Notes under the pieces: generated by a model | What the model saw: only the letters and a program-made list of their open reading frames with translations | Told to the model about the DNA's origin: nothing | The model's database searches: none | Source of the DNA: Polytrichum commune | Lineage: Eukaryota; Streptophyta; Polytrichopsida; Polytrichales; Polytrichaceae | Assembly: GCA_950295325.1 (NCBI GenBank) | Contig: OX485804.1 | Coordinates: forward strand, 34,040,001-34,104,000 | Direction: 5' to 3' | Length of the DNA: 64,000 bases | Made by a program: the position numbers and the translations under genes | In this document: one piece after another, positions 1 through 64,000 of the stretch | How positions within the stretch are numbered: the stretch's first letter is position 1 | Layout of the letters: the number at the start of each line of letters is the position of its first letter

Positions 1-520
1 AAAAAGATCTTAATAAATGGAGACAAATATGAACAAGCGTTGTCAATCCTAAACGTTGTGAAAAAGAACCCAAAATGAGAAGAAAAAGCCTAGCAACCAC
101 GTCCTAAATACAAAGAGGATTCATGGACTTATTCCAGGTTCTATGCACGTATTAGGGACGTTAGATAATTAGACACTCTTCTGGCATCACTAATAGGAGT
201 TACATTTCAAGAGTGGTGACTAAGGACATTGAAGTTGTGAAAAAACTAGACTGCAAGTAATTCCAAGACTAGACTACATATACGCACCTTTGAAGGAGCT
301 TGAGGTGCTGGAGATGTTGGCAACAATGCGTCCGAGTACCTTCTGGTCCTCCTCCTCTCTTCTTCTAATGCCTACAGTTCTTATGCAATAATTAGTACTT
401 AGTTTCTACTGTTTCTACACGTAGTACCAGTCAATACGAATTCTTAGAGGGACTATTTGATCAAGCAATAGGAATTTGTAAACAACTGGCATGCACAATG
501 GTGAAATATCTAGCATGAGA
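1..520. other. Left edge, no gene seen
   Basis: AT-rich noncoding DNA. I see no open frame with protein-like composition and no RNA gene. It may hold the outer left part of the CACTA element that follows, but I could not find a CACTA terminus here. Confidence 0.5.
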
Positions 521-524
521 GACT

Positions 525-765
525 ATATATAGTCACCCTATTTACAGACAATGTACACAATGTACACAATGTGACAAGACATAGCCAATTTCTCCAGTGA
601 CTTGACTATCAATAGTCAACTTTTACAGTGAATTGACTATCAGTAGTCAATTCTTCCAGTGAATTGACTATCATTAGTCAATTTCTCCAATGAATTGACT
701 ACAGTGAATTGACTATTAGTAGTCAACTTTTACAGTGAATTGACTACAGTGAAGATGCCATGGAG
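525..765. repeat. Cluster of TTGACTA/TAGTCAA inverted motifs
   Basis: At least four units of TTGACTA, 3-4 bases, TAGTCAA lie here, spaced about 40 bp, with extra half sites and a GACTATATATAGTC palindrome near 523-536. The same motif recurs near 2.51, 4.86-5.0, 6.34-6.48 and 7.43-7.64 kb, that is in introns and flanks of the tnp2 gene. CACTA elements are known to carry short subterminal repeats bound by a TnpA-type protein, so these are candidate subterminal sites. Confidence 0.6.
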
Positions 766-982
766 TAGTGTGCAGTAAGGAGACTCATCTCTTCAATTTC
801 CTTGACACAACCCTTAGATGCAGATACCTCGAATTAAGTCTACATTCATACAATATGTGTAATTAGGTTTCCCCCCGCTAATCGATCAACACTCCCCACT
901 CTTTTGAATATTCACACGTCTACACTGCTTGGAAGCGTAGGCAAGAAAACCCCAAAATGAACACAATTTTTGGAAAACGCAC

Positions 983-1471
983 CTTTGTCTGGGATTGAGT
1001 TATTACTGGCGTCGGGGATGGTGCTCTCCTGGACCTCGTAATCCTCGTAACCTCCTGCTCCTCTGGTTGTAGTTGCAAAGGACCACGACCAGGGTTTGAA
1101 GCACGCCTTTCCTTCTCCTCCTTCGCTTGTTTGCAAACTTCAGATGCAAGTGCAGGTAAGCCTAGGTCCTCCAATCTCTTGTTGTTCCTCTCTATATTCC
1201 TCAACCGAGACGCCTCATATGTTGTTAGGGGAACCTTGTCCGATGCTGGAGGGGAGTCGCACTCCTTTTGCGAGCAATTCTCTGTCCGGCACCTGCTATC
1301 CCTGCTTGGTGACTCGCCGCCCTCACTTGTAGTACCTGTACCTGCGCCCTCACCTCCGCTGCTAGTTGTGGTGCCCTCGCTCTCGCTCCATGGTCCGCTC
1401 TCACTCTCGCTCCTTGTGTCGCCTTCACTACTCTCGAAGCTAGCATTCTCAAAGCCCTCTTCCGTGTCCAT
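983..1471 (-). CDS. Divergent CACTA-associated gene, first exon (TnpA candidate)
   Basis: A 163-codon open exon starts at ATG 1474-1469 region (frame start 1471) and ends at a good donor AAAG|GTGCGT at 983/982; the rest would lie to the left. The first 80 residues are rich in Ser, Gly, Glu and Thr. Then comes a recognisable charged helix, TYEASRLRNIERNNKRLEDL, followed by a Lys/Glu-rich stretch and a basic RSRR tail. It is transcribed away from tnp2, between it and the TTGACTA cluster, the place where a second element protein would sit. I cannot assign a domain. Equating it with TnpA is inference from position only. Confidence 0.45.
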
Positions 1472-1639
1472 GTCTAGACAACCCGAAGGTGCAGAGGAAG
1501 GACACGGTGGTGGTGGCCGCCCAGAAAAGGAACGCCATTGCTGCAGCGATTGTTTTCTATACCAACCACCTACACCCTACACCTACACTGCATGCACAAG
1601 AAGTAGTTCACTTTGGTGGCAGTCGGGGAGAGTGTAACC

Positions 1640-2255
1640 GTCGAAGCAATAAGTGTTGAAGATGGCGGGGAGGGGGGGTTAGGGTGCTCTACATGGCGGG
1701 GAAGGTTAGGGTTAGGTTAGGGTCTGGGACCGTTAGGGCAGCTGTTGCGCATTTTGAACACCGACTAACAAATGATAAGTCCGAGACTGTTAGACTAACA
1801 TGGCCTGGCCCGGTATGATTATACTCCCAACTCTCAACAGAGTTGAGTGACTGTGGGGGATATACATGATGCAATCATCATGAGTTTGAGCTATTCAGAA
1901 TTCAATTTGAATAATATCACACGTCATCTGATCATGTGTGATATTCAAATTTTGAGGGCTGAAAACAAGACATTAGAAGTTGCTTCCAATGGAATCAATC
2001 CAACTGCTTGTTTGATTGGATGATCTTCGAGATTGTTCCTATGAACTAACATGTACTTCACGAGGGAATTCAAACAAGGTGAAACACACTTGTATCTTCT
2101 CTACTTGATGCATGTTGTGTTTAAAGTATCATATCCATGTCCATATTCAAGATCCTCTAATGACTTAGATGTTACTTTTGCTACAGGATGTGCTAGACTC
2201 CTCGACCTGCTGCTGCGGAGAGTGTGAATAGGTGCTACAGATTTGAATGTGACAG
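1640..2255. other. Intergenic spacer between divergent CACTA genes
   Basis: No coding frame is supported. A hairpin-like AATATCACAC...GTGTGATATT pair at about 1912-1945 (arms roughly 16 bp) is visible and could be part of the shared promoter region. Confidence 0.35.
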
Positions 2256-3023
2256 ATGGACAAGAATTCAAGAGACGAACTCCTGCACCTACAACTATGG
2301 GACCTAGAGGAGAAGGAGGCAAATGGAATGTTCCTGTCATCATATCCATGTCCATGTAAAAACTGCATGGGTGGGAGGGTTCTATCAAGAGAAACCATTC
2401 GCAAGCATCTGAGGCATTACAAGCGCGATCCACAATTCCATAGGTCTATACTGGTACGTGTTTGTATTCCTAAAATGTGGTTGGAATTAGTGCATCTAAA
2501 CCCTAACCCTATAATGTCAGTATTTGACTATCCATAGTCACATATGTCAATGTTGTGACTATAGACTAGTCTTACTGGCCAAGAAAGAACACCAAATACT
2601 GATGACGTTCTTCCAAGCACAATGGACGCCGAACACGAGGAAAGCAGCGGCGCAAGTGAGCATGAGAATGATGAAGGCGAGTTTGAAGTGCAGCGGATGA
2701 TAACAGAGTGTTTTGGTCGGTTTGAGAACAACAACAATGATGGCCATGATGATACCATACTTGAAGATGAACGGGAATTTATGGTTGAGGAAGGAATGGA
2801 TCTACTAGAAGAATCTGCAGTCCCATTGTATGAGGGCAGCAAAACAAGCCGAGTAGTTGCGGTCATTCTCCTTTTAAATTGTTTTGCTGTCTTTGGAGTC
2901 TCCAATGCATGCGCTACAGAATTGTTGAAGTTGCTGTCGGAGCTATTACCTATCAAAAACACTCTTCCAAAATCTTACTATGAAGCTCGTAAGTATCTAA
3001 GGCAACTCGGATTATCATTTGTC

Positions 3024-3839
3024 CTCGGGGGGGGGACACTGGTGAAAAACGTAGGAACTACGTGCGATAAAATATAGGGTCTTGTATAAAAATTTGGCGT
3101 AAAATTTGTAAAATTATTAGATGTAGTATAGGGTGCTCTGGGATTGTGAAACATGATTATATGTAATATAGCATTTGACAAAACATGATCAAATTACCTA
3201 AGTGGTACATATAAAATAGCATGGAGAAAAAGCAATAGTTTCAAAAATTAAATACTTTGCCACCAAAATATAAAACCAGCCCCACTTTGGACCTTTCGGA
3301 AATTGCATAAATGAAAAAAAAAATGCCGGCTAATTGCCTAAATACATTAGGAAATGGGGGCTATCAACCGATAAATTTTGCACTCTCTAGGCCCACTCTT
3401 GGGTAAAAATTGAAAAATCCGAGCTACCTCCAGAAAGCTCGGCAATTAGCCGTTTCCTCTACAGAACTCCCCGGACTCTGCTCCCGCCTTCTCTCGCCCC
3501 CGCCTCCATCAACCCTAGTTGGCAGACCTCAACTTGGTGCAAGAGTGGCACTCTGCTTCTCCGAGGCCTTGGAACAATCGGAGGATTCGGCTTCCAAACA
3601 ATCGAAAACAATCAAGCAATCACCACCGGAAGCCTGGACATATAAGTAATATAGGGTACCATAAAATCAACCATCCAAGAATTTATAATTACCAATAGGG
3701 TGCAAATAATCACAACAATTTACCATTATTTCAAAAATTAGCATCCCTTATAACCCTTTCTCATAGGTAAATAGCGCCCATTTTAATAGGTCATTATCGC
3801 AGGTGTATGCAAAATATACAAGGGAGTGCCCCCCCCGAG
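3024..3839. mobile_element. 816-bp hAT-like element inside tnp2 exon
   Basis: The ends are inverted: CTCGGGGGGGGGACAC on the left and GTGCCCCCCCCGAG on the right. An 8-bp direct repeat CATTTGTC flanks it (3016-3023 and 3840-3847). Taking out the element and one repeat joins tnp2 codons exactly between GLSF and VSIHACING. There is no transposase inside, so it is non-autonomous. The 8-bp duplication fits hAT, but the G-rich terminus is not the classic hAT CAGGG. A similar element lies at 37542-38283. Confidence 0.85.
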
Positions 3840-4844
3840 CATTTGTCTCAATACATGCCTGTATAAATGGGTGTTGTTTATTCCGAAAGGAGCTAGAAGG
3901 CGCAATGAATTGTCCAAAATATGGACAATTGAGGTACAAATCCGAGTCAAGCAGGACACCAATGAAAGTTCTGCGGCATTTTCCACTCATACCATGGCTA
4001 CGAAGGATGTATCGATGTACATCTCTCGCAAAATTAAATAAATGGCATATCGAACGGAAGAACTGTAATGGCAACGTGGAATACGTTCCAGACTCAAAGG
4101 CGTGGAAACACATTGACTCTGTATATCCAGGGTTTGCGTTGGAGGAAAGGAACATACGACTAGGACTTGCTCTAGACGGTGTCAATCCATTCTCAAACCA
4201 ATCCCTAAGTCATTCCACTTGGCCAGTTGTACTACTGAACTACAAATGGTTGGTGACAAAGCGGTTTTTCTTAATGTTGGCCCTCATCATTCATGGGAAA
4301 GAGAGTGTCACATCTGAAAATGTGGACGTGTACCTTGCTCCATTGATTGAAGAATTGCAGCAACTTTGGGAAGGCATTGATGCAGTAGATGCATCTGCAG
4401 AGAGTGTGAATAGGAGTTTCACGTTGAAGGCCATCCTCATGTGGTGCATCCATGACTTCCCGGCATATGGCCTAGTGTCAGGGCAAGTGACAAAGGGGTA
4501 CAGAGGGTGCACCGAATGTGGTCCTAGTGTAACAACCCGACGTTCTGAAGCGTTAACGAAGAATGTATATTTAGGGCATCGTCGTTTCTTGAACCGAACC
4601 CATCCATATCGAAGATTGCAGAGAGCATTTGATGGATCAACCGAGACCCGTCCACCACCAAGACAGCTAAGTGGCCGTGACATAGTCCGTTATGCGACGA
4701 GGAGAGAAAAGTGGTTGGCTGACTCCCCACGAAACAGACCAGGGGGGTTAAACGATCCAATACATGACACAGGCGTGAAAAGACTGTCTGCATTATTTGC
4801 ACTTCCATATTGGCAGGTGAGTGTTTAGTTCCAAACCCATTGTC

Positions 4845-5010
4845 ATACCCTCATGACTTAAAATAAGACTAACAATAGTCAAAGAATAACTCAAAGCTTC
4901 AAAAATTGGTTTGGAGGACTACCGGTAGTCAACTTCTAGTGACATCCATGCAAACTTGACTATAGTCAAATATGATTGACTACACATTGTCAATGCTAAT
5001 ATAATAGTGA
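4845..5010. repeat. TAGTCAA motifs in tnp2 intron
   Basis: This intron has at least four copies of the CACTA motif, among them ACTACCGGTAGTCAA and TTGACTATAGTCAA, facing each other as inverted pairs. Same motif as the left cluster. Confidence 0.55.
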
Positions 5011-5558
5011 CTGTATGATGACTAAGAGTACAAATATAATTCCACTAATGGGAGCCACTGTTTGTATGCAGTCTCTTACAATAAGGCATGTGCTCGATGC
5101 AATGCACTGTGAAAAGAACTTATGTGAGAACATCATGAAGATAATTTGGGGTTTAAAGGATAACCTCAAAGTACAGATGGATCTAGCGGAAGCAAACATT
5201 AGGCCGGAATTGCACGCAGTTCCTGGCGGTGCAAGGGGAACCTTGTTCATACCAAGAGCTCCGTATATTCTATCAAGAGCATAGAAGGCTGTGTTTACAA
5301 ACATCATTCGTGGATTGAAGACTCTTAGCAATTACGTGGGCCAACTGTCTAAAAGAATCATAGATGATGGAGAGTTACGAGGAATGAAGAGTCATGACTA
5401 CCACATTCTAATGCAACAAATCTTGCCATTGTGTTTACGAACGCTTTTACCAAAGGATGTCCGAATTGCCATTATACGGATATGCCGAGTCTTTGCCCGT
5501 TTGTGCGTGAAGTCGGTGGATCCTTCAAGCATGACTAATTTGTTCAATGAGACAGCCG

Positions 5559-5967
5559 CACGGGGGGATCACTCCATTGTCAAGTTGAACACCACGTGTG
5601 ACCAAAAAAAATCTTCTTTTGGTAAGTTGCACCACCAAAATGGGTCAAAATTTTATCAATTTTTTTTCATGAGTAGATATATACAGTACCTATGACATAG
5701 TTAAAAGTGGTAACTTAATTTGATGATTTGTTTTTTTCATAAAACATACCGTTTCTAACTAGAATGACACATAATTGAACTAAAACAATTACTAAAAAAA
5801 TAAAGATGACTAAAAATTTCCAAAAAAAATACAAAAGATACTATCAATGGTTATGTATATGTAGAAAAAATATCATAAATTTTAAAATTATATATGGCAT
5901 GTAATATAGGGGTAGCAAACTTTGTCTACACGTGGTGTCAACTTGACAATGAAGTGACCTCCCCGTG
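5559..5967. mobile_element. 409-bp hAT-like MITE inside tnp2 exon
   Basis: Terminal inverted repeats of roughly 45 bp begin CACGGGG and share CATTGTCAAGTTGA and ACACCACGTGT at both ends. The flanking 8-bp duplication is GACAGCCG (5551-5558 and 5968-5975). Removal joins tnp2 codons NETA and VTMCMLERV in frame. It has no coding capacity and an AT-rich centre. Confidence 0.9.
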
Positions 5968-6339
5968 GACAGCCGTTACTATGTGTATGTTGGAAAGGGT
6001 CTTACCACCAGCATTCTTTGATGTCATGTCTCACTTGCCTATTCACTTGGTGCAACAGTTAGACATTTGCGGACCAGTGCACACCCGGTGGATGTACCCA
6101 ATGGAACGGTACTTGAAAACTCTGAAAGGATACGTGCGTCTTCGAAGCAATCATGAGGGCTCTATGGCACAAAGCTACATCATGGATGAAGCAATGGGAT
6201 TTTGTACTGAATATATGCAACAATGTTGTGAAAGTGAGCGTCGTGTGTGGGATGACAAAGAAGAACTACGTTTTTGGATACATGAATTTGTGTTGAACAA
6301 TGCGGAGCCATTGTAAGTTTACAAAGAGTAAAACCACGT

Positions 6340-6480
6340 ACTTTGTGTTGTTGCTCCTGTGACTACATTGTTGACAAGTCATAGTCATAAGCATTCATAG
6401 TGTGACTAACAACAATACTAGATATGCTTCGCAAAACTAAATGGAGTCATCATTGTTATTTGGATGACTAATTTCAGTCA
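6340..6480. repeat. GACTA/TAGTC motifs after tnp2 block
   Basis: Several degenerate GACTAC, GTCATAGTC and GACTAATTTCAGTC motifs lie in the noncoding gap between the DUF4218-like and DUF4216-like parts. They continue the element-specific motif series. Confidence 0.4.
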
Positions 6481-7424
6481 TTGCATTTTTGAAGCTCTGT
6501 TATAGTGTCGTGGTAATCCAAATAAATAATGACACCAAAAAGTGAGTGTGTGGTGTAGACGACACGCTGCAGAACTGACCCGAAGGAAGAGGTCAAGGGA
6601 AGACATGTGACGTCAACACCGGGGTAGGAGATTGGAGTACCCAAGCAGCATGCAAGAAGAGGCCTTCACAACCTGGTTTCCTGTTGTAGTGCAAGATGAC
6701 ATCAACCAAGGGATTGATGTATCCATGGATGTTTAAGCATTGCTAATGCCACCTTCAAGGAACGCCAAATCCTACAAGTCTATGTATGCGTATGGCAACC
6801 ACATCAGGGTTCGTAGCGTAGAATCAAACATGAATACGTGTGATAGTGGTGTGGCAGCTACCTTTTTGCAAGCATGTCGTGCAAGCAACAATTCACGAAA
6901 TGTACGCACAACAAATTTAGAATACATAGGATGGGTGAAAGAAATAATAGGGGTAGACTATGGAGAGTTTGAGCTGATAGTTTTGTATTGCACATGGGTG
7001 AGAGCTAACCTCCGGGGCGTCGGAGCAACAATGAAACGTGACGACTACGGCTTCACATTAATCAAATTCGATCGTATCATCCCATATTCAGCAGACTCCT
7101 TTGCATTTCCCCTCCATGTGCAACAAGTCTTTTTTGTGGACGATGTAGAGAATCCCGAATGGAAAGTTGTGATGAGGAAAGAAGCTCGAGGTGCAAGAGT
7201 GGCATCTACATCCGAGAGGAGACCTGAGCCACTTAGTTTAGTTCTAGGCAGAGATGAAGACTACCGTGGATTGAGATCTAATATTTTAAACGAAGATGTG
7301 CAACCTCGTGCACCTGTGCTAGAAGGATGCACAATACTAGAAGCCGAGGACGTTCATGCAGCAATGCAAGAAAGAGAGGAAGAGCCAGATTACAATGAAG
7401 ATAGATTATAGTGTGGTCTTTTGA

Positions 7425-7640
7425 GACGTCGACTGATGTAGTCAACGTTGACTAAAACTAGTCAAATTGGTCACCATGGTCGTACCCAATGAGTAAAATT
7501 TTGTTCCCGAAGCTGGTCCCCTCGAGGTTCTCTTATTTTTTACTACAACTTGACTGGGAATCTTCTAGGAATCTATTTTTACTAGTTGTAGTCCTCATGT
7601 GATTAGTTAGTCTAGTTCGGTCAACTTGATGTAGTCAAAA
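7425..7640. repeat. Right-hand cluster of TAGTCAA motifs
   Basis: About six copies, including GTAGTCAACGTTGACTA and GGTCAACTTGATGTAGTC, follow the tnp2 stop. They mirror the cluster at 525-765 and probably mark the right subterminal part of the CACTA element. Confidence 0.55.
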
Positions 7641-8222
7641 AAGCTTGTTTTTGGCATAGTGCTTTCTCCTAGGATATGACACATGCAATGAGTATGAGAT
7701 AGTTAGCAAATCCAAATCAAAGCCAAAGTTAGTTTCCACATAATCCTTAGAACTCGTTATCGAAGTGAAGGTGCTCGTGCTTGTTGAATGATCATACACG
7801 TTTCCCCAATTATGTCAGCTAAGTGCTTTTCATATTTAAAACCCATAGTCTTATCTCTTTTAAACACACGATTTTTTGGTATACATTTTGAAAAAAAAAA
7901 ACACCTAACCATATTACCTCTCAAATATATATATGTCCAATTAAGATAAGTAACCAAAAAATCAGGCACAACTGCCTTACTTCACATGACAGAGTTCAAT
8001 GAAGAATGACACACCGGAAACCTCAACATCTCCACTCTCTTCATCAAGCACTGGTGCATGGCCACGAGATAGTTAAATACAACATTTACATATCATATTC
8101 CAAGAATTTTTACAAGGTCCTGCATCCATACCAGGTCCTTGGTACATGACCCCGTATATACATGTGTGCGACTCAGTGCTTACTTAATTCAGATCCAGAT
8201 GTAACCTACTGAGCTCAAGCTT

Positions 8223-8254
<32 letters not shown>

Positions 8255-8430
8255 CATATATATATGTATATGCGCACATGTCTCGATCCTGATCAACATG
8301 CACTGTATCGGTAGTTTTAATCTCCTTCATCTGTTTCGAGTCTACATCAGACCGGAAATCACTCGGGAAGTGTATGTAGATTCGATTATTTTATCGTATC
8401 CCTGCTTGCTTGCATGCATCACATTACGCA
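7640..8430. other. Noncoding; CA/TA microsatellite
   Basis: No gene is seen. A compound microsatellite of CA then TA repeats occupies about 8222-8271. The remainder is AT-rich and would be the 3-prime flank of the ASR-like gene to the right. Confidence 0.5.
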
Positions 8431-8431
8431 T

Positions 8432-8629
8432 TTACAGGTGGAGATGGTGGTGGTGCTTCTCGCCACCGTCGCCAGCCTCTTTATCCTCCTTCTTCTCGTG
8501 GTGATGGTAGCCTGCGTACCCCAAAATGCCTCCACCCACAACTCCGGCGGCCACCTCTTCCTCCAGCCTCTTCCTGCGCCTCTGCTTCTCCTCGTCCGAA
8601 ATGTCGCTGCGGTTGGCCAGGTTGTCAAC
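8432..8629 (-). CDS. ASR-like (ABA/WDS, abscisic stress ripening) protein, last exon
   Basis: The exon opens after acceptor CTTGTGCAG|GTTGAC and ends at TAA 8434-8432, giving 65 residues. It carries a Lys/Arg-rich helix, then LEEEVAAGVVGGGILGYAGY, HHHEKKEDKE and a C-terminal EKHHHHL. Plant ASR proteins end with EEEVAAAAAVG...HEHHEKKE...KKHHHLF, so the match is at the diagnostic C-terminus. ASR proteins are small hydrophilic stress proteins that bind Zn through His and can act as chaperones or DNA-binding regulators. The upstream exon or exons lie to the right; see 9870-9951. Confidence 0.7.
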   Translation of the reverse strand, partial: VDNLANRSDISDEEKQRRRKRLEEEVAAGVVGGGILGYAGYHHHEKKEDKEAGDGGEKHHHHLHL

Positions 8630-9239
8630 CTGCACAAGTGGAAATTCAATTTCAAAACCCTTCATTCACCCAAGGGGAGAGCAGTCCCAGGAGCTCTGAT
8701 GTGCTTTTCTATCTAAGGCAGACATGCCCAGTAATTCCAACATAGCAAAAATTGGACACCGATATATGTGAGCGGTATGTCGTTGATTGTGGATCTAAGA
8801 ATGGACACCTTAAAGACACTGTCGATGAAAGAGCCTAGACTGAGTTAATTATTCTAACGTCAATATGAGAATCCTTACTTTGATGGCATTAAAGTATTCA
8901 TACAAGATCAGAAAGTTGTGAGGTAAGTGGCTACAGGGCCTAGGCACAATTTGCATTTGCTAATCATCTCACACTAATTTCGTGATCGTATTGTACGAGA
9001 AGTGGGTGCAATGAGAAAATCGTCCGAATAACACTCGTGTTTCTTAGATGCATTTAGAAGAATTCATCCGTCACCTCCCAGTTTTTTCCATGAGTACACT
9101 GGTTACGCTCCATAAGCAGCTTGAGTAGTTGTTTTGATTTCACTATCGCAACTCATCATCCAATATCCTCTCGCCAGATACAAGTACGGTAACCGACACG
9201 AAGAACCCCACTGTGGGTTATGGCTCCTCGTGCCAGAAA

Positions 9240-9965
9240 CTATATGGATAATGATCACTGTCTCATAACAATTGACACCTTCAATTCACATTCGATCTAG
9301 AAATGACAAATTCCGAATGCAAAGGCTACGGATCATGTCAAAGTGTGACAATTGGATCATTTGCAAGGTTACAGAAGAAATCAAGTATCTTGTGCTTCCT
9401 CAATGAACCGGCTATATCCTATAGTTAGGCTCATCATGTCAATTATCATACTCATAACAAGAACTGTCTTTTGACAATTTCAACTGGTCAAATTCACATT
9501 CAATAGAAACGACAAAATGTGAATGCAAAGGCTACAGATCCTGCACAAGGCGTAAAAATCGAGTTTTCATGCAGAGTTGCAGAAGACAGTGAGTATCTTG
9601 TCCAGCTTCCTCAAAGAACTGGTTATAGCCCACAACTGGGCTCTAAATGGAGGATATTGTGAGTGACGAAATACTAAACTGATTGTTAATAGCATGAACA
9701 AAGATGAATTGGGTTGGTAGGGGAAAAATCAGTATCTTATAATAATCTCGACACATTAAATGCACATTTGATAGTAATGACAAACTCGGAATGCACAGGC
9801 AATGGATCCTGTACAAATCATGACGATGGGTTAATATTTGCGGGAGTTACGAAAGAAACTGAGTACCAACCTCCTCCTTCCTCAACGAACTTTTGTGGTA
9901 ACCGTGTCCAACATCATCACCCCAGCCATTGTTATCAGCGTACCCTGCCATGGCTGAAAGCTTGA
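9240..9965. repeat. Three degenerate tandem units upstream of ASR-like exon
   Basis: Three units of about 205-270 bp share the core GAATGCAMAGGCWAYRGATC (near 9.31, 9.52 and 9.79 kb), a preceding ACATTYRAT...GACAAA and a following segment with CTTCCTCAA. On the minus strand each holds an exon-like piece with GGTTATA or GGTTACC followed by a TTGAGGAAG stretch. They look like tandem duplication of an exon-containing segment of the ASR-like gene. Confidence 0.55.
9870..9951 (-). CDS. Candidate first exon of the ASR-like gene
   Basis: ATG at 9951-9949 opens a frame MAGYADNNGWGDDVGHGYHK, rich in Gly, Tyr, His and Asp as in ASR N-termini. A donor could be GAG|GTTGGT near 9870. It sits in the last of the three tandem units, 1.2 kb upstream of the clear last exon on the same strand. 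Similar pieces in the other two units may be spare or degenerate exons. Assignment is tentative. Confidence 0.35.
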
Positions 9966-9999
9966 TGAATCTACTATAACTTGACAATATCGATGCTCC

Positions 10000-10790
10000 A
10001 ATAAGCTAAAAACTTCACAAACAACAATGATTCTGAAGACTGGTGGTGTTCTGAAAACTGTGCAACGAGCGCAGCAATTTATAAGGATGTTGATGAGTCC
10101 CTTCGTAACGCGGGGTTAGGCTCCAGCTCGGGTGATCTGTGATAGCCACGTTGCAACATCATTTGAGAATGTACTCAGAAAACACTTCTTTCGATGACTC
10201 TCCATGATAGGCTTTTTCCTCGTCACACCAGCCTCCACAATCATCCACTTGGCGAAGGCCGAGAGGATGGGTGGCTGAAGAGAATTGAATGTTGGTAAAC
10301 CGGAGGTCGTACAATGTAGGTCGTGCAATGTATAGAGACAGGTGCTTGCGGGACTGCTTATACTGCAAGCAATTAATTGAACAAAACCTTTCTAAGCTAG
10401 GCATTACCTAAAGCCAATCCCATGTGCCACAATCTTACCTTGAATGCTCAAGCAACCTGAATCGGGTCGCCACCTAATATTCCATTGGGGTTTGCAACCC
10501 TTTAAGTGGCAATCTATATGGATGGCAGGTATCTATTGGTGTAGGGTGGTTCCCAATATCATGTGGACCAAAATAACATATAAAAACCTCATACTTCAAG
10601 CATGTAGGATTTTTTTATTAGGTTGGCATTGCTTGTTTTGGGAGGTGGTTCCACATGTTGCTCAAATGTAGGAGCCAAATTTAGGAGCTAAAATCTTGCA
10701 CATGTGATGCCCAATTTGGGTGGTTTTTTTTTCCTTCCTTAAAACAAGGTGACAATTGTGCACCACTTGACTGGGTGGATTTGGAAAAAA
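10000..10790. other. Noncoding
   Basis: Upstream flank of the ASR-like gene. I see no supported gene; short frames have no protein-like signature. Confidence 0.4.
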
Positions 10791-10796
10791 AACTTA

Positions 10797-11295
10797 AGAC
10801 CACTTCACACACGAGCCAATAGCCGTGACCATGAAATTGTGAGAGCCCAAAAGTGTCCAAAGGCCGTCCCAAGACACCTCCAAAACCATGTAGTGTGGTC
10901 ACGGATCCTCAAGCGTAGTGTGAAGTCATATGTGACCAGGCCATCAACCAAATGTTATTTCATGAATTTCTATTGATGTGGGTCCTCACACACGATAAAA
11001 TAGAATAAATTAACAGTTGTGAGCGTTTAGAGTGCCATGGTCTCCCGGTTTTGTGTTAGGCCTACCTCCAAGAGGTGGTTTTGGGAAAATAGTCCAAGTG
11101 ACTGTGAAACATGATCCATTCGATGCCATGTAGGAATCCATATAAACTTTAATTACATCCATCTTGCATTCATATACTCCGTTGGTCCCTCAAGCATAGT
11201 GTGAAGTGAACTTGGACCGGCTCCGTCTTTTCCACCGATGAGAATGCTTGAAGTGTAATGATCACGGGCTCTCAATCTTGTGTGTGAAGTGACCC
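10797..11295. mobile_element. 499-bp PIF/Harbinger-like (Tourist) MITE, copy 1
   Basis: The ends are inverted: AGACCACTTCACACACGAG on the left and the complement of GGGTCACTTCACACACAAG on the right. TTA stands on both sides (10794-10796 and 11296-11298), the target size of PIF/Harbinger. The internal sequence recurs at 24.0-25.85, 28.2-28.5, 36.3-36.69 and partly near 56.6 kb. No coding capacity. Confidence 0.75.
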
Positions 11296-11298
11296 TTA

Positions 11299-13650
11299 GT
11301 GCACATGTTGCTTGCTCCATGAAAAAGAGGAAATTTCCCAAAATGACCTCATGTGACCCCTCCAACTTTGAGGGTGACGGACTTCATCTAAAATTTGCTA
11401 CAACAAACTCAAAGTTTTGGGAGTAGCTCATTTGTCATCCACACAACATATTATGGCAAAGTTGCAAACTTTCTAGAATGTGTGGCATGAGTGAAGTGGC
11501 CATGAAACAAAAAAATTAGAGTTTTCTCTAACTACCCCTGGATGAAGGCCCTATTCATATGTTGATATGATCTAGTGAATGTGGTCCAGTTGACTTCAAA
11601 TTTTTACAAAAACAATATATGGTACTCTGGTCACATCCGTATGGTTGTATTTGAAGAAAACATATTCTATTTGGTTACATAACATAACTTGTTAGGATTG
11701 GTGTTGTAGGTGCCCGAAAATGGAATGTGAAGGCTTGAGTGTTTAGGGTTAAACCCCCAAACATATGACTCTGATATATGTAATGTTGGTTTTTGGGTAT
11801 ATACACCTACCTTTTAGATGCACCTTGAGGTGACTTCTTGACATGCATCGGAAGTAAATTAAGCGGGTCTTAAATATACACATTTAGCTATGCACCTACT
11901 TCTTGTAAGATGTGAAAATACACCCAGATTATGTAGTTAAGCATCTTTCATCATTTCTAAGTAAAAGAGAATGCCATAATCCGTGAGGACCTTGCCATGG
12001 CACTAAGACCTAGGTTGTCATTTTTGGAGAACCACAACATGTTCTTATCATGGTCCTAGGTCATATTATTCCTTTGTCGAGGGTGAGGGAGCATGAAGTT
12101 CATTAATGCTATGTAATGCGAGACGATCAACAATTCCAAATCGTGCCCATAGCCATTTTTCTAATGATTTTCAAAGCTCTCTTGGAAGTCTTAATCATTG
12201 TCAAAGTGAAGATTCTCTTTCTTGTTAAATGACCATATGGGTTCTCCCCCCCCCCCCCCCGCCCTTCCTTCCAACTATGTTGATTATTAATCTAAGAACA
12301 CATAGTAGTTCAAATTTCGTTTAAATAATTTTCTTTTTTGTATGTATGTTTTTAGATCCAAACCTGACCACACACACCACTCAAATATACAGGTGTCCGC
12401 TTACTTTAGGTGCTTGCATATATAGCTATCAGTGTGCATGTTTGACAAATTTCATCTGACATTCAACATCAAATCCAAAGTGTCACATGATATTTTTCAA
12501 AACATCAATGAATATCTAAATTTGCTTCTAAAACATCACCTCGACGTTATACACCTAGTAGTACGTGTCATTTCAATCTCTAAAGTGTCAATTGACGTGT
12601 GCTTCTTTTCTTCTCAAGTCACACTACATGTCAAATTCTAAATTGTGTGTGCCAATAGTCATGCATTTTTTTTGTGTGTGTCGAATGCCAAAACTACACA
12701 GTGGTGGCTAGCTATTACCGCAACGAGTGAACAAAGCTGTCCTAGGCGAAGCAGACCTGAATCAACAGATAACTCAAAGCCCACAACACATTCCAACATC
12801 TTGCATTTGAAACACCAAATGTACGATGATGCAACATATAACTGTTGAAGGTTTTGGGTGAATGTTGCCTCAGATGCACCTCGAGACAAAGGCCTGCCCA
12901 TGCAGATCTTGGAAGCATCCGAAGAGGCATATCTCGACACGGTTACTTGTGAGTATGCATAACTTATAATTGAGCTCCGGAGTCGTGGGCATGCGGCGTC
13001 GGATTTTTTCCCTTTCTTCCCCTATAAATCTAGTGCAGGATGCTACTACATGCAGTACCATATATATATATGATACTTAGGCTAGACCTGGGAGGTGGCG
13101 ACGCTTTGTTCTGCATGGATCTTTATGTTGGTGGCATCATCATCTTCACCTGGGCTTTCACCTTCGTTGAAAGACGCTATGTTACCCAGAAGTCGTCTCA
13201 AGCTGTGCAGATCTAACTCACATAGATGACATTTGTCCACATTCGAACTAATCTACACTTTTGCTTTTGCACGATGAACTATACAATCTTCAAGTGTAAA
13301 TTGAAGATTGTATAGGGCCACTTTACATGATGAGTCGAGGCCTTCGAAATATACCTGAAGCCAATTTACATTGAATCGGGTCAAGAAGGGAGGAGGCTCC
13401 GACACGAACCCGAGGAAGCAAATTGACTTTCTATTTCATCTGATCCCATTCTTTTTCCTTGGGTCGCGTCAAATGTTGTCTTTAGTATATTAGAATATAA
13501 TTTCACCTCGTTAGAATACGGATTTGGGGGAACTGCCTTGATTCCATCATGTAAAAGCCTTGGGGTTGATTTAGTGGATTAGACTAATCATGTACAAGGA
13601 TTAACACACGCTAGAGCATCAATTTGGCCATGACTCCTCATGTAAAGTAG
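11299..13650. other. Gene-free stretch
   Basis: AT-rich DNA with no supported gene. It contains a run of about 18 C near 12246-12263. Short open frames have no recognisable domain. Confidence 0.5.
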
Positions 13651-13653
13651 TCG

Positions 13654-13976
13654 TAAGGGTGGGTTTACATTGAGTCCGGGACCTGGGTCCAAGAAAGTTG
13701 GGATCGAAAACACCCCTCGATGAACCTTATTTGCGGACTCAAGATTGGATCTGAACTTGAAGATTGGGTTCTTCACCAAACGAGGCTATTTTCTCGTGTT
13801 GGGAGCACCAAGATTTGATGGGAAAGTGATGCCACATTAATGCCGCTTCATTTTCCAAAACCTTGGACATGAACAAGAACGTAAATTCCTTGAGTCCAAT
13901 TTTTTTCTCCCAACCAATAGGATCGCTCAATTTCGGTATTTCTTTGTTCTTGCATCCTAGTGTAAACCCACCCTTA
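13654..13976. mobile_element. 323-bp MITE, TAAGGGTGGGTTTACA ends
   Basis: Terminal inverted repeats TAAGGGTGGGTTTACA and TGTAAACCCACCCTTA are perfect over 16 bp. A second copy of the left half starts near 63.89 kb and runs off the window with the same internal order (ATTGAG, GGACTCAAGATT). No clear target duplication and no ORF. Confidence 0.65.
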
Positions 13977-13979
13977 GTT

Positions 13980-16900
13980 ATGGTTTTTCTAACTTCACAT
14001 TGGATTGTGGATTCTTGCGACTCGCTTGAGTAGCAGTTGAATTCTTTAAAGCACTTCTAGCTCCACATACACTTGATTTGGATGTTGGATTGGCTTTAGA
14101 ATTGCCAAGTCTGTTAGCAATTATGAATCACGTAGATTGTCATTTCAAGTTTTGGAACCGGAGGTAAAAGGGAAGATTATATTTTTTTTTCTAAGTGATC
14201 ATATAGGGCCTCTCCATTGTCCTAATTGTTGAACCATAGATACATGCACTTAAAGTAACATTTATTTTCATTATAATATTGTGAAGTAATTGTGACGGTG
14301 CGTTAAATGTACCAAAGGTAAAAGCCATTATTAATATGTGGGATTAAGTGCTAAAGAACATCAACTTTGGCTAATCATGGTGGTGGTAAGATGGGTGTAG
14401 CACGAGTTTAAGAAAAACACCTGAAAACACCAACTAAATTGGCCAATCATGGGCCAATTGTATCGACAAATCGAGGACAAATCTAGAATTCTCTCGCTCA
14501 ACAAGGCGGTGCAAGGTTTGGGGTCCAACAAAAAATAAATAATACCTTGTTAATACAAGATTCCCATGCATTACAAGGCTAAATTTGTGATCATTCCCAC
14601 CTAAATTTCAGCATTAATGGACCCCCCCCCCATGCGGTAGTTAAAGGTTCATTTGAACATTTAGCTCTATTGATTCTCATGCATTACATATAAATTTTGT
14701 TTCAATTTTCTTGTTTATTTTTCCTAAAGGTTCATGGCACATTTACAAGTCTTCTCGAAATTTTCATATTTCTACTCTTGATAAGTTCCCTAAACTATGT
14801 AGAGTGTTTCCAAGGTGGTGTTGCTTTAAGGCTTGCTTACCTTAGAATTGTGATGGTCCTATTCAGTGCACATAGGTAGATCTCATTATAACACTAGTCT
14901 TTCAGTTTGTTCTTATCTAATACAAGGCTTATCTCATACCGCTAAAATACAAGTGTCATATCAAGAAAGGTGACCACATAAGGGCCCCATGTGTAGGAAA
15001 GAGCAATGCCACCCCATGGGCAAGTGAGCACATGAAAGGGGGGGGGGGGATGCATATGATATAGGCAATAAATAGAGTAACATACTTTACCTGTAACATC
15101 TTCTTTGCAAAGTAGCAATACACCTCAACCCTTAAAAAATTCGAGCATGTTATTCTTGACTACAAGCATTGGTGTTTGATGAGTGTATAATTTGCTTCTA
15201 AAGTTTGAAGTCTTTTACACATAGTAACACACATTGTTCATGTGCTAAAATTTGAAGGTTGCAAGGCTAAAAACATAAAAATATCGGGAAGAAAACTTGT
15301 TGATATCTATCTAAAATTGCATCCGATTGGTCTTGTCAAATAAGTTGGTGGTGTTTTAAGCACAAAGTAGTTTATGATTTGATCAAATCATGAGAGATGA
15401 GTATGGATGATATAGAGACAATTATTTCGTTCAAGTGAAAAATAGATATCAATTTGAAGACATATATGGGTAGATAAATTATATGTTATACATTATAACT
15501 TAAAGGTTGTGTGTCCATCTTCATTCAATTTTGATTTGATGAGCATTTCTTATGACTTATGAATTTTTCATTAAGAACGTATCCAATTTAGGACATAATG
15601 GACTCTAAGTCATGAATAATTGCATGAATATCTATTGTATTTGTGAAAAGTTGGTTTACAAGTTTTGTTTTTCATAAGAAAATGTGAACATGGGACACTT
15701 TTATTTTATTTTAGATATGAGATTTTGTAATTTGTTGCATTCAATTGGTACAAGACATTCATCAATTGCACACCAATTTCATAACATTCGTGATAAATAA
15801 GATAATTATGTATGTATAATTTGTCATAATTATATACTCATGTCATCTATTGCCACACAAAATACTAAGCAATTTTTTTTCACATTTGTATCCCCATCCA
15901 CCCTCCAAAATTCTCAATTTGGACTAAAACGTCCTCATGGGATATCAAGATTTAAGTTGAGTGATCACATAGAATCTAGGTTCCTTAGAAATGATAGGTA
16001 TATATATGGATGAGAGGTATGTTTGTGTGCAACAATCTCCTCTCACTCCCATGATGCTTGCTCATTACATTGTACACACAAGGATAGCATGATAAAAACG
16101 AGGCACCTTTATATATCTAGGTGGTTGTGTGTGTGTGTGTAAAGTATTCTTTTGGGCACATGAGCCTTATGCTAGGGCCCCCACTTTTGAGCAAAATTTT
16201 GTCTTATAATGCTTAGCATATTCTAGCCCTACCTTTCACCTTAAGGCTACATTGTCTCCACATTGAGAGAGTGTTTTTCAAGTTATTGGGCATTTTTCAA
16301 AATCCCCAAGAAGGCCCCCCTAATGTTTTTGATGTGTCATTTTAAAAGAAATTTTAAAAGAGATTAATAAATGTTGGAACCAACTATAGCGGTCTCCGAA
16401 ATGTTATAAAACACCTTCTTGGTACCAAGAGGATGTATTCCAAGTTTTTGGGCATTTTTAGAAGCTCTAAGAAGGCCCTAAGAAGAGTTGGAGTGTGATT
16501 TTTTTTTAAATTTAAAATTTTTTAATAAAAAAAATGTCTCTAAAATGTTGAAAAACATCCTCTCAGCCCCAAGAAGGTGTCTTTCAAGTTTTTGGCAATT
16601 TTTTAGAAACCTTGAGAATGCCCTAGGAAGCGTTGCGAGCATCAATTTTGAGGATTTTTTTTAATATCAATACAACTTGAAACCAACAATAATATCTCAA
16701 AAAGTTGGAAAACACTCTAAATAGCAAGTTGAGGCTTTGAGACTCTTAGTGATCTTTTGGGGCCATGTACAGTTGAAATGTGCTCTTGAGCAAGACTAGA
16801 AAATGTTCTTTACACATTCAATGTCTCATTGCAATTTTTGCACAAGTCTACAATTTGTAATTAGTATGGCATCCCTTTAATTGCAAGGGAACCACAATTA

Positions 16901-17920
16901 TAATTATTGCTAGGGGCTCCAATAAACCCAATTAATAACGAATCAGAACATAATAGGGTATTTGATATTTCCCCAACCCCAAGTAATACCCTTGGGGTAA
17001 ACACCCTTTGGTCACAAGGATAATGGAGAAAATACCAAAGGGTGTAGCCCCCAAGCATAGCCTCCAAGGAGGACATCTCCTACCTTGTCACAATTGGCGA
17101 CATCCCACATTGCACATGCTCGAAGTTCACAAAAATGTCTTCTCAAGCGTTGGAAAAAAATAAAGGAAATGGGTGTGCTGCAAACATCTTCATATGTGTT
17201 TGGATTTTTGTGCAAGGTGGATTACAATAGTCACAAGTTCATTCATGCTCCAACGTACACCTATAACGAGGGTATGCAATTGCTTGAACTTGCATGTGTT
17301 GTAAAGTGTGAGTAATTCTCCAAGTGTGTTTAGCCGCATGTTTGAAAATGCCAGTAAGTGACATGTATTGATATGGATTATAATAGTAAAATCAACAATG
17401 CATTGATAGTTTTTGTGAAGTATCCATGGTAATAGGCCCACTTCATTCTTGTTCATTCAGAATGTAAGTATTTTATGATTGAAAATTGCAATTAACCAAG
17501 TGCCAAATTTAGAGTATGGAACCTAAAACATGCACCTTTACTAAATTTGTCTTTATCATTCACACGTTGTTGCTCACTACTCATGTGTTATCGCTCGCTA
17601 TGTTGAAGGTAGAGCGTTAGGTTGCTTGTAGTCATAGGACGGTGATTCTTAGAGGCATAATAAAAAATGAGGTTTGAATAAACCCATATGGTATGTCGGA
17701 AGTGGGAGTTGACATATCCCATATGCATTGTATGAACCAAAGAAAGAAAGAAAAGCAATAAAAAACAAAGTAAGGGGTGGAGGTGACCTCCTACTCCAAA
17801 CGTTGTTCATATGCATGTGTGTGTGTGTATATATATATATATATGCTTATGCAATCTAATCTCTAGTTCTATTATGCTTCAATTGGTTATGGGCCCACTC
17901 ATGTAAGTTCTAGAGTTAGA
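13980..17920. other. Gene-free stretch
   Basis: About 4 kb of AT-rich sequence with no gene I can support. It has homopolymer runs (C near 14623, G near 15040), a GT microsatellite near 16126, and three loosely related segments at 16.26-16.72 kb that repeat the pattern AAGTTTTTGGCAATTTTTAGAA with variation. A TA/TG microsatellite lies at 17816-17845. Confidence 0.45.
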
Positions 17921-17929
17921 GATTTAATT

Positions 17930-19225
17930 GCTAGTTGTTAGGGAATGAATCTTGAGGGATTTTAGTGCTTGGAGGAACTTTTTGGGTGGTTCGTGTTGGA
18001 GGTGCATTGGAGCATGTTTGGAGCATCGGTTGACATTGGAGGCTTGGATGTTTGGAGATTGGAACATTGGAGGTGTACAAATGCACATTTGGAGGTTATA
18101 AATGTTGATTTGAGTGTTTGAAATACTCAAATGCATATCTGATGCATTTGAGTGGTGATTTGAGTTGGTTGAGTGCAATTATAACGATTTGAGGGTATTA
18201 AGGTTAGTTGAGTTGAAAAGGGTTTGATTTAAGGTTGTTGAGTGCAATCATACACATTTGAGGGTATTAAAGTCATTTGAATTGAGGAGAATTTGATTTG
18301 TGGTTATTGAGTTCAATTGTGCATATTTGAGTGTATTAAGGTCATTTTGAATTGAAGAGGACCTTATTTGAGGTTTTTGAGTGCAATTGTGTACATACAA
18401 TGGTATTAAGGGCATTTGAGTTGGAGAGGAGTTGATTTGAGGTTGTCGAGTACAATTTTGCACAATTGAGGGCAACTAAGGGCATTTGATTTAAAGAGGA
18501 GTTGGTTTTAGTGATTTGAGGGTGTAAAATCACATTTAAGTTGAGAAAGGCTTAATTCGAGTGGTTTGAGGGTGTAGAGATATAATAAAATTAAAGAAGG
18601 CCTTATTTAAGTGATGTGAGGGTGCAAAAATACATTTGAGTTGAAAAAGGATTTAATTGAAGTGGAAATGCACATTAGAGTTGAAAAAGACATGATTTGA
18701 GTGTGCAAGGGCACATTTGATTTGAAAACGACTTGATTTGAGTGGCTTAAAGGTGCATAGGCACATTTGATTTGAAGATAATTTTATATGAGTGGATCAA
18801 GGGTGCAAAGGCACATTTAAGACCAAGGGGGCTTAGTTGAGTTGATTAAGGTTGCAAAGGAATATCTGAGAGCAAAAATACCTAATTGAATTCAAAAATA
18901 TCCGATTTGAGTATATCGAGGGTCAAAGGCATTTTTGAGAGCAATGAGCTCATTGAAGTTCAAAAACATATGACTTAAGTGGATTGAGTGTGCAAAGGCA
19001 CATTGAAAGTAAAAAGGCCTAACTTGAGTGGATTAAATGTTCAAAGGTCTACTTGAGATCAAGAGGATCAAACTTGAGTGGATTGGGTGTAAGAGGATCC
19101 GACTTGAGTGGATTGAGGTACAAGGGACTCTTTTAACTTGACATGGGTTGATTGAGGGTTGTGAAGCTTTTGAGTGCATATAAAAACTTAGAAAATATTG
19201 ATTCGAGTTAATAGAGAGTATATAT
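17930..19225. repeat. Degenerate minisatellite of ~60-bp units
   Basis: About twenty imperfect units carry TTTGAGTGG or TTGAGGGT, a RTTRAGG linker and GCACATTTGAGTTGAAAA. Units drift gradually along the array, which points to old local tandem duplication. The frames through it are by-products of repetition. Confidence 0.6.
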
Positions 19226-19229
19226 CTAG

Positions 19230-21359
19230 TCTTTAAGCGTAACATGACATCACTTGAAAATGAGGGTGTATAGTCATTGATAAAATCAATGAAGAGAACT
19301 TTAGTGTGATGACAATTGCTACTTTAATTTGAGTAATAATCCATAAGATTGGCCAGATGGGTGGACTACTCTAATACCTTGAAGTAATGACCTTTTCTCT
19401 CTTATAATCATCCAAATGCATCACATTCATCTATACATACCATCTTAAGTTCATGAATTCATCCTTCACAAAACCACTCTTTACTCAACCTCATCATCCT
19501 TACTTCGTCTAAAATTCATTTTATACCTAGTAGTTGCTATCATAAGGGGGTTTGGCTCAAGGTATCTAACTCCCACCAATTTCCACACTGGCCACCCTTG
19601 GCTGGGTTGGCCGAGTAGTGGGAGGATTGAGGGTTAAGCCACCCTTCCAAGGAATAGTGTTCAGATGTGTGACCTTTTGCCACCCTCCAAGCCAACACTT
19701 CAATTAAGATTAAAACTATAATTTTAGCTCTTTTTTTAGTTTCTAACTTGGTCTCTAATTTAGTTACTAACTTAGTCATTGACTACTAACTCTAACTCTA
19801 GCTCAAACGCCGGAAAACCCTCAATAACCAGCAATACAACCTAAGTATTACGTGTTCAAGTATTTGTGCAAGGTTGACTATGCCACTGACAAATTCATTC
19901 ATGCACCAACATTTAGCTACAATGAGGAGATGTGTTTTCTTGAGGTCACAAGTGTTGCATAATAAGCTTAATGGCATAGGGGTGAAGGACATGGACACAA
20001 TTATTACTCATTTTTACATATATAGAAATATATGTGTATGTCCATATGAAATGTAGTGCAAACTGATGGTGCAACTAAATAGTTGTTTGTCACAATAAAG
20101 TGCTTGACATTTCAATAAAATGCCTATCACCATGGATCAGGAAACTTCCTTAAATTTATGGTAATAGGGCCAAGTTCAATATTTTGTTTGGCCGCAATGT
20201 TATTTTCATAATATATAATCCAACTATATTGGAATGCTTTCTTCAAAAATCCTATTATTGGTCATTTTGTTGCTCACTGCTCATTGCTCTCCACTCACAT
20301 GCTAGCTTCCCTTGGCAACATAGTACCAATGTTGGGCCCAAGCATCCATTGTAGGGTTCACATGTCTAATGCCATATATTTGTCTTTTGGGATTACAAAG
20401 CTGCTACTCAGCCCCGGGGCTAATGCTCCTCAAAATTAGAAACTATGTGTAGTCAAAAATAGGGGTTTAAAAGTTATTGATGGTATGAAAAATTTGAGGC
20501 AATTTTAAAATACAATATGCCCCACAAGTATGCAACTTTGGGTCTAGAATAATGTAGTTTGTTATAAATTCCATGAAATTAATTTTAGATTATTTCCAAG
20601 ATACCATGGTACAAATCCTATATCATTGGTCTATGGCTCTCCAATAAAATAAATAAATGCTATTCTTGTGTGCATCTTTATTTTTTGTATGTATGTTTTG
20701 TAGTGTGGATATATGAAATTGCTTTGAGGTTAAATTACATTGCAATGAATTATTGGCTCTACCTTTTGAGATGGTTTTTTGGGAAATGAGCCAAAGTTTG
20801 GCCTCAGTTGGATAACCAACTAGAATTGCCCATGCGTGGAGGATGATCATCAGGCATAGCACTCTTGCAACAAACTGCTTATTGATCATAAACATGTGGT
20901 ACATGAAAATGACTCACCCCAACTTTCAAAGTAATTGAAAGGTAATGCAAAAAATGTACAATTATTAATTTACCTAATTGAATGGGTTTTTTTTAATGTT
21001 GTCACAAAGATTATACCCCCAAACATTTATACCCTTGATGCACATGGTTCCCGTAAGTCACACTTAGTGTAAGCCTTGGATACTCAACTTAAGAATGCCA
21101 TAGTTTAATTTTCCTTGTGTTTCCAAAGGGACACATGGCAACTATTCAAAGGAATAAGCCTTATTTAACATGTCTTTGTTAGAAAGCTGCAAAATTCCAA
21201 CCTCATAATTTGAAGTAGATACATGATAAACATTCACATGACCCATACCATACTCAATGAGAAAAAACTTACTCTCTTTAAAAGGAATGATGATGCACTT
21301 AGTAAGGAATAAAATGTGTTTAGTCACTTATCTAGGCTCATGATAAAACCATCTAGGTT
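19230..21359. other. Gene-free stretch
   Basis: AT-rich, no supported gene. The segment 19.87-20.04 kb resembles the one near 17.2-17.3 kb (CACAAGTTCATTCATGCWCC and CTWCAAYGAGG share order), so it may be another dispersed repeat. Confidence 0.4.
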
Positions 21360-21364
21360 GGAGC

Positions 21365-23976
21365 TGTACACAACCACCTAAGGTCACGAAGACGAAGCAT
21401 CGGAGAGACAGGGGACCTCAAGGGGAAAACGAGCAAGGAAGGAGGAAGAAGGGCCAGCAGGAAAGGGAGACGACGGGGACCGCGAGGGTGAACCGATACC
21501 CGCAGAGGAGCCTGCTCAAGTAAATAAGGCCTGGACCAAGGAAAGCAAGGGTAGCTGATAGCCGGATGAAGGGGGGGGTATCAAGTGGATGTGCAGTCGG
21601 CCTCAACAGGGTAGGATAGGTTAATTAGGTTAAGCCGTTACGTCAAGCCATCGGGAACGAACTTCAAGCGGCGGGAACGGATGACAAGCCATCGGGAACG
21701 GACTTGGACACTAGTAGATTAGAATTAGGGACTAGTGAATACATTAGGGACGTAGTTACCTTTTTGGGTGAATACATTAGTAACTAGAGGTAGTAGCCAC
21801 CTAGCTATTTAGTGACTACTTAGTAGACACCTAGTTACTTTAGTGAATACTTAGTGGACACGTACTCACTTATTAAAGGATGTGGATGAAGGACAAAGAC
21901 AAGGGATGGAAATCCCTTGGATGACATTAACTACCGCAACCACCATCAATGAATGGGGAACATTTTGGATGAACTAAGGCCATGAATGATAACCGATTAC
22001 CTTATGTACATCTAGGAACAAGGAGGATTACATCATAATTAACACCACATGAACATTTAAATTAAGCATGTGCTCATGATTAAATTAGATACGCCGGGCT
22101 AAAATTAGACTATATGTAGATATATGTCTAAAAATAACCGAATCTACATGCGGTAATAAGGGACTAAGGCCTAACCGCCTAATTATGAAATTAATAGATT
22201 TCACACCCTATATAAAGAGGGCACTTAGGGGCCCTAATTCACCTCATTCTATCACGACAATATAACGTGAGCGTCAAAGCTTTATCGGGAGCGAAATTCT
22301 ATTCGAAGACTGAAGGCCCGCGGGATCGGAGAACCGCAAGGCTTAGAAGATTTTCGAAGACGAAGACTAAGGAGCCCTTGAGCCCTTGAAGATTCAATTG
22401 AAGACTAAGGAGCCTTGAGCCCTTGAAGATTCAATTGAAGACTAAGGAGCCTTGAGCTCTTGAAGATTTAATTAAAGACTAAGGAGCTTTGAGCCCTTGA
22501 AGATTTAATTGAAGACGAAGGAGCCTTGAGCCCTTGAAGATTTAATTGAAGACTAAGGAGCCTTGAGCCCTTGAAGAATTAATTGAAGATTAAAGAGCCT
22601 TTGAGCCTTTGAAGAATTACTTGGAGACCGGTAGTACTTGAAGACTTGAAGACCGGGAGCACTTAAAGATTTTTGAAGAAACTCGAAGACCGAAAGGCTT
22701 CGTGTTTGAAGACCGAATTTGGAGCTGAGGGCCCACCTTACTGAAGGCCCGCGGACTGGAGGACCGCGGAACCGGACGGCGATTTTACAAGACTTGAAGA
22801 CTAATCCTTAACGAATCCGAAGACTCGGAGACTTGAAGACTCTTTTGGTGAACCTTGGAGATTGAAGGCCCGCGGGACTGAGGGACTGCGAGACCGAAGG
22901 AGAGAAGAATGAAGACTTATGAAGTTCTTGAAGACTTTTTCGGGGAACATAGATTTGGTTAAAAAAATTGAAGACCGGAGAACATGAAGACTAAAGGACC
23001 ATGAGACTAAGGGCCCGTGAGACTGGAGGACCAAGAAGACAAATGACTAAGAAGATTTTGCGGGCCGAAGACCAAGGAGGTTCTCGAGGCCAAAGAACTA
23101 AGGAGTTTTCAAAGCCGAAGACTAAGATACTTTTGAAAGGCTAAGAAAATTTTACAAAGACTAAGAAGATTCTCTTGAAGAGTGAAGTCCAAAGGAAGTT
23201 CTCGAGACCGGAGAATTAAACTTTCATCATTAGAGATTGAAGACATTGAGAGGACTTCAAACCATCATTCGAGAATAGGAGAATTCGAAGACTATCAAGT
23301 AGTCCAATCTCACGATTAAATTACTACAATCTAAATGCATCAATAAACATGATTGATAAAACACTCAAGATTGTGAACTTTGGTTGATGATATTGAAATT
23401 GAAATGGAATTGAAATATATTGGTTTCCTAATATATTACTTGCAAAAGCACTCTCTACGTTTACAATACTTAACCTCGACATTAGGATTTCGGGGAATAT
23501 AAGCTTGAAAGCTTAGGCTCCTTTCTCCTTAGAGATTTATAAAGAGGTTCATAACACTTAACCGTGACATTAGAATTTCGGGGAACATAAGCTTGAAAAC
23601 TTAGGCTACTTTCTCCTTAGAGATTTATCCAAGAGGAAACACCATATCGCTTATTAGAAGATAGCCTCCACAGAGATTATAATCATTCAAACCATGAAAG
23701 ATATTGTATACAAGAATGAAGTTCCTTTAAATACACTTAACCTTGACATTAGGATTTAAAGGAACATAAACTTGCAAACCTAGGTCATCTGCTCCTTGAA
23801 AGTTTAAAAGAGCACGGAAGCAAACTATCACGAACCTAAATAATAGTATACAAGCAACCACCTTCATAGAAAAGGAAACCTAGAAAGGTCTAATTTTGGT
23901 AGGAGTAACTTCCATGTAAACCGGTTCAGCAGCGGGTTACACCGTCTAAGGCTGAGGGTTGAAGGTGGCCTCGACA
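21365..23976 (+). mobile_element. 2612-bp solo LTR, copy 1
   Basis: The unit starts TGTACACAACC and ends GGCCTCGACA, with the direct repeat GGAGC on both sides (21360-21364 and 23977-23981). It has TG...CA ends, no second copy of the ends and no gag-pol, so it is a solo LTR left by recombination. The last part (GTAACTTCCATGTAAACCGG, then AGCAGCGGGTTACACCGTCT) matches the other solo LTR at 45245-47694 in reverse orientation. A TATATAAAG box near 22211 suggests its promoter. Confidence 0.85.
22365..22620 (+). repeat. 37-bp tandem repeats inside solo LTR
   Basis: About seven units of GAAGACTAAGGAGCCTTGAG plus CCCTTGAAGATTCAATT follow the putative promoter. The second solo LTR has a different repeat at a comparable place, so the LTR core is a region of repeat turnover. 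Confidence 0.7.
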
Positions 23977-24438
23977 GGAGCCAACACACATGTTCAAATC
24001 TACTTAGGGCCACTTCACACACGAGCCAAGAGCCGTGATCATGAAATTGTGAGAGCCCAAAAGAAAGTGTCCAAAGGCTATCCCAAGACACCTCCAAAAT
24101 TCATGTAGTATGGTCATGGATTCTCAAGTGTAGCGTGAAATTATATGTGACCAACCCTCAACCAAATGCTATTTCAATGAATTTCTAATCGTGCGGATCT
24201 TCACATATGATAAAATATAATCAACCAACGGTTGTGAGTGTTCGGAGTGTCATGGTCACCTAGTTTTGTGTTAGGCCTATCTCCAAGAAGTGGTTTTTAA
24301 AAATAATCCAAGTGACCATGAAACATGATGCATTTGATACCATGTATGAATACATGTAGACTTTACATCCATCTTGCATTCACATACTCCATTGGTCCCT
24401 CAAGTGTAGTGTGAAGCAGAGCCCAACATTTCCCTTTC

Positions 24439-25372
24439 CAGGGTTGTCTATTGTGTCGTGACGGAGGGTAATCCCGACATAATGTCGTGCCGTCACGACA
24501 CGTATCCGTCACGACATTATGCCGGATGATGTCTTTATCCTGCCGGATGATGTCTTTATCCTGCCGGACTTGAATTTTACCGAATTTTTTGTGTATTTAC
24601 ATTACCCCATTGCGGACACGTAGGAGTTACGATGTCCACGTGTGATGACATGTCAACAAAGTAGAGGTAAAGTGGGGAATAAAATTACTAGCGCCCGTCC
24701 GCCCCCGTTCCCCCCCGTTCCCCGTACCCTAACCCCGTTCCCTTAGCCCATTAACATGTTCCCTAACCCGTTCCCTACGTTCCCTCCCGTCCGACCTTTT
24801 CCCGTCCTCCCTTTTCCCGTCCGACCCTCCCGTCCGACCCCCCGTCCTCCCTCCTGTTCCCCTCCCCCGTTCCCCTAATCCCGTTCCCATCCATCCCGTC
24901 CTATCCAAACCTCCTAAACCCGCTCCCATCCCCCGCTCCCCACGTTCCCACACGCTCCCCGCGTTCCCCCCCGTCCGCCCCTCCTCCCTCCCCGTCCGAC
25001 CTTCCCTCCCTACCTTCCCACCCCGTCCGACCCTCCCCCCCCCCCCCCCCCCCCCCCCCCCGTCCGACCCCACGTTCCCCCGCGCTCCCCACCCGTTCCC
25101 CCCGTCCGACCTACACCCTCCTTAGTAATATTTTATTACTTTGATTTTAACAAAATGGTAAACACAATGGCAAAATGGTTTACATGCCAAGGGAAATATG
25201 CACATCCACGTCGGCATTTTTTGCCACATAGGACGCCACCTTGGCAAGAAGGTAAGTATTTTACCCACCCTACTAGGTTGACCCTAGTTTGACCCTACGA
25301 GGAGCCTATTGTGTCGTGACGGAGGGGTCCGACCTGACACGACGCGTCATGACGTCGCGATAGACAACCCTG
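24439..25372. mobile_element. 934-bp hAT-like element nested at third level
   Basis: Inverted ends CAGGGTTGTCTATTG and the complement of CAGGGTTGTCTATCG. The 8-bp flanks TCCCTTTC and TTCCTTTC match at seven of eight. Subterminal parts repeat TGTCGTGACGGAGG in both orientations. The centre is a C-rich array. Confidence 0.7.
24690..25110. repeat. C-rich CCGTTCCC/CCGTCCGAC array with poly-C run
   Basis: Simple degenerate repeat of CCCGTTCCC and CCGTCCGACC with a run of about 24-26 C near 25036-25061. The Gly/Arg-rich frames on the other strand are a consequence of composition. Confidence 0.7.
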
Positions 25373-25384
25373 TTCCTTTCTAAT

Positions 25385-25740
25385 TGCACCCATACCCAGA
25401 CCATGCCCATCAGCAACGACCTATGCCCACCCATGCCCACCCATAGCATGACATGTGCGCACCCATGCCCACCCATGCCCACACATAGCATGACATGTGC
25501 CCACCCATGCCCACCCATGCTATTCAAATTGCGCCCATGTATTCAAAAATTATGTAATGTGTATTGTGTAATTGTGTAATTGTGTAATTGTGCCCCACCC
25601 ATGCCCACCCATGCCCACCCATGAACAATAATAGCTCAGCCATGCCCAGCCATGCCCGCCCATGAACAATAATATTGCACCCATGCCCACCCAAAACCCA
25701 TGGGCATGGGTGGGTATGGGCATGGGCATGGGCATGGGCG
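25385..25740. repeat. CCCATGCCCAC minisatellite
   Basis: A short repeat of CCCACCCATG units in several blocks, ending with GGGCATGGGCATGGGCATGG in opposite sense just before the right end of the 1341-bp element. No gene. Confidence 0.65.
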
Positions 25741-26550
25741 CCCAATGTTGGGCTCTGGTGTGAAGCAACTTGGACATGCTCCACCTTTTCCACCAATGAG
25801 AATGCTTGAAGTGTACTGGTCACGGGCTCTCAGTCTCGTGTTTGAAGTGGCCCTTATTGTTTGGAGACTCCATCTTGTATGATTTTGTAGTCTTTGTTTT
25901 TGAAGAAATAGAGATACGTTAGCCCCTAAGCACCTAGTGGACCAATTTTGACTTCTTCACTTTCGCACCCAAGTTGGGGATTTAATGGTAGCTACGATGT
26001 GGTTCTTTAATTAAAATTTTAAATTTGGTTTTTTTGTTTTTATTTTTATTTTTTGTCTTTTTTTGTCTTCTTGGGTAGGGTAGTGTGAAGTGAGGCTTCG
26101 TTGGACCCACCCCACCACAATGAGGATCCACGCCAACCGAACATGGAGATTCTCTAAGCTACCTACATTGATATGTGCAATTAGGTTGCTTTTGTGAATA
26201 GTTTGATTCTTTTTCCATGCAAATTATCTTGGGTCAAAAATCAAGTGACATAAACTTATAATCTTGTTCATTCATCTATTTAGCAATCACAAATAAAAAA
26301 AATCTTTGTATTTTATTACTCAACTAGTAAATACTTGAAATAATGTGAAATGTCAATAAATTAGTGTATGGCAACCTTATTGCACGTATTAGTGTAGTTA
26401 CGTGGGGTGAAATTGGATAACTTGGATGAAATTGAATTAGGTCCATCGTGTATTTGACTTATGTAGAGAGTGAAACTAGACCCACTATGAATGCGCATGG
26501 ATTTATCAATTATGAAATAGAATTTGATTTAAATAACCCCTATATATCTA

Positions 26551-26835
26551 TTGAGAAGGGAAACTATAGATATGCTTGATGAAATGGACGATGTAGTTGA
26601 TATTGAACCCATTGAAGAAGATGACAATGTGCAAATTGGTGATATGCTAGTAGATAGAGTAGGACTCAAGGATGTTGAAAATGCATTGGTGACCTTGAAA
26701 CAATTTTTGGAACAAAAACCTATTGAAGTTACACCTATCATCCAAAGCAATCAAATACTTCAAAAGGAAATTAGATCTTGGCGTGCACAAGAATCTCATC
26801 AATCTACTCTAGATTTGTTCTTTTGTTATGCCTAG
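26551..26835 (+). pseudogene. Transposase C-terminal remnant (Tigger/pogo-like?)
   Basis: A 94-codon frame has an acidic start, a helical middle VENALVTLKQFLEQ and an end QESHQSTLDLFF. A short charged helix followed by QSTLxxFF resembles the C-terminus of pogo/Tigger (CENP-B-like) transposases, and QSTLDLFF fits a PCNA-binding PIP box (Q-x-x-hydrophobic-x-x-FF). There is no catalytic domain upstream in frame. Assignment is from the C-terminal motif only. Confidence 0.35.
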
Positions 26836-26948
26836 ATGTATGATGCCATTCATATCTTATGTTTTATTGTTTTTGATTCCATAAGTGTTACAAATCTAAG
26901 TGTTAACATATGCTTGTTACTTCAAGCCATAATTTCTACTGGAAGCCC

Positions 26949-29900
26949 TCACTGCTCATGACATTCCAACCCTGAACTACGCCGCAAGGTGATCCATTTT
27001 GTCGATTTCAATGGAAGCATTGTCTTCAATGGGAGCTGAAGATCCGGTTCATGATTTTCGTCTTCAACAATGGCCTTGCCTGATTGAGCAGGCATTAAAT
27101 CTAACTTGCCACTTCGCGTACTTTGCCGTTTCCTTACTTGGAGTCCCAAGAACCGAGCGACTTCTTGAAGTCCCCCCCATTTTTCTAAAGCCCTAGCTAG
27201 GTCATATCGTCCTGCACTTCCCACAAGGTGTCAGCCCTTTAAAAGGACCGAGGGATTCGATGATCAAAATGCACTAATGAGTTTTAACTCAGTTTATGTC
27301 GCCTTATTGCACACTGTAATGTCAAAAAAGTGGGCATTCTCCCTCTGTGACTCTACGATGGGATTAATTTAGTGTGCAATAAAGTGAATTTAAATCCAGT
27401 CAATACGCACTAGTGATACTAAGTACAAGTTTGCATTCAAAGGCACCCAGGCTGTACATTCAAACCCAAAATCTTCAATATTATAAAGGTGTTCAACCAA
27501 TTTGAAAACTGCACTTGAAGAATAGCTCAATTTTTGACACAATTTACTAAATTGGAAGTATGTAGCTCAAATACACATTTTGGTCTGTGGACAGGCCTCT
27601 CCGACACTCAGGAGTTAATCCTTGTAAGAGAATCGCAGAGACAATTCATTTTTATTTGCAAAAGATGAGACAAAATCCAGATGTAATTGAGAGGTACTTA
27701 AAACACTTACCAGCTCTTTCTAATGATTTTCTGGTTGGCATATGCTTCCTGTCTTTGCTGTGTTCTATCTGAAACTTCATAATCTGACCCGATTCAAACC
27801 CCACACCCAGGCACAAAAGCCCTCAGAAACTGCAGGAGGTGACTATCTGGAAACTCATAGCAGAAAACAACACCTTATATTTCATAAACCCAATCATCTG
27901 CATTAGGATCTGCCAAAAGTAGGTAAGAAATTGAATAACCTCAGCATACCTCCATATGAATATTCTGTATGTTGTCCCAGTAGCCCCGAGGCTTTCGTTC
28001 CTTGTAGGCCAAAGATAGGTTTAATTTACTAGCTACAGGTCCAAATCCCCCCATACGAGAAATAGCCTTCTCCAAATCCACGCGACCACACTCACGTAAT
28101 TCACACCTCATTGGCATCACTCCTTCTGTTCCCTGCTAGATGATCAACTCGTTTCAGATATTGTATATTTATAGTCCAACAGCCCAACAGTTCAATCTAA
28201 CATAAAGCAGGTCCCTCTCTAAGAGCCACTTTACACTATGACCAAGGGCCATGACCATGAATTTGTGAGAGCCTTTGAAACTCATCCAGAGGCTATACCA
28301 TGAAAGATTTAAGTGTCATGGTCTCCCATATTTGTGTTAGACCCACCTCTTTGTGATAATTCGGTAGACCACAAAACAATATCCGATTCATGCCATGTAG
28401 GAGTCCAAGTAGGTTTGTCATCTATTCAAACTTCATTGGTCCCTTTGGACCTCAAGCTCTAGTTCTAGTGTAAACAAAAATTTCTCTGTATCTCACATTA
28501 AAGCCAAAGATTTGTGAATAGGCGTCCCACCTGTTCAGAAATAAATTTCAGAAGCTCTTTTTCTAAAACTTTAAAATCCCGTTGAAGGCCCTCCACTAAC
28601 GGTCTTCTTCGTGTGCGTGGAAAAGGTTTAGGACCACGCGAAACTCCACGACTGTCCACTGCTTTGCTGGCATCTTCCAGAGCTTTCGCAATTGGTGCAC
28701 AAGAATCTTGTGACACACCAGATTTCTCCCCACTGATGATTTCTACCTCTTTATTTTCGTTTGTATGAGCTGCCGCCTGTTCACTTCCTTGTAAAGATTC
28801 TAACTCAAGAAGTTCAACCCGATCCCGAATTGCGCACAAGTTTGCAGGTAAATCCTCATATATGACCTGCAGAGGAGTCAATCACTCTAGTCAGTGAGAA
28901 CCCTTGCATACATCTTCAAACACATTCAAATATAGATACCTTAACCATTAAAGGTCCAAGAGGCCCATTCTGGGCCTCAACAGCAACATGTTATATGAAG
29001 GCGATTTTTAGCCAAAAAAGTCAAGAGGATAATGCATAATTCCAGTCAGAGCATATATATATGTAAAATAAAGATTTGAGCTCGTGTAAACGATTTGAAC
29101 TTATATCTAATCACCATTGTCACATATGACTTTACTTTCACTTCCTCTTTCTACAAGGTTGTGCTCAATATGAATTCAATATCATAGACCAAATAAAATC
29201 TGCAATTCAGCACTTGTTGAGGGTACATACAAATCGTCACATACCCCCCTATAAACACACCCCCGGTTCTTTGAGGGGTTAAACAAAGCACTCGCATCCT
29301 ACCTCCTCAACCATTGCCTCGGCAAGCAGGGAGTCCTTATGCATCTTGGTGTCCACCAAATATTTGAGCAAAGTGTGCTGTGTCCCCAGAGGCTCTAAGG
29401 TCCATTTTCCTTGAAAAGAATCGAAGTCACCCTCCACTTGTTGGAACAGAATCTCATGCTGAGGCCTCTCCCAGAGGTCTAGAACGACCCGGGCATGTAA
29501 AACCATGTAGAGGAGACACTTACAACCCTCCTGCCACCAAAATGTGGTGATAATGACAGAGACATGTGTCAGAGAAATCAATAAACATACATTTTAAAAG
29601 AGTCCTCCTCACACTCTTCATACAGCCTGCATGCAAGCCACTTTCAAAGGTCCAGACTATTATACCTGTAGTAAACGAACTCTATTCTTATCCCTGGATA
29701 GCACTTCACATATCTCCAAGTTAGGTATAAATCTGGATGACAAAGAGACCACCACACACAAATATGTGTCAGTTCTCAAATTTTGATTTGGTGGAAATTG
29801 ACCACTTCATATGGCTTGCATGTGTAAAACAACTAAACCTGACCTAGTGGCCTAAAACAAACCAAAACGAACAACAAAGGGACGTTCTGGAATAAAAGTA

Positions 29901-32900
29901 AGCTATGTTCTCTGTCTCCCATACTCCTTTACTGAAAATTTATAATAGAAGACTGGATGGCCAATAGCATACAAACACATGATCGTTCTATGGGAGCTGG
30001 AATTACTCTGGCAAATTTTTATATGAAGTAAGAACCGTCCAAACATTTTGCATTGGTGCCTCCACTGTAATTGCTGCAACTACTCGACGGTGCACCCCTC
30101 CGTTTTCCTGCACATGACCATCTGATATTCTTAGCATCATTTTTCTTCGACTCCTATGTGACTTTCACTTTGGGACTTTATTTAGCCAAACATAGAAGAG
30201 TCAGATTCAGATTTGGACTCCATTCACATGTAGAAAAATATTGAAACTACAAACTTTAAACTCCCAATATATCCAGGGTGACTAAGTCCTCCAATCCCTC
30301 AGCTGAATCGATCCCCTCTTTCATAGATTCAACTCAGTTGAAATATTCCACTCACAAAACTTTGTGATACACTCTGTGCTTTGCTCATTCATCTTAGGTC
30401 CCATTCTTTCTTATCCTCTATTTTCATGTTCTCCAGTTTGCTTACATCAATAAAGTCCTCTTTGTCTTTGCAATTCCCCCAAAAGAAGATAAGAGGAAAT
30501 GCAAATGCCCTGCTAGCCACAGCAGACACTTCAGTGTATGCCACACACAACATCAAGAGTGATTTTCAAGTCCTCATTATTTTCACAACTGAACACATAC
30601 TTTCAATCACAATACTCCCTGATATATGCTTAGATATGGGTAAATATGTAGCAAAAAATTAACAGCACTAACCAGCAAATCATCGAAACGTCTTAAATGG
30701 ACTTCGTCTACAGCACATGGCTTTCCAAGTTTACAAGTCTTCCCAACAGCCCCCCAAATGTAATCTCTTTCGCTCCATGTTGTCTTCTCCTTTAATCCCA
30801 CACACACAGATGAGCTTGTAGACTCGTCATCACTAAGTCGCTGTGGAGCTACCAAAGTGGATCCACCTGCAGAATGAACTGCTACATTTCCATCTTCCAT
30901 TTTCTTCGACACACTTGAAGGCAATAATAAGGGTACTGTTGCACTTGATGGCACATTGGTTGAACCTTGTGACAATGTTGTGCAACCTTCAGCTCGCGCC
31001 GCCATTGCCCGCAGATTAGTAGGAAGGTCTGTCCTGATGATTCGCTCAACAAAAGCTGCTGGAAATAACAGTCTAGGTGTGACATTGACTTCATAATGCA
31101 GAACTGTCACACCTGGCCTGCAATCAACACATGTAGGCTGAGGAAAGAAGAGAAGAAAAAAGGACCACACCTATATTTGCCAACACTAACATGTAATATA
31201 GAGTTCTCTTGGCCTGCATGAGATGACTCTGTCTAACAGCTGTAGCCAGGGCAACTTGATCGCCCATTGCTCCTCCCCTACTAGGCTCGCCAAGCCCGTC
31301 AGTACCCATAACTTGTAAGATGACCGGTTATCCCAGTGACCCCAACAATTACAGAGTCTCTTCGTCCCCACAGGCTACTGCCTCAATTAAGAGGTGGACA
31401 CTTTTAACAGTAACCGGGGTAACTTGATTCCCCAAAGCTCCTCCCCTACTGATCTCACCAAGCCTTTTGATTTCTACAACATTTAAGATGACCAGTTGAC
31501 CCAGTGACCTCACTAAATATAGAGTCTTCACCTACAGGCCAATGCCTCGATTAAGAGGTGGACTCTTTCTAACAGCCGTAACCAGGGCAACTTGATCACC
31601 CATTGCTCCTCGCCCACAGGGCTCTTCTTCAGTACTCACAACTTTTAAGATGACTGGTTGACCTGGTGACCCTACAAAGATTGGGTGGACCATAGCAGGG
31701 TAGCGCTAACATAGCTCGGTCAAGAATGGAACTCACACCACTTGTAAGGTGGACATGAGTCCCAACTACTCAAGCTATTGGCTTGATGCTAATCCTGAGA
31801 ACATTGATTTATTGCACAATCTTTTGCTTCATGGAACAACACCTCACAAAAGACCAATGGCCTGCAGTGATCACAAACCTGGAGCTTGGCCGTAAATACC
31901 ACCGTCCAACATACCGCTTAAAGTCTCCATCCACCATAGAAAATCTAAGTTCCTTCCCATCCTTCTGCAATCACAAAAACCTTCAGATTCTCATCCAGGA
32001 ACAACACCACAGAACAACTGCTATGAGATCATGCACCGCCAAACACACAAAAAGCTTGGCAATCTACAAACTGTCAGCAAGTTAGGTACCACATTTCATA
32101 GAAACTGAACATAGCATAAATGCGTCCAAGTGATAGTCAAAGAAATTTGGGGAGTTACAAACCACATCAGGAAGTTCCAGGAGGTCAAGAACTACTCGAG
32201 CTTCAATATGCCAATACATAGCTGCCTGCCTGCCTTCCTGAAGTAGCCATATTCTTCCTGGGTGAGGACACGGAATTTGCTCACTGTGCCAAACCAAAGT
32301 ATGAACCTCAGAGTAAAAAATTGATGCACCTTGTGCAATGTCATATGAATACTTTGTCGTTCCTCTACTCACAAGACAGATGAAATAGAGGGCTCTGCTC
32401 CCAAAAAGTCTTCGTGTTAGGTGTACCTTATGTTCACTTAAATTGTAGTCCTTATATCTATGTAGCCAATTCGTATAATTATAAACACTTATCCATATTA
32501 ACAATCAAGGTTCTTTAACTCTACTCCTTACTTTGGTCAAGTTTACTCACCTGCGAACAAGATTGGGAATAAACTCTGCCAAGCGCTCGTAATCTGTCAA
32601 GACTTCCCAAACGCGTTCCTCACTGGCTTCTATACTGACACTTGCACTAATATGCCGCTCCCGCCATGATACAGTTTCGACATCACATTGCACTTCTCTT
32701 TCCTCTACCTTATTATTTTTTGCATTTCCTTTGGCTGCTTTTGTAGCCCCTCCATTTCCTGTCTGCTTTTTACTAACACTGCTCTTGGTCTTCTCCTGTT
32801 TACTGCTAAGCATGTCCAGCGTGTGCACAAGAAGCTGTGATCTTCGGATGAAAGGATCGACCAAGTGACCCACTTGACTTTTCAGTCTCCCTCCCTTGCA

Positions 32901-32909
32901 AAGAGCCAA
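26949..32909 (-). CDS. START/polyketide-cyclase family protein (At5g08720-like)
   Basis: Twelve exons with GT-AG ends and matching phases read as one protein: 32551 up to about 32898, 32283-32163, 31964-31879, 31117-30673, 30107-30007, 29732-29666, 29530-29303, 28866-28531, 28132-27950, 27768-27711 and 27211-26949, plus an uncertain 5-prime part. The first START-like domain has VWEVLTDYERLAEFIPNLVRS and HPGRIWL. The second has VWTVLTSYKNLPEFIPNLE and a VEGDFDSFQGKW core. The C-terminus keeps GRVDLEKAISRMGGFG and AGRYDLARALEKWGG. Order and exon matches follow Arabidopsis At5g08720 from memory, a predicted plastid or membrane-associated lipid/hydrophobic-ligand binding protein without a proven reaction. 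No break is visible. Introns hold a MITE remnant and tandem repeats. Confidence 0.9.
28215..28480. mobile_element. PIF/Harbinger-like MITE, decayed copy in intron
   Basis: This intron segment starts GAGCCACTTTACACTATGACC and continues CCATGACCATGAATTTGTGAGAGCC, TTTGTGTTAGACCCACCTC and GATTCATGCCATGTAGGAGTCC, in the order found in copies 1 and 2 but with internal deletions and no clear right end. Confidence 0.6.
31222..31700. repeat. Three ~170-bp tandem units in START-gene intron
   Basis: Each unit carries ACTTGATYNCCCATTGCTCC or a variant, AAGATGACYRGTTGACCCAG and ATTAAGAGGTGGAC. They fill much of the intron between exons ending 31879 and starting 31117. Divergence among units is moderate. 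Confidence 0.7.
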
Positions 32910-32949
32910 GTTTCAACACTCAGTGGGATGTTTTATAAAACTTCATCTT

Positions 32950-33736
32950 AGGTTCTAACTTCAAATAAGCATCCAACCCATCGCACTTCCACCTGCTTGT
33001 TTTTATCTGATATACAATTTTGGCTAGGTCCAACGGCGAGCGTGAGGGTGGCACAGGTCCAAGCTAGTTTGAAACAAGCCACTACCAGTAGAACAGATGT
33101 AATACCTCCTCATAGGCGGATGACCCAAATATTCCAAAATTCTTCAGTTGAGCCACTGCAGACAAATACAAAACTCCCAATCAGAAATCTGTACTGGCAT
33201 GTGGGCACCTCGATACTTCAGACAAAACCTCTACATTCAAAAGCTGAAATTACATACCCATTCTACAATAAAAATAGGAGAGGTGATGGAATCAACCATA
33301 ACGAGTGACTGCATTGTTCTCAAAAGTTGAACCTTCAGAGTCCTCCAGCACAAGAACCTGCACATGCGTATATAATGTCAAAACATGATGTCTATCAGAC
33401 TTTCAATCGTATCTTGACAGATTATGAAATTTGCTAGACTATGTAAAATGTTATTGAAATTGAGAACCAGATCTTTCAAGTATGCAAGTCAATTCAATGG
33501 TATCACCTTATGAAACTAATATGAGAATATTATGTAGTTATTTAGTAATGTAACCAAGATGTGAGCAGTCCTATGAGTGCCGGTTTCTTGTATGTTTCAA
33601 ATGACCTCGAAGGTACGACGATTTGACTCAGACTATAGATAGATACATAGATACATAGATACATAGAGAGATAGCGACAGACCTTGCTCTGGACACCACT
33701 AAAGGCGATCAATGTAAGGATGGACGACTGTTGCAC
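32950..33736 (-). CDS. Candidate upstream exons of the START gene (or a separate gene)
   Basis: Four minus-strand exon-like blocks have good acceptors and donors and compatible phases: 33736-33683 (VQQSSILTLIAFSGVQSK), 33357-33297 (VLVLEDSEGSTFENNAVTRY), 33155-33106 (AQLKNFGIFGSSAYEE) and 32992-about 32960 (VEVRWVGCLFE). The last can join the START gene through a weak AAG acceptor near 32898. I do not recognise the sequence. It is not in the Arabidopsis protein as I remember it, so it could be a lineage-specific N-terminus or the end of another gene. Confidence 0.45.
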
Positions 33737-34253
33737 CTAGAAATTGTTATTAGAATTATCCAGCACATTCATTCATCGATTCCAGAAGGTGATATACTAG
33801 ACACAGTTCTTGCAATCATCGCAGTATTGCTGTCTGAAAGCACCTACAGGAAGACACGGTGTGAAACTACTCTGGAGAGATGCACATTACAGTAAGATCC
33901 TGCCTTGTTTCACATTAAATTTTAGAAATCAAGTAAATATTTGTAATTAATAAATGAGTAATAAAAAGGCAGTCAGAAACAGAGACAGTGAGCTCTGAGC
34001 ACATGACATATGGTAGCATAGAATCTAAATATGAGTAAAATTATGATGAATGTGGCCAGGAATACTAAACAGACTTTCATATTGTAACGCTTAAAACAAC
34101 CTTATTTTTCTTGAAATGCACATTGCAGGGTTTCTCTGCTGATTATGCAGAGAGATTACATGAAACATTCCGGATATGCTTCGATTAAATCCACAAAAGG
34201 GACAGTTAAAATTTTCCTGACTACAGGAAATGTGAAAAAAACCAAAAGGTCGA

Positions 34254-34814
34254 ATTATAACACCTTTCTAGTGGGGTTCATCAGCTTCGGGAGTTGGATG
34301 ATCTTGTTGTTGACACCCAGCTTGAAGTCAGTGCTCTCCATATTCATCCCTCCGCAATCGGAGGCAAGAATTGCTTTCACGGGATGTAACTTTAATTTCG
34401 GGGCAGGAGTCACCTGATCCACATTATTTATTTGAATTTCAACATGAACATCACAAACCCAAACAGCTGTCTGTATGGAAAATCGATGGCTCACAACTGC
34501 ATAATTCAGAAGCTTATTCAAAGTTGAGTTCCCGAAATTTGAATACCACACTGTCAAGGCTTTAATGAAACACAACCAAAAAAATTTCAGAAACCGAAAT
34601 ACTTACCACTCCTCCTGCCGTAAAAGGAAATTCCAGGTGGAACCATGACCGCAAACATGTGGCCCCCATGGCTATGGCAGCCAAAAATGGCCCTGGAAAT
34701 GCAAACTACAGAGACAACCGTCTCAATGAGCTCTCCTCCGAATACCGAAATTTCTCCAGCCTTGAAACCTTCATCTTCCTCTCCTCTCCTCTTCTCCTCT
34801 CTTCTCTTGACCAA
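34254..34814 (-). CDS. Possible 5-prime exons of the same minus-strand gene
   Basis: A block ending at 34605 with donor GTG|GTAAGT carries the frame MAAIAMGATCLRSWFHLEF, and a block at about 34466-34256 opens after ATACAG and ends AAG|GTGTTA, reading VTPAPKLKLHPVKAILASDC. Both lie upstream of the exon series at 33.7 kb on the same strand. The N-terminal residues could be part of an organelle-targeting peptide. Splicing is inferred from consensus sites only. Confidence 0.3.
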
Positions 34815-34964
34815 ACTTACATTTCAAAGTTCCACCAATGTGCTCTGCTCCTCCGCAAAAGCATTCTACATCAAACAGCTCAGAATTGACTACAATCATC
34901 AAATGCGGGGGAACAGAAATTGGAGAGATTCAGTTGCAAATCATTCGGTCTCAAATCGCCTCGG

Positions 34965-34986
34965 CGAGAGAGAGAGAGAGAGAGAT
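34965..34986. repeat. GA microsatellite
   Basis: A short GAGAGA run, probably in the 5-prime flank of the minus-strand gene to its left. Confidence 0.7.
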
Positions 34987-34999
34987 TGGGAATCCAAAG

Positions 35000-36300
35000 T
35001 CGGTGAAGAAACTGAGGTGAAGATAGGTGATGATGTTGCTGCTTCCCAATTGGCCCCGCGGATGTGGTGTGGATGACGCTCATCCGTCCTCTGTCATCCA
35101 TCATCACTTTCATCACCTATTTCTCATCAGGGTTGATGGACTAGATAACCAGCGCGAGAGAGCGGATGACGAGCTGCGGAAGCTATTCGAGTTGTTTATC
35201 AGACATAGCCGATCATATCATGGACCAAATTGGGGAATTATAGATGGTATTGTGCCTTCATGGATGAAAACTGTGACAATTTTGATACCCTTTTTGTTAT
35301 TTGATGAGTAATTTAATAACCCCAAGGGCCGAGGATGAAAGGGGTTAAGGTATGCAAGTGCTATTCAATTACTTTTTCCTTGTTTCTTCATGATTTTTCT
35401 ATTGATCAAAGTTACGTCATGAAATTTGTGTTGCATTAACAAATCTATGATGAAACATCAACAACAACAACAAAAAAATGAGATTGTAAATCAAACCTCC
35501 CTTTAATTAGTGATGATTGTCAAAATTGCATGGGTGTTGAATCTTTAATTCCTAAATGCACTTAGGCATTTGGGGGTGAAGACCGGTGAACTTGGACTTA
35601 GGCAATTGTTGAAGGCAATCAATGCATGTTTATTGGAATTGAAATGTACAAATGTGAGTTGTTTGTAGTATATAGAATTTGGGAATACATGAGTCTTCCC
35701 CAATGTGTTGAGTATTAAGTGTATAGTTTTTAAAGATGTAGTCCAATCTCTTATGACCACGTGTCTTTGAGACGTTTTTTCTTAGATCCATAACTAGCCA
35801 CATAGCATTCAAATATAGGTGTTCAATCATGGAAAGTAATTGGACAACAACCACATACCTTACAGACATATTTGGGCAACCTCCTCTTTTAGCCCACCAA
35901 TCAAAGAGATTGATGGCTTCAACTGGAGGTAGGAAAGGACAAGGACAAGGGTCACACTTTGGGAAAGTCATCATCTTGTCTTCGAACACCACTTTGGGCA
36001 TCAAATGGTTATGATGCCAGATGGCAGGCGCTTGGAACACTACATTTTAATGTTGGACTACAACAAGTTAGGGGCCCCTAGCACTAGTTAGCACAATGCA
36101 AGCATGGGTGGAACGCCACCCACCATGCGCACTGCAGGTGGTTATCCGCCTGAGGAATCAAGCACGCCAACCCCAATGCCTTCCCCCACCTTATATTCCC
36201 AATCATAATTTCCATCACAAAGAATCTTAGGTTGAACCACACATTCAAAACATCCACCTCATTTAGTTAAAATGTCACAATTTCCAAAAAGTAGTCTACA
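35000..36300. other. Gene-free stretch
   Basis: No supported gene. Short frames on both strands have no domain signature. It separates the START gene from MITE copies to the right. Confidence 0.4.
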
Positions 36301-36309
36301 ACTTTCCAA

Positions 36310-36690
36310 ATGATGTGCATAATCTCAAGATGTGAATGCAAGATGAATCTACATGGCATCGAATGAAACACGTCTCATGGTCACTTGGATTATTATCAAA
36401 AACCACCTCTTGGAGGTAGGCCTAACACAAAACCGGGAGATCATGGTACTCCGAACACTCACAACCATTGGTTTATTCTATTTTATCATGTGTGAGAACG
36501 TGCTAGAATCAAAATTCACTGACATAGCATTTGGTTGAGGGCCTGGTCACATATGACTTCACACTACACTTAGAGGGTCCGTGACCGCACTATATGGTTT
36601 TGGAGGTGTATTGGGACGGCCTTTAGACACTCTCTTTTGGGCTCTCAAAATTTCATGGTCACGGCTCTTGGCTCATGTGTGACGTGACCC
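36310..36690 (-). mobile_element. PIF/Harbinger-like MITE, truncated copy (minus)
   Basis: Reverse-orientation match to copies 1 and 2: ends at GTGACCC followed by TTA (36691-36693), with CACAAAACCGGGAGATCATGG and GGTCACGGCTCTTGGCTCATG in order. The other end is missing past about 36310. Confidence 0.65.
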
Positions 36691-36699
36691 TTAGCATGG

Positions 36700-37540
36700 C
36701 ACCGTCCACATCAATTTCAATGTCACACTAGAGTAGAAATATAGTGTATCTGACAACAACTTTGTTCCAAAAAGTAAATCCACTTACAGATCAAAGGAAC
36801 TCCTAATTTATTGACACAAAGATCTTGTGGTAGATCTTTAGGCTCACGGAGGCCATTTACGGTACATAGTGTGGGTTATTGTTTGGAGTTCTGGGGTGTT
36901 ATAACCTCTTATTTACAACATTAATTCTAGTCTTAATTGTTCTTCAATGCGCACACTGCCTATTGTGTTAAGTTGCTAACAATTGGTGTTCTTCGTAAGA
37001 GAATATATACCAAATCATACTCCAAATAGTAACCCACACTATTTACCATACTTCGTGACAAGTTTATTGGGGGGATGGTGATATTCAATTTATTGGAAGG
37101 CATTTCTTATGTATGGAAAAGAACTACACCAAATATTGTATTTGGTGTCACCAATTCTATTTGTCTTGCTCGATACTAATTGTAAATCACCCATGTAGTG
37201 TCACCAACACAAAGTGCCAACCCAAACATTTTCATCATCACTTGTAAAAGAAACTAGGCTTTATAGATGTATAATGTTGCGATTGTTGTCACTTACTAAG
37301 TGATTTTTCATCAAAATTTCAATCATATATGACAATATCTCATCACGTGATTGTTAGGATGCATAATATACCATGTTTTGTTTCAAAAATTGACATTTGG
37401 ATTAACTATAAGTAAGTTGGGATGACAATACTTGTACACTTACTCATAAAAACTGTCACTAGAAAAGTTACCACATTGACACTAAATATCATATGGCACT
37501 CAATACCAAAATAAATAACCAACGTCGGGCAATCCAGTGG
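36700..37540. other. Gene-free stretch
   Basis: AT-rich noncoding DNA; nothing recognised. Confidence 0.4.
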
Positions 37541-37541
37541 C

Positions 37542-38283
37542 CCCGGGTAGGGCACTCGTGAAAATTTATTAAACCATGTGAGAAAGAATGTAGGGTATTT
37601 TTTATTCATTTGTGAGAAAATTTATACAATTCTTTGATGTAATGAAGCACCTCTTCAATTACAAAGTTGTGTGTATAAAAAAATAAGGGTACCATATAAT
37701 GCATCAATTTATCTAATTCTTTCAATCTAAAATAGGGTTGGGAATAGTAGGTAGAGAAAAAATATTGAGGCAGAGGTATACAATGCATTTTATGGTGGTC
37801 AATGGATGAAAAACTATCCATTTTCAATCCAAATTTCCGAATGAGCTTAGATGTTCATATTTTTTATTTTGGTGCTTCTCTCAAGTTTGCTTGCTTCAAG
37901 TTTGTTTGATTTGAACATTGTTTGATGTATGTTTTGGAACAATAGGAGGTCCTAATAATGCTTCAAGTTTTTATGTTTTGGTACATTGTTTGATGTCTTC
38001 AGTTTAGACATGGTTTATTGAATTTTCACTACAAACTTTCAAGAGTCCTATGATTCGTCATTCATGGGGTCAAATATAAAAACTATAAGGAACATAGGGT
38101 ACTAGAAACTAGTTCACTTGCGACTTTATAAATACAAATAGGGTCATCTAAAATGACAAATTTTGGATTTATTTGTACTGATAGGGTGTAAAGAATTCCA
38201 ATTTCTTAGATAAATAGCCCCATGATAAATACCCTTCCGTCGCAGATGGGTTATTAAATACATGTATGAGTGCCCTACCCGGG
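37542..38283. mobile_element. 742-bp MITE, CCCGGGTAGGGCACTC ends
   Basis: Inverted ends CCCGGGTAGGGCACTCGTG and CCCGGGTAGGGCACTCATA match over 16 bp. The right half (AAATAGCSCCATKWTAAWA, CGCAGRTG, ATAC...GAGTGCCC) resembles the right half of the 816-bp element at 3024-3839, so they are probably one family. Flanking 8-mers (CAGTGGC and CCGCTCGC) do not match well. Confidence 0.65.
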
Positions 38284-38409
38284 CCGCTCGCCTTATTTTG
38301 CTCAAGACTCCTCTTGGTGCAAGGTGCGGTTTACTGCCTACCTTGCAGTGGTGGGCTCTTGGCTTCCTACCCACCTAACTAGTTCCTTTTTTTATCAAGT
38401 AGAGAGAAT

Positions 38410-38485
38410 ATGGCCTTATTAACTAAAATGAGCCAATTGGGCCATTATGAGCCAATTGGGAACGTGCATTGGGAACGTGGATAAC
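38410..38485 (+). repeat. Left terminal inverted repeat of giant element
   Basis: Starts ATGGCCTTATTAAC, then TGAGCCAATTGGGC twice and TTGGGAACGTG twice. The outer 31 bases pair with the right end with three mismatches. Confidence 0.85.
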
Positions 38486-38651
38486 GAGATAATACCCATA
38501 AAATTGACATCATTGACAAGGTTTACAAGAAGAGTATGTTCATCAAGATTATAAAAGACAAACAAACACACTATTTCATGCGCGGTGGCTGGTACATATA
38601 AGTTACAAGAGTGCATATTGTTACCAAAAGCAAAACTGAACCCAGCTGTAA

Positions 38652-38892
38652 CCACGGGAGTTCACCCGTGACCTCCAACAGATGACACTAACCACGAGGG
38701 AACGATCGTGACCAACCAAAGCCATGCAACACACGACGCAATATCCATAACACATGCATGAAGGTCTCCAAGTAATAGCCGACAACAGAAGTGAGGGTCA
38801 AATAATATATTGAATGAATCATAAATGCCACAGTGGGCACAAAATATGTCACAAAATCAAACAATTGTTGTAACCACGGGTGAACACCCGTA
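38652..38892. repeat. Three degenerate palindromes, left subterminal
   Basis: Copies start at about 38652, 38692 and 38874; the last is nearly full (CCACGGGTGAACACCCGT). They lie between the left end and the tail gene. Confidence 0.65.
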
Positions 38893-38918
38893 GACAATCT
38901 ATGTCCATAAAAGTCAAG

Positions 38919-39475
38919 CTATCTACTAGAGGAGTATGAATTGGCAATCCTACTCAACATTTTGCCATGGCCTTGTCTTTGACGAAGACTACATTCCTTG
39001 CGCTTGACGCCTTCAAGGCGTTGTTTCTCGTTCATTAAAACTATGGCATCCCGAAGTTGTTTCACCCTTGCAGACACGTAATCAGACATTGATGAGGTGT
39101 TATTGGGCGAACTACACCGCCAACATCCAGAACTGTTTCCTGAGCCCGTGGGTGAACTGGGGTGAGTGCTTAGGAGAGCGAGGTGTCTCTTCGCCCGAGC
39201 TCGTGTGAACGGAGCTGCAACCACGGGCGGGACCGGAACAACAACCTCAACCGCGACCGGAACAGCCTCCGCAACCGCAACGTCGCGAGTTTGGAGCATC
39301 TGTGTCTAACACAACAAATCACATGATGAAATTAGTATCACTAGGATGAAACAGAACCGCAATTCGTTGGAAGTAATGTGGATATTGAATTACCTTAGGG
39401 CATGGAGATGTCACTTCGGCAGAGTCGGGGCTAGAATTCGCAGCACGTTGTCGACGAGGTGGAGTGGCAATATTG
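38919..39475 (-). CDS. Small tail gene, Pro/Val-rich with C-terminal charged helix
   Basis: Two exons join in phase: one ending at 39394 (donor AAG|GTAATT) reads RRQRAANSSPDSAEVTSPCP, and one from 39299 (after GACACAG) to the stop at 38919 reads MLQTRDVAVAEAVPVAVEVV onward. Features are an Ala/Val/Pro-rich start, a basic TRARAKRHL patch, a Ser-rich middle, and a helix DYVSARVKQLRDAIVLMNEK before an Arg/Ser-rich end. No domain recognised. It may be the last exons of the longer minus-strand gene or a separate accessory gene. Its upstream start is unclear. Confidence 0.45.
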
Positions 39476-39720
39476 TTCTTAGGTCGCGTTTGCAATGGGG
39501 AATGTTGTTAGGATACATGGAGATAAGATTGCATGGAAAAAAGACATTGTGTCAAAGAGGAGCCCTTGGTACCACAGAGAAGATGAACATGTGCAAAAAG
39601 ATTAAATAGGAGCTGGCTAAGTCATCCACATTAAAGTTCTCCATAACAACCATGATTAACAAGAACACAATATTCAGAGTCCAAGTTGACTAATAAACTC
39701 ATTGACTCAACTACCACATA

Positions 39721-39922
39721 GCCACGTGTGTTCACCCGTGGGACTTTGACTCTACAACTCTCCACAGCCACGGGTGAGCACCGGTGGGACATTGACTCAA
39801 CAACCACATTGCCACGGGTGAACACCCGTGGGACATTGACTCAACCACCACATTGCCACGGGTGAACACCCGTGGGACATTGACTCAACCACCACATTGC
39901 CACGGGTGTTCACCCGTGGGAC
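39721..39922. repeat. Palindrome array, 5 copies
   Basis: Copies at about 39721, 39767, 39811, 39855 and 39899 (period 44-46). The spacer is of the GACTCAACAACCACATT type, found only here. It lies in noncoding DNA between two minus-strand coding blocks. Confidence 0.85.
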
Positions 39923-40150
39923 ACTGCCAGTCTTTCAATGTGGTTTAGAATAGTCTGGTATTCTCTAACAGCGTAGTAGAAAACCATTGTGGAAGCATTC
40001 ATGACCACAACATGTTTGAATGAACAAATCCACAAGAACAAAACAACTTGCAAATGCAGCAGACAGGCAACAAAGTATCAACTCCACTTATTTCAATTAT
40101 TATGTACACTAAGTACACATGTGCAGTATTGGTGGCCCCAACAGGGGGTT

Positions 40151-40929
40151 CTACATAGTCATCTGCGCCTCTGGAACTATACGGGCAGAAGTCAATGTTT
40201 TATGTCTAGCTAGTGACTGATTAAAAATATGTGAACTAGGCAGCTCTAGATTGAAGGGTTCCTGGCCTGACGGATAAGGGTTGCTCCCCACAAAATCTGG
40301 CACATACTGTTGAGAACTCAAGAGCCTTTGCAGGTAATTATGCAAAGGATCCAAGCTCTGGTTTGACACAAATGGGGGCGGGTTAATGTAGCTCCCAGGA
40401 GGGTTAGGGATGCATTTGTAAGGGGAGTCATCTACAAGTAATGTATTTCTAAGAGTTGGGGGCTTCGAGTGCGGCACTGGAAATATAGATTATCAATAAA
40501 TGCGCTCAGGTCTTTCATGAAGAAGCTCGAATTGGCGTTCACTGGACTAGGAAGAACTTGTCCTCTCTCATCCTTCAGAGTGTCACACAATTCTTGCCCA
40601 AACACATACTCTGGCTGTCTACAACCTTTGAAGAAGTGTCGGACAATTGGCTGAAGATTCTTCATAAGCTTCGACGACCAAATGACAACATGGAAGTTGG
40701 AAAGAACAAACCGCAGAAATCGGAGTAATCCTTTCCGCAGTATGAGGGCACTATACGGGAGGAAGAGTGGAGCCAACTCCCCAGTTATCAGGGGGCTATG
40801 TTGCGATTCAAGAGTCTTCCTCATGTTCGCATTGTCGCACTTTGTTGGCCTCACAAGGATCCCGTTGACATCCAGCACTAACCAAATCTTCTCTCTCCGA
40901 TGGACAATAGTGCTTGGAGAGGTGAGGAT
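40151..40929 (-). CDS. FCP1/NIF-like HAD phosphatase domain, frameshifted
   Basis: The exon opens after CGCCAG|ATCCTC and runs to TAG at 40153-40151. It carries WLVLDVNGILV near residue 20, LRKGLLRFLRFVLSNFHVVI with IWSSK, and after a frame change near 40480 the block LLVDDSPYKCIPNPP. This order (nucleophile loop, PG(L)xxFL, WSS, DDSPYK) is that of FCP1/SCP-type HAD phosphatases, which act on phospho-Ser/Thr of the RNA polymerase II tail and other targets. The canonical DxDGT second Asp is Asn here (DVNG), as in a plant NIF-like subgroup, so catalysis may be altered. Phase does not fit cleanly with the exon upstream, so it may be a separate gene or follow an indel. Confidence 0.75.
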
Positions 40930-41192
40930 CTGGCGATGACAAAATTGAAGGTCATTTTATAGGATCTTTGTCTACGGAAAAATAGATTATCAATTATGGT
41001 CAACTAAGGAAACAATATGCTCGATAGCTATGTGTATGCAACAGCAAGAGATGTGTATGCCTGCATATTTATGAATTGCGTTTGCCAGCTAGGATTGATT
41101 ATCATACTGAAGGGGTTATATCGACATTGGCTGAATGACCTGTTGCCAAATCCACACAAGAATTATGAGATACAATGTTCAATGTCAGCTTC

Positions 41193-41450
41193 TCCCACGG
41201 GTGAACACCCGTGGGCAAAAGATCAAAACCCACTGGTGAACTGAGAAGTAATATAATAACTGAGAAGTAAAATGAAAACATAGACGAACATATGAGTGGA
41301 GTTATATTCCTAATATTGGGATATTCCAAGTGCCCATGGGTGAACACCCGTGGGCCTCTCACAACTTCAGATTGAGTGGCCCACGGGTGAACACCCGTTA
41401 TGCCTCTCACAATTTCAGAGTGAGTGGCCCACGGGTGTTCACCCGTGGGC
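41193..41450. repeat. Palindrome array, 4 copies
   Basis: Copies at 41193, 41332, 41379 and 41427; the last three have period 47-48 and spacer CTCTCACAACTTCAGATTGA. They lie between the 41583-43326 exon and the FCP1-like exon. Confidence 0.85.
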
Positions 41451-41582
41451 CACTCAACTCATTTGCTTAGAAGAGGCCACAAGTGAGCACATAGTTATTT
41501 GCCTACTACTAAGTAATCCAAATAATTACATTTAATTATCTCACTATTACTTGGAATACTCAAATATGACTGCATATATTAC

Positions 41583-43326
41583 CTGGAGCTTGAATGTGGG
41601 GGGGATCCGCAGCAATTGCCGGTTGTGCTTCAGCAATACGACTGTCGCGAGGGCTTGAGGACTCAGCAGCTCCAACATGCACTTCCCTTCTAGGTGACTC
41701 AAGCACTTCAGCAATGTCAATAACCTCCATAGTGGAATCAACAACACTGCCCTCTTGAGCGGCCGAAGAACCCGGGAATTGACCTCGTCCTTGACGATGC
41801 TTTGGGGCTTCGAACTCTATCCATCTCTTCCTCATTTTCTTCAATGAAGCAGCTTGAAGAACATGCTTCACCTTCACTGCTTCACAAAACGCCGGAGTGG
41901 ACAGATAAGCGAACATCTTGTGATAGTCGTAAGACTTGAACAAAAACGCAAGATTGAGTCGCACGTTTTCGGGAACCTCCACCAAAAGTTTGTCGACATA
42001 TGCAGCAAAATGCACTTTGTCCTTCCCCTCCGAATCCTTGCCCGTGTCAGGCCTCCCAGCCCACAACGGGTGCGGGTCATCAACAAAGTTGAGCTTTACT
42101 CTGTTGTAACCAGGCGTCCCGTAGCCTTCATCCTCGGAATCGTCTGTCATGTAGTCGGCAAACGTTCCCCGAACCCGAGGCGGAGCTCGATCTCTCACCT
42201 TCACCCTCACGTCAAGCTCCACGCATCTTTCGGGCAAATCGTCATCACTATCCAGACATATCACTTCAGTTCGAACGACCACCTCAGCCTGATTAGATGG
42301 TTCCGCTACTGAAGGCTCCTCTGCAACCACCACGGCAGCGGAATCCTGGTTTGGTCGCCCTTGACCTAGGACCTCCAGAACAGCAGCGGCAACCTCCTCC
42401 ACAGGCGAACTGACGTTCAATTCGATGTTTTTCCCTTCAACATTCTCAGCTTCGGCCATGATTGTATCCGGCAAAACATCTTCCACATCCGCTGCCTGGC
42501 CCGACTCGACCTCGCGATCCAAGCCAGAATGATCCATCGCCTCCAAAGACCGAGAATGATCCCCAACTTCAGGGGGACGAAGAGATGAATGTCCCCTTCG
42601 GGGAGCTTTCACCTTACTCCTGGCAGACTTTTTTGATGTAGGCAATCCAGCAGGATTAGCCTCCAAATGAACTTCGGGCGCTGAATGAATACGCTCCTCC
42701 TCGTCCGATACATCCATAGAGTGAATAGGAAGTTGTTCATCGCTACGTCCCCCTGAATCTGACAGAGCAAACCCGCGGCCGGGTGTAGATGGGATCCCAG
42801 ACGAAACAGATCCCACATGGAGTCGGTCCCTGTGCAAGGGTTGTTGTCGAACTTCCTTGACATTGGAAGCTTCAACGTGCGCCTCACCCTCGCGCTCCCC
42901 CTCCACAACCCCCACGGGTGCGCACCCGTGGGGTACATGCTCCGGGGACATGGCCATCAGGGACATGGCCATCAGGGACATGTCCTCTGGGGACAACACC
43001 ATGGAAGACGCCTTAAAGTTCAAGGCCTCCGTCTCAGCTTCCTTCATGGCATTCGCAATTGCAGCATCAATTGCGTCGTCCAAAACATCCTCCTCTACCT
43101 CCTCCTCCTCTTCATCCTCCTCGGACGGGACATTCGCACGCTTCCTCCTTATCTCGCGCTCAACGATCGTATCGTCATCTGTGCGAATTTCTTCTTCTTC
43201 CAACTCCTGTACATTTCCTTCTTTGTTCCACCTTTGAAGGTTCCAGTCAAATGCTAAAAGCATTTTAAGTATCGCCACATCCATGCTCTCAACAGGCACA
43301 ATATTGACAACCTTCATACCCATGGC
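41583..43326 (-). CDS. Giant-element minus gene: large acidic exon
   Basis: The exon starts after GTGCAG|GCCATG and ends CCAG|GTAATA, 581 codons. The start MGMKVVNIVPVESMDVAILK continues the previous exon in phase 0. Residues 30-75 are rich in Glu and Asp (EDEEEEEVEEDV). The middle is Ser/Glu/Val-rich and low in structure. The last 200 residues look folded (FADYMTDDSEDEGY, ENVRLNLAFLFKSYDYHKMF). A palindrome copy lies in frame at 42910-42933 and encodes PHGCAPVG. No domain recognised. Confidence 0.65.
42910..42933. repeat. Single palindrome copy within coding exon
   Basis: A perfect copy with GC centre sits in the acidic exon, in frame, next to a short repeat that encodes MSLMAM twice. All other copies are in noncoding DNA. 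Confidence 0.9.
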
Positions 43327-43430
43327 CTGCACATAACAATGCATGAGAAATATCCTATCAATCAGAAATGTAAATTCAATTTATCCTTATTGGGAACCTC
43401 ACACATTAGTCTAACCTAGCAGGTTCCAAG

Positions 43431-43694
43431 GCCCACGGGTGTTCACCCGTGGGCTCATGCCAGCAACTGAGAGACATAGCCCACGGTTGTTCACCCGTGG
43501 GCTAATGCCAACAATTGAGAGACATGGCCCACAGGTGAACACCCGTGGGCTAATGCCAGCAAATGAGAGACATAGCCCACGGCTGTTCACCCGTGGGCTA
43601 ATGTCAGCAAATGAGAGATATAGCCCACGGGTGTTCACCCGTGGGCTAATGCCAGAAAATGAGAGACAAAGCCCACGGGTGCTCACCCGTGGGC
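43431..43694. repeat. Palindrome array, 6 copies, exact 48-bp period
   Basis: Copies start at 43431, 43479, 43527, 43575, 43623 and 43671. Spacers are variants of TAATGCCAGCAAATGAGAGA plus CATA. The array fills the intron between exons 43798 and 43326. Confidence 0.95.
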
Positions 43695-43797
43695 CCATGC
43701 AACCAAGTGGGAGTTATGAGCCGAGCTCATGCAAACAGATAGATGCATACTCAAAAATGAAAACTATTAATCAGGGGATACTTTATGTAAGACTTAC

Positions 43798-44589
43798 ATG
43801 AGCCACTATATGCGCCTTATTGCCTCCGCAAATATTCAAGAAATAGGAGCCCTCGAGATGTGAAGGCTTGATGATGTCGATGTAAGTCTGCATCCTCAAC
43901 TCCCCCTTAAACAATGTCTTCGCCTCCTCATTGGAATACGTTTTTTTCTCGGAATAACGTTCGTAAAGTCCGGGATAATGCATATCAATCATTCTCTTAG
44001 ATCCGCAAATCCGCAAAGCCACCTCCGAACTCGTTTCGCCCCATTCAGGAAATATGCAAGTTGTAATCCGCAGAGCACTCGATTCGAAGAAGCAATCTCG
44101 GGAAGCAATTTTCTCCTCCTTCGTCCCACGGTAAATTGCATCACAAAATCTAACATTTTTCGGCAAGTGCGTCCTGAGAACATTGTGTATGAAATGCCGG
44201 TCTGGAAACTCCGACACCACAGTCCACAATCGGGGTGAACTGACCAGACCTGGATAATCACGACGAAGACCTTTCAAAGTGAAATCCACTACCTCCTTGA
44301 AGCGCAAACCACCGTCTGATCCAGACTTGAAGCCAGGAAGAAACCTCGTGTCCATGTACGCATGCAATACTGGTGACAAAAATGGTCCACCATCGACTTT
44401 GTACTTGTTGTCAATAGACAACACGACATGCTCCTGTCTAACCTCGGTGGGATGCGAGCCCAGTATGTTTCTGACCCCTTCTATAAATCGGTCAGGAATA
44501 GGTAGTTTTTTCCTGGTCGGATTCATAGCGTTGACAAGGTACTCCGCTCCAAGTAAGTCGACCAGTCGTTCTCGCTGGAGTTGCCAAAC
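43798..44589 (-). CDS. Giant-element minus gene: exon with MNPTRKKLPIPDRF
   Basis: The exon opens after CCAATAG|GTTTGG and ends CAT|GTAAGT, exactly 264 codons, phase 0 on the downstream side. It reads VWQLQRERLVDLLGAEYLVN, then RFIEGVRNILGSHP, a central DCFFESSALRITTCIFPEWG and an end GSYFLNICGGNKAHIVAH that flows into the next exon. Composition is globular with no low complexity. I do not recognise the fold; the ICGG...AHIVAHAMGMKVVNI stretch loosely recalls a glycine-rich nucleotide-binding loop, which is only an impression. Confidence 0.7.
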
Positions 44590-44654
44590 CTATTGGCAAG
44601 CTTCCACACTCTTCATAATTCCCGGTCAATAGTTTCCTTCTGTTCTACATTGAC

Positions 44655-45061
44655 TATATATATCTCGGGGTCGGAACAAGACATTGTGCCATTGCGATAT
44701 AAGTCTCATTTTTCTTCTTCCGATTAACCGCCCATTCGCGCATAGTCTTCAAAGTATGTCGAGGGTGCTCCTCTCCATCTCTGGTGACGAGGATTTGATC
44801 CGCAGCCAGGTCGAGCTCCATCTCTGTCAATCCTCGAAATTGCTTCATGTCGTTCTTCACAACTTTCTTCGACTTAAATCCTTTCGCCTCCTTCGCTAGA
44901 GCTCCTGTTTTGGGATCTATGTAGTCCCCACTCTCGTATTCAGTGAACACCCTCTCCCACTTCCTCCATATGTCATCACTCAATACAGGCAGCACGTGCT
45001 CCATTATCAAGTTGTTCTCCTTCTCAACTCGGAACGTCCACATTATGCACGTAATGAAGGC
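44655..45061 (-). CDS. Giant-element minus gene: exon with AFITCIMWTF
   Basis: The exon opens after CACACAG|GCCTTC and stays open for about 130 codons. It reads VEKENNLIMEHVLPVLSDDI, GDYIDPKTGALAKEAKGFK and a basic AVNRKKKNETY. Its donor near 44.66 kb is unclear, and the DNA from there to 44590 has competing frames. Soluble, charged, no domain recognised. Confidence 0.6.
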
Positions 45062-45119
45062 CTGTGTGAAACATAATATTAGAGGCATTCTCAATGATAG
45101 CAACAGTATGATAGCAAAG

Positions 45120-45237
45120 GCCCACGGGTGAACACCCGTGGGCACATCAACCTGGTTGATGCAAAGGCCCACGGGTGTTCACCCGTGGGCGCATCAACTA
45201 GGTTGATGCTAAGGCCTACGGATGAGCACCCGTGGGC
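45120..45237. repeat. Palindrome array, 3 copies, cut by solo LTR
   Basis: Copies at 45120, 45167 and 45214 (47-bp period). The spacer ATCAACCTGGTTGAT is itself an inverted repeat. The fourth copy is at 47716-47739. Taking out the LTR and one ATCAA puts it 47 bp after the third copy. Confidence 0.95.
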
Positions 45238-45244
45238 GCATCAA

Positions 45245-47694
45245 TGTCGAGGTCACCTTCAAACCCTCAACAAACTTAGACGGTGTAACCCGCTGCTGAC
45301 CGGTTTACATGGAAGTTACTCCCACCAAAATTTGACCCTTCATTTGATTTCCATTTCTAGTGAAGGTGTTTGCACTCATATAATCTTAGTTTTGTGATAC
45401 ATAATCTTAATGCTCTTTTAAATCCTCAAGGACAAATTGACCTAAGTTTTCAAGTTTATGTTCCCCAAAATCTAATGTCAAGGTTAGGTGTTCCTAAACC
45501 TTTATTAGATTTTACATCTTATATGGATTTAGTAACATAATCTTTTTTCTAATCAAGAGCCCTTTATAAATCTCTAAGGATAAAGTGTCCAAGTCTTTAA
45601 GTTTATGTTCCCCGAAACCCTAATGTCAAGGTTAAGTGTTTTTAGGGAGAACATCGTTCATACATACAATATCTTTCATGGTTTGAATGATCGTAAAAGA
45701 TTCTTAATCCATTTAAGAATGTGTGTTTATGATAAGTTCACAATTCCTTTGAAAGTCAAAACATACTCCTTCACTAAAGTATATTCATAAGATTTTCTTC
45801 CGATACTCAATTCCTAGAGTTCACATTCATATGCATGAAATCTTTCATTCCAAATGCTTGCCCTATGGTTACTCAAGTTCTTTCATTTGTAATCCCTAAA
45901 TCATCATTTTAGAGTTTCTTTGGAGATCTTTAGGAAATCCTACGTAATCATTTCAAGTTCATTTGAATGACAAGATGCGTTTAGAGATGACATCTTGGAT
46001 TGTCGTTTGATGTGGCCTAATCGACGGCCATCTCCTTTCGGTCCTCCTCTTGATGGTGAAACCGATATCTCCACCGAGTAAAGTACCTTGTACTCTTTAA
46101 CCCATGATTCTCCGATTCCAACTAACTTAGATGAAATTGCTCCGATTCCGAAAATGTGTCCTCCAAGTTCAAAATGTAATTTCTCAAAGAGGTCCTTCTC
46201 TTTTTGCTATTTTTAACCCGCCTTCAGTTTTCAAACTTCTCCAAACAAAACTAGGCTTGGGTGTTTGTTTTACGGCCGTACACCTTCAAATTCTCCTATT
46301 TGCACATTCCCCAAGTTTTTGAGGACTTTCCGAATCCTTCCAAGTCTTCGAGCGCAAGGATCTTTCAATTCTTTGAATCTCGAATGCCAAGGATCTTTCG
46401 ATCCTTAATGTTTTCTAAACTCGCGGCCTCCAGTCTCAAGGGCCTCCAGTCACTCATGGGCCTCCAGTCTCACGGGCCCCCAGTATCCAAGGCCTCCAGT
46501 CTTCTTCAAGTCCGAGGATAATATTTCAACCCTTTAAGTTCGAACGCCTCCGAGGATATATTTCAATCCTTTAAGCTCCGCGAGGATATATTTCAATCCT
46601 TTAAACTCCGCGAGGATATATTTCAATCCTTTAGTCTTCAAGCGCGAGGATATATTTCAATCCTTTAGGTCTTCAAGCTCGAGGATCATATTTCAATCCT
46701 TTAGGTCTTCAAGCTCGAGGATCATATTTCAATCCTTTATGTCTTCAAGTCCAAGGATCATATTTCAATCCTTTAGGTCTTCAAGTCCAAGGATCATATT
46801 TCAATCCTTTAGGTCTTCAAGTCCGAGGATCATATTTCAATCCTTTAGGTCTTCAAGTCCAAGGATCATATTTCAATCCTTTAGGTCTTCAAGTCCGCCA
46901 CCTCAAGTTGCTTGCGTTGAATGAGGTGAATTAGGTGCCATATGTGGCCCCTTTATATAGGCTTTGAATTCAAAGGAATTTAAGATGTGGCGGTTAGGTC
47001 TTTAAATGTTTGTATTTACTAATTTTAGCCATGTATGTTCTCACAGTCTAAATTCAGCCCGGTCAGATCTATAATTAGACTGCCACGTGCTTAAAATAGA
47101 TCTACCCATGAAGTACATACGGGCATGTTCTAACCGCCTAGATGTGCCATTGGTAGTTACAACCCCCCCTTCATCCATTCATCCGCATTGCACCCATCCA
47201 TTCATTCTCATTGCATAAGTTCATTAAAAAGAAATGGGTAGTTTATGTTCATCCGAAGGGATTTCATCCCCCTCGGGTATGTCCTTTCATCCTCCCCCTT
47301 TGTCCTAAGTGTTTACCACCTTTCTCACTAACCTATCTACTAATTGGTGAGGTGGCTCGGTGAGGTGGCCCCGTGCCCTAATCTGCTCTCGGTGTTGCTC
47401 CCTGTTCCCGGGCCGCTCCCAGCTTGTTCCCAGCTCCCGGTGTTCCCGGGGGTCGTTCTCCCCACTCCCGGTGTTCCCCGCGCTGCTCCCCGCTCCCGGT
47501 GACGCGTGGCAGCCTGTAGCTGCCAGCCCTAAGTCCCATCGAGGCTGGTGGATCGCGGATGTTGGTCACTTTATCTCTCCATCTCCCTCTCAACGTCCAT
47601 CTTCGGGCCCCTAGGCCCCCTTCTGCTTCAAGCTATGTGTTTACTCCTTAGCGCTTCTGACACCGCCGCCGGTGCGGTGCGGTGTGGCTACACA
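45245..47694 (-). mobile_element. 2450-bp solo LTR, copy 2, inserted in giant element
   Basis: On the minus strand it starts TGTGTAGCCACACC and ends GTGACCTCGACA, and is flanked by ATCAA (45240-45244 and 47695-47699). It shares its last ~90 bp and scattered blocks (TAACCTTGACATTAG, AACTTGAAA...AAGGA) with copy 1 at 21365-23976. The insertion lies in an intron of the minus-strand gene and splits a palindrome array at a spacer. Confidence 0.9.
46530..46900 (-). repeat. 36-bp tandem repeats inside solo LTR copy 2
   Basis: About eight to ten units of TTCAAGTCCAAGGATCATAT plus TTCAATCCTTTAGGTC. Older units to the left read GAGGATATATTTCAATCC. This differs from the 37-bp repeat of copy 1. Confidence 0.8.
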
Positions 47695-47715
47695 ATCAAC
47701 CAGGTTGATGCCAAG

Positions 47716-47739
47716 GCCCACGGGTGAGCACCCGTGGGC
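47716..47739. repeat. Palindrome copy right of solo LTR
   Basis: Fourth member of the 45.1-kb array, with the same spacer type (ATCAACCAGGTTGATG). Confidence 0.9.
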
Positions 47740-47836
47740 ACATTCTACAGATGGACACACCCATCGATATAACCTCCACATCATCTATGTGCCAACAAAT
47801 TAAATAAATTTCGAATGTAAAAGATGTAGAAAATAC

Positions 47837-49138
47837 CTTCCACTTCTTGAAGGCTTCCGAATTGTTGGACTTCTCGCGTGTGGTACGCGCAGGTCTTCCA
47901 CGCCTTATCCATGTCTTTCAAGAGTGCTGAATGCATTCCGTAAACAATGGAAAATGCTTTCTATATTCCGTGTCGAGGTTGAATACGCCAGATAGGTGGA
48001 ACAGAGGGTCGTCATCACCTTCGGGGGGCCCAGACAACGTTGCACGGCCATTTCGAGAAGAAACTTTTCACTTCCTCTGTGCTGCTGGGGTCATTCACAT
48101 ACTCCCGGCAGGCTGCTAAGGTGTGTTGTCCGTTGACCACATGAAAAGTTTTGTTCTGCAGGTCCGCAAATTTTGACGGTTTTCTCCGCCTATCGGATGG
48201 AACAATTGTCAAGAAGTTGGGGTGGATCTTCGGAATGAAGGCATAGTTGAACAACCACGTCTTCATCTCCCTCAAGTGCGCCTCAGAAATGGGACGGCAA
48301 TTGTACCCTACATCTCCCCGCTCTATATTATCAATGCTGACGAAACCATTGACACCTTCGCCGAATATCCACACCCTGTCGTATTTATTCTTGAATATGA
48401 TCATATCCATCAACCTGTCTCCAACCGATTTGTCTGGAGGTCCTTGGGGTGAACGCTTCGGAATCTTCTCGAGTTCAAGGAAGGGACCCTCTTCGGAAGT
48501 TTTCTTCTTCCCCTTCTTCGACACAATGTCCTTGCTGGGAGTCTCTTCAATTACCAATTCTTGTCTTTCAGCAGGTCTCGTCTTCTTCCTAGATGTCTCG
48601 GTTCGGCCATCCCCGGGATCCTTCCTCTTCCCATCGCGGATTTGTTTCTTCTTCAAAGACGTTTCCAACCTTGCCGCCTTTGCCTCCTCAACTATAACCT
48701 GCACTCTTCTGAGAGCAGATTTGTAGTCTTGCTCAATCATCACTGATCTCTCCTCCACGCTCCTCGTGTGCACATTTGTCTCGCAGTATTCTATGCAATA
48801 GGTGAGAAATTCACCGTTCAATAAGCGGATGTTTTCGCCCTCGTTGTTGAGCTCTTCATTCACATCCGCGTAGGAGAAAGACTCCACAAAGCCAGCAACC
48901 TTGAAGTCCTTCTTCCTTTCTGAGGACTTGCACATTATCAATACACGTTGTCCATCTGCTTGAACATCCAATACCTACTTCGCCTTCAGATATTTTCGCC
49001 ATTTGGAATTAGGACCAGTTTTTGTGTACAACGACAATACTGTTGTCTCACCGAAGCCACTGTACTGCATGAACCATTTCACTTCAGGTCCCAATACCTC
49101 AATCTCGTAATTCACCGCTCTGCCCAATCCTCCGGAGA
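47837..49138 (-). CDS. Giant-element minus gene: ParB/DGQHR-like exon, with in-frame TAG and frameshifts
   Basis: The exon opens after CATCTACAG|TCTCC and ends AAG|GTATTT. It continues the H3-like start with VSGG, then VLGPEVKWFMQYSGFGETTV. In-frame TAG sits at 48975-48977. Further on is a basic coiled stretch (RVQVIVEEAKAARLETSLKK, KTRPAERQ). The domain near the end has YNCRPISEAHLREMKTWL, FLTIVPSDRR and FHVVNGQHTLAACREY (48094-48150). The NGQHTLAA signature fits the DGQHR/ParB-like nuclease superfamily, which includes ParB centromere-binding proteins and DndB. The frame shifts at a six-C run (48023-48028) into PEGDDDPLFHLSGVFNL, and again near 47.92 and 47.87 kb. Confidence 0.7.
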
Positions 49139-49243
49139 CTGTAGATGAAAATGCAATTGTTAGTAATCCACATACTATAAAATCCCATCTCGAAATTTAT
49201 GAATCACAAAAGATGGAAGTGCACATAGGTATTGTGCTTATAC

Positions 49244-49314
49244 CTTTACGTGTTGTTTGCTTAGTTCTTGCCATGTCTATTCATATACCGGAATACTTCA
49301 ACACCTATATTCAC
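49244..49314 (-). CDS. First coding exon: histone H3 tail mimic MARTKQTTRK
   Basis: ATG at 49274-49272 encodes MARTKQTTRK, then donor AAAG|GTATAAG at 49244/49243. The next exon adds VSGG, so the start reads ARTKQTTRKVSGG against ARTKQTARKSTGG of histone H3: ten of thirteen identical, with K4, R8 and K9 kept. An in-frame TGA two codons upstream shows that this ATG opens the frame. Met removal before Ala would expose the H3-like N-terminus. The exon starts after TTCATTCAG at 49314, and a noncoding exon at 49963-49911 (donor CAG|GTAAGT) lies upstream, so the 49.4-49.8 kb array is in a 5-prime UTR intron. Confidence 0.75.
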
Positions 49315-49426
49315 CTGAATGAAACAACAATTGTCTATTACAAATCTATGTCTAGATCTTTTATCACCCAATCTCGATGCAAGTATATCAATCCTCAAAC
49401 TCATCCAACAGAATTGTTCTCTTGAG

Positions 49427-49836
49427 GCCCATGGGTGTTCACCCGTGGGCTCCCCCAAACAGATGAGTTGAGAGGCCCACGGGTGTTCACCCGTGGGCTC
49501 TCCCAAACAGATGTATTGAGAGGCCCACGGGTGTTCAACCGTGGGCTCCCCTAAACAGATGAGTTGAGAGGCCCACGGGTGTTCACCCGTGAGCCTCTCC
49601 CAAGCGGATGAGTTGAGACGCCCAGGGGTGCTCACCCGTGAGCCTCTTCCAAACATACGAGTTGAGGGCTCACGGGTGTTCACCCGTGAGCCTCTCCCAA
49701 GCAGATGAGTTTAGAGGCCCACAGGTGCTCACCCGTGAGCGTCTCCAAAACAGATGAGTTGAGAGGCCCACGGGTGCTCACCCGTGGCCTCTCCCAAACA
49801 CATCAGTTCAGAGGCCCACGGGTGTTCGCCCGTGGG
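49427..49836. repeat. Palindrome array, 9 copies
   Basis: Copies start at 49427, 49475, 49523, 49571 and then every 46-50 bp to 49813. Spacers are of the type TCTCCCAAACAGATGAGTTG plus AGAG. Several copies have compensated arm changes (GCTCACGGG...CCCGTGAGC at about 49666). Confidence 0.95.
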
Positions 49837-49964
49837 CACTTGGAATTCAACTCGCAAAAGACTGCATTCACACTGGCAGAAGAATTCCGAATAATATACA
49901 TGAAACTTACCTGGTTTCTTTGGTGGGACCATTACAATTGTTGTGTAGATCCAATATTGGTTCC

Positions 49965-50920
49965 TGCACATATCAAAACACATACGCATGTGATTCAGAC
50001 AAACCCTACATGCGCAAATCATGGGGGACTGTGATTCAATTTAAAACCTACAATCAGGCATCAATTTTCGCAAAACCCTAAACGAAGTGGCATACTCCTT
50101 GCATTCTCATTTGAGAGTTCCTCACATTTCATTCAATTATTCACATCTAAGCACAACGCACTCTACATTTCCAGGAATCTCGTTCTAGAAGCGCTTCCGT
50201 TCTTGAGCAATTCGTGTGGATTGAGAGACATTGAAGAGAATGACAGATTCAGTCTTATAATACTAAGAGATTGACGACATATGAAGAGATTGACAAGAAT
50301 GAAAGAGTCAGAATGCAACAAAATTATGGACAATGCAAGATTGAAGAAGTGCAGAAGAAGTGAAGATACCTGCAAGCTTGTTGTCTCTCACAACACCTGG
50401 AATTCAGCTATCCTCCACTTGCTTGAGAATCGCCTCACTATTCTCCACATTTCAGCACTCACACATGGTGGATTGAGCAAGAAACAACCACATTGTGCAA
50501 GAAACTATCTCATTGTTCAATAAACTACTTCCTGCATCTATTCCAGACTTTTGTGCATAAGAAAAGCAAGAAAAAGAGTAGAATGAAGAGTAGGAATTCA
50601 AGGAGAGAAGGAAATTCACTTGCGGAGTTGAGGGCGTGGAGTGGAAGAACCCTAATTCCAGAAATTTTTCGAGAGGTGAAGGAAAGAGAGGAGGAATTCG
50701 AAGTTGAAAATGAGAGGGAATGAGAGAGAAGAGGGAGGTGGTGCGAATCAAGAAACGCCATAATTGCGAGAGGGTGGGAGTGAATGGACATCATTAATGA
50801 CGCCTAGGACGAAGGGACATGACGTATGACATGTCCAGATGTGAATGGATGTGGGTTTTGACGGCTAAAGTATGAATTGGCCGGGCGTGGCTGGTATGAT
50901 GGTATTGGGAGGTAGCCATA
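49965..50920. other. Upstream region of the minus-strand gene
   Basis: Probably promoter and 5-prime leader of the H3-like/ParB-like gene. I find no strong TATA box. No supported coding sequence; the 99-residue frames near 50.5-50.75 kb are composition effects of GA-rich DNA. Confidence 0.35.
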
Positions 50921-51230
50921 AAAAAATTAATTGTACTTAGTAATGTTCGCCATACTAAGTAGTTTAGTTAACAATACTTAGTAAAATAACTGAGTATTAG
51001 GAAGAAAACTGGTAGTACTTAGTGAGATAACTCAGTATTAGTGAGATAATCAAAAGCAATTATTTGGATATCTAAGTATAATTAGGAAGATAACTAATAT
51101 TACGTAGTGAGATAAATACATATTAGTAAGATAACTAACTATTAGTAAAATTAAGATATTTTTCACATCTCAACTAATGAGAGTACTACTGTAGTAAGAT
51201 AACTAATGATACACAAAAAATGATACTTAG
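50920..51230. repeat. Degenerate ACTTAGTAAGATAACT repeats
   Basis: About ten loose units of TAGTRAGATAACTNAGTATTA type. They lie in the central intergenic part of the giant element. Confidence 0.5.
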
Positions 51231-51705
51231 TGTTGGATTATATTTAGTGTTGTTACCGCCCTACCATGTTCAACACTTATTTTCAATTTCTTGACAATAA
51301 GTGTTTGAAGATGTACCCCATGTTCGCTGTACCCGTGAACCCAATGTATATGGACAGTGGTACCCGGAGGCCACGTCAATATAGTCCATATCATCTTATT
51401 ACTTCCTGAAAGGCCATGTGTTCACATGTTCAATAAGAACATGCATGTATAAAAAAATTCATACAAAATGTATATGACCCATAGTGTCATATGGCATTTA
51501 ATGTCACCGTGGTAATTGTTTTTTGGTTCCAACATTGTATGTTTGAGACATAGCAATGGAGGACACTACATATGCACAATACAACCGTTAATAGTACACA
51601 AAAATTGATACTTAGTGTTGGATTATATTTAGTGTTGTTACCGCCCTACCATGTTCAACACTTAGATTCAATTTCTTGACAATTAGTGTTTGAAGATAAT
51701 ATGTT
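51225..51705. repeat. Direct ~90-bp duplication, 379 bp apart
   Basis: The segments at about 51228-51315 and 51607-51695 both carry TTGATACTTAGTGTTGGATT, GTTACCGCCCTACCATGTTC and AACACTTA...GTGTTTGAAGAT. They mark a local tandem duplication in noncoding DNA. Confidence 0.75.
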
Positions 51706-51709
51706 TGGA

Positions 51710-52410
51710 GATGAGAAGGAATTCTCCTTATATCATTGCTAATTTTTTCATTTTTTTTCACCTTATACTTGCTAACACTAAATTCAAACATGGAACTTCC
51801 ACATATTATGATAATATAGTGACTAATAGTAACCAATAGTGAATAATAGTAATCAAAATAATCACTAGCAATCAATAAAACTTAAAATAACTTAAGACTA
51901 ATAGTTATTAATATTTATAATCAGCCATCTTCTTAGGCTTAGCATACTAAGATTAGTACGGCGCACTTAATCATAACCACACTTTAACATAGATTCTTGT
52001 TAGAACATACCAAGGTCAATTGCACATTCCCAAAACATGCTTTGAACATGTGGTTGGTCCGAACGACCATATGGAGAATATGCGTAACCTTGAATTTAAA
52101 TTATGGGATTGGAGTACAAGGTATTTGAGTTTGCCCGAAGTACAGTTATGGACATTCTTTTTCCATTCCCCGCCCCCTTTCACGTGAAGGTTAAGAAAGG
52201 TCCTCAGATACATATTGTATGGCATTGTTGCACACGATAACTTAAACATAAATGGTTTCAATTCCTCATTTCACTCTAAAAATAGGGATTTCCATTACTG
52301 TGGGTTTGTCATCTGCATATTTGGATGATACCCTATGTGAATGACTACAAATAGGTATTAGCCTTGACATTAAAGCTTTAAGGGAACATGAACTTGAAAT
52401 CCAAAGGAAC
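51710..52410. other. Gene-free stretch, centre of giant element
   Basis: AT-rich noncoding DNA. A ~50-bp segment at 52285-52335 (CATTACTGTGGGTTTGTCAT, CTGCATATTTGGATGA) recurs at 56765-56815, on the other side of the LTR-like insertion. Confidence 0.45.
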
Positions 52411-52894
52411 TTACTGTGGGAACACGCGAACACCAAAAGATCCGGATTGGCGGTTTTAAGTGCCAAATCCGGGTTGTCCGGATAACCCTAGTATCGTCCA
52501 GGGATTCTATGAAGTGTAGGAGGTCTAAAACTCTCCGTACCTGCTTATTTCCTCTTCCTTAGCCAAATTTCCGGAAATCCTAATTTCCGGATATTTGGTC
52601 TTTGGGGACATTCTTAGCCTTTTTCCGGAGTGTGCCTCTCCGGATGTTATTTCTAGGTCCTCTTTATAATACTTACCCACCCCTTTACGTCTACCCTCTA
52701 GAATAGGTGGTTTCTTCCGGTGAAGACGTCCTTGATAAGGTTAGAATCTAGAAACTCCCTCACAACCAATCCGGATTGATCAGGTCCGTCCTGGCAGGTC
52801 ACGCAGAGAGATCTGGATTGTTTCTTGGGACCACAGTGGCCAGAGGAGTCCGGATTCCGACTAGAGATCTAACTCGACGGGATGAGTAGGTGAC

Positions 52895-53360
52895 CCGTAC
52901 CACTTTCCGGATTACCCCGTCCAAAGACTGTGAGACCTCTTCAGAAGGTCGGATGGCGTAAGTCCGGCACCTTCCGGATCTTGCCCAATCCTAATGGCGG
53001 CTATCTCACATGGACGTTACCCAGGCATCCGGAACAATGAGGATCTCTTCCTACTGCACTCCGGAGGTGGCCTCCAATCCGGAATCCTTACTGATCCGGA
53101 CCTCTCCTTCTCCGTCCGACGGATCTGTCCGGCTATCTCTACCTTGGATTCTACTCAATCTGAGCTAACTGGGCGATCCGTACCACTAATCCGGATAGGT
53201 CAGTCTAAGGACGGTGGGACCTCTTCAGAAGATCAGATTGGCGTAAGTCCAGATCCCTTCCGGATCTCACCCAATCTTCCCAGCGGCTATCCCACCTAGA
53301 CGTTACCCAACCTACCGGATTAGTGAGGTTTCCCTCCCACTACACTTAGAGAGGATCTAC
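52895..53360. repeat. ~284-bp tandem duplication in LTR-like unit
   Basis: Two units begin CGTACCACT at about 52895 and 53179. Both carry GACCTCTTCAGAAG, TGGCGTAAGTCC, CGGCTATC and GACGTTACCCA. Confidence 0.75.
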
Positions 53361-53803
53361 AAGGCGATAACCGGATCTGATCTGGGTCCCCTCTCTCATG
53401 TCCTATCCGGAACTCCTATCCCTCATGCTCTCTCTCTCTTCCACTAACGATCTCCAGATCATTCACACAAACAACAATAAAGAGGAGTCAAGGAGTGAGG
53501 AGCAAAGACATTTATTCAGAATAGGAGTAATCGCAATACAACAATTGAGAAGGAACCCTTCTCAAGCTCCTTATTCAGCCTTAAGTAGAGGCTCAAAAAT
53601 CCCTAAACTGAGGGCGGCGGCCCAAGTGGCCGCCGCTCAAGAAAAAAAACCCTAACTACACCCGGTCTCCCGGATTTCCTGGATCCAGATCCGGGTTTTC
53701 TGCTGACACTTACCAAGGGAAAGTTTTATTAATCGTCTTCAAAAACTCCTAAGTCCTACCTGCCTACCTCTATTCTGTCTAACTATTCTAGCTACTCCCC
53801 TAA

Positions 53804-54361
53804 CTAAGAAGACCGGTGCTTCTTTGGAGCCGATCCCTCCTTTGAGTGGCTCCCTAACCCGCTGACGGCGGATGAGCCCCCTGCCGGCGACGCCTTCTGC
53901 AGCCGCGTGAGCATCCTCCTCATGTTCGGAGACGGAGCAACCTCGTCCTCCGAATCCGCTGCCCTCTCGGTTCGTGGGGTAGCGGTCCCTGGTGTCCCGG
54001 AGACTGTCCCTGGGGTTCCGGAAGCTGTCCCCATCCGGATGCTTCGGACTGGAGAAGGATCGCTTCCGGTGCCCTGCTCCGGATTCCGTCCGCCCGAGAG
54101 TGAAGCCGTCCGCGGATCCCTGTTGGAGGCCGCCCTTGAGGGTGGCGGAGGAAATGGACTCACCACTTGGCAGTCCCGTGGAGACGATGGCGAGGCGTGG
54201 GTCATAGGGGCCTTGTCCCTACTCGGAGTGGCCTCCCGATCGGAAGTCTGGTGCCGGATCGGCGTCCTAGCCCTATCCGGAGTCCGGGACCTATCCGAGT
54301 TCCGCGGAACAGGGGACTGGCCCCTTCCGGATCGGACCGACCCGGTGCTCTTCCACCTCAC
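53804..54361 (-). CDS. Retroelement ORF2: Ser/Pro/Arg-rich protein
   Basis: A 185-codon frame begins inside the stop of the longer ORF (overlap of four bases at 54358-54361), in another frame. It is full of SRTPDRARTP, SGTPGTVSGTPG and similar, with a basic end. No fold is expected. It is probably the C-terminal part of the longer protein reached by splicing or frameshift, or a separate basic protein. Confidence 0.4.
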   Translation of the reverse strand: MRWKSTGSVRSGRGQSPVPRNSDRSRTPDRARTPIRHQTSDREATPSRDKAPMTHASPSSPRDCQVVSPFPPPPSRAASNRDPRTASLSGGRNPEQGTGSDPSPVRSIRMGTASGTPGTVSGTPGTATPRTERAADSEDEVAPSPNMRRMLTRLQKASPAGGSSAVSGLGSHSKEGSAPKKHRSS

Positions 54362-55875
54362 TTGGGGAGAACGGACCCTTTCCGGAGCCCTCCGGAACTA
54401 CCAGGCCAAGAGCCACCTCCCTGCTGGCTGGGTCCTGCAGAGGACGGCGGGTTCTGAACCAGGGCTACTTCACCAACCACCTCGTAGAGGGTTCCGGTTG
54501 GTGACCCTGGCGGACCCGGATAGAGCACCCTCCGCGGTGTTCCGCTTGGCGGGACCACCCTCTGGATTTCCGCCAGGAGATCCTTCATCGTCCGTGAATA
54601 CTTCACGAGGATGGGGAGGGTCTGCCTGGCGGAAGCCGGATCTCCAGACTCAATCATCCGGTCGTAGAGATGTGCCTTGTTCACGATCTCCGCTGGATGA
54701 CCCACCAGCTCCCGGATCCGGCTGAAGAGCACTGCCTGCTCCGCATGGTACTTCCGGATCTCCTCGCTCTTCTGACTCAGCTCCTGAGTCATAGCCGCTA
54801 CTTGTGCGGTGAGGTGGGCGTTCTCCGTCTTGGCTTGCTCCAGCTCCTTCCGGTCCGCCCTCTTTGCCAATTCCCGGAGAATGTTTCCGGGTCCGCAGTC
54901 GTCCAGAGCATGGTTCGCCCCCTTGACGATGTGCTCCAGTCGGTAATATTGGGTCTTGAGGTCCTCCATGCCCTCCTGGAACCGTTTGAACGGATTCTCC
55001 GGAAAGTCCCAAGCGGATAGGTCCACATTCCGCCATGGGGTCTCCCGGCTGGGTCCGGCTTCCGGATGATGGTGCGAGGGAGGAGGAGAGAGTGGCCTCG
55101 AGACAGTCAGCGGCGGGCTTCCGGGCGACGAGGGAGGTGCTTCCGGAAGAATGGGGTCGCTGGATGTTTCCGTCTCGACGTCTCCGGCTTCCGGAAAAAG
55201 CTTGTAGGTGACCTCGTCCGTCGCTATCGTTAGCAGGTCCTCCTCCTCCGCCAGGGTGCAGTCGAAGTGCTGGTAAAGGTGTAGAATGAAGGGGGAGAGG
55301 AAGGAGGGTTTCCGGCCGATGTGGGGGAGGGCCCGTCCGACTATCTCCTGGATGATCAGGCCCCAATTCACCGGCCGGACTCCGGACATTGCACCAAACA
55401 GCGTGTTAGCCATGGTGAGGCTAATCCGCTTCGGCTTGTCCGGATTGAGAATGGGCAGGAGAAACTCTAGCACTCTCCGCTCCCTAATATTCCGGCAGTT
55501 CCCTGGGTGGAATCTGTCCTTTGGATCCGCGTCCCCTCTTAACTTCCCGGCGAACAGGCCGTCGCGGCGGCCGGCCCACCCCTCTGTGATTCCCCTGGGA
55601 AACCCGTAGACCCTGTTCCACGTATCCGGAGTCCAATGTTCCGGATCCCTCCTCTTTGTGCCTAGCCACTGATTTCCCCTCTCGAATTTAAACTCGCGGA
55701 GGGTATCTTCTGCTCTGAGATTCCAGGGTTTAGAGAGCAATCCCGCACAACCCATGACCCTGAGATCCTCCGCGAGCTCCTGCAGCTCTCTATCCTCCCT
55801 CGGAATTGCAGGGGTGAGGGCTTTCAGCGGAATCGGGATGGGTTCCCGCTGATCCTCTTCCCGTGCTTCCGGCAT
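54358..55875 (-). CDS. Plant retroelement-associated protein (Transposase_32-like), 505 codons
   Basis: A long frame with ATG at 55875 and natural stop at 54358. Residues 40-230 form a globular domain: LREFKFERGNQWLG, WNRVYGFPRGITEGW, RRVLEFLLPILNP, then MANTLFGAMSGVRPVNWGLI and LSPFILHLYQHFDCTLAEEE. This resembles plant proteins tagged putative plant transposon protein (Transposase_32 as I recall), common in plant retroelements. Residues 230-290 are Pro/Ser-rich, 300-450 form a coiled coil (ELEQAKTENAHLTAQVAAMT). No reverse transcriptase or nucleic-acid knuckle is seen. It may serve as a gag-like or accessory protein. Its position inside an LTR-like unit is unusual. Confidence 0.6.
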   Translation of the reverse strand: MPEAREEDQREPIPIPLKALTPAIPREDRELQELAEDLRVMGCAGLLSKPWNLRAEDTLREFKFERGNQWLGTKRRDPEHWTPDTWNRVYGFPRGITEGWAGRRDGLFAGKLRGDADPKDRFHPGNCRNIRERRVLEFLLPILNPDKPKRISLTMANTLFGAMSGVRPVNWGLIIQEIVGRALPHIGRKPSFLSPFILHLYQHFDCTLAEEEDLLTIATDEVTYKLFPEAGDVETETSSDPILPEAPPSSPGSPPLTVSRPLSPPPSHHHPEAGPSRETPWRNVDLSAWDFPENPFKRFQEGMEDLKTQYYRLEHIVKGANHALDDCGPGNILRELAKRADRKELEQAKTENAHLTAQVAAMTQELSQKSEEIRKYHAEQAVLFSRIRELVGHPAEIVNKAHLYDRMIESGDPASARQTLPILVKYSRTMKDLLAEIQRVVPPSGTPRRVLYPGPPGSPTGTLYEVVGEVALVQNPPSSAGPSQQGGGSWPGSSGGLRKGSVLPK

Positions 55876-56549
55876 TTTCCTCTCCTCTCACCCTTTCCGG
55901 CTTGCAACCTCTCTCTCTCTCTCTTCCGAAGTCCTTCTCTTCCATCTAATTGCCACAAAGTCCCGGCAAGCCCACTGCCGGTGACTGAAAAGTGCAGAGT
56001 CCCAGCAATCCAACTGCTGGCGGCTCGAAAGAAGGAACACCTCACCACTCGTTCTCTCAACAGGTTGCCTTTTTCCAGAAAATAGTGGGAGGGAGAAGGA
56101 AGGGACCCTTAAATATCCTTCCTCCCTCTTCCTTCCCCTGTTACCGTTTGGTTTAACGGAAAACGGTTACCAACCGTTTTCCGGCGGTTCTCACCAACGG
56201 TTTTACTAACATTTTTACCAACGGCTTTCTTTTCCCCCAACCATCATAAGGCCCGTTATAACCGCCACTTCCGGGCCGTTGGGTAATCTTGGCGCGTCCG
56301 TTACTTGGGCCGGACCAATGGTGTGGACCATGATTACATGGTCCGCCCATCCTATTTGACGGACCAGTCATAGTACTTATTTAGAGGCGTTTTACCGCAC
56401 AAGGCGGGGTTAGAATACTCTATTTCCTAGTACCATTAATTTTGTCCTAATAGACCCTATTATCCTCAGATAAGCAAGGTAAAATACGGAAATTGAATCC
56501 GTATTTCCGTATTTCCGTCTTTCCGTCGAATTTGGACTCCCACACTTAC

Positions 56550-58490
56550 TCACTAACGAATTATTGGACAAGAATATCATATTGAGATTGTGCATTGGTA
56601 CACATATGATGATCAGAACTCCTCAAGTATAGTGTGAAGTCGTACGTGATGAGGCCTTCAACCAACTGCTATTTCACTTTGGTGATATTGTTGATGTATG
56701 ATGTGAGTATTAACAAGGGGTCAATGGACCATCAACAATATTCCATAGCATACCCTTCAAAATAGGGATACCCATTACTGTGGATTTTTCATCTGCATAT
56801 TTGGATGAAAAACCAATGTAAGGCAAGGCACGGCAAGCACAATAATATTACAGTGGCCCACGTTAAAAATGAACAAAAGGACTTAGAATAATATAGGGTA
56901 TCATAAATGGCAATGCACATCATTAAAGTACTATAGGGAATGGAAGAACGTGTATTTTGGAATTATATGAAATGCAAGGCCTTTTTCTATTAACCTAGGG
57001 TTGAAAATGCTAAGGAAATAAATAACCCTAAACCCTAAACCCTAAACCCTAAACCCAAAAGTGTGGTAGGCCACTTAGTGTTGGACCTTCATAGTTGCTC
57101 GCCATCTATTTGTGTCCTACTCATATCGAATTAGGTGTCACGGACCAAATAATATTCAATATTATTCAATAACAATTTTATTTGAATTGGGATAAGAATC
57201 ACTTGTGTGTGATTTGCAAACAAATCACACCTTCCAAGCCATGAACACAAGGATCTTGTTAATATGTATTTGTCACAACTAGAAAACAAAAATGACACCC
57301 ATCAACCAAAAAAAATAAGCCGCCACTACCTTCATGGGTTATTCAAATAACCCAATTCTTCAAATAACCTTCATTGGGTTATTCAAATATAACCCAAGTG
57401 CATCAATAAGATGTGCAATTACAATAAAATGTTATTGAATTTATTTGTGATTCATGGCTTGGAAGTTATTTTTCAACTGCCCCTCCCTTGGATCTCCCTC
57501 CCCTCAATAGAGGTTGTATTGATTCATCCCATGACACCTACAATTAGAGTTTATAGCATTAGAGTATACGGAGGTTATTCATATTAGACTCTAGCCATGA
57601 TTGAGTAGTGACTATCGTTTTGAGAGCCCACATATTACATGGGGAGCTCAAATTCATTGCACACTTAGCATCACTCAATGTTGGCCACTTAGCATCACTC
57701 AATGTTGGACATCTTACAAATAATGTTATTCCTTGGGATTGAAGATCTGTTATGTAACTTATCTTCCATAAAGTTGTGGGCCATCTATTTGTGCAATTTA
57801 ATAGTGAATGGTAGTATCTAAGTTTAGGGTTTAAGGTTATGATAGAAACCCAAGGTCATGTCACAATATCAAGTAGACCTTTATGTGCATTTATTCCATT
57901 GCCCCATTGCATGGTCTTATATCTTAGGTGGTTCATATCTTTAAAAGGAATGTTGAAGATTTAAATTTATGTAGACAACTAAGAAGGGGCTCCATTACTT
58001 ATAAGTCCAAATTACCTATTATTCTATACCCTATAGTACTTTGAAATAATCCACAAGTGCATTTATAATTGATTAATAACCCCTTAATTGTCATGCGTCA
58101 AAAGAAGAATTGTGCAATTCTATATCAATTTCATCTCGTCATAGGTTAGTTACACACGATCCTTGTGCATGTAATCAACTATATTGTTGTTGCGCTTATG
58201 AAAATTTGGCGTCACAATGGTCGGTAGTGGTATGAGGTGTATGCAAACTTGCAAAGGTTACACAATGATCATTGGTACCGCAAAGACTCTCCGTCGCCTT
58301 GTAACAAAGTTGTACTCCATTTACATACGAGGTAGAACCCCACTACCGATGGTCATCATTATTCAATATGAGGTAGTTGAGTACATGATTACCTATTGGC
58401 GGGTTGGAAATGAGGGAATGACGTCTACGAACTTGCAAATTTGGTGGGAATGCCTTGTACTTCCTCATGTTCAAATGGAGGACGTGCTCA
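56550..58490. other. Intergenic DNA of giant element
   Basis: No gene supported. It holds a fragment resembling the Harbinger MITE (AGTATAGTGTGAAGTCGTACGTGA near 56.63 kb), an inverted pair CCAAGCCATGAA and TTCATGGCTTGG bounding 57234-57465, and a short direct duplication AGCATCACTCAATGTTGG near 57.67-57.70 kb. Confidence 0.45.
57024..57057. repeat. Interstitial plant-type telomere repeat
   Basis: Four to five CCCTAAA units (TTTAGGG on the other strand). This is the telomere sequence of most plants and supports the assignment to that lineage. Confidence 0.85.
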
Positions 58491-58495
58491 CAACC

Positions 58496-58504
58496 TATAT
58501 AAAG
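58496..58504 (+). promoter_or_regulatory. TATA box of the DDE-like gene
   Basis: TATATAAAG lies 70 bases before the ATG at 58574, leaving room for a start site near 58530 and a short leader. It is the clearest core promoter in the giant element. Confidence 0.6.
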
Positions 58505-58573
58505 GCCACCATATGGGTGGCCATTTCCTTCTCCTCATTTGAGTCCACCCCCCTTGACCCTTGAGGAGCAACC

Positions 58574-61500
58574 ATGGAGAGCGTGCCTCACATGGGAGAA
58601 GAGGTTAGTGACATATCCCTAACTTGCACCTACATTTTCCCACGGGTGCACCCGTGGCCACAATGAGACCGTACAACCCCGTACGGCCTGGTATGCCACG
58701 GGTGTTCACCCGTGGTGGACTTTAGAAACCGGTTGGGGGCCCACGGGTGTTCACCCGTGGGGGACATTCGAATCCGGTTGGGGCCCCACGGGTGTTCACC
58801 CGTGGGCCACTCTCGAATCCGGTTGGGTTCCCCACGGGTGTTCACCCGTGGGCCACTCTCGAAACTCGTTGGGGTCCCCACGGGTGCTCACCCGTGGGCC
58901 ACTCTCGAAACTTGTTGGGGTCCCCACGGGTGTTCACCCGTGGGCCACTCTCGAAACTGGTTAGGGAGCCCACAGGTGTTCACCCGTGGGCCACTCTCGA
59001 ACCGGTTGGGGGCCCACGGGTGATCACCCGTGGGCCACTCTCGAACAAGGTTAATGGTGTCTACTTCAGTTCTAACCCATTTGTTTTTATGAGTAACATA
59101 CTAGTGATAAGGGGCATTCTTTCAATGGGGATATGATAGGCAACACATACTACAATTGGTATTTGTGAAGTGAGGTACTGCTCAATGTATGTTGACATAC
59201 TTTGATTTTGATTTTCAGATTTCAGATTTCAGATTACATTGGACTGTCGAGGACGGACTTGAAGGGGAAGGCCGTTGTGCTCTTTGATGATGAGGGCCAT
59301 GCTTTGTGTGATGGATTGGTTTGCAACACAAATCCGTTGGATTGTGTAGACAATAGAATCCTAGGGGTTGAGGATGTTGGAGTTATTATGTTGAATCCAA
59401 CTGACAATGTTATCTCGCGGGATTGGGAGAATACTCTGCACCGCTGGCCACTCTCACTCACCAAATTTGAAGGACATACATTGGCGGAAATATTGTTGGT
59501 CCATCATAATGCGACTCGCGAAGTTCAAAGTCATCGGCGCTTGCTTGGAAAACGCCAATACAACACTGCAAGGATGTGTGCACCTCGGCCACCTGGGAAG
59601 AAAATTTGGGGAGCCACTGAGGAGCATGCGCGGATGTTATCAGCGGTGGATTGTTGTTCTGCTCGTTGTTGCCAGGTATTCCCAAGGCCTTTGGTGATTA
59701 GTATTCGGGAGCACTACTTCGCATTGCCATTCAATGCTCGAAAGCTCATAGCCCTGTCGGTGTTCCAAACCATCCAAAAACATGAGCAAACCGGTCTTGA
59801 GACGGTTATTTTGGAAGGGAGAACAATATGCACTCGTGCATGGATGAACATCTTTATGATATCAAGGGCACAATATAATAGGAACAAGGCCGAAAGCTTG
59901 ATGGGGGTCAGATCCCGAGATCATGGAAATACTGGAACCAGAAAACCTAGGGCGAATACAGTGCAGGCACGAGCCACCCTTGGAGTATTGGTTGAGGGTA
60001 GGGCGGACGCCATGCCCCATATGACTCGACTCTTTCCACTGGTGAAAAGATAGGAATGGAGATGCTCCCTGTGGGAACAACGTGGTCCAATCTGTTGCAG
60101 GAAGTGAACAACTTGGACGGAGACCTAGGGTACATGCCCAACTCTATGTCGAGTTTCAGCCGCATACATCGACAACATTACAAGCAGTATGTGATAAAGA
60201 GCCCCGGTGACAACTTCTCTCGTTGTGGAACTTGCGCAGCGTTCAAGGATTTGTTGCGAATACACACAAAGAACACACCTGGTCACTTGGCCATCTCGAA
60301 TGCTAGCCTTCGTCATCTAGCACTGCAAGAGGCTCATAGGAACAATTACTATAAAAATAGGATTTTGTCAAAGTATGCTCCCAATGAGGTGCTTTGTATA
60401 ATCCATGACAAAATGGATTATGGGAAAACGGCGCTTCCCGTTTTCGCGCACAAGAACAAACGTGTTGACAAATACGAGCGATTCCCAATATCCATTGCGG
60501 GGATGATTGCACATGGTCACTCAGATGTGAATTATGCGCATTATGTCCTTGATATGTACCCATCCGATGCCAACTTCACTATTACCTCCATTATGAAGTT
60601 GCTTTGTCAACTTGAGGTACAACTAGTCTGCTCTAGTCGACACATTCCTATCTCTTCTATAGGTGATCCTTTACACGACGCACTGGTGGTTGGTGTAGAG
60701 AAGTGTTCAGGAGTACTTCCATTGGCGCCGCCCGAAGTTATCCCACCTACAAGTTTGCCACCCCTCCTGCTGGTTCAAATGGACAATTGTGCTAAAGACA
60801 ACAAATCAAAATACAACATGTTGTTTTGGTCAATTCTGACTGCAAAGGGAATTTTTCGGAAAGTCAGAGTGTTTTTTCTAATTGTTGGACATACGCATGA
60901 GGATGTGGATGCAATGTTCGGGAGGTTTGGACAAAGGCTGAAGATTGAGGATTGCCATACACTACCAGACCTCATGGCCTCGTTCATGGCTGCTGGTGAT
61001 CCAACTATTGTGCCCTCCTTAATCCACGAGGTTGCTGATTTCAAGGAATGGGTGAAGGGATACTACAATGAGTTTGGTCAAGATCGACTCATTGGGCATT
61101 CCAAGGCGCACCAATTCTGTTTTTATGTGGACCCTCAAGGAGTGCCATTGATGCAGTACAAAGTGTATTGTACAAATCCAAGCTGGGTCCCAGAAGGGGG
61201 AATTGCTCTTTGGAATGTGGACCCTATCACAAAGAAGACCATGGTCCCTCCAGGTTAGTCTGTCCCTTCTTGGTTTTGTGTTGGAATTGCGTAGGAAATA
61301 CATGATGAGAAGTATGTGTCCCACGGGTGTTCACCTGTGGGTAGTTAGGCCGTGGTAAGCCCAATATGTGGCCCACGGGTGTTCACCCGTGGGCAGTTAG
61401 GCCTTGGTAAGCTCAAGAAGTGGCCCACGGGTGTTCACCCTTGGGCAGTTAGGCCATGGTAATGCTCCAAGCTCATTGTGTGTGGCATTTTGTAGGGTGT

Positions 61501-62275
61501 CCCCGTCCCGTGCCAAAAAGGGAGATGAAAGATTTTGTGAACATAAAGCTTGGAGTGCAAGGATTTATTAAGTATTGGAAGGATACGGCAGATCAAGATA
61601 GTTCCGGTCAATATATGGAGTCCATTGCGCCAACAATTGTATATTGGGAGAATGTGCTTGCGGCTATGGATCATCCCTTACTACCAACTCCATCTGAACT
61701 TAGCGATCCTTTCTGGCCTGCTACACGGTTCTCCATTGCACCAACCCTACATGTGGATAACGTGCATCTACTTGAGGAAAACGTCACTAACTATGCTTAC
61801 GTGGGGCCAGCTAGCTCTCGACTTGTTGAGTCCTTCCGTCCCGGCGCACATATCAGGGTCGGCCATTATGTGTTACTACGTCCTAGTGAGGATTGTCCAA
61901 ACCCAGTGACGAGTGATTTCTGAGCCCAATTTGGCACATCTTGGTCCTCATCCTCGTTCCATTGAGATTGTATATTATGTACCGCTCCTTGGCCAAAGGA
62001 ACAAGAAGACCTTAGACGAACGTTATGAGGAATGGGACACAGCCAAATGTTTTCGATGGACGAGGCTCAAGGAATATCCACCAGCTCATCAATCCCTAGA
62101 TTGTGTTGTGGCATCATGGGCAAGACAAAGGAATGCGTCCGATGACAATGTACTCATCCCAGCGAGGCAAATTCTTTTCGCAAAGGATAATTTGGATCGA
62201 TGTGTCAGAGGCGAGAAAATGACTGATGGAGATACATTCGAGGATGGGGTACCAACAGAAGACCTCGGTGATTAA
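58574..62275 (+). CDS. DDE-type transposase candidate (DUF7869-like), frameshifted copy
   Basis: Exon 1 (58574-58603) gives MESVPHMGEE with donor GAG|GTTAGT. Exon 2 (59226-61253) follows a TTTCAG acceptor in phase 0. Exon 3 (61496-62275) follows TTTTGTAG, phase 1. The N-terminal half has a Cys pair and RTICTRAWMNIFMISRAQYN, as in DUF7869 proteins. The core has IIHDKMDYGKTALPVF, then VQMDNCAKDNKSKYN about 125 residues on, then IVGHTHEDVDAMFGRFGQRL; the Asp to Glu distance is 38 residues, typical of a DDE nuclease. The C-terminus has a small HYVLLRPSED...IVYYVPLLG barrel-like part. Frames change near 60.0 kb and near 61.915 kb. Both introns hold palindrome arrays. Confidence 0.75.
58639..59035. 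repeat. Palindrome array, 9 copies, intron 1 of DDE-like gene
   Basis: The first copy is short (CCCACGGGTGCACCCGTGG), the next eight fall at about 58694, 58739, 58785, 58832, 58879, 58925, 58970 and 59012. Spacers are of the type CACTCTCGAATCCGGTTGGG. The array takes most of the intron. Confidence 0.95.
61319..61446. repeat. Palindrome array, 3 copies, intron 2 of DDE-like gene
   Basis: Copies at 61319, 61371 and 61423, exact period 52. Spacers contain AGTTAGGCCRTGGTAAG. Confidence 0.95.
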
Positions 62276-62302
62276 AGATGCATTGCTCAATCCTCGATGT
62301 CT

Positions 62303-62552
62303 TAGGGTGAACACTCGTGGGTGGGCACCCCAGGGTGATACCATCTATAATGTTTGATGCTCAATTTTAATTTTGTGAGCATTAATTAGAGACAATTGAC
62401 AATTTTCCCGGGGATGTTCAAATTACCACTTGTAAAGGCTACGTTTTTGTGAGACTTCATGGGATTTGTCATATTTTCCAACATGATTAATATGTGGGAG
62501 TCATCCAATGTGCATGGTGGGAGGCAAATTGTGCACGGGTGTTCACCCTTGG
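62303..62552. repeat. Two degenerate palindromes, right subterminal
   Basis: A scrambled copy (GTGAACACTCGTGGGTGGGC) at about 62308 and a better one (CACGGGTGTTCACCCTTGG) at 62534-62552, after the stop of the DDE-like gene. Confidence 0.65.
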
Positions 62553-62684
62553 CGTGTAGGGTCAATCCTTTTGTCTTCATTGATGGGATCTTCCATATGC
62601 CAGTTGATTGTTTGCCTAGTTTCATTGGAATACATTGTTGTGGTTTAAGGAACCTCTACGGTTATTTTCTCGGGTGAACAAACT

Positions 62685-62761
62685 TGCAAATATGACGTTC
62701 CCATCACGTTCCCACATTAAAATGAGCGGACCATTTGTCTCATTTTAGTTAATAAGCCCAT
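62685..62761 (-). repeat. Right terminal inverted repeat of giant element
   Basis: Read on the minus strand it begins ATGGGCTTATTAAC at 62761, followed by TGAGACAAATGG and two GGGAACGT copies near 62695-62715, mirroring the left end. Confidence 0.85.
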
Positions 62762-62765
62762 GAAT

Positions 62766-63880
62766 ATTTCACGGCAGGATTTGAACCGCCAACCACTCTG
62801 TTTGGAAATGGGCATCTCTCCCCTACACTCATTACAATATTTAGTGTACTAGTGTCATTCCAACAAGGTTCCAACTTGAAAATTTGCACAACTAGATTGT
62901 CAATGAAAACATGCAAGAAATGTTTTTGGGTTCCACATTGCAAAGGTTTGCGAGAAATGCCAAGATTTGATGAATCAAACTTGTCATTTTTTGTACCCCA
63001 AAAAACAAGCTCCAAAACTCAATGTTGTCCAAACTTAAATTTGCTGGACTTTGAAGTCCTTACAACCATTTCGATTTGTTTATTCATTCCAAACTACAAA
63101 TGCAAGCTTTAGGAAATGACTCTTTTTCTATGGTGGAAAGCCAATTGTCATGATTTTTGTAGATTTTACTCTCTTTACAACATACAAGGGATTGAATAAC
63201 AACACCAAATTCCTCAAGTTTTCTAAAGAAAGCACAAATCATAGTACCTATATGGAAATAGGTATAAGTAAGGTATTCAATTCCTTTTCTTCATCGGACA
63301 CCTACATTTGATTGGTGTGTGGTCATATGAGGATCAAAGAACAAATACCAAAACGACATTTGTTTACAAGAGATTGGACCACGTTTCAAATTTTATTAAC
63401 TACACTTAAACTTTGTAATATCATGCATGTGGCAACCAAAATGCATGTGATAGAAGAGAATTAGTGTAGCATGTGACATTATGGAATAATATGTAGTCAA
63501 CATTGCAATAATGTTAATAATGACAACGATCACAACGTGATGCGTGTGGACATTAAAATTTGAACTCAAAACATTTGTTCCCTAAGGATTCAAGATATAA
63601 GAGGAGGAGTGACATTAAAGAGGTTAATATTACGGAGTTTTGAGTGTACTTCACACTCAATAACAAACTCAATTGGGAGGACCTATGTGTTAAGTTAAGG
63701 AAGCAACAAACATGCACTTTCAATGACCATGACCACCATTTTCAAGGGAGGTGTGGATTTCAATCTAGTTTTTGTTGGTGTTTCATCGTAGATATGTTAA
63801 TGCAACACAATTTTTGAAAACTTACATATCATCACTAGAATATGGAGCCAACATGAATAAAAAGGAACCGTATAAAACAT
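62766..63880. other. Right flank, no gene seen
   Basis: Noncoding. Just outside the giant element, 62770-62795 reads on the minus strand as GGTTCAAATCC, a perfect pol III B box, but no full tRNA fold is present. It might be a tRNA-derived repeat. Confidence 0.4.
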
Positions 63881-63884
63881 CTAT

Positions 63885-64000
63885 ACCCTTAAATGTGGGT
63901 TTACATTGAGATTCGGGTTGAAGAAACTTGGGGCGCAAAAAACCCTTTAACCACCTTTATTGGACCTTACTTTTGGACTCAAGATTAGACCCATGCTTGA
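63885..64000. mobile_element. MITE, TAAGGGTGGGTTTACA family, left half at window edge
   Basis: Begins near CTTAAATGTGGGTTTACATT and follows the same order as the copy at 13654-13976 (CGGGTT or CGGGAC, AAGAAA-TTGGG, GGACTCAAGATT). It runs off the window. Confidence 0.6.

Follow-up and report, generated by a model that had tools for sequence, protein, structure and literature searches.

A histone H3-like N-terminus on the first coding exon of a repeated, probably mobile gene family

Why does a gene of a repeated family begin like the tail of histone H3? The question is raised by a minus-strand locus in the window, the stretch of 64,000 nucleotides analyzed here, in which positions 49274-49244 read ATGGCAAGAACTAAGCAAACAACACGTAAAG and encode MARTKQTTRK plus one base (31 nt). 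This start was scored against residues 1-9 of histone H3, ARTKQTARK. Eight of the nine residues were identical, with T in place of A7, and H3 residues S10 and T11 were replaced by V and S in the window copy. The reading frame 5' of Met 49274 is stop-Ile-Asp-Met, with an in-frame TGA three codons upstream, so this Met is the first in its frame. The remaining 2,877 ATG starts in the window matched H3 1-9 at four of nine positions at most. In 60 windows simulated with an order-2 Markov model, seven starts had five matches, one had six, and none had more; a match of 8/9 was never reached, and chance is therefore a poor explanation of the H3-like start. Other histone-tail starts in the window comprised five H4 matches at 5/11, compared with 8/11 for the H3 start. 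The initial annotation had reported that an ATG behind an in-frame stop encodes MARTKQTTRK and that A1, R2, T3, K4, Q5, T6, R8, and K9 of H3 are kept; direct reading of the minus strand supports both statements. A second ATG, at 49284, lies 10 nt upstream in another frame and opens MNRHGKN followed by a stop (49264-49284, minus strand). This short frame overlaps the H3-tail start and could regulate or limit its use. The RNA structure of exon 1 plus the intron showed nothing unusual (z -1.01).

All parts of the gene model lie on the minus strand. Coding exon 1 (49244-49274) is preceded by a 5' leader (49275-49314) containing the in-frame stop and the ATG at 49284, and the AG ending at 49315, preceded by a pyrimidine-rich stretch (11/15), may be the acceptor that closes a 5'-leader intron. 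Predicted intron 1 (49139-49243, 105 nt) has GT-AG ends and a TACTAAC motif whose branch A lies 21 nt before the intron end, a normal acceptor distance. Exon 2 (47837-49138) begins with VSGG and encodes a conserved body with basic clusters; the join to VSGG was read by eye, and read-through translation gives VSGG in the same frame. The same intron followed by VSGG had been proposed in the initial annotation, and the expected ends and branch motif are present, the splice being a prediction from sequence. Predicted intron 2 (45062-47836) contains palindromes and a 36-nt tandem array of 11.3 copies (46503-46897); the related protein P0021 joins exon 2 to exon 3 without this intron. Exon 3 (44655-45061, 3' end approximate) was located by tblastn of P0021, which matched 45064-44621 at 70%, and probable exons 4 (43790-44589) and 5 (41584-43353), both with approximate ends, are open frames placed by position only. 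Rfam and tRNA searches gave no match. The introns mark the host as a eukaryote. The window copy is a pseudogene: a stop at 48977-48975 interrupts exon 2 in frame, and the frame changes near 48024. Any function would therefore belong to intact relatives.

With the window protein as query, 41 related proteins were recovered at 63-85% identity, each representing a 90% cluster from public sources. One of them, P0004 (494 aa, 77% identical to the window protein), begins MARTKQTARKGITTVPMCTS, and its gene call starts MARTKQTARK, an exact match to H3 1-9 (9/9). The alignment of P0004 to the window begins at the ATG, and the P0004 frame is open from the Met through the equivalent of intron 1 into the whole shared body. 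Exon 1 was visible in two copies only, the window and this one relative of 41; the gene calls of the other 40 start downstream, so they are silent on exon 1. Most relatives appear to be gene calls from intron-blind callers, because their starts fall within the intron or beyond it. In a tree built from the window and 28 of the 41 relatives (29 tips; unrooted data, midpoint root, no support values), P0004 paired with P0006, and P0001 was the partner of the window; the two pairs sit on separate branches within one group. The tail would thus predate their split, provided that exon 1 and the body share one line of descent, and A7 is likelier than T7 to be its ancestral state. When residues 1-60 of P0004 were used as the query, P0004 itself was the sole match, and a short-frame query for further H3-like N-termini gave no candidate. 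Profile searches of viral contigs and genome contigs gave 23 and 13 pattern matches, respectively, with 0 confirmed relatives; the exon-1 DNA pattern had no match in either set, and the phage search had none. A plasmid match to a methyltransferase (25% at E 0.1) was taken as chance.

Histone mimicry is the leading explanation of the H3-like start, at a probability of roughly 0.48. A repeated, probably mobile family would carry a 31-nt first coding exon that codes for the beginning of histone H3 and is joined to a conserved body. After splicing of exon 1 to exon 2, removal of the initiator Met in an intact copy would expose A1-R2-T3-K4-Q5-T6-A7-R8-K9, and an intact relative would present K9 in the ARK context with V at S10. 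Once in the nucleus, the tail could dock to host readers and writers of the H3 tail, such as PHD fingers, WDR5-like proteins, chromodomains, and K4/K9 methyltransferases, and thereby tether the element protein to chromatin or divert silencing, to the presumed benefit of the element. Alternatively, the tail may serve as a methylation substrate. Excerpts of PMC6327041 describe binding of H3 10-mers by the KDM5A PHD1 finger and state that N-terminal acetylation blocks this binding at the concentrations tried. An acetylated N-terminal Ala would likewise spoil PHD binding here, and this was counted against mimicry.

Conservation between the window and P0004 bears on whether the tail itself has been kept. 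In exon 1, 9/10 residues are shared; the figures are 8/10 for the first ten codons of the intron, 9/25 for the later intron, and 40/55 for the start of exon 2, with the stop counted as a difference. With two sequences, exon 1 was better conserved than the intron as a whole (p = 0.029) or its later portion (p = 0.007), but did not differ significantly from exon 2 (p = 0.43). Because of the 8/10 in the first intron codons and the exon 2 comparison, constraint on the H3-like tail is suggested only. The check that the initial annotation had proposed, conservation of the first 14 codons in other copies against drift in the rest, comes down to these two copies, in which exon 1 differs from the later intron and not from exon 2, so that it gives no more than this suggestion. 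Beyond the splice, 16 of the 41 relatives cover this region, and 15 of them have GG as at H3 12-13; G12 and G13 of H3, also claimed as kept, are indeed present in the window as VSGG. Residues before the acceptor, in read-through, vary more than VSGG after it, but the 12 rows compared were chosen by a VSGG-like pattern, so the comparison merely illustrates the splice site. When the 25-residue joined N-terminus was composed and searched, 88 PDB sequences matched at E <= 1 (best E 0.016), and the best 60 of the 88 were histone H3, H3 peptides, and H3 variants or chimeras, one of them named Cse4.

The main rival to histone mimicry is passive capture, in which the family acquired, as an expression module, the 5' part of one of the host's H3 genes (leader, start, first codons, and possibly splice donor) and the tail does little or nothing. 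We consider it unlikely, though the strongest of the alternatives. Identity to H3 sets in precisely at the Met and exon 1 stops one base past the K9 codon, the values of 9/10 in exon 1 and 8/10 in the next ten intron codons are as expected of an inherited block, and the GG at H3 12-13 points the same way. Because the opening of the intron is so well kept, an inherited block accounts for the data no worse than selection on the tail does. Against this, P0004 keeps the amino acids exactly, whereas the later intron has diverged.

Sequence searches placed the body in no known family. With the exon-2 relatives and the frames of exons 3-5 as queries, Pfam, NCBIfam, PHROGs, and PDB sequences gave no convincing transposase match. 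P0004 matched 0 Pfam families and shows no histone domain, and no histone-fold family was among the 11 weak Pfam matches of 24 relatives. The strongest of the weak hits were all taken as chance: secretogranin-3 in Pfam (E 0.0047, 1/24 relatives), a hydroxylase of NCBIfam matched by the exon-5 frame (E 0.0019; 17 bits, where the cut-off is 700), an unknown-function PHROG (E 0.013), the ZorA model of PADLOC (E 0.055), and PDB chains matching the body at E 0.25 or worse. VVNGQHTLAAC in exon 2 may resemble ParB. The basic motif K[KR]x[KR] was present in 28/28 relatives tested (of 41) and a bipartite basic pattern in 7/28 only; together these make nuclear entry of the protein of intact relatives likely.

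Candidate subterminal inverted repeats flank the gene: a left arm at 41492-41551 pairs with a right arm at 51034-51096 (79% over 63 columns, the right arm being read as 51096-51034), which is embedded in short tandem repeats or adjoins them. The arms are AT-rich, and no target-site duplication was established for them. A family of many members, a decayed copy, and the candidate inverted repeat suggest that the gene family is probably mobile. The initial annotation had called the product a transposon protein; the label is plausible on these three features, but no transposase family was recognized. If the family were instead a non-mobile host family of chromatin proteins, the H3-like start would be a regulatory tail and the window copy a decayed paralogue. 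The lack of a recognized transposase family and of an established target-site duplication would fit this reading, which we nevertheless find improbable: 41 clusters at 63-85% identity, drawn from public sources, fit a mobile family better, as do the decayed window copy and the candidate inverted repeat, and neighboring genes, for instance one for Transposase_21 in another part of the window, also argue against it. Least probable of all is that exon 1 is unused, with the true start elsewhere and the H3-like codons a relic or coincidence: the downstream gene calls of 40/41 relatives (from callers that do not model introns) and the overlapping upstream ATG would agree with it, but matches of 8/9 and 9/9 occur right after the Met in two copies, the P0004 frame is open from the Met through the entire body, and splice signals are present.

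Other features of the window were also recorded. The Transposase_21 match (E 7.4e-68) lies at 3803-4828 (plus strand) and a DUF4216 match (E 8.2e-8) at 6740-7411 (plus strand), which together we take to be a CACTA-type element. Palindromes of the form GCCCACGGGTGNNCACCCGTGGGC occur at 38653-49834 and 58697-62551, many in arrays with a period of 44-49 nt. The 24-mer palindrome has 36 copies within 3 mismatches, compared with 0.00 expected in shuffles, and its 18-nt core has 43 copies within 2 mismatches. From 38.6 to 49.8 kb, 30/31 core copies lie outside the model exons. In P0002, P0005, and P0006 the 3' ends apparently include a translated copy of the palindrome, and the exact form was found in none of the viral contigs. 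A variant, CCCCACGGGTGCGCACCCGTGGGG, occurs within the open frame of exon 5 (42910-42933); both its outer bases are unlike the common form and their pairing is kept, as if it had been inserted into the frame. A DUF7869 protein (E 3.6e-45; 60056-61258, plus strand) has palindromes before it (58697-59015) and after it (61322-61426). A match to an NLI-interacting-factor-like phosphatase (PF03031, E 2.8e-6) lies at 40432-40956 (minus strand), past the downstream end of the gene.

Counted in favor of histone mimicry were the 8/9 match in the window and the 9/9 match in P0004, their separate branches, TACTAAC, the GG in 15/16, the H3 matches in the PDB, and K[KR]x[KR]. Counted against it were the visibility of exon 1 in two copies, the 8/10 intron codons, p = 0.43, T7/V10/S11, the pseudogene, the bipartite pattern in 7/28, and the overlapping upstream ATG, which could lower use of the start. 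A histone-tail sequence is present in a non-histone protein, at 8/9 in the window and at 9/9 in P0004, which is without a histone domain. The mimic reading of the initial annotation is supported in part, as regards a start that is H3-like beyond chance and recurs exactly in P0004 in frame with the body; splicing and translation of exon 1, selection on the tail, and binding to a reader would complete it. In its most specific form, histone mimicry would mean that a mobile-element lineage gained an exact N-terminal H3 A1-K9 on its own exon, kept it through diversification, and passes as H3 to K4/K9 readers and writers; we propose this only tentatively, with less confidence than mimicry as such. 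If it is true, a selfish element displays the histone code rather than reading it, and phosphorylation at position 10, where V replaces S10, could not release binding at K9. Should the tail be functional, the main chromatin-signaling peptide of the host is carried, in the exact, free N-terminal form, by a repeated, probably mobile family; whether the element evades or exploits H3K4- and H3K9-based silencing becomes directly testable, and T7, V10, and S11 are natural variants for probing the specificity of readers. A passive tail would still be a case of a repeated family having captured the beginning of a histone gene.

Among the titles and abstract beginnings listed from open-licence literature, no element protein headed by an H3 tail was recognized, and in an excerpt of PMC11005252 MARTKQT belongs to a Chlorella CENH3 peptide, a true histone variant. 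Several known systems can be compared with the window family. G9a is a cellular histone mimic. According to excerpts of PMC6513997 and PMC12713659, EZHIP is a non-histone protein in which a brief segment resembling a histone engages histone enzymes or readers, and influenza NS1 is a viral histone mimic (excerpt of PMC10612106); the initial annotation had invoked such viral and cellular mimics. The window family is like NS1, EZHIP, and G9a in having a histone-like peptide on a non-histone protein, with binding in the present case a proposal, and unlike them in that the tail forms the very start of the protein and has an exon to itself, within a gene family that is repeated. To our knowledge, the NS1, EZHIP, and G9a peptides are not free N-terminal H3 1-9. 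In the SNAG-domain factors GFI1 and SNAIL, an N-terminal peptide imitates the H3 tail and occupies LSD1; these are alike in the position of the imitating peptide, and SNAG is not known to have the nine-residue identity to H3. ALP1 is a domesticated plant transposase that is associated with PRC2 and counteracts chromatin silencing (excerpt of PMC4671723). Unlike ALP1, the body described here has no match to a transposase family. We know of no histone tail in ALP1. The chromodomain integrases of chromoviruses are a case in which a mobile element uses the H3 tail code for targeting; these integrases read the H3 tail, whereas the protein of the window family would display it.
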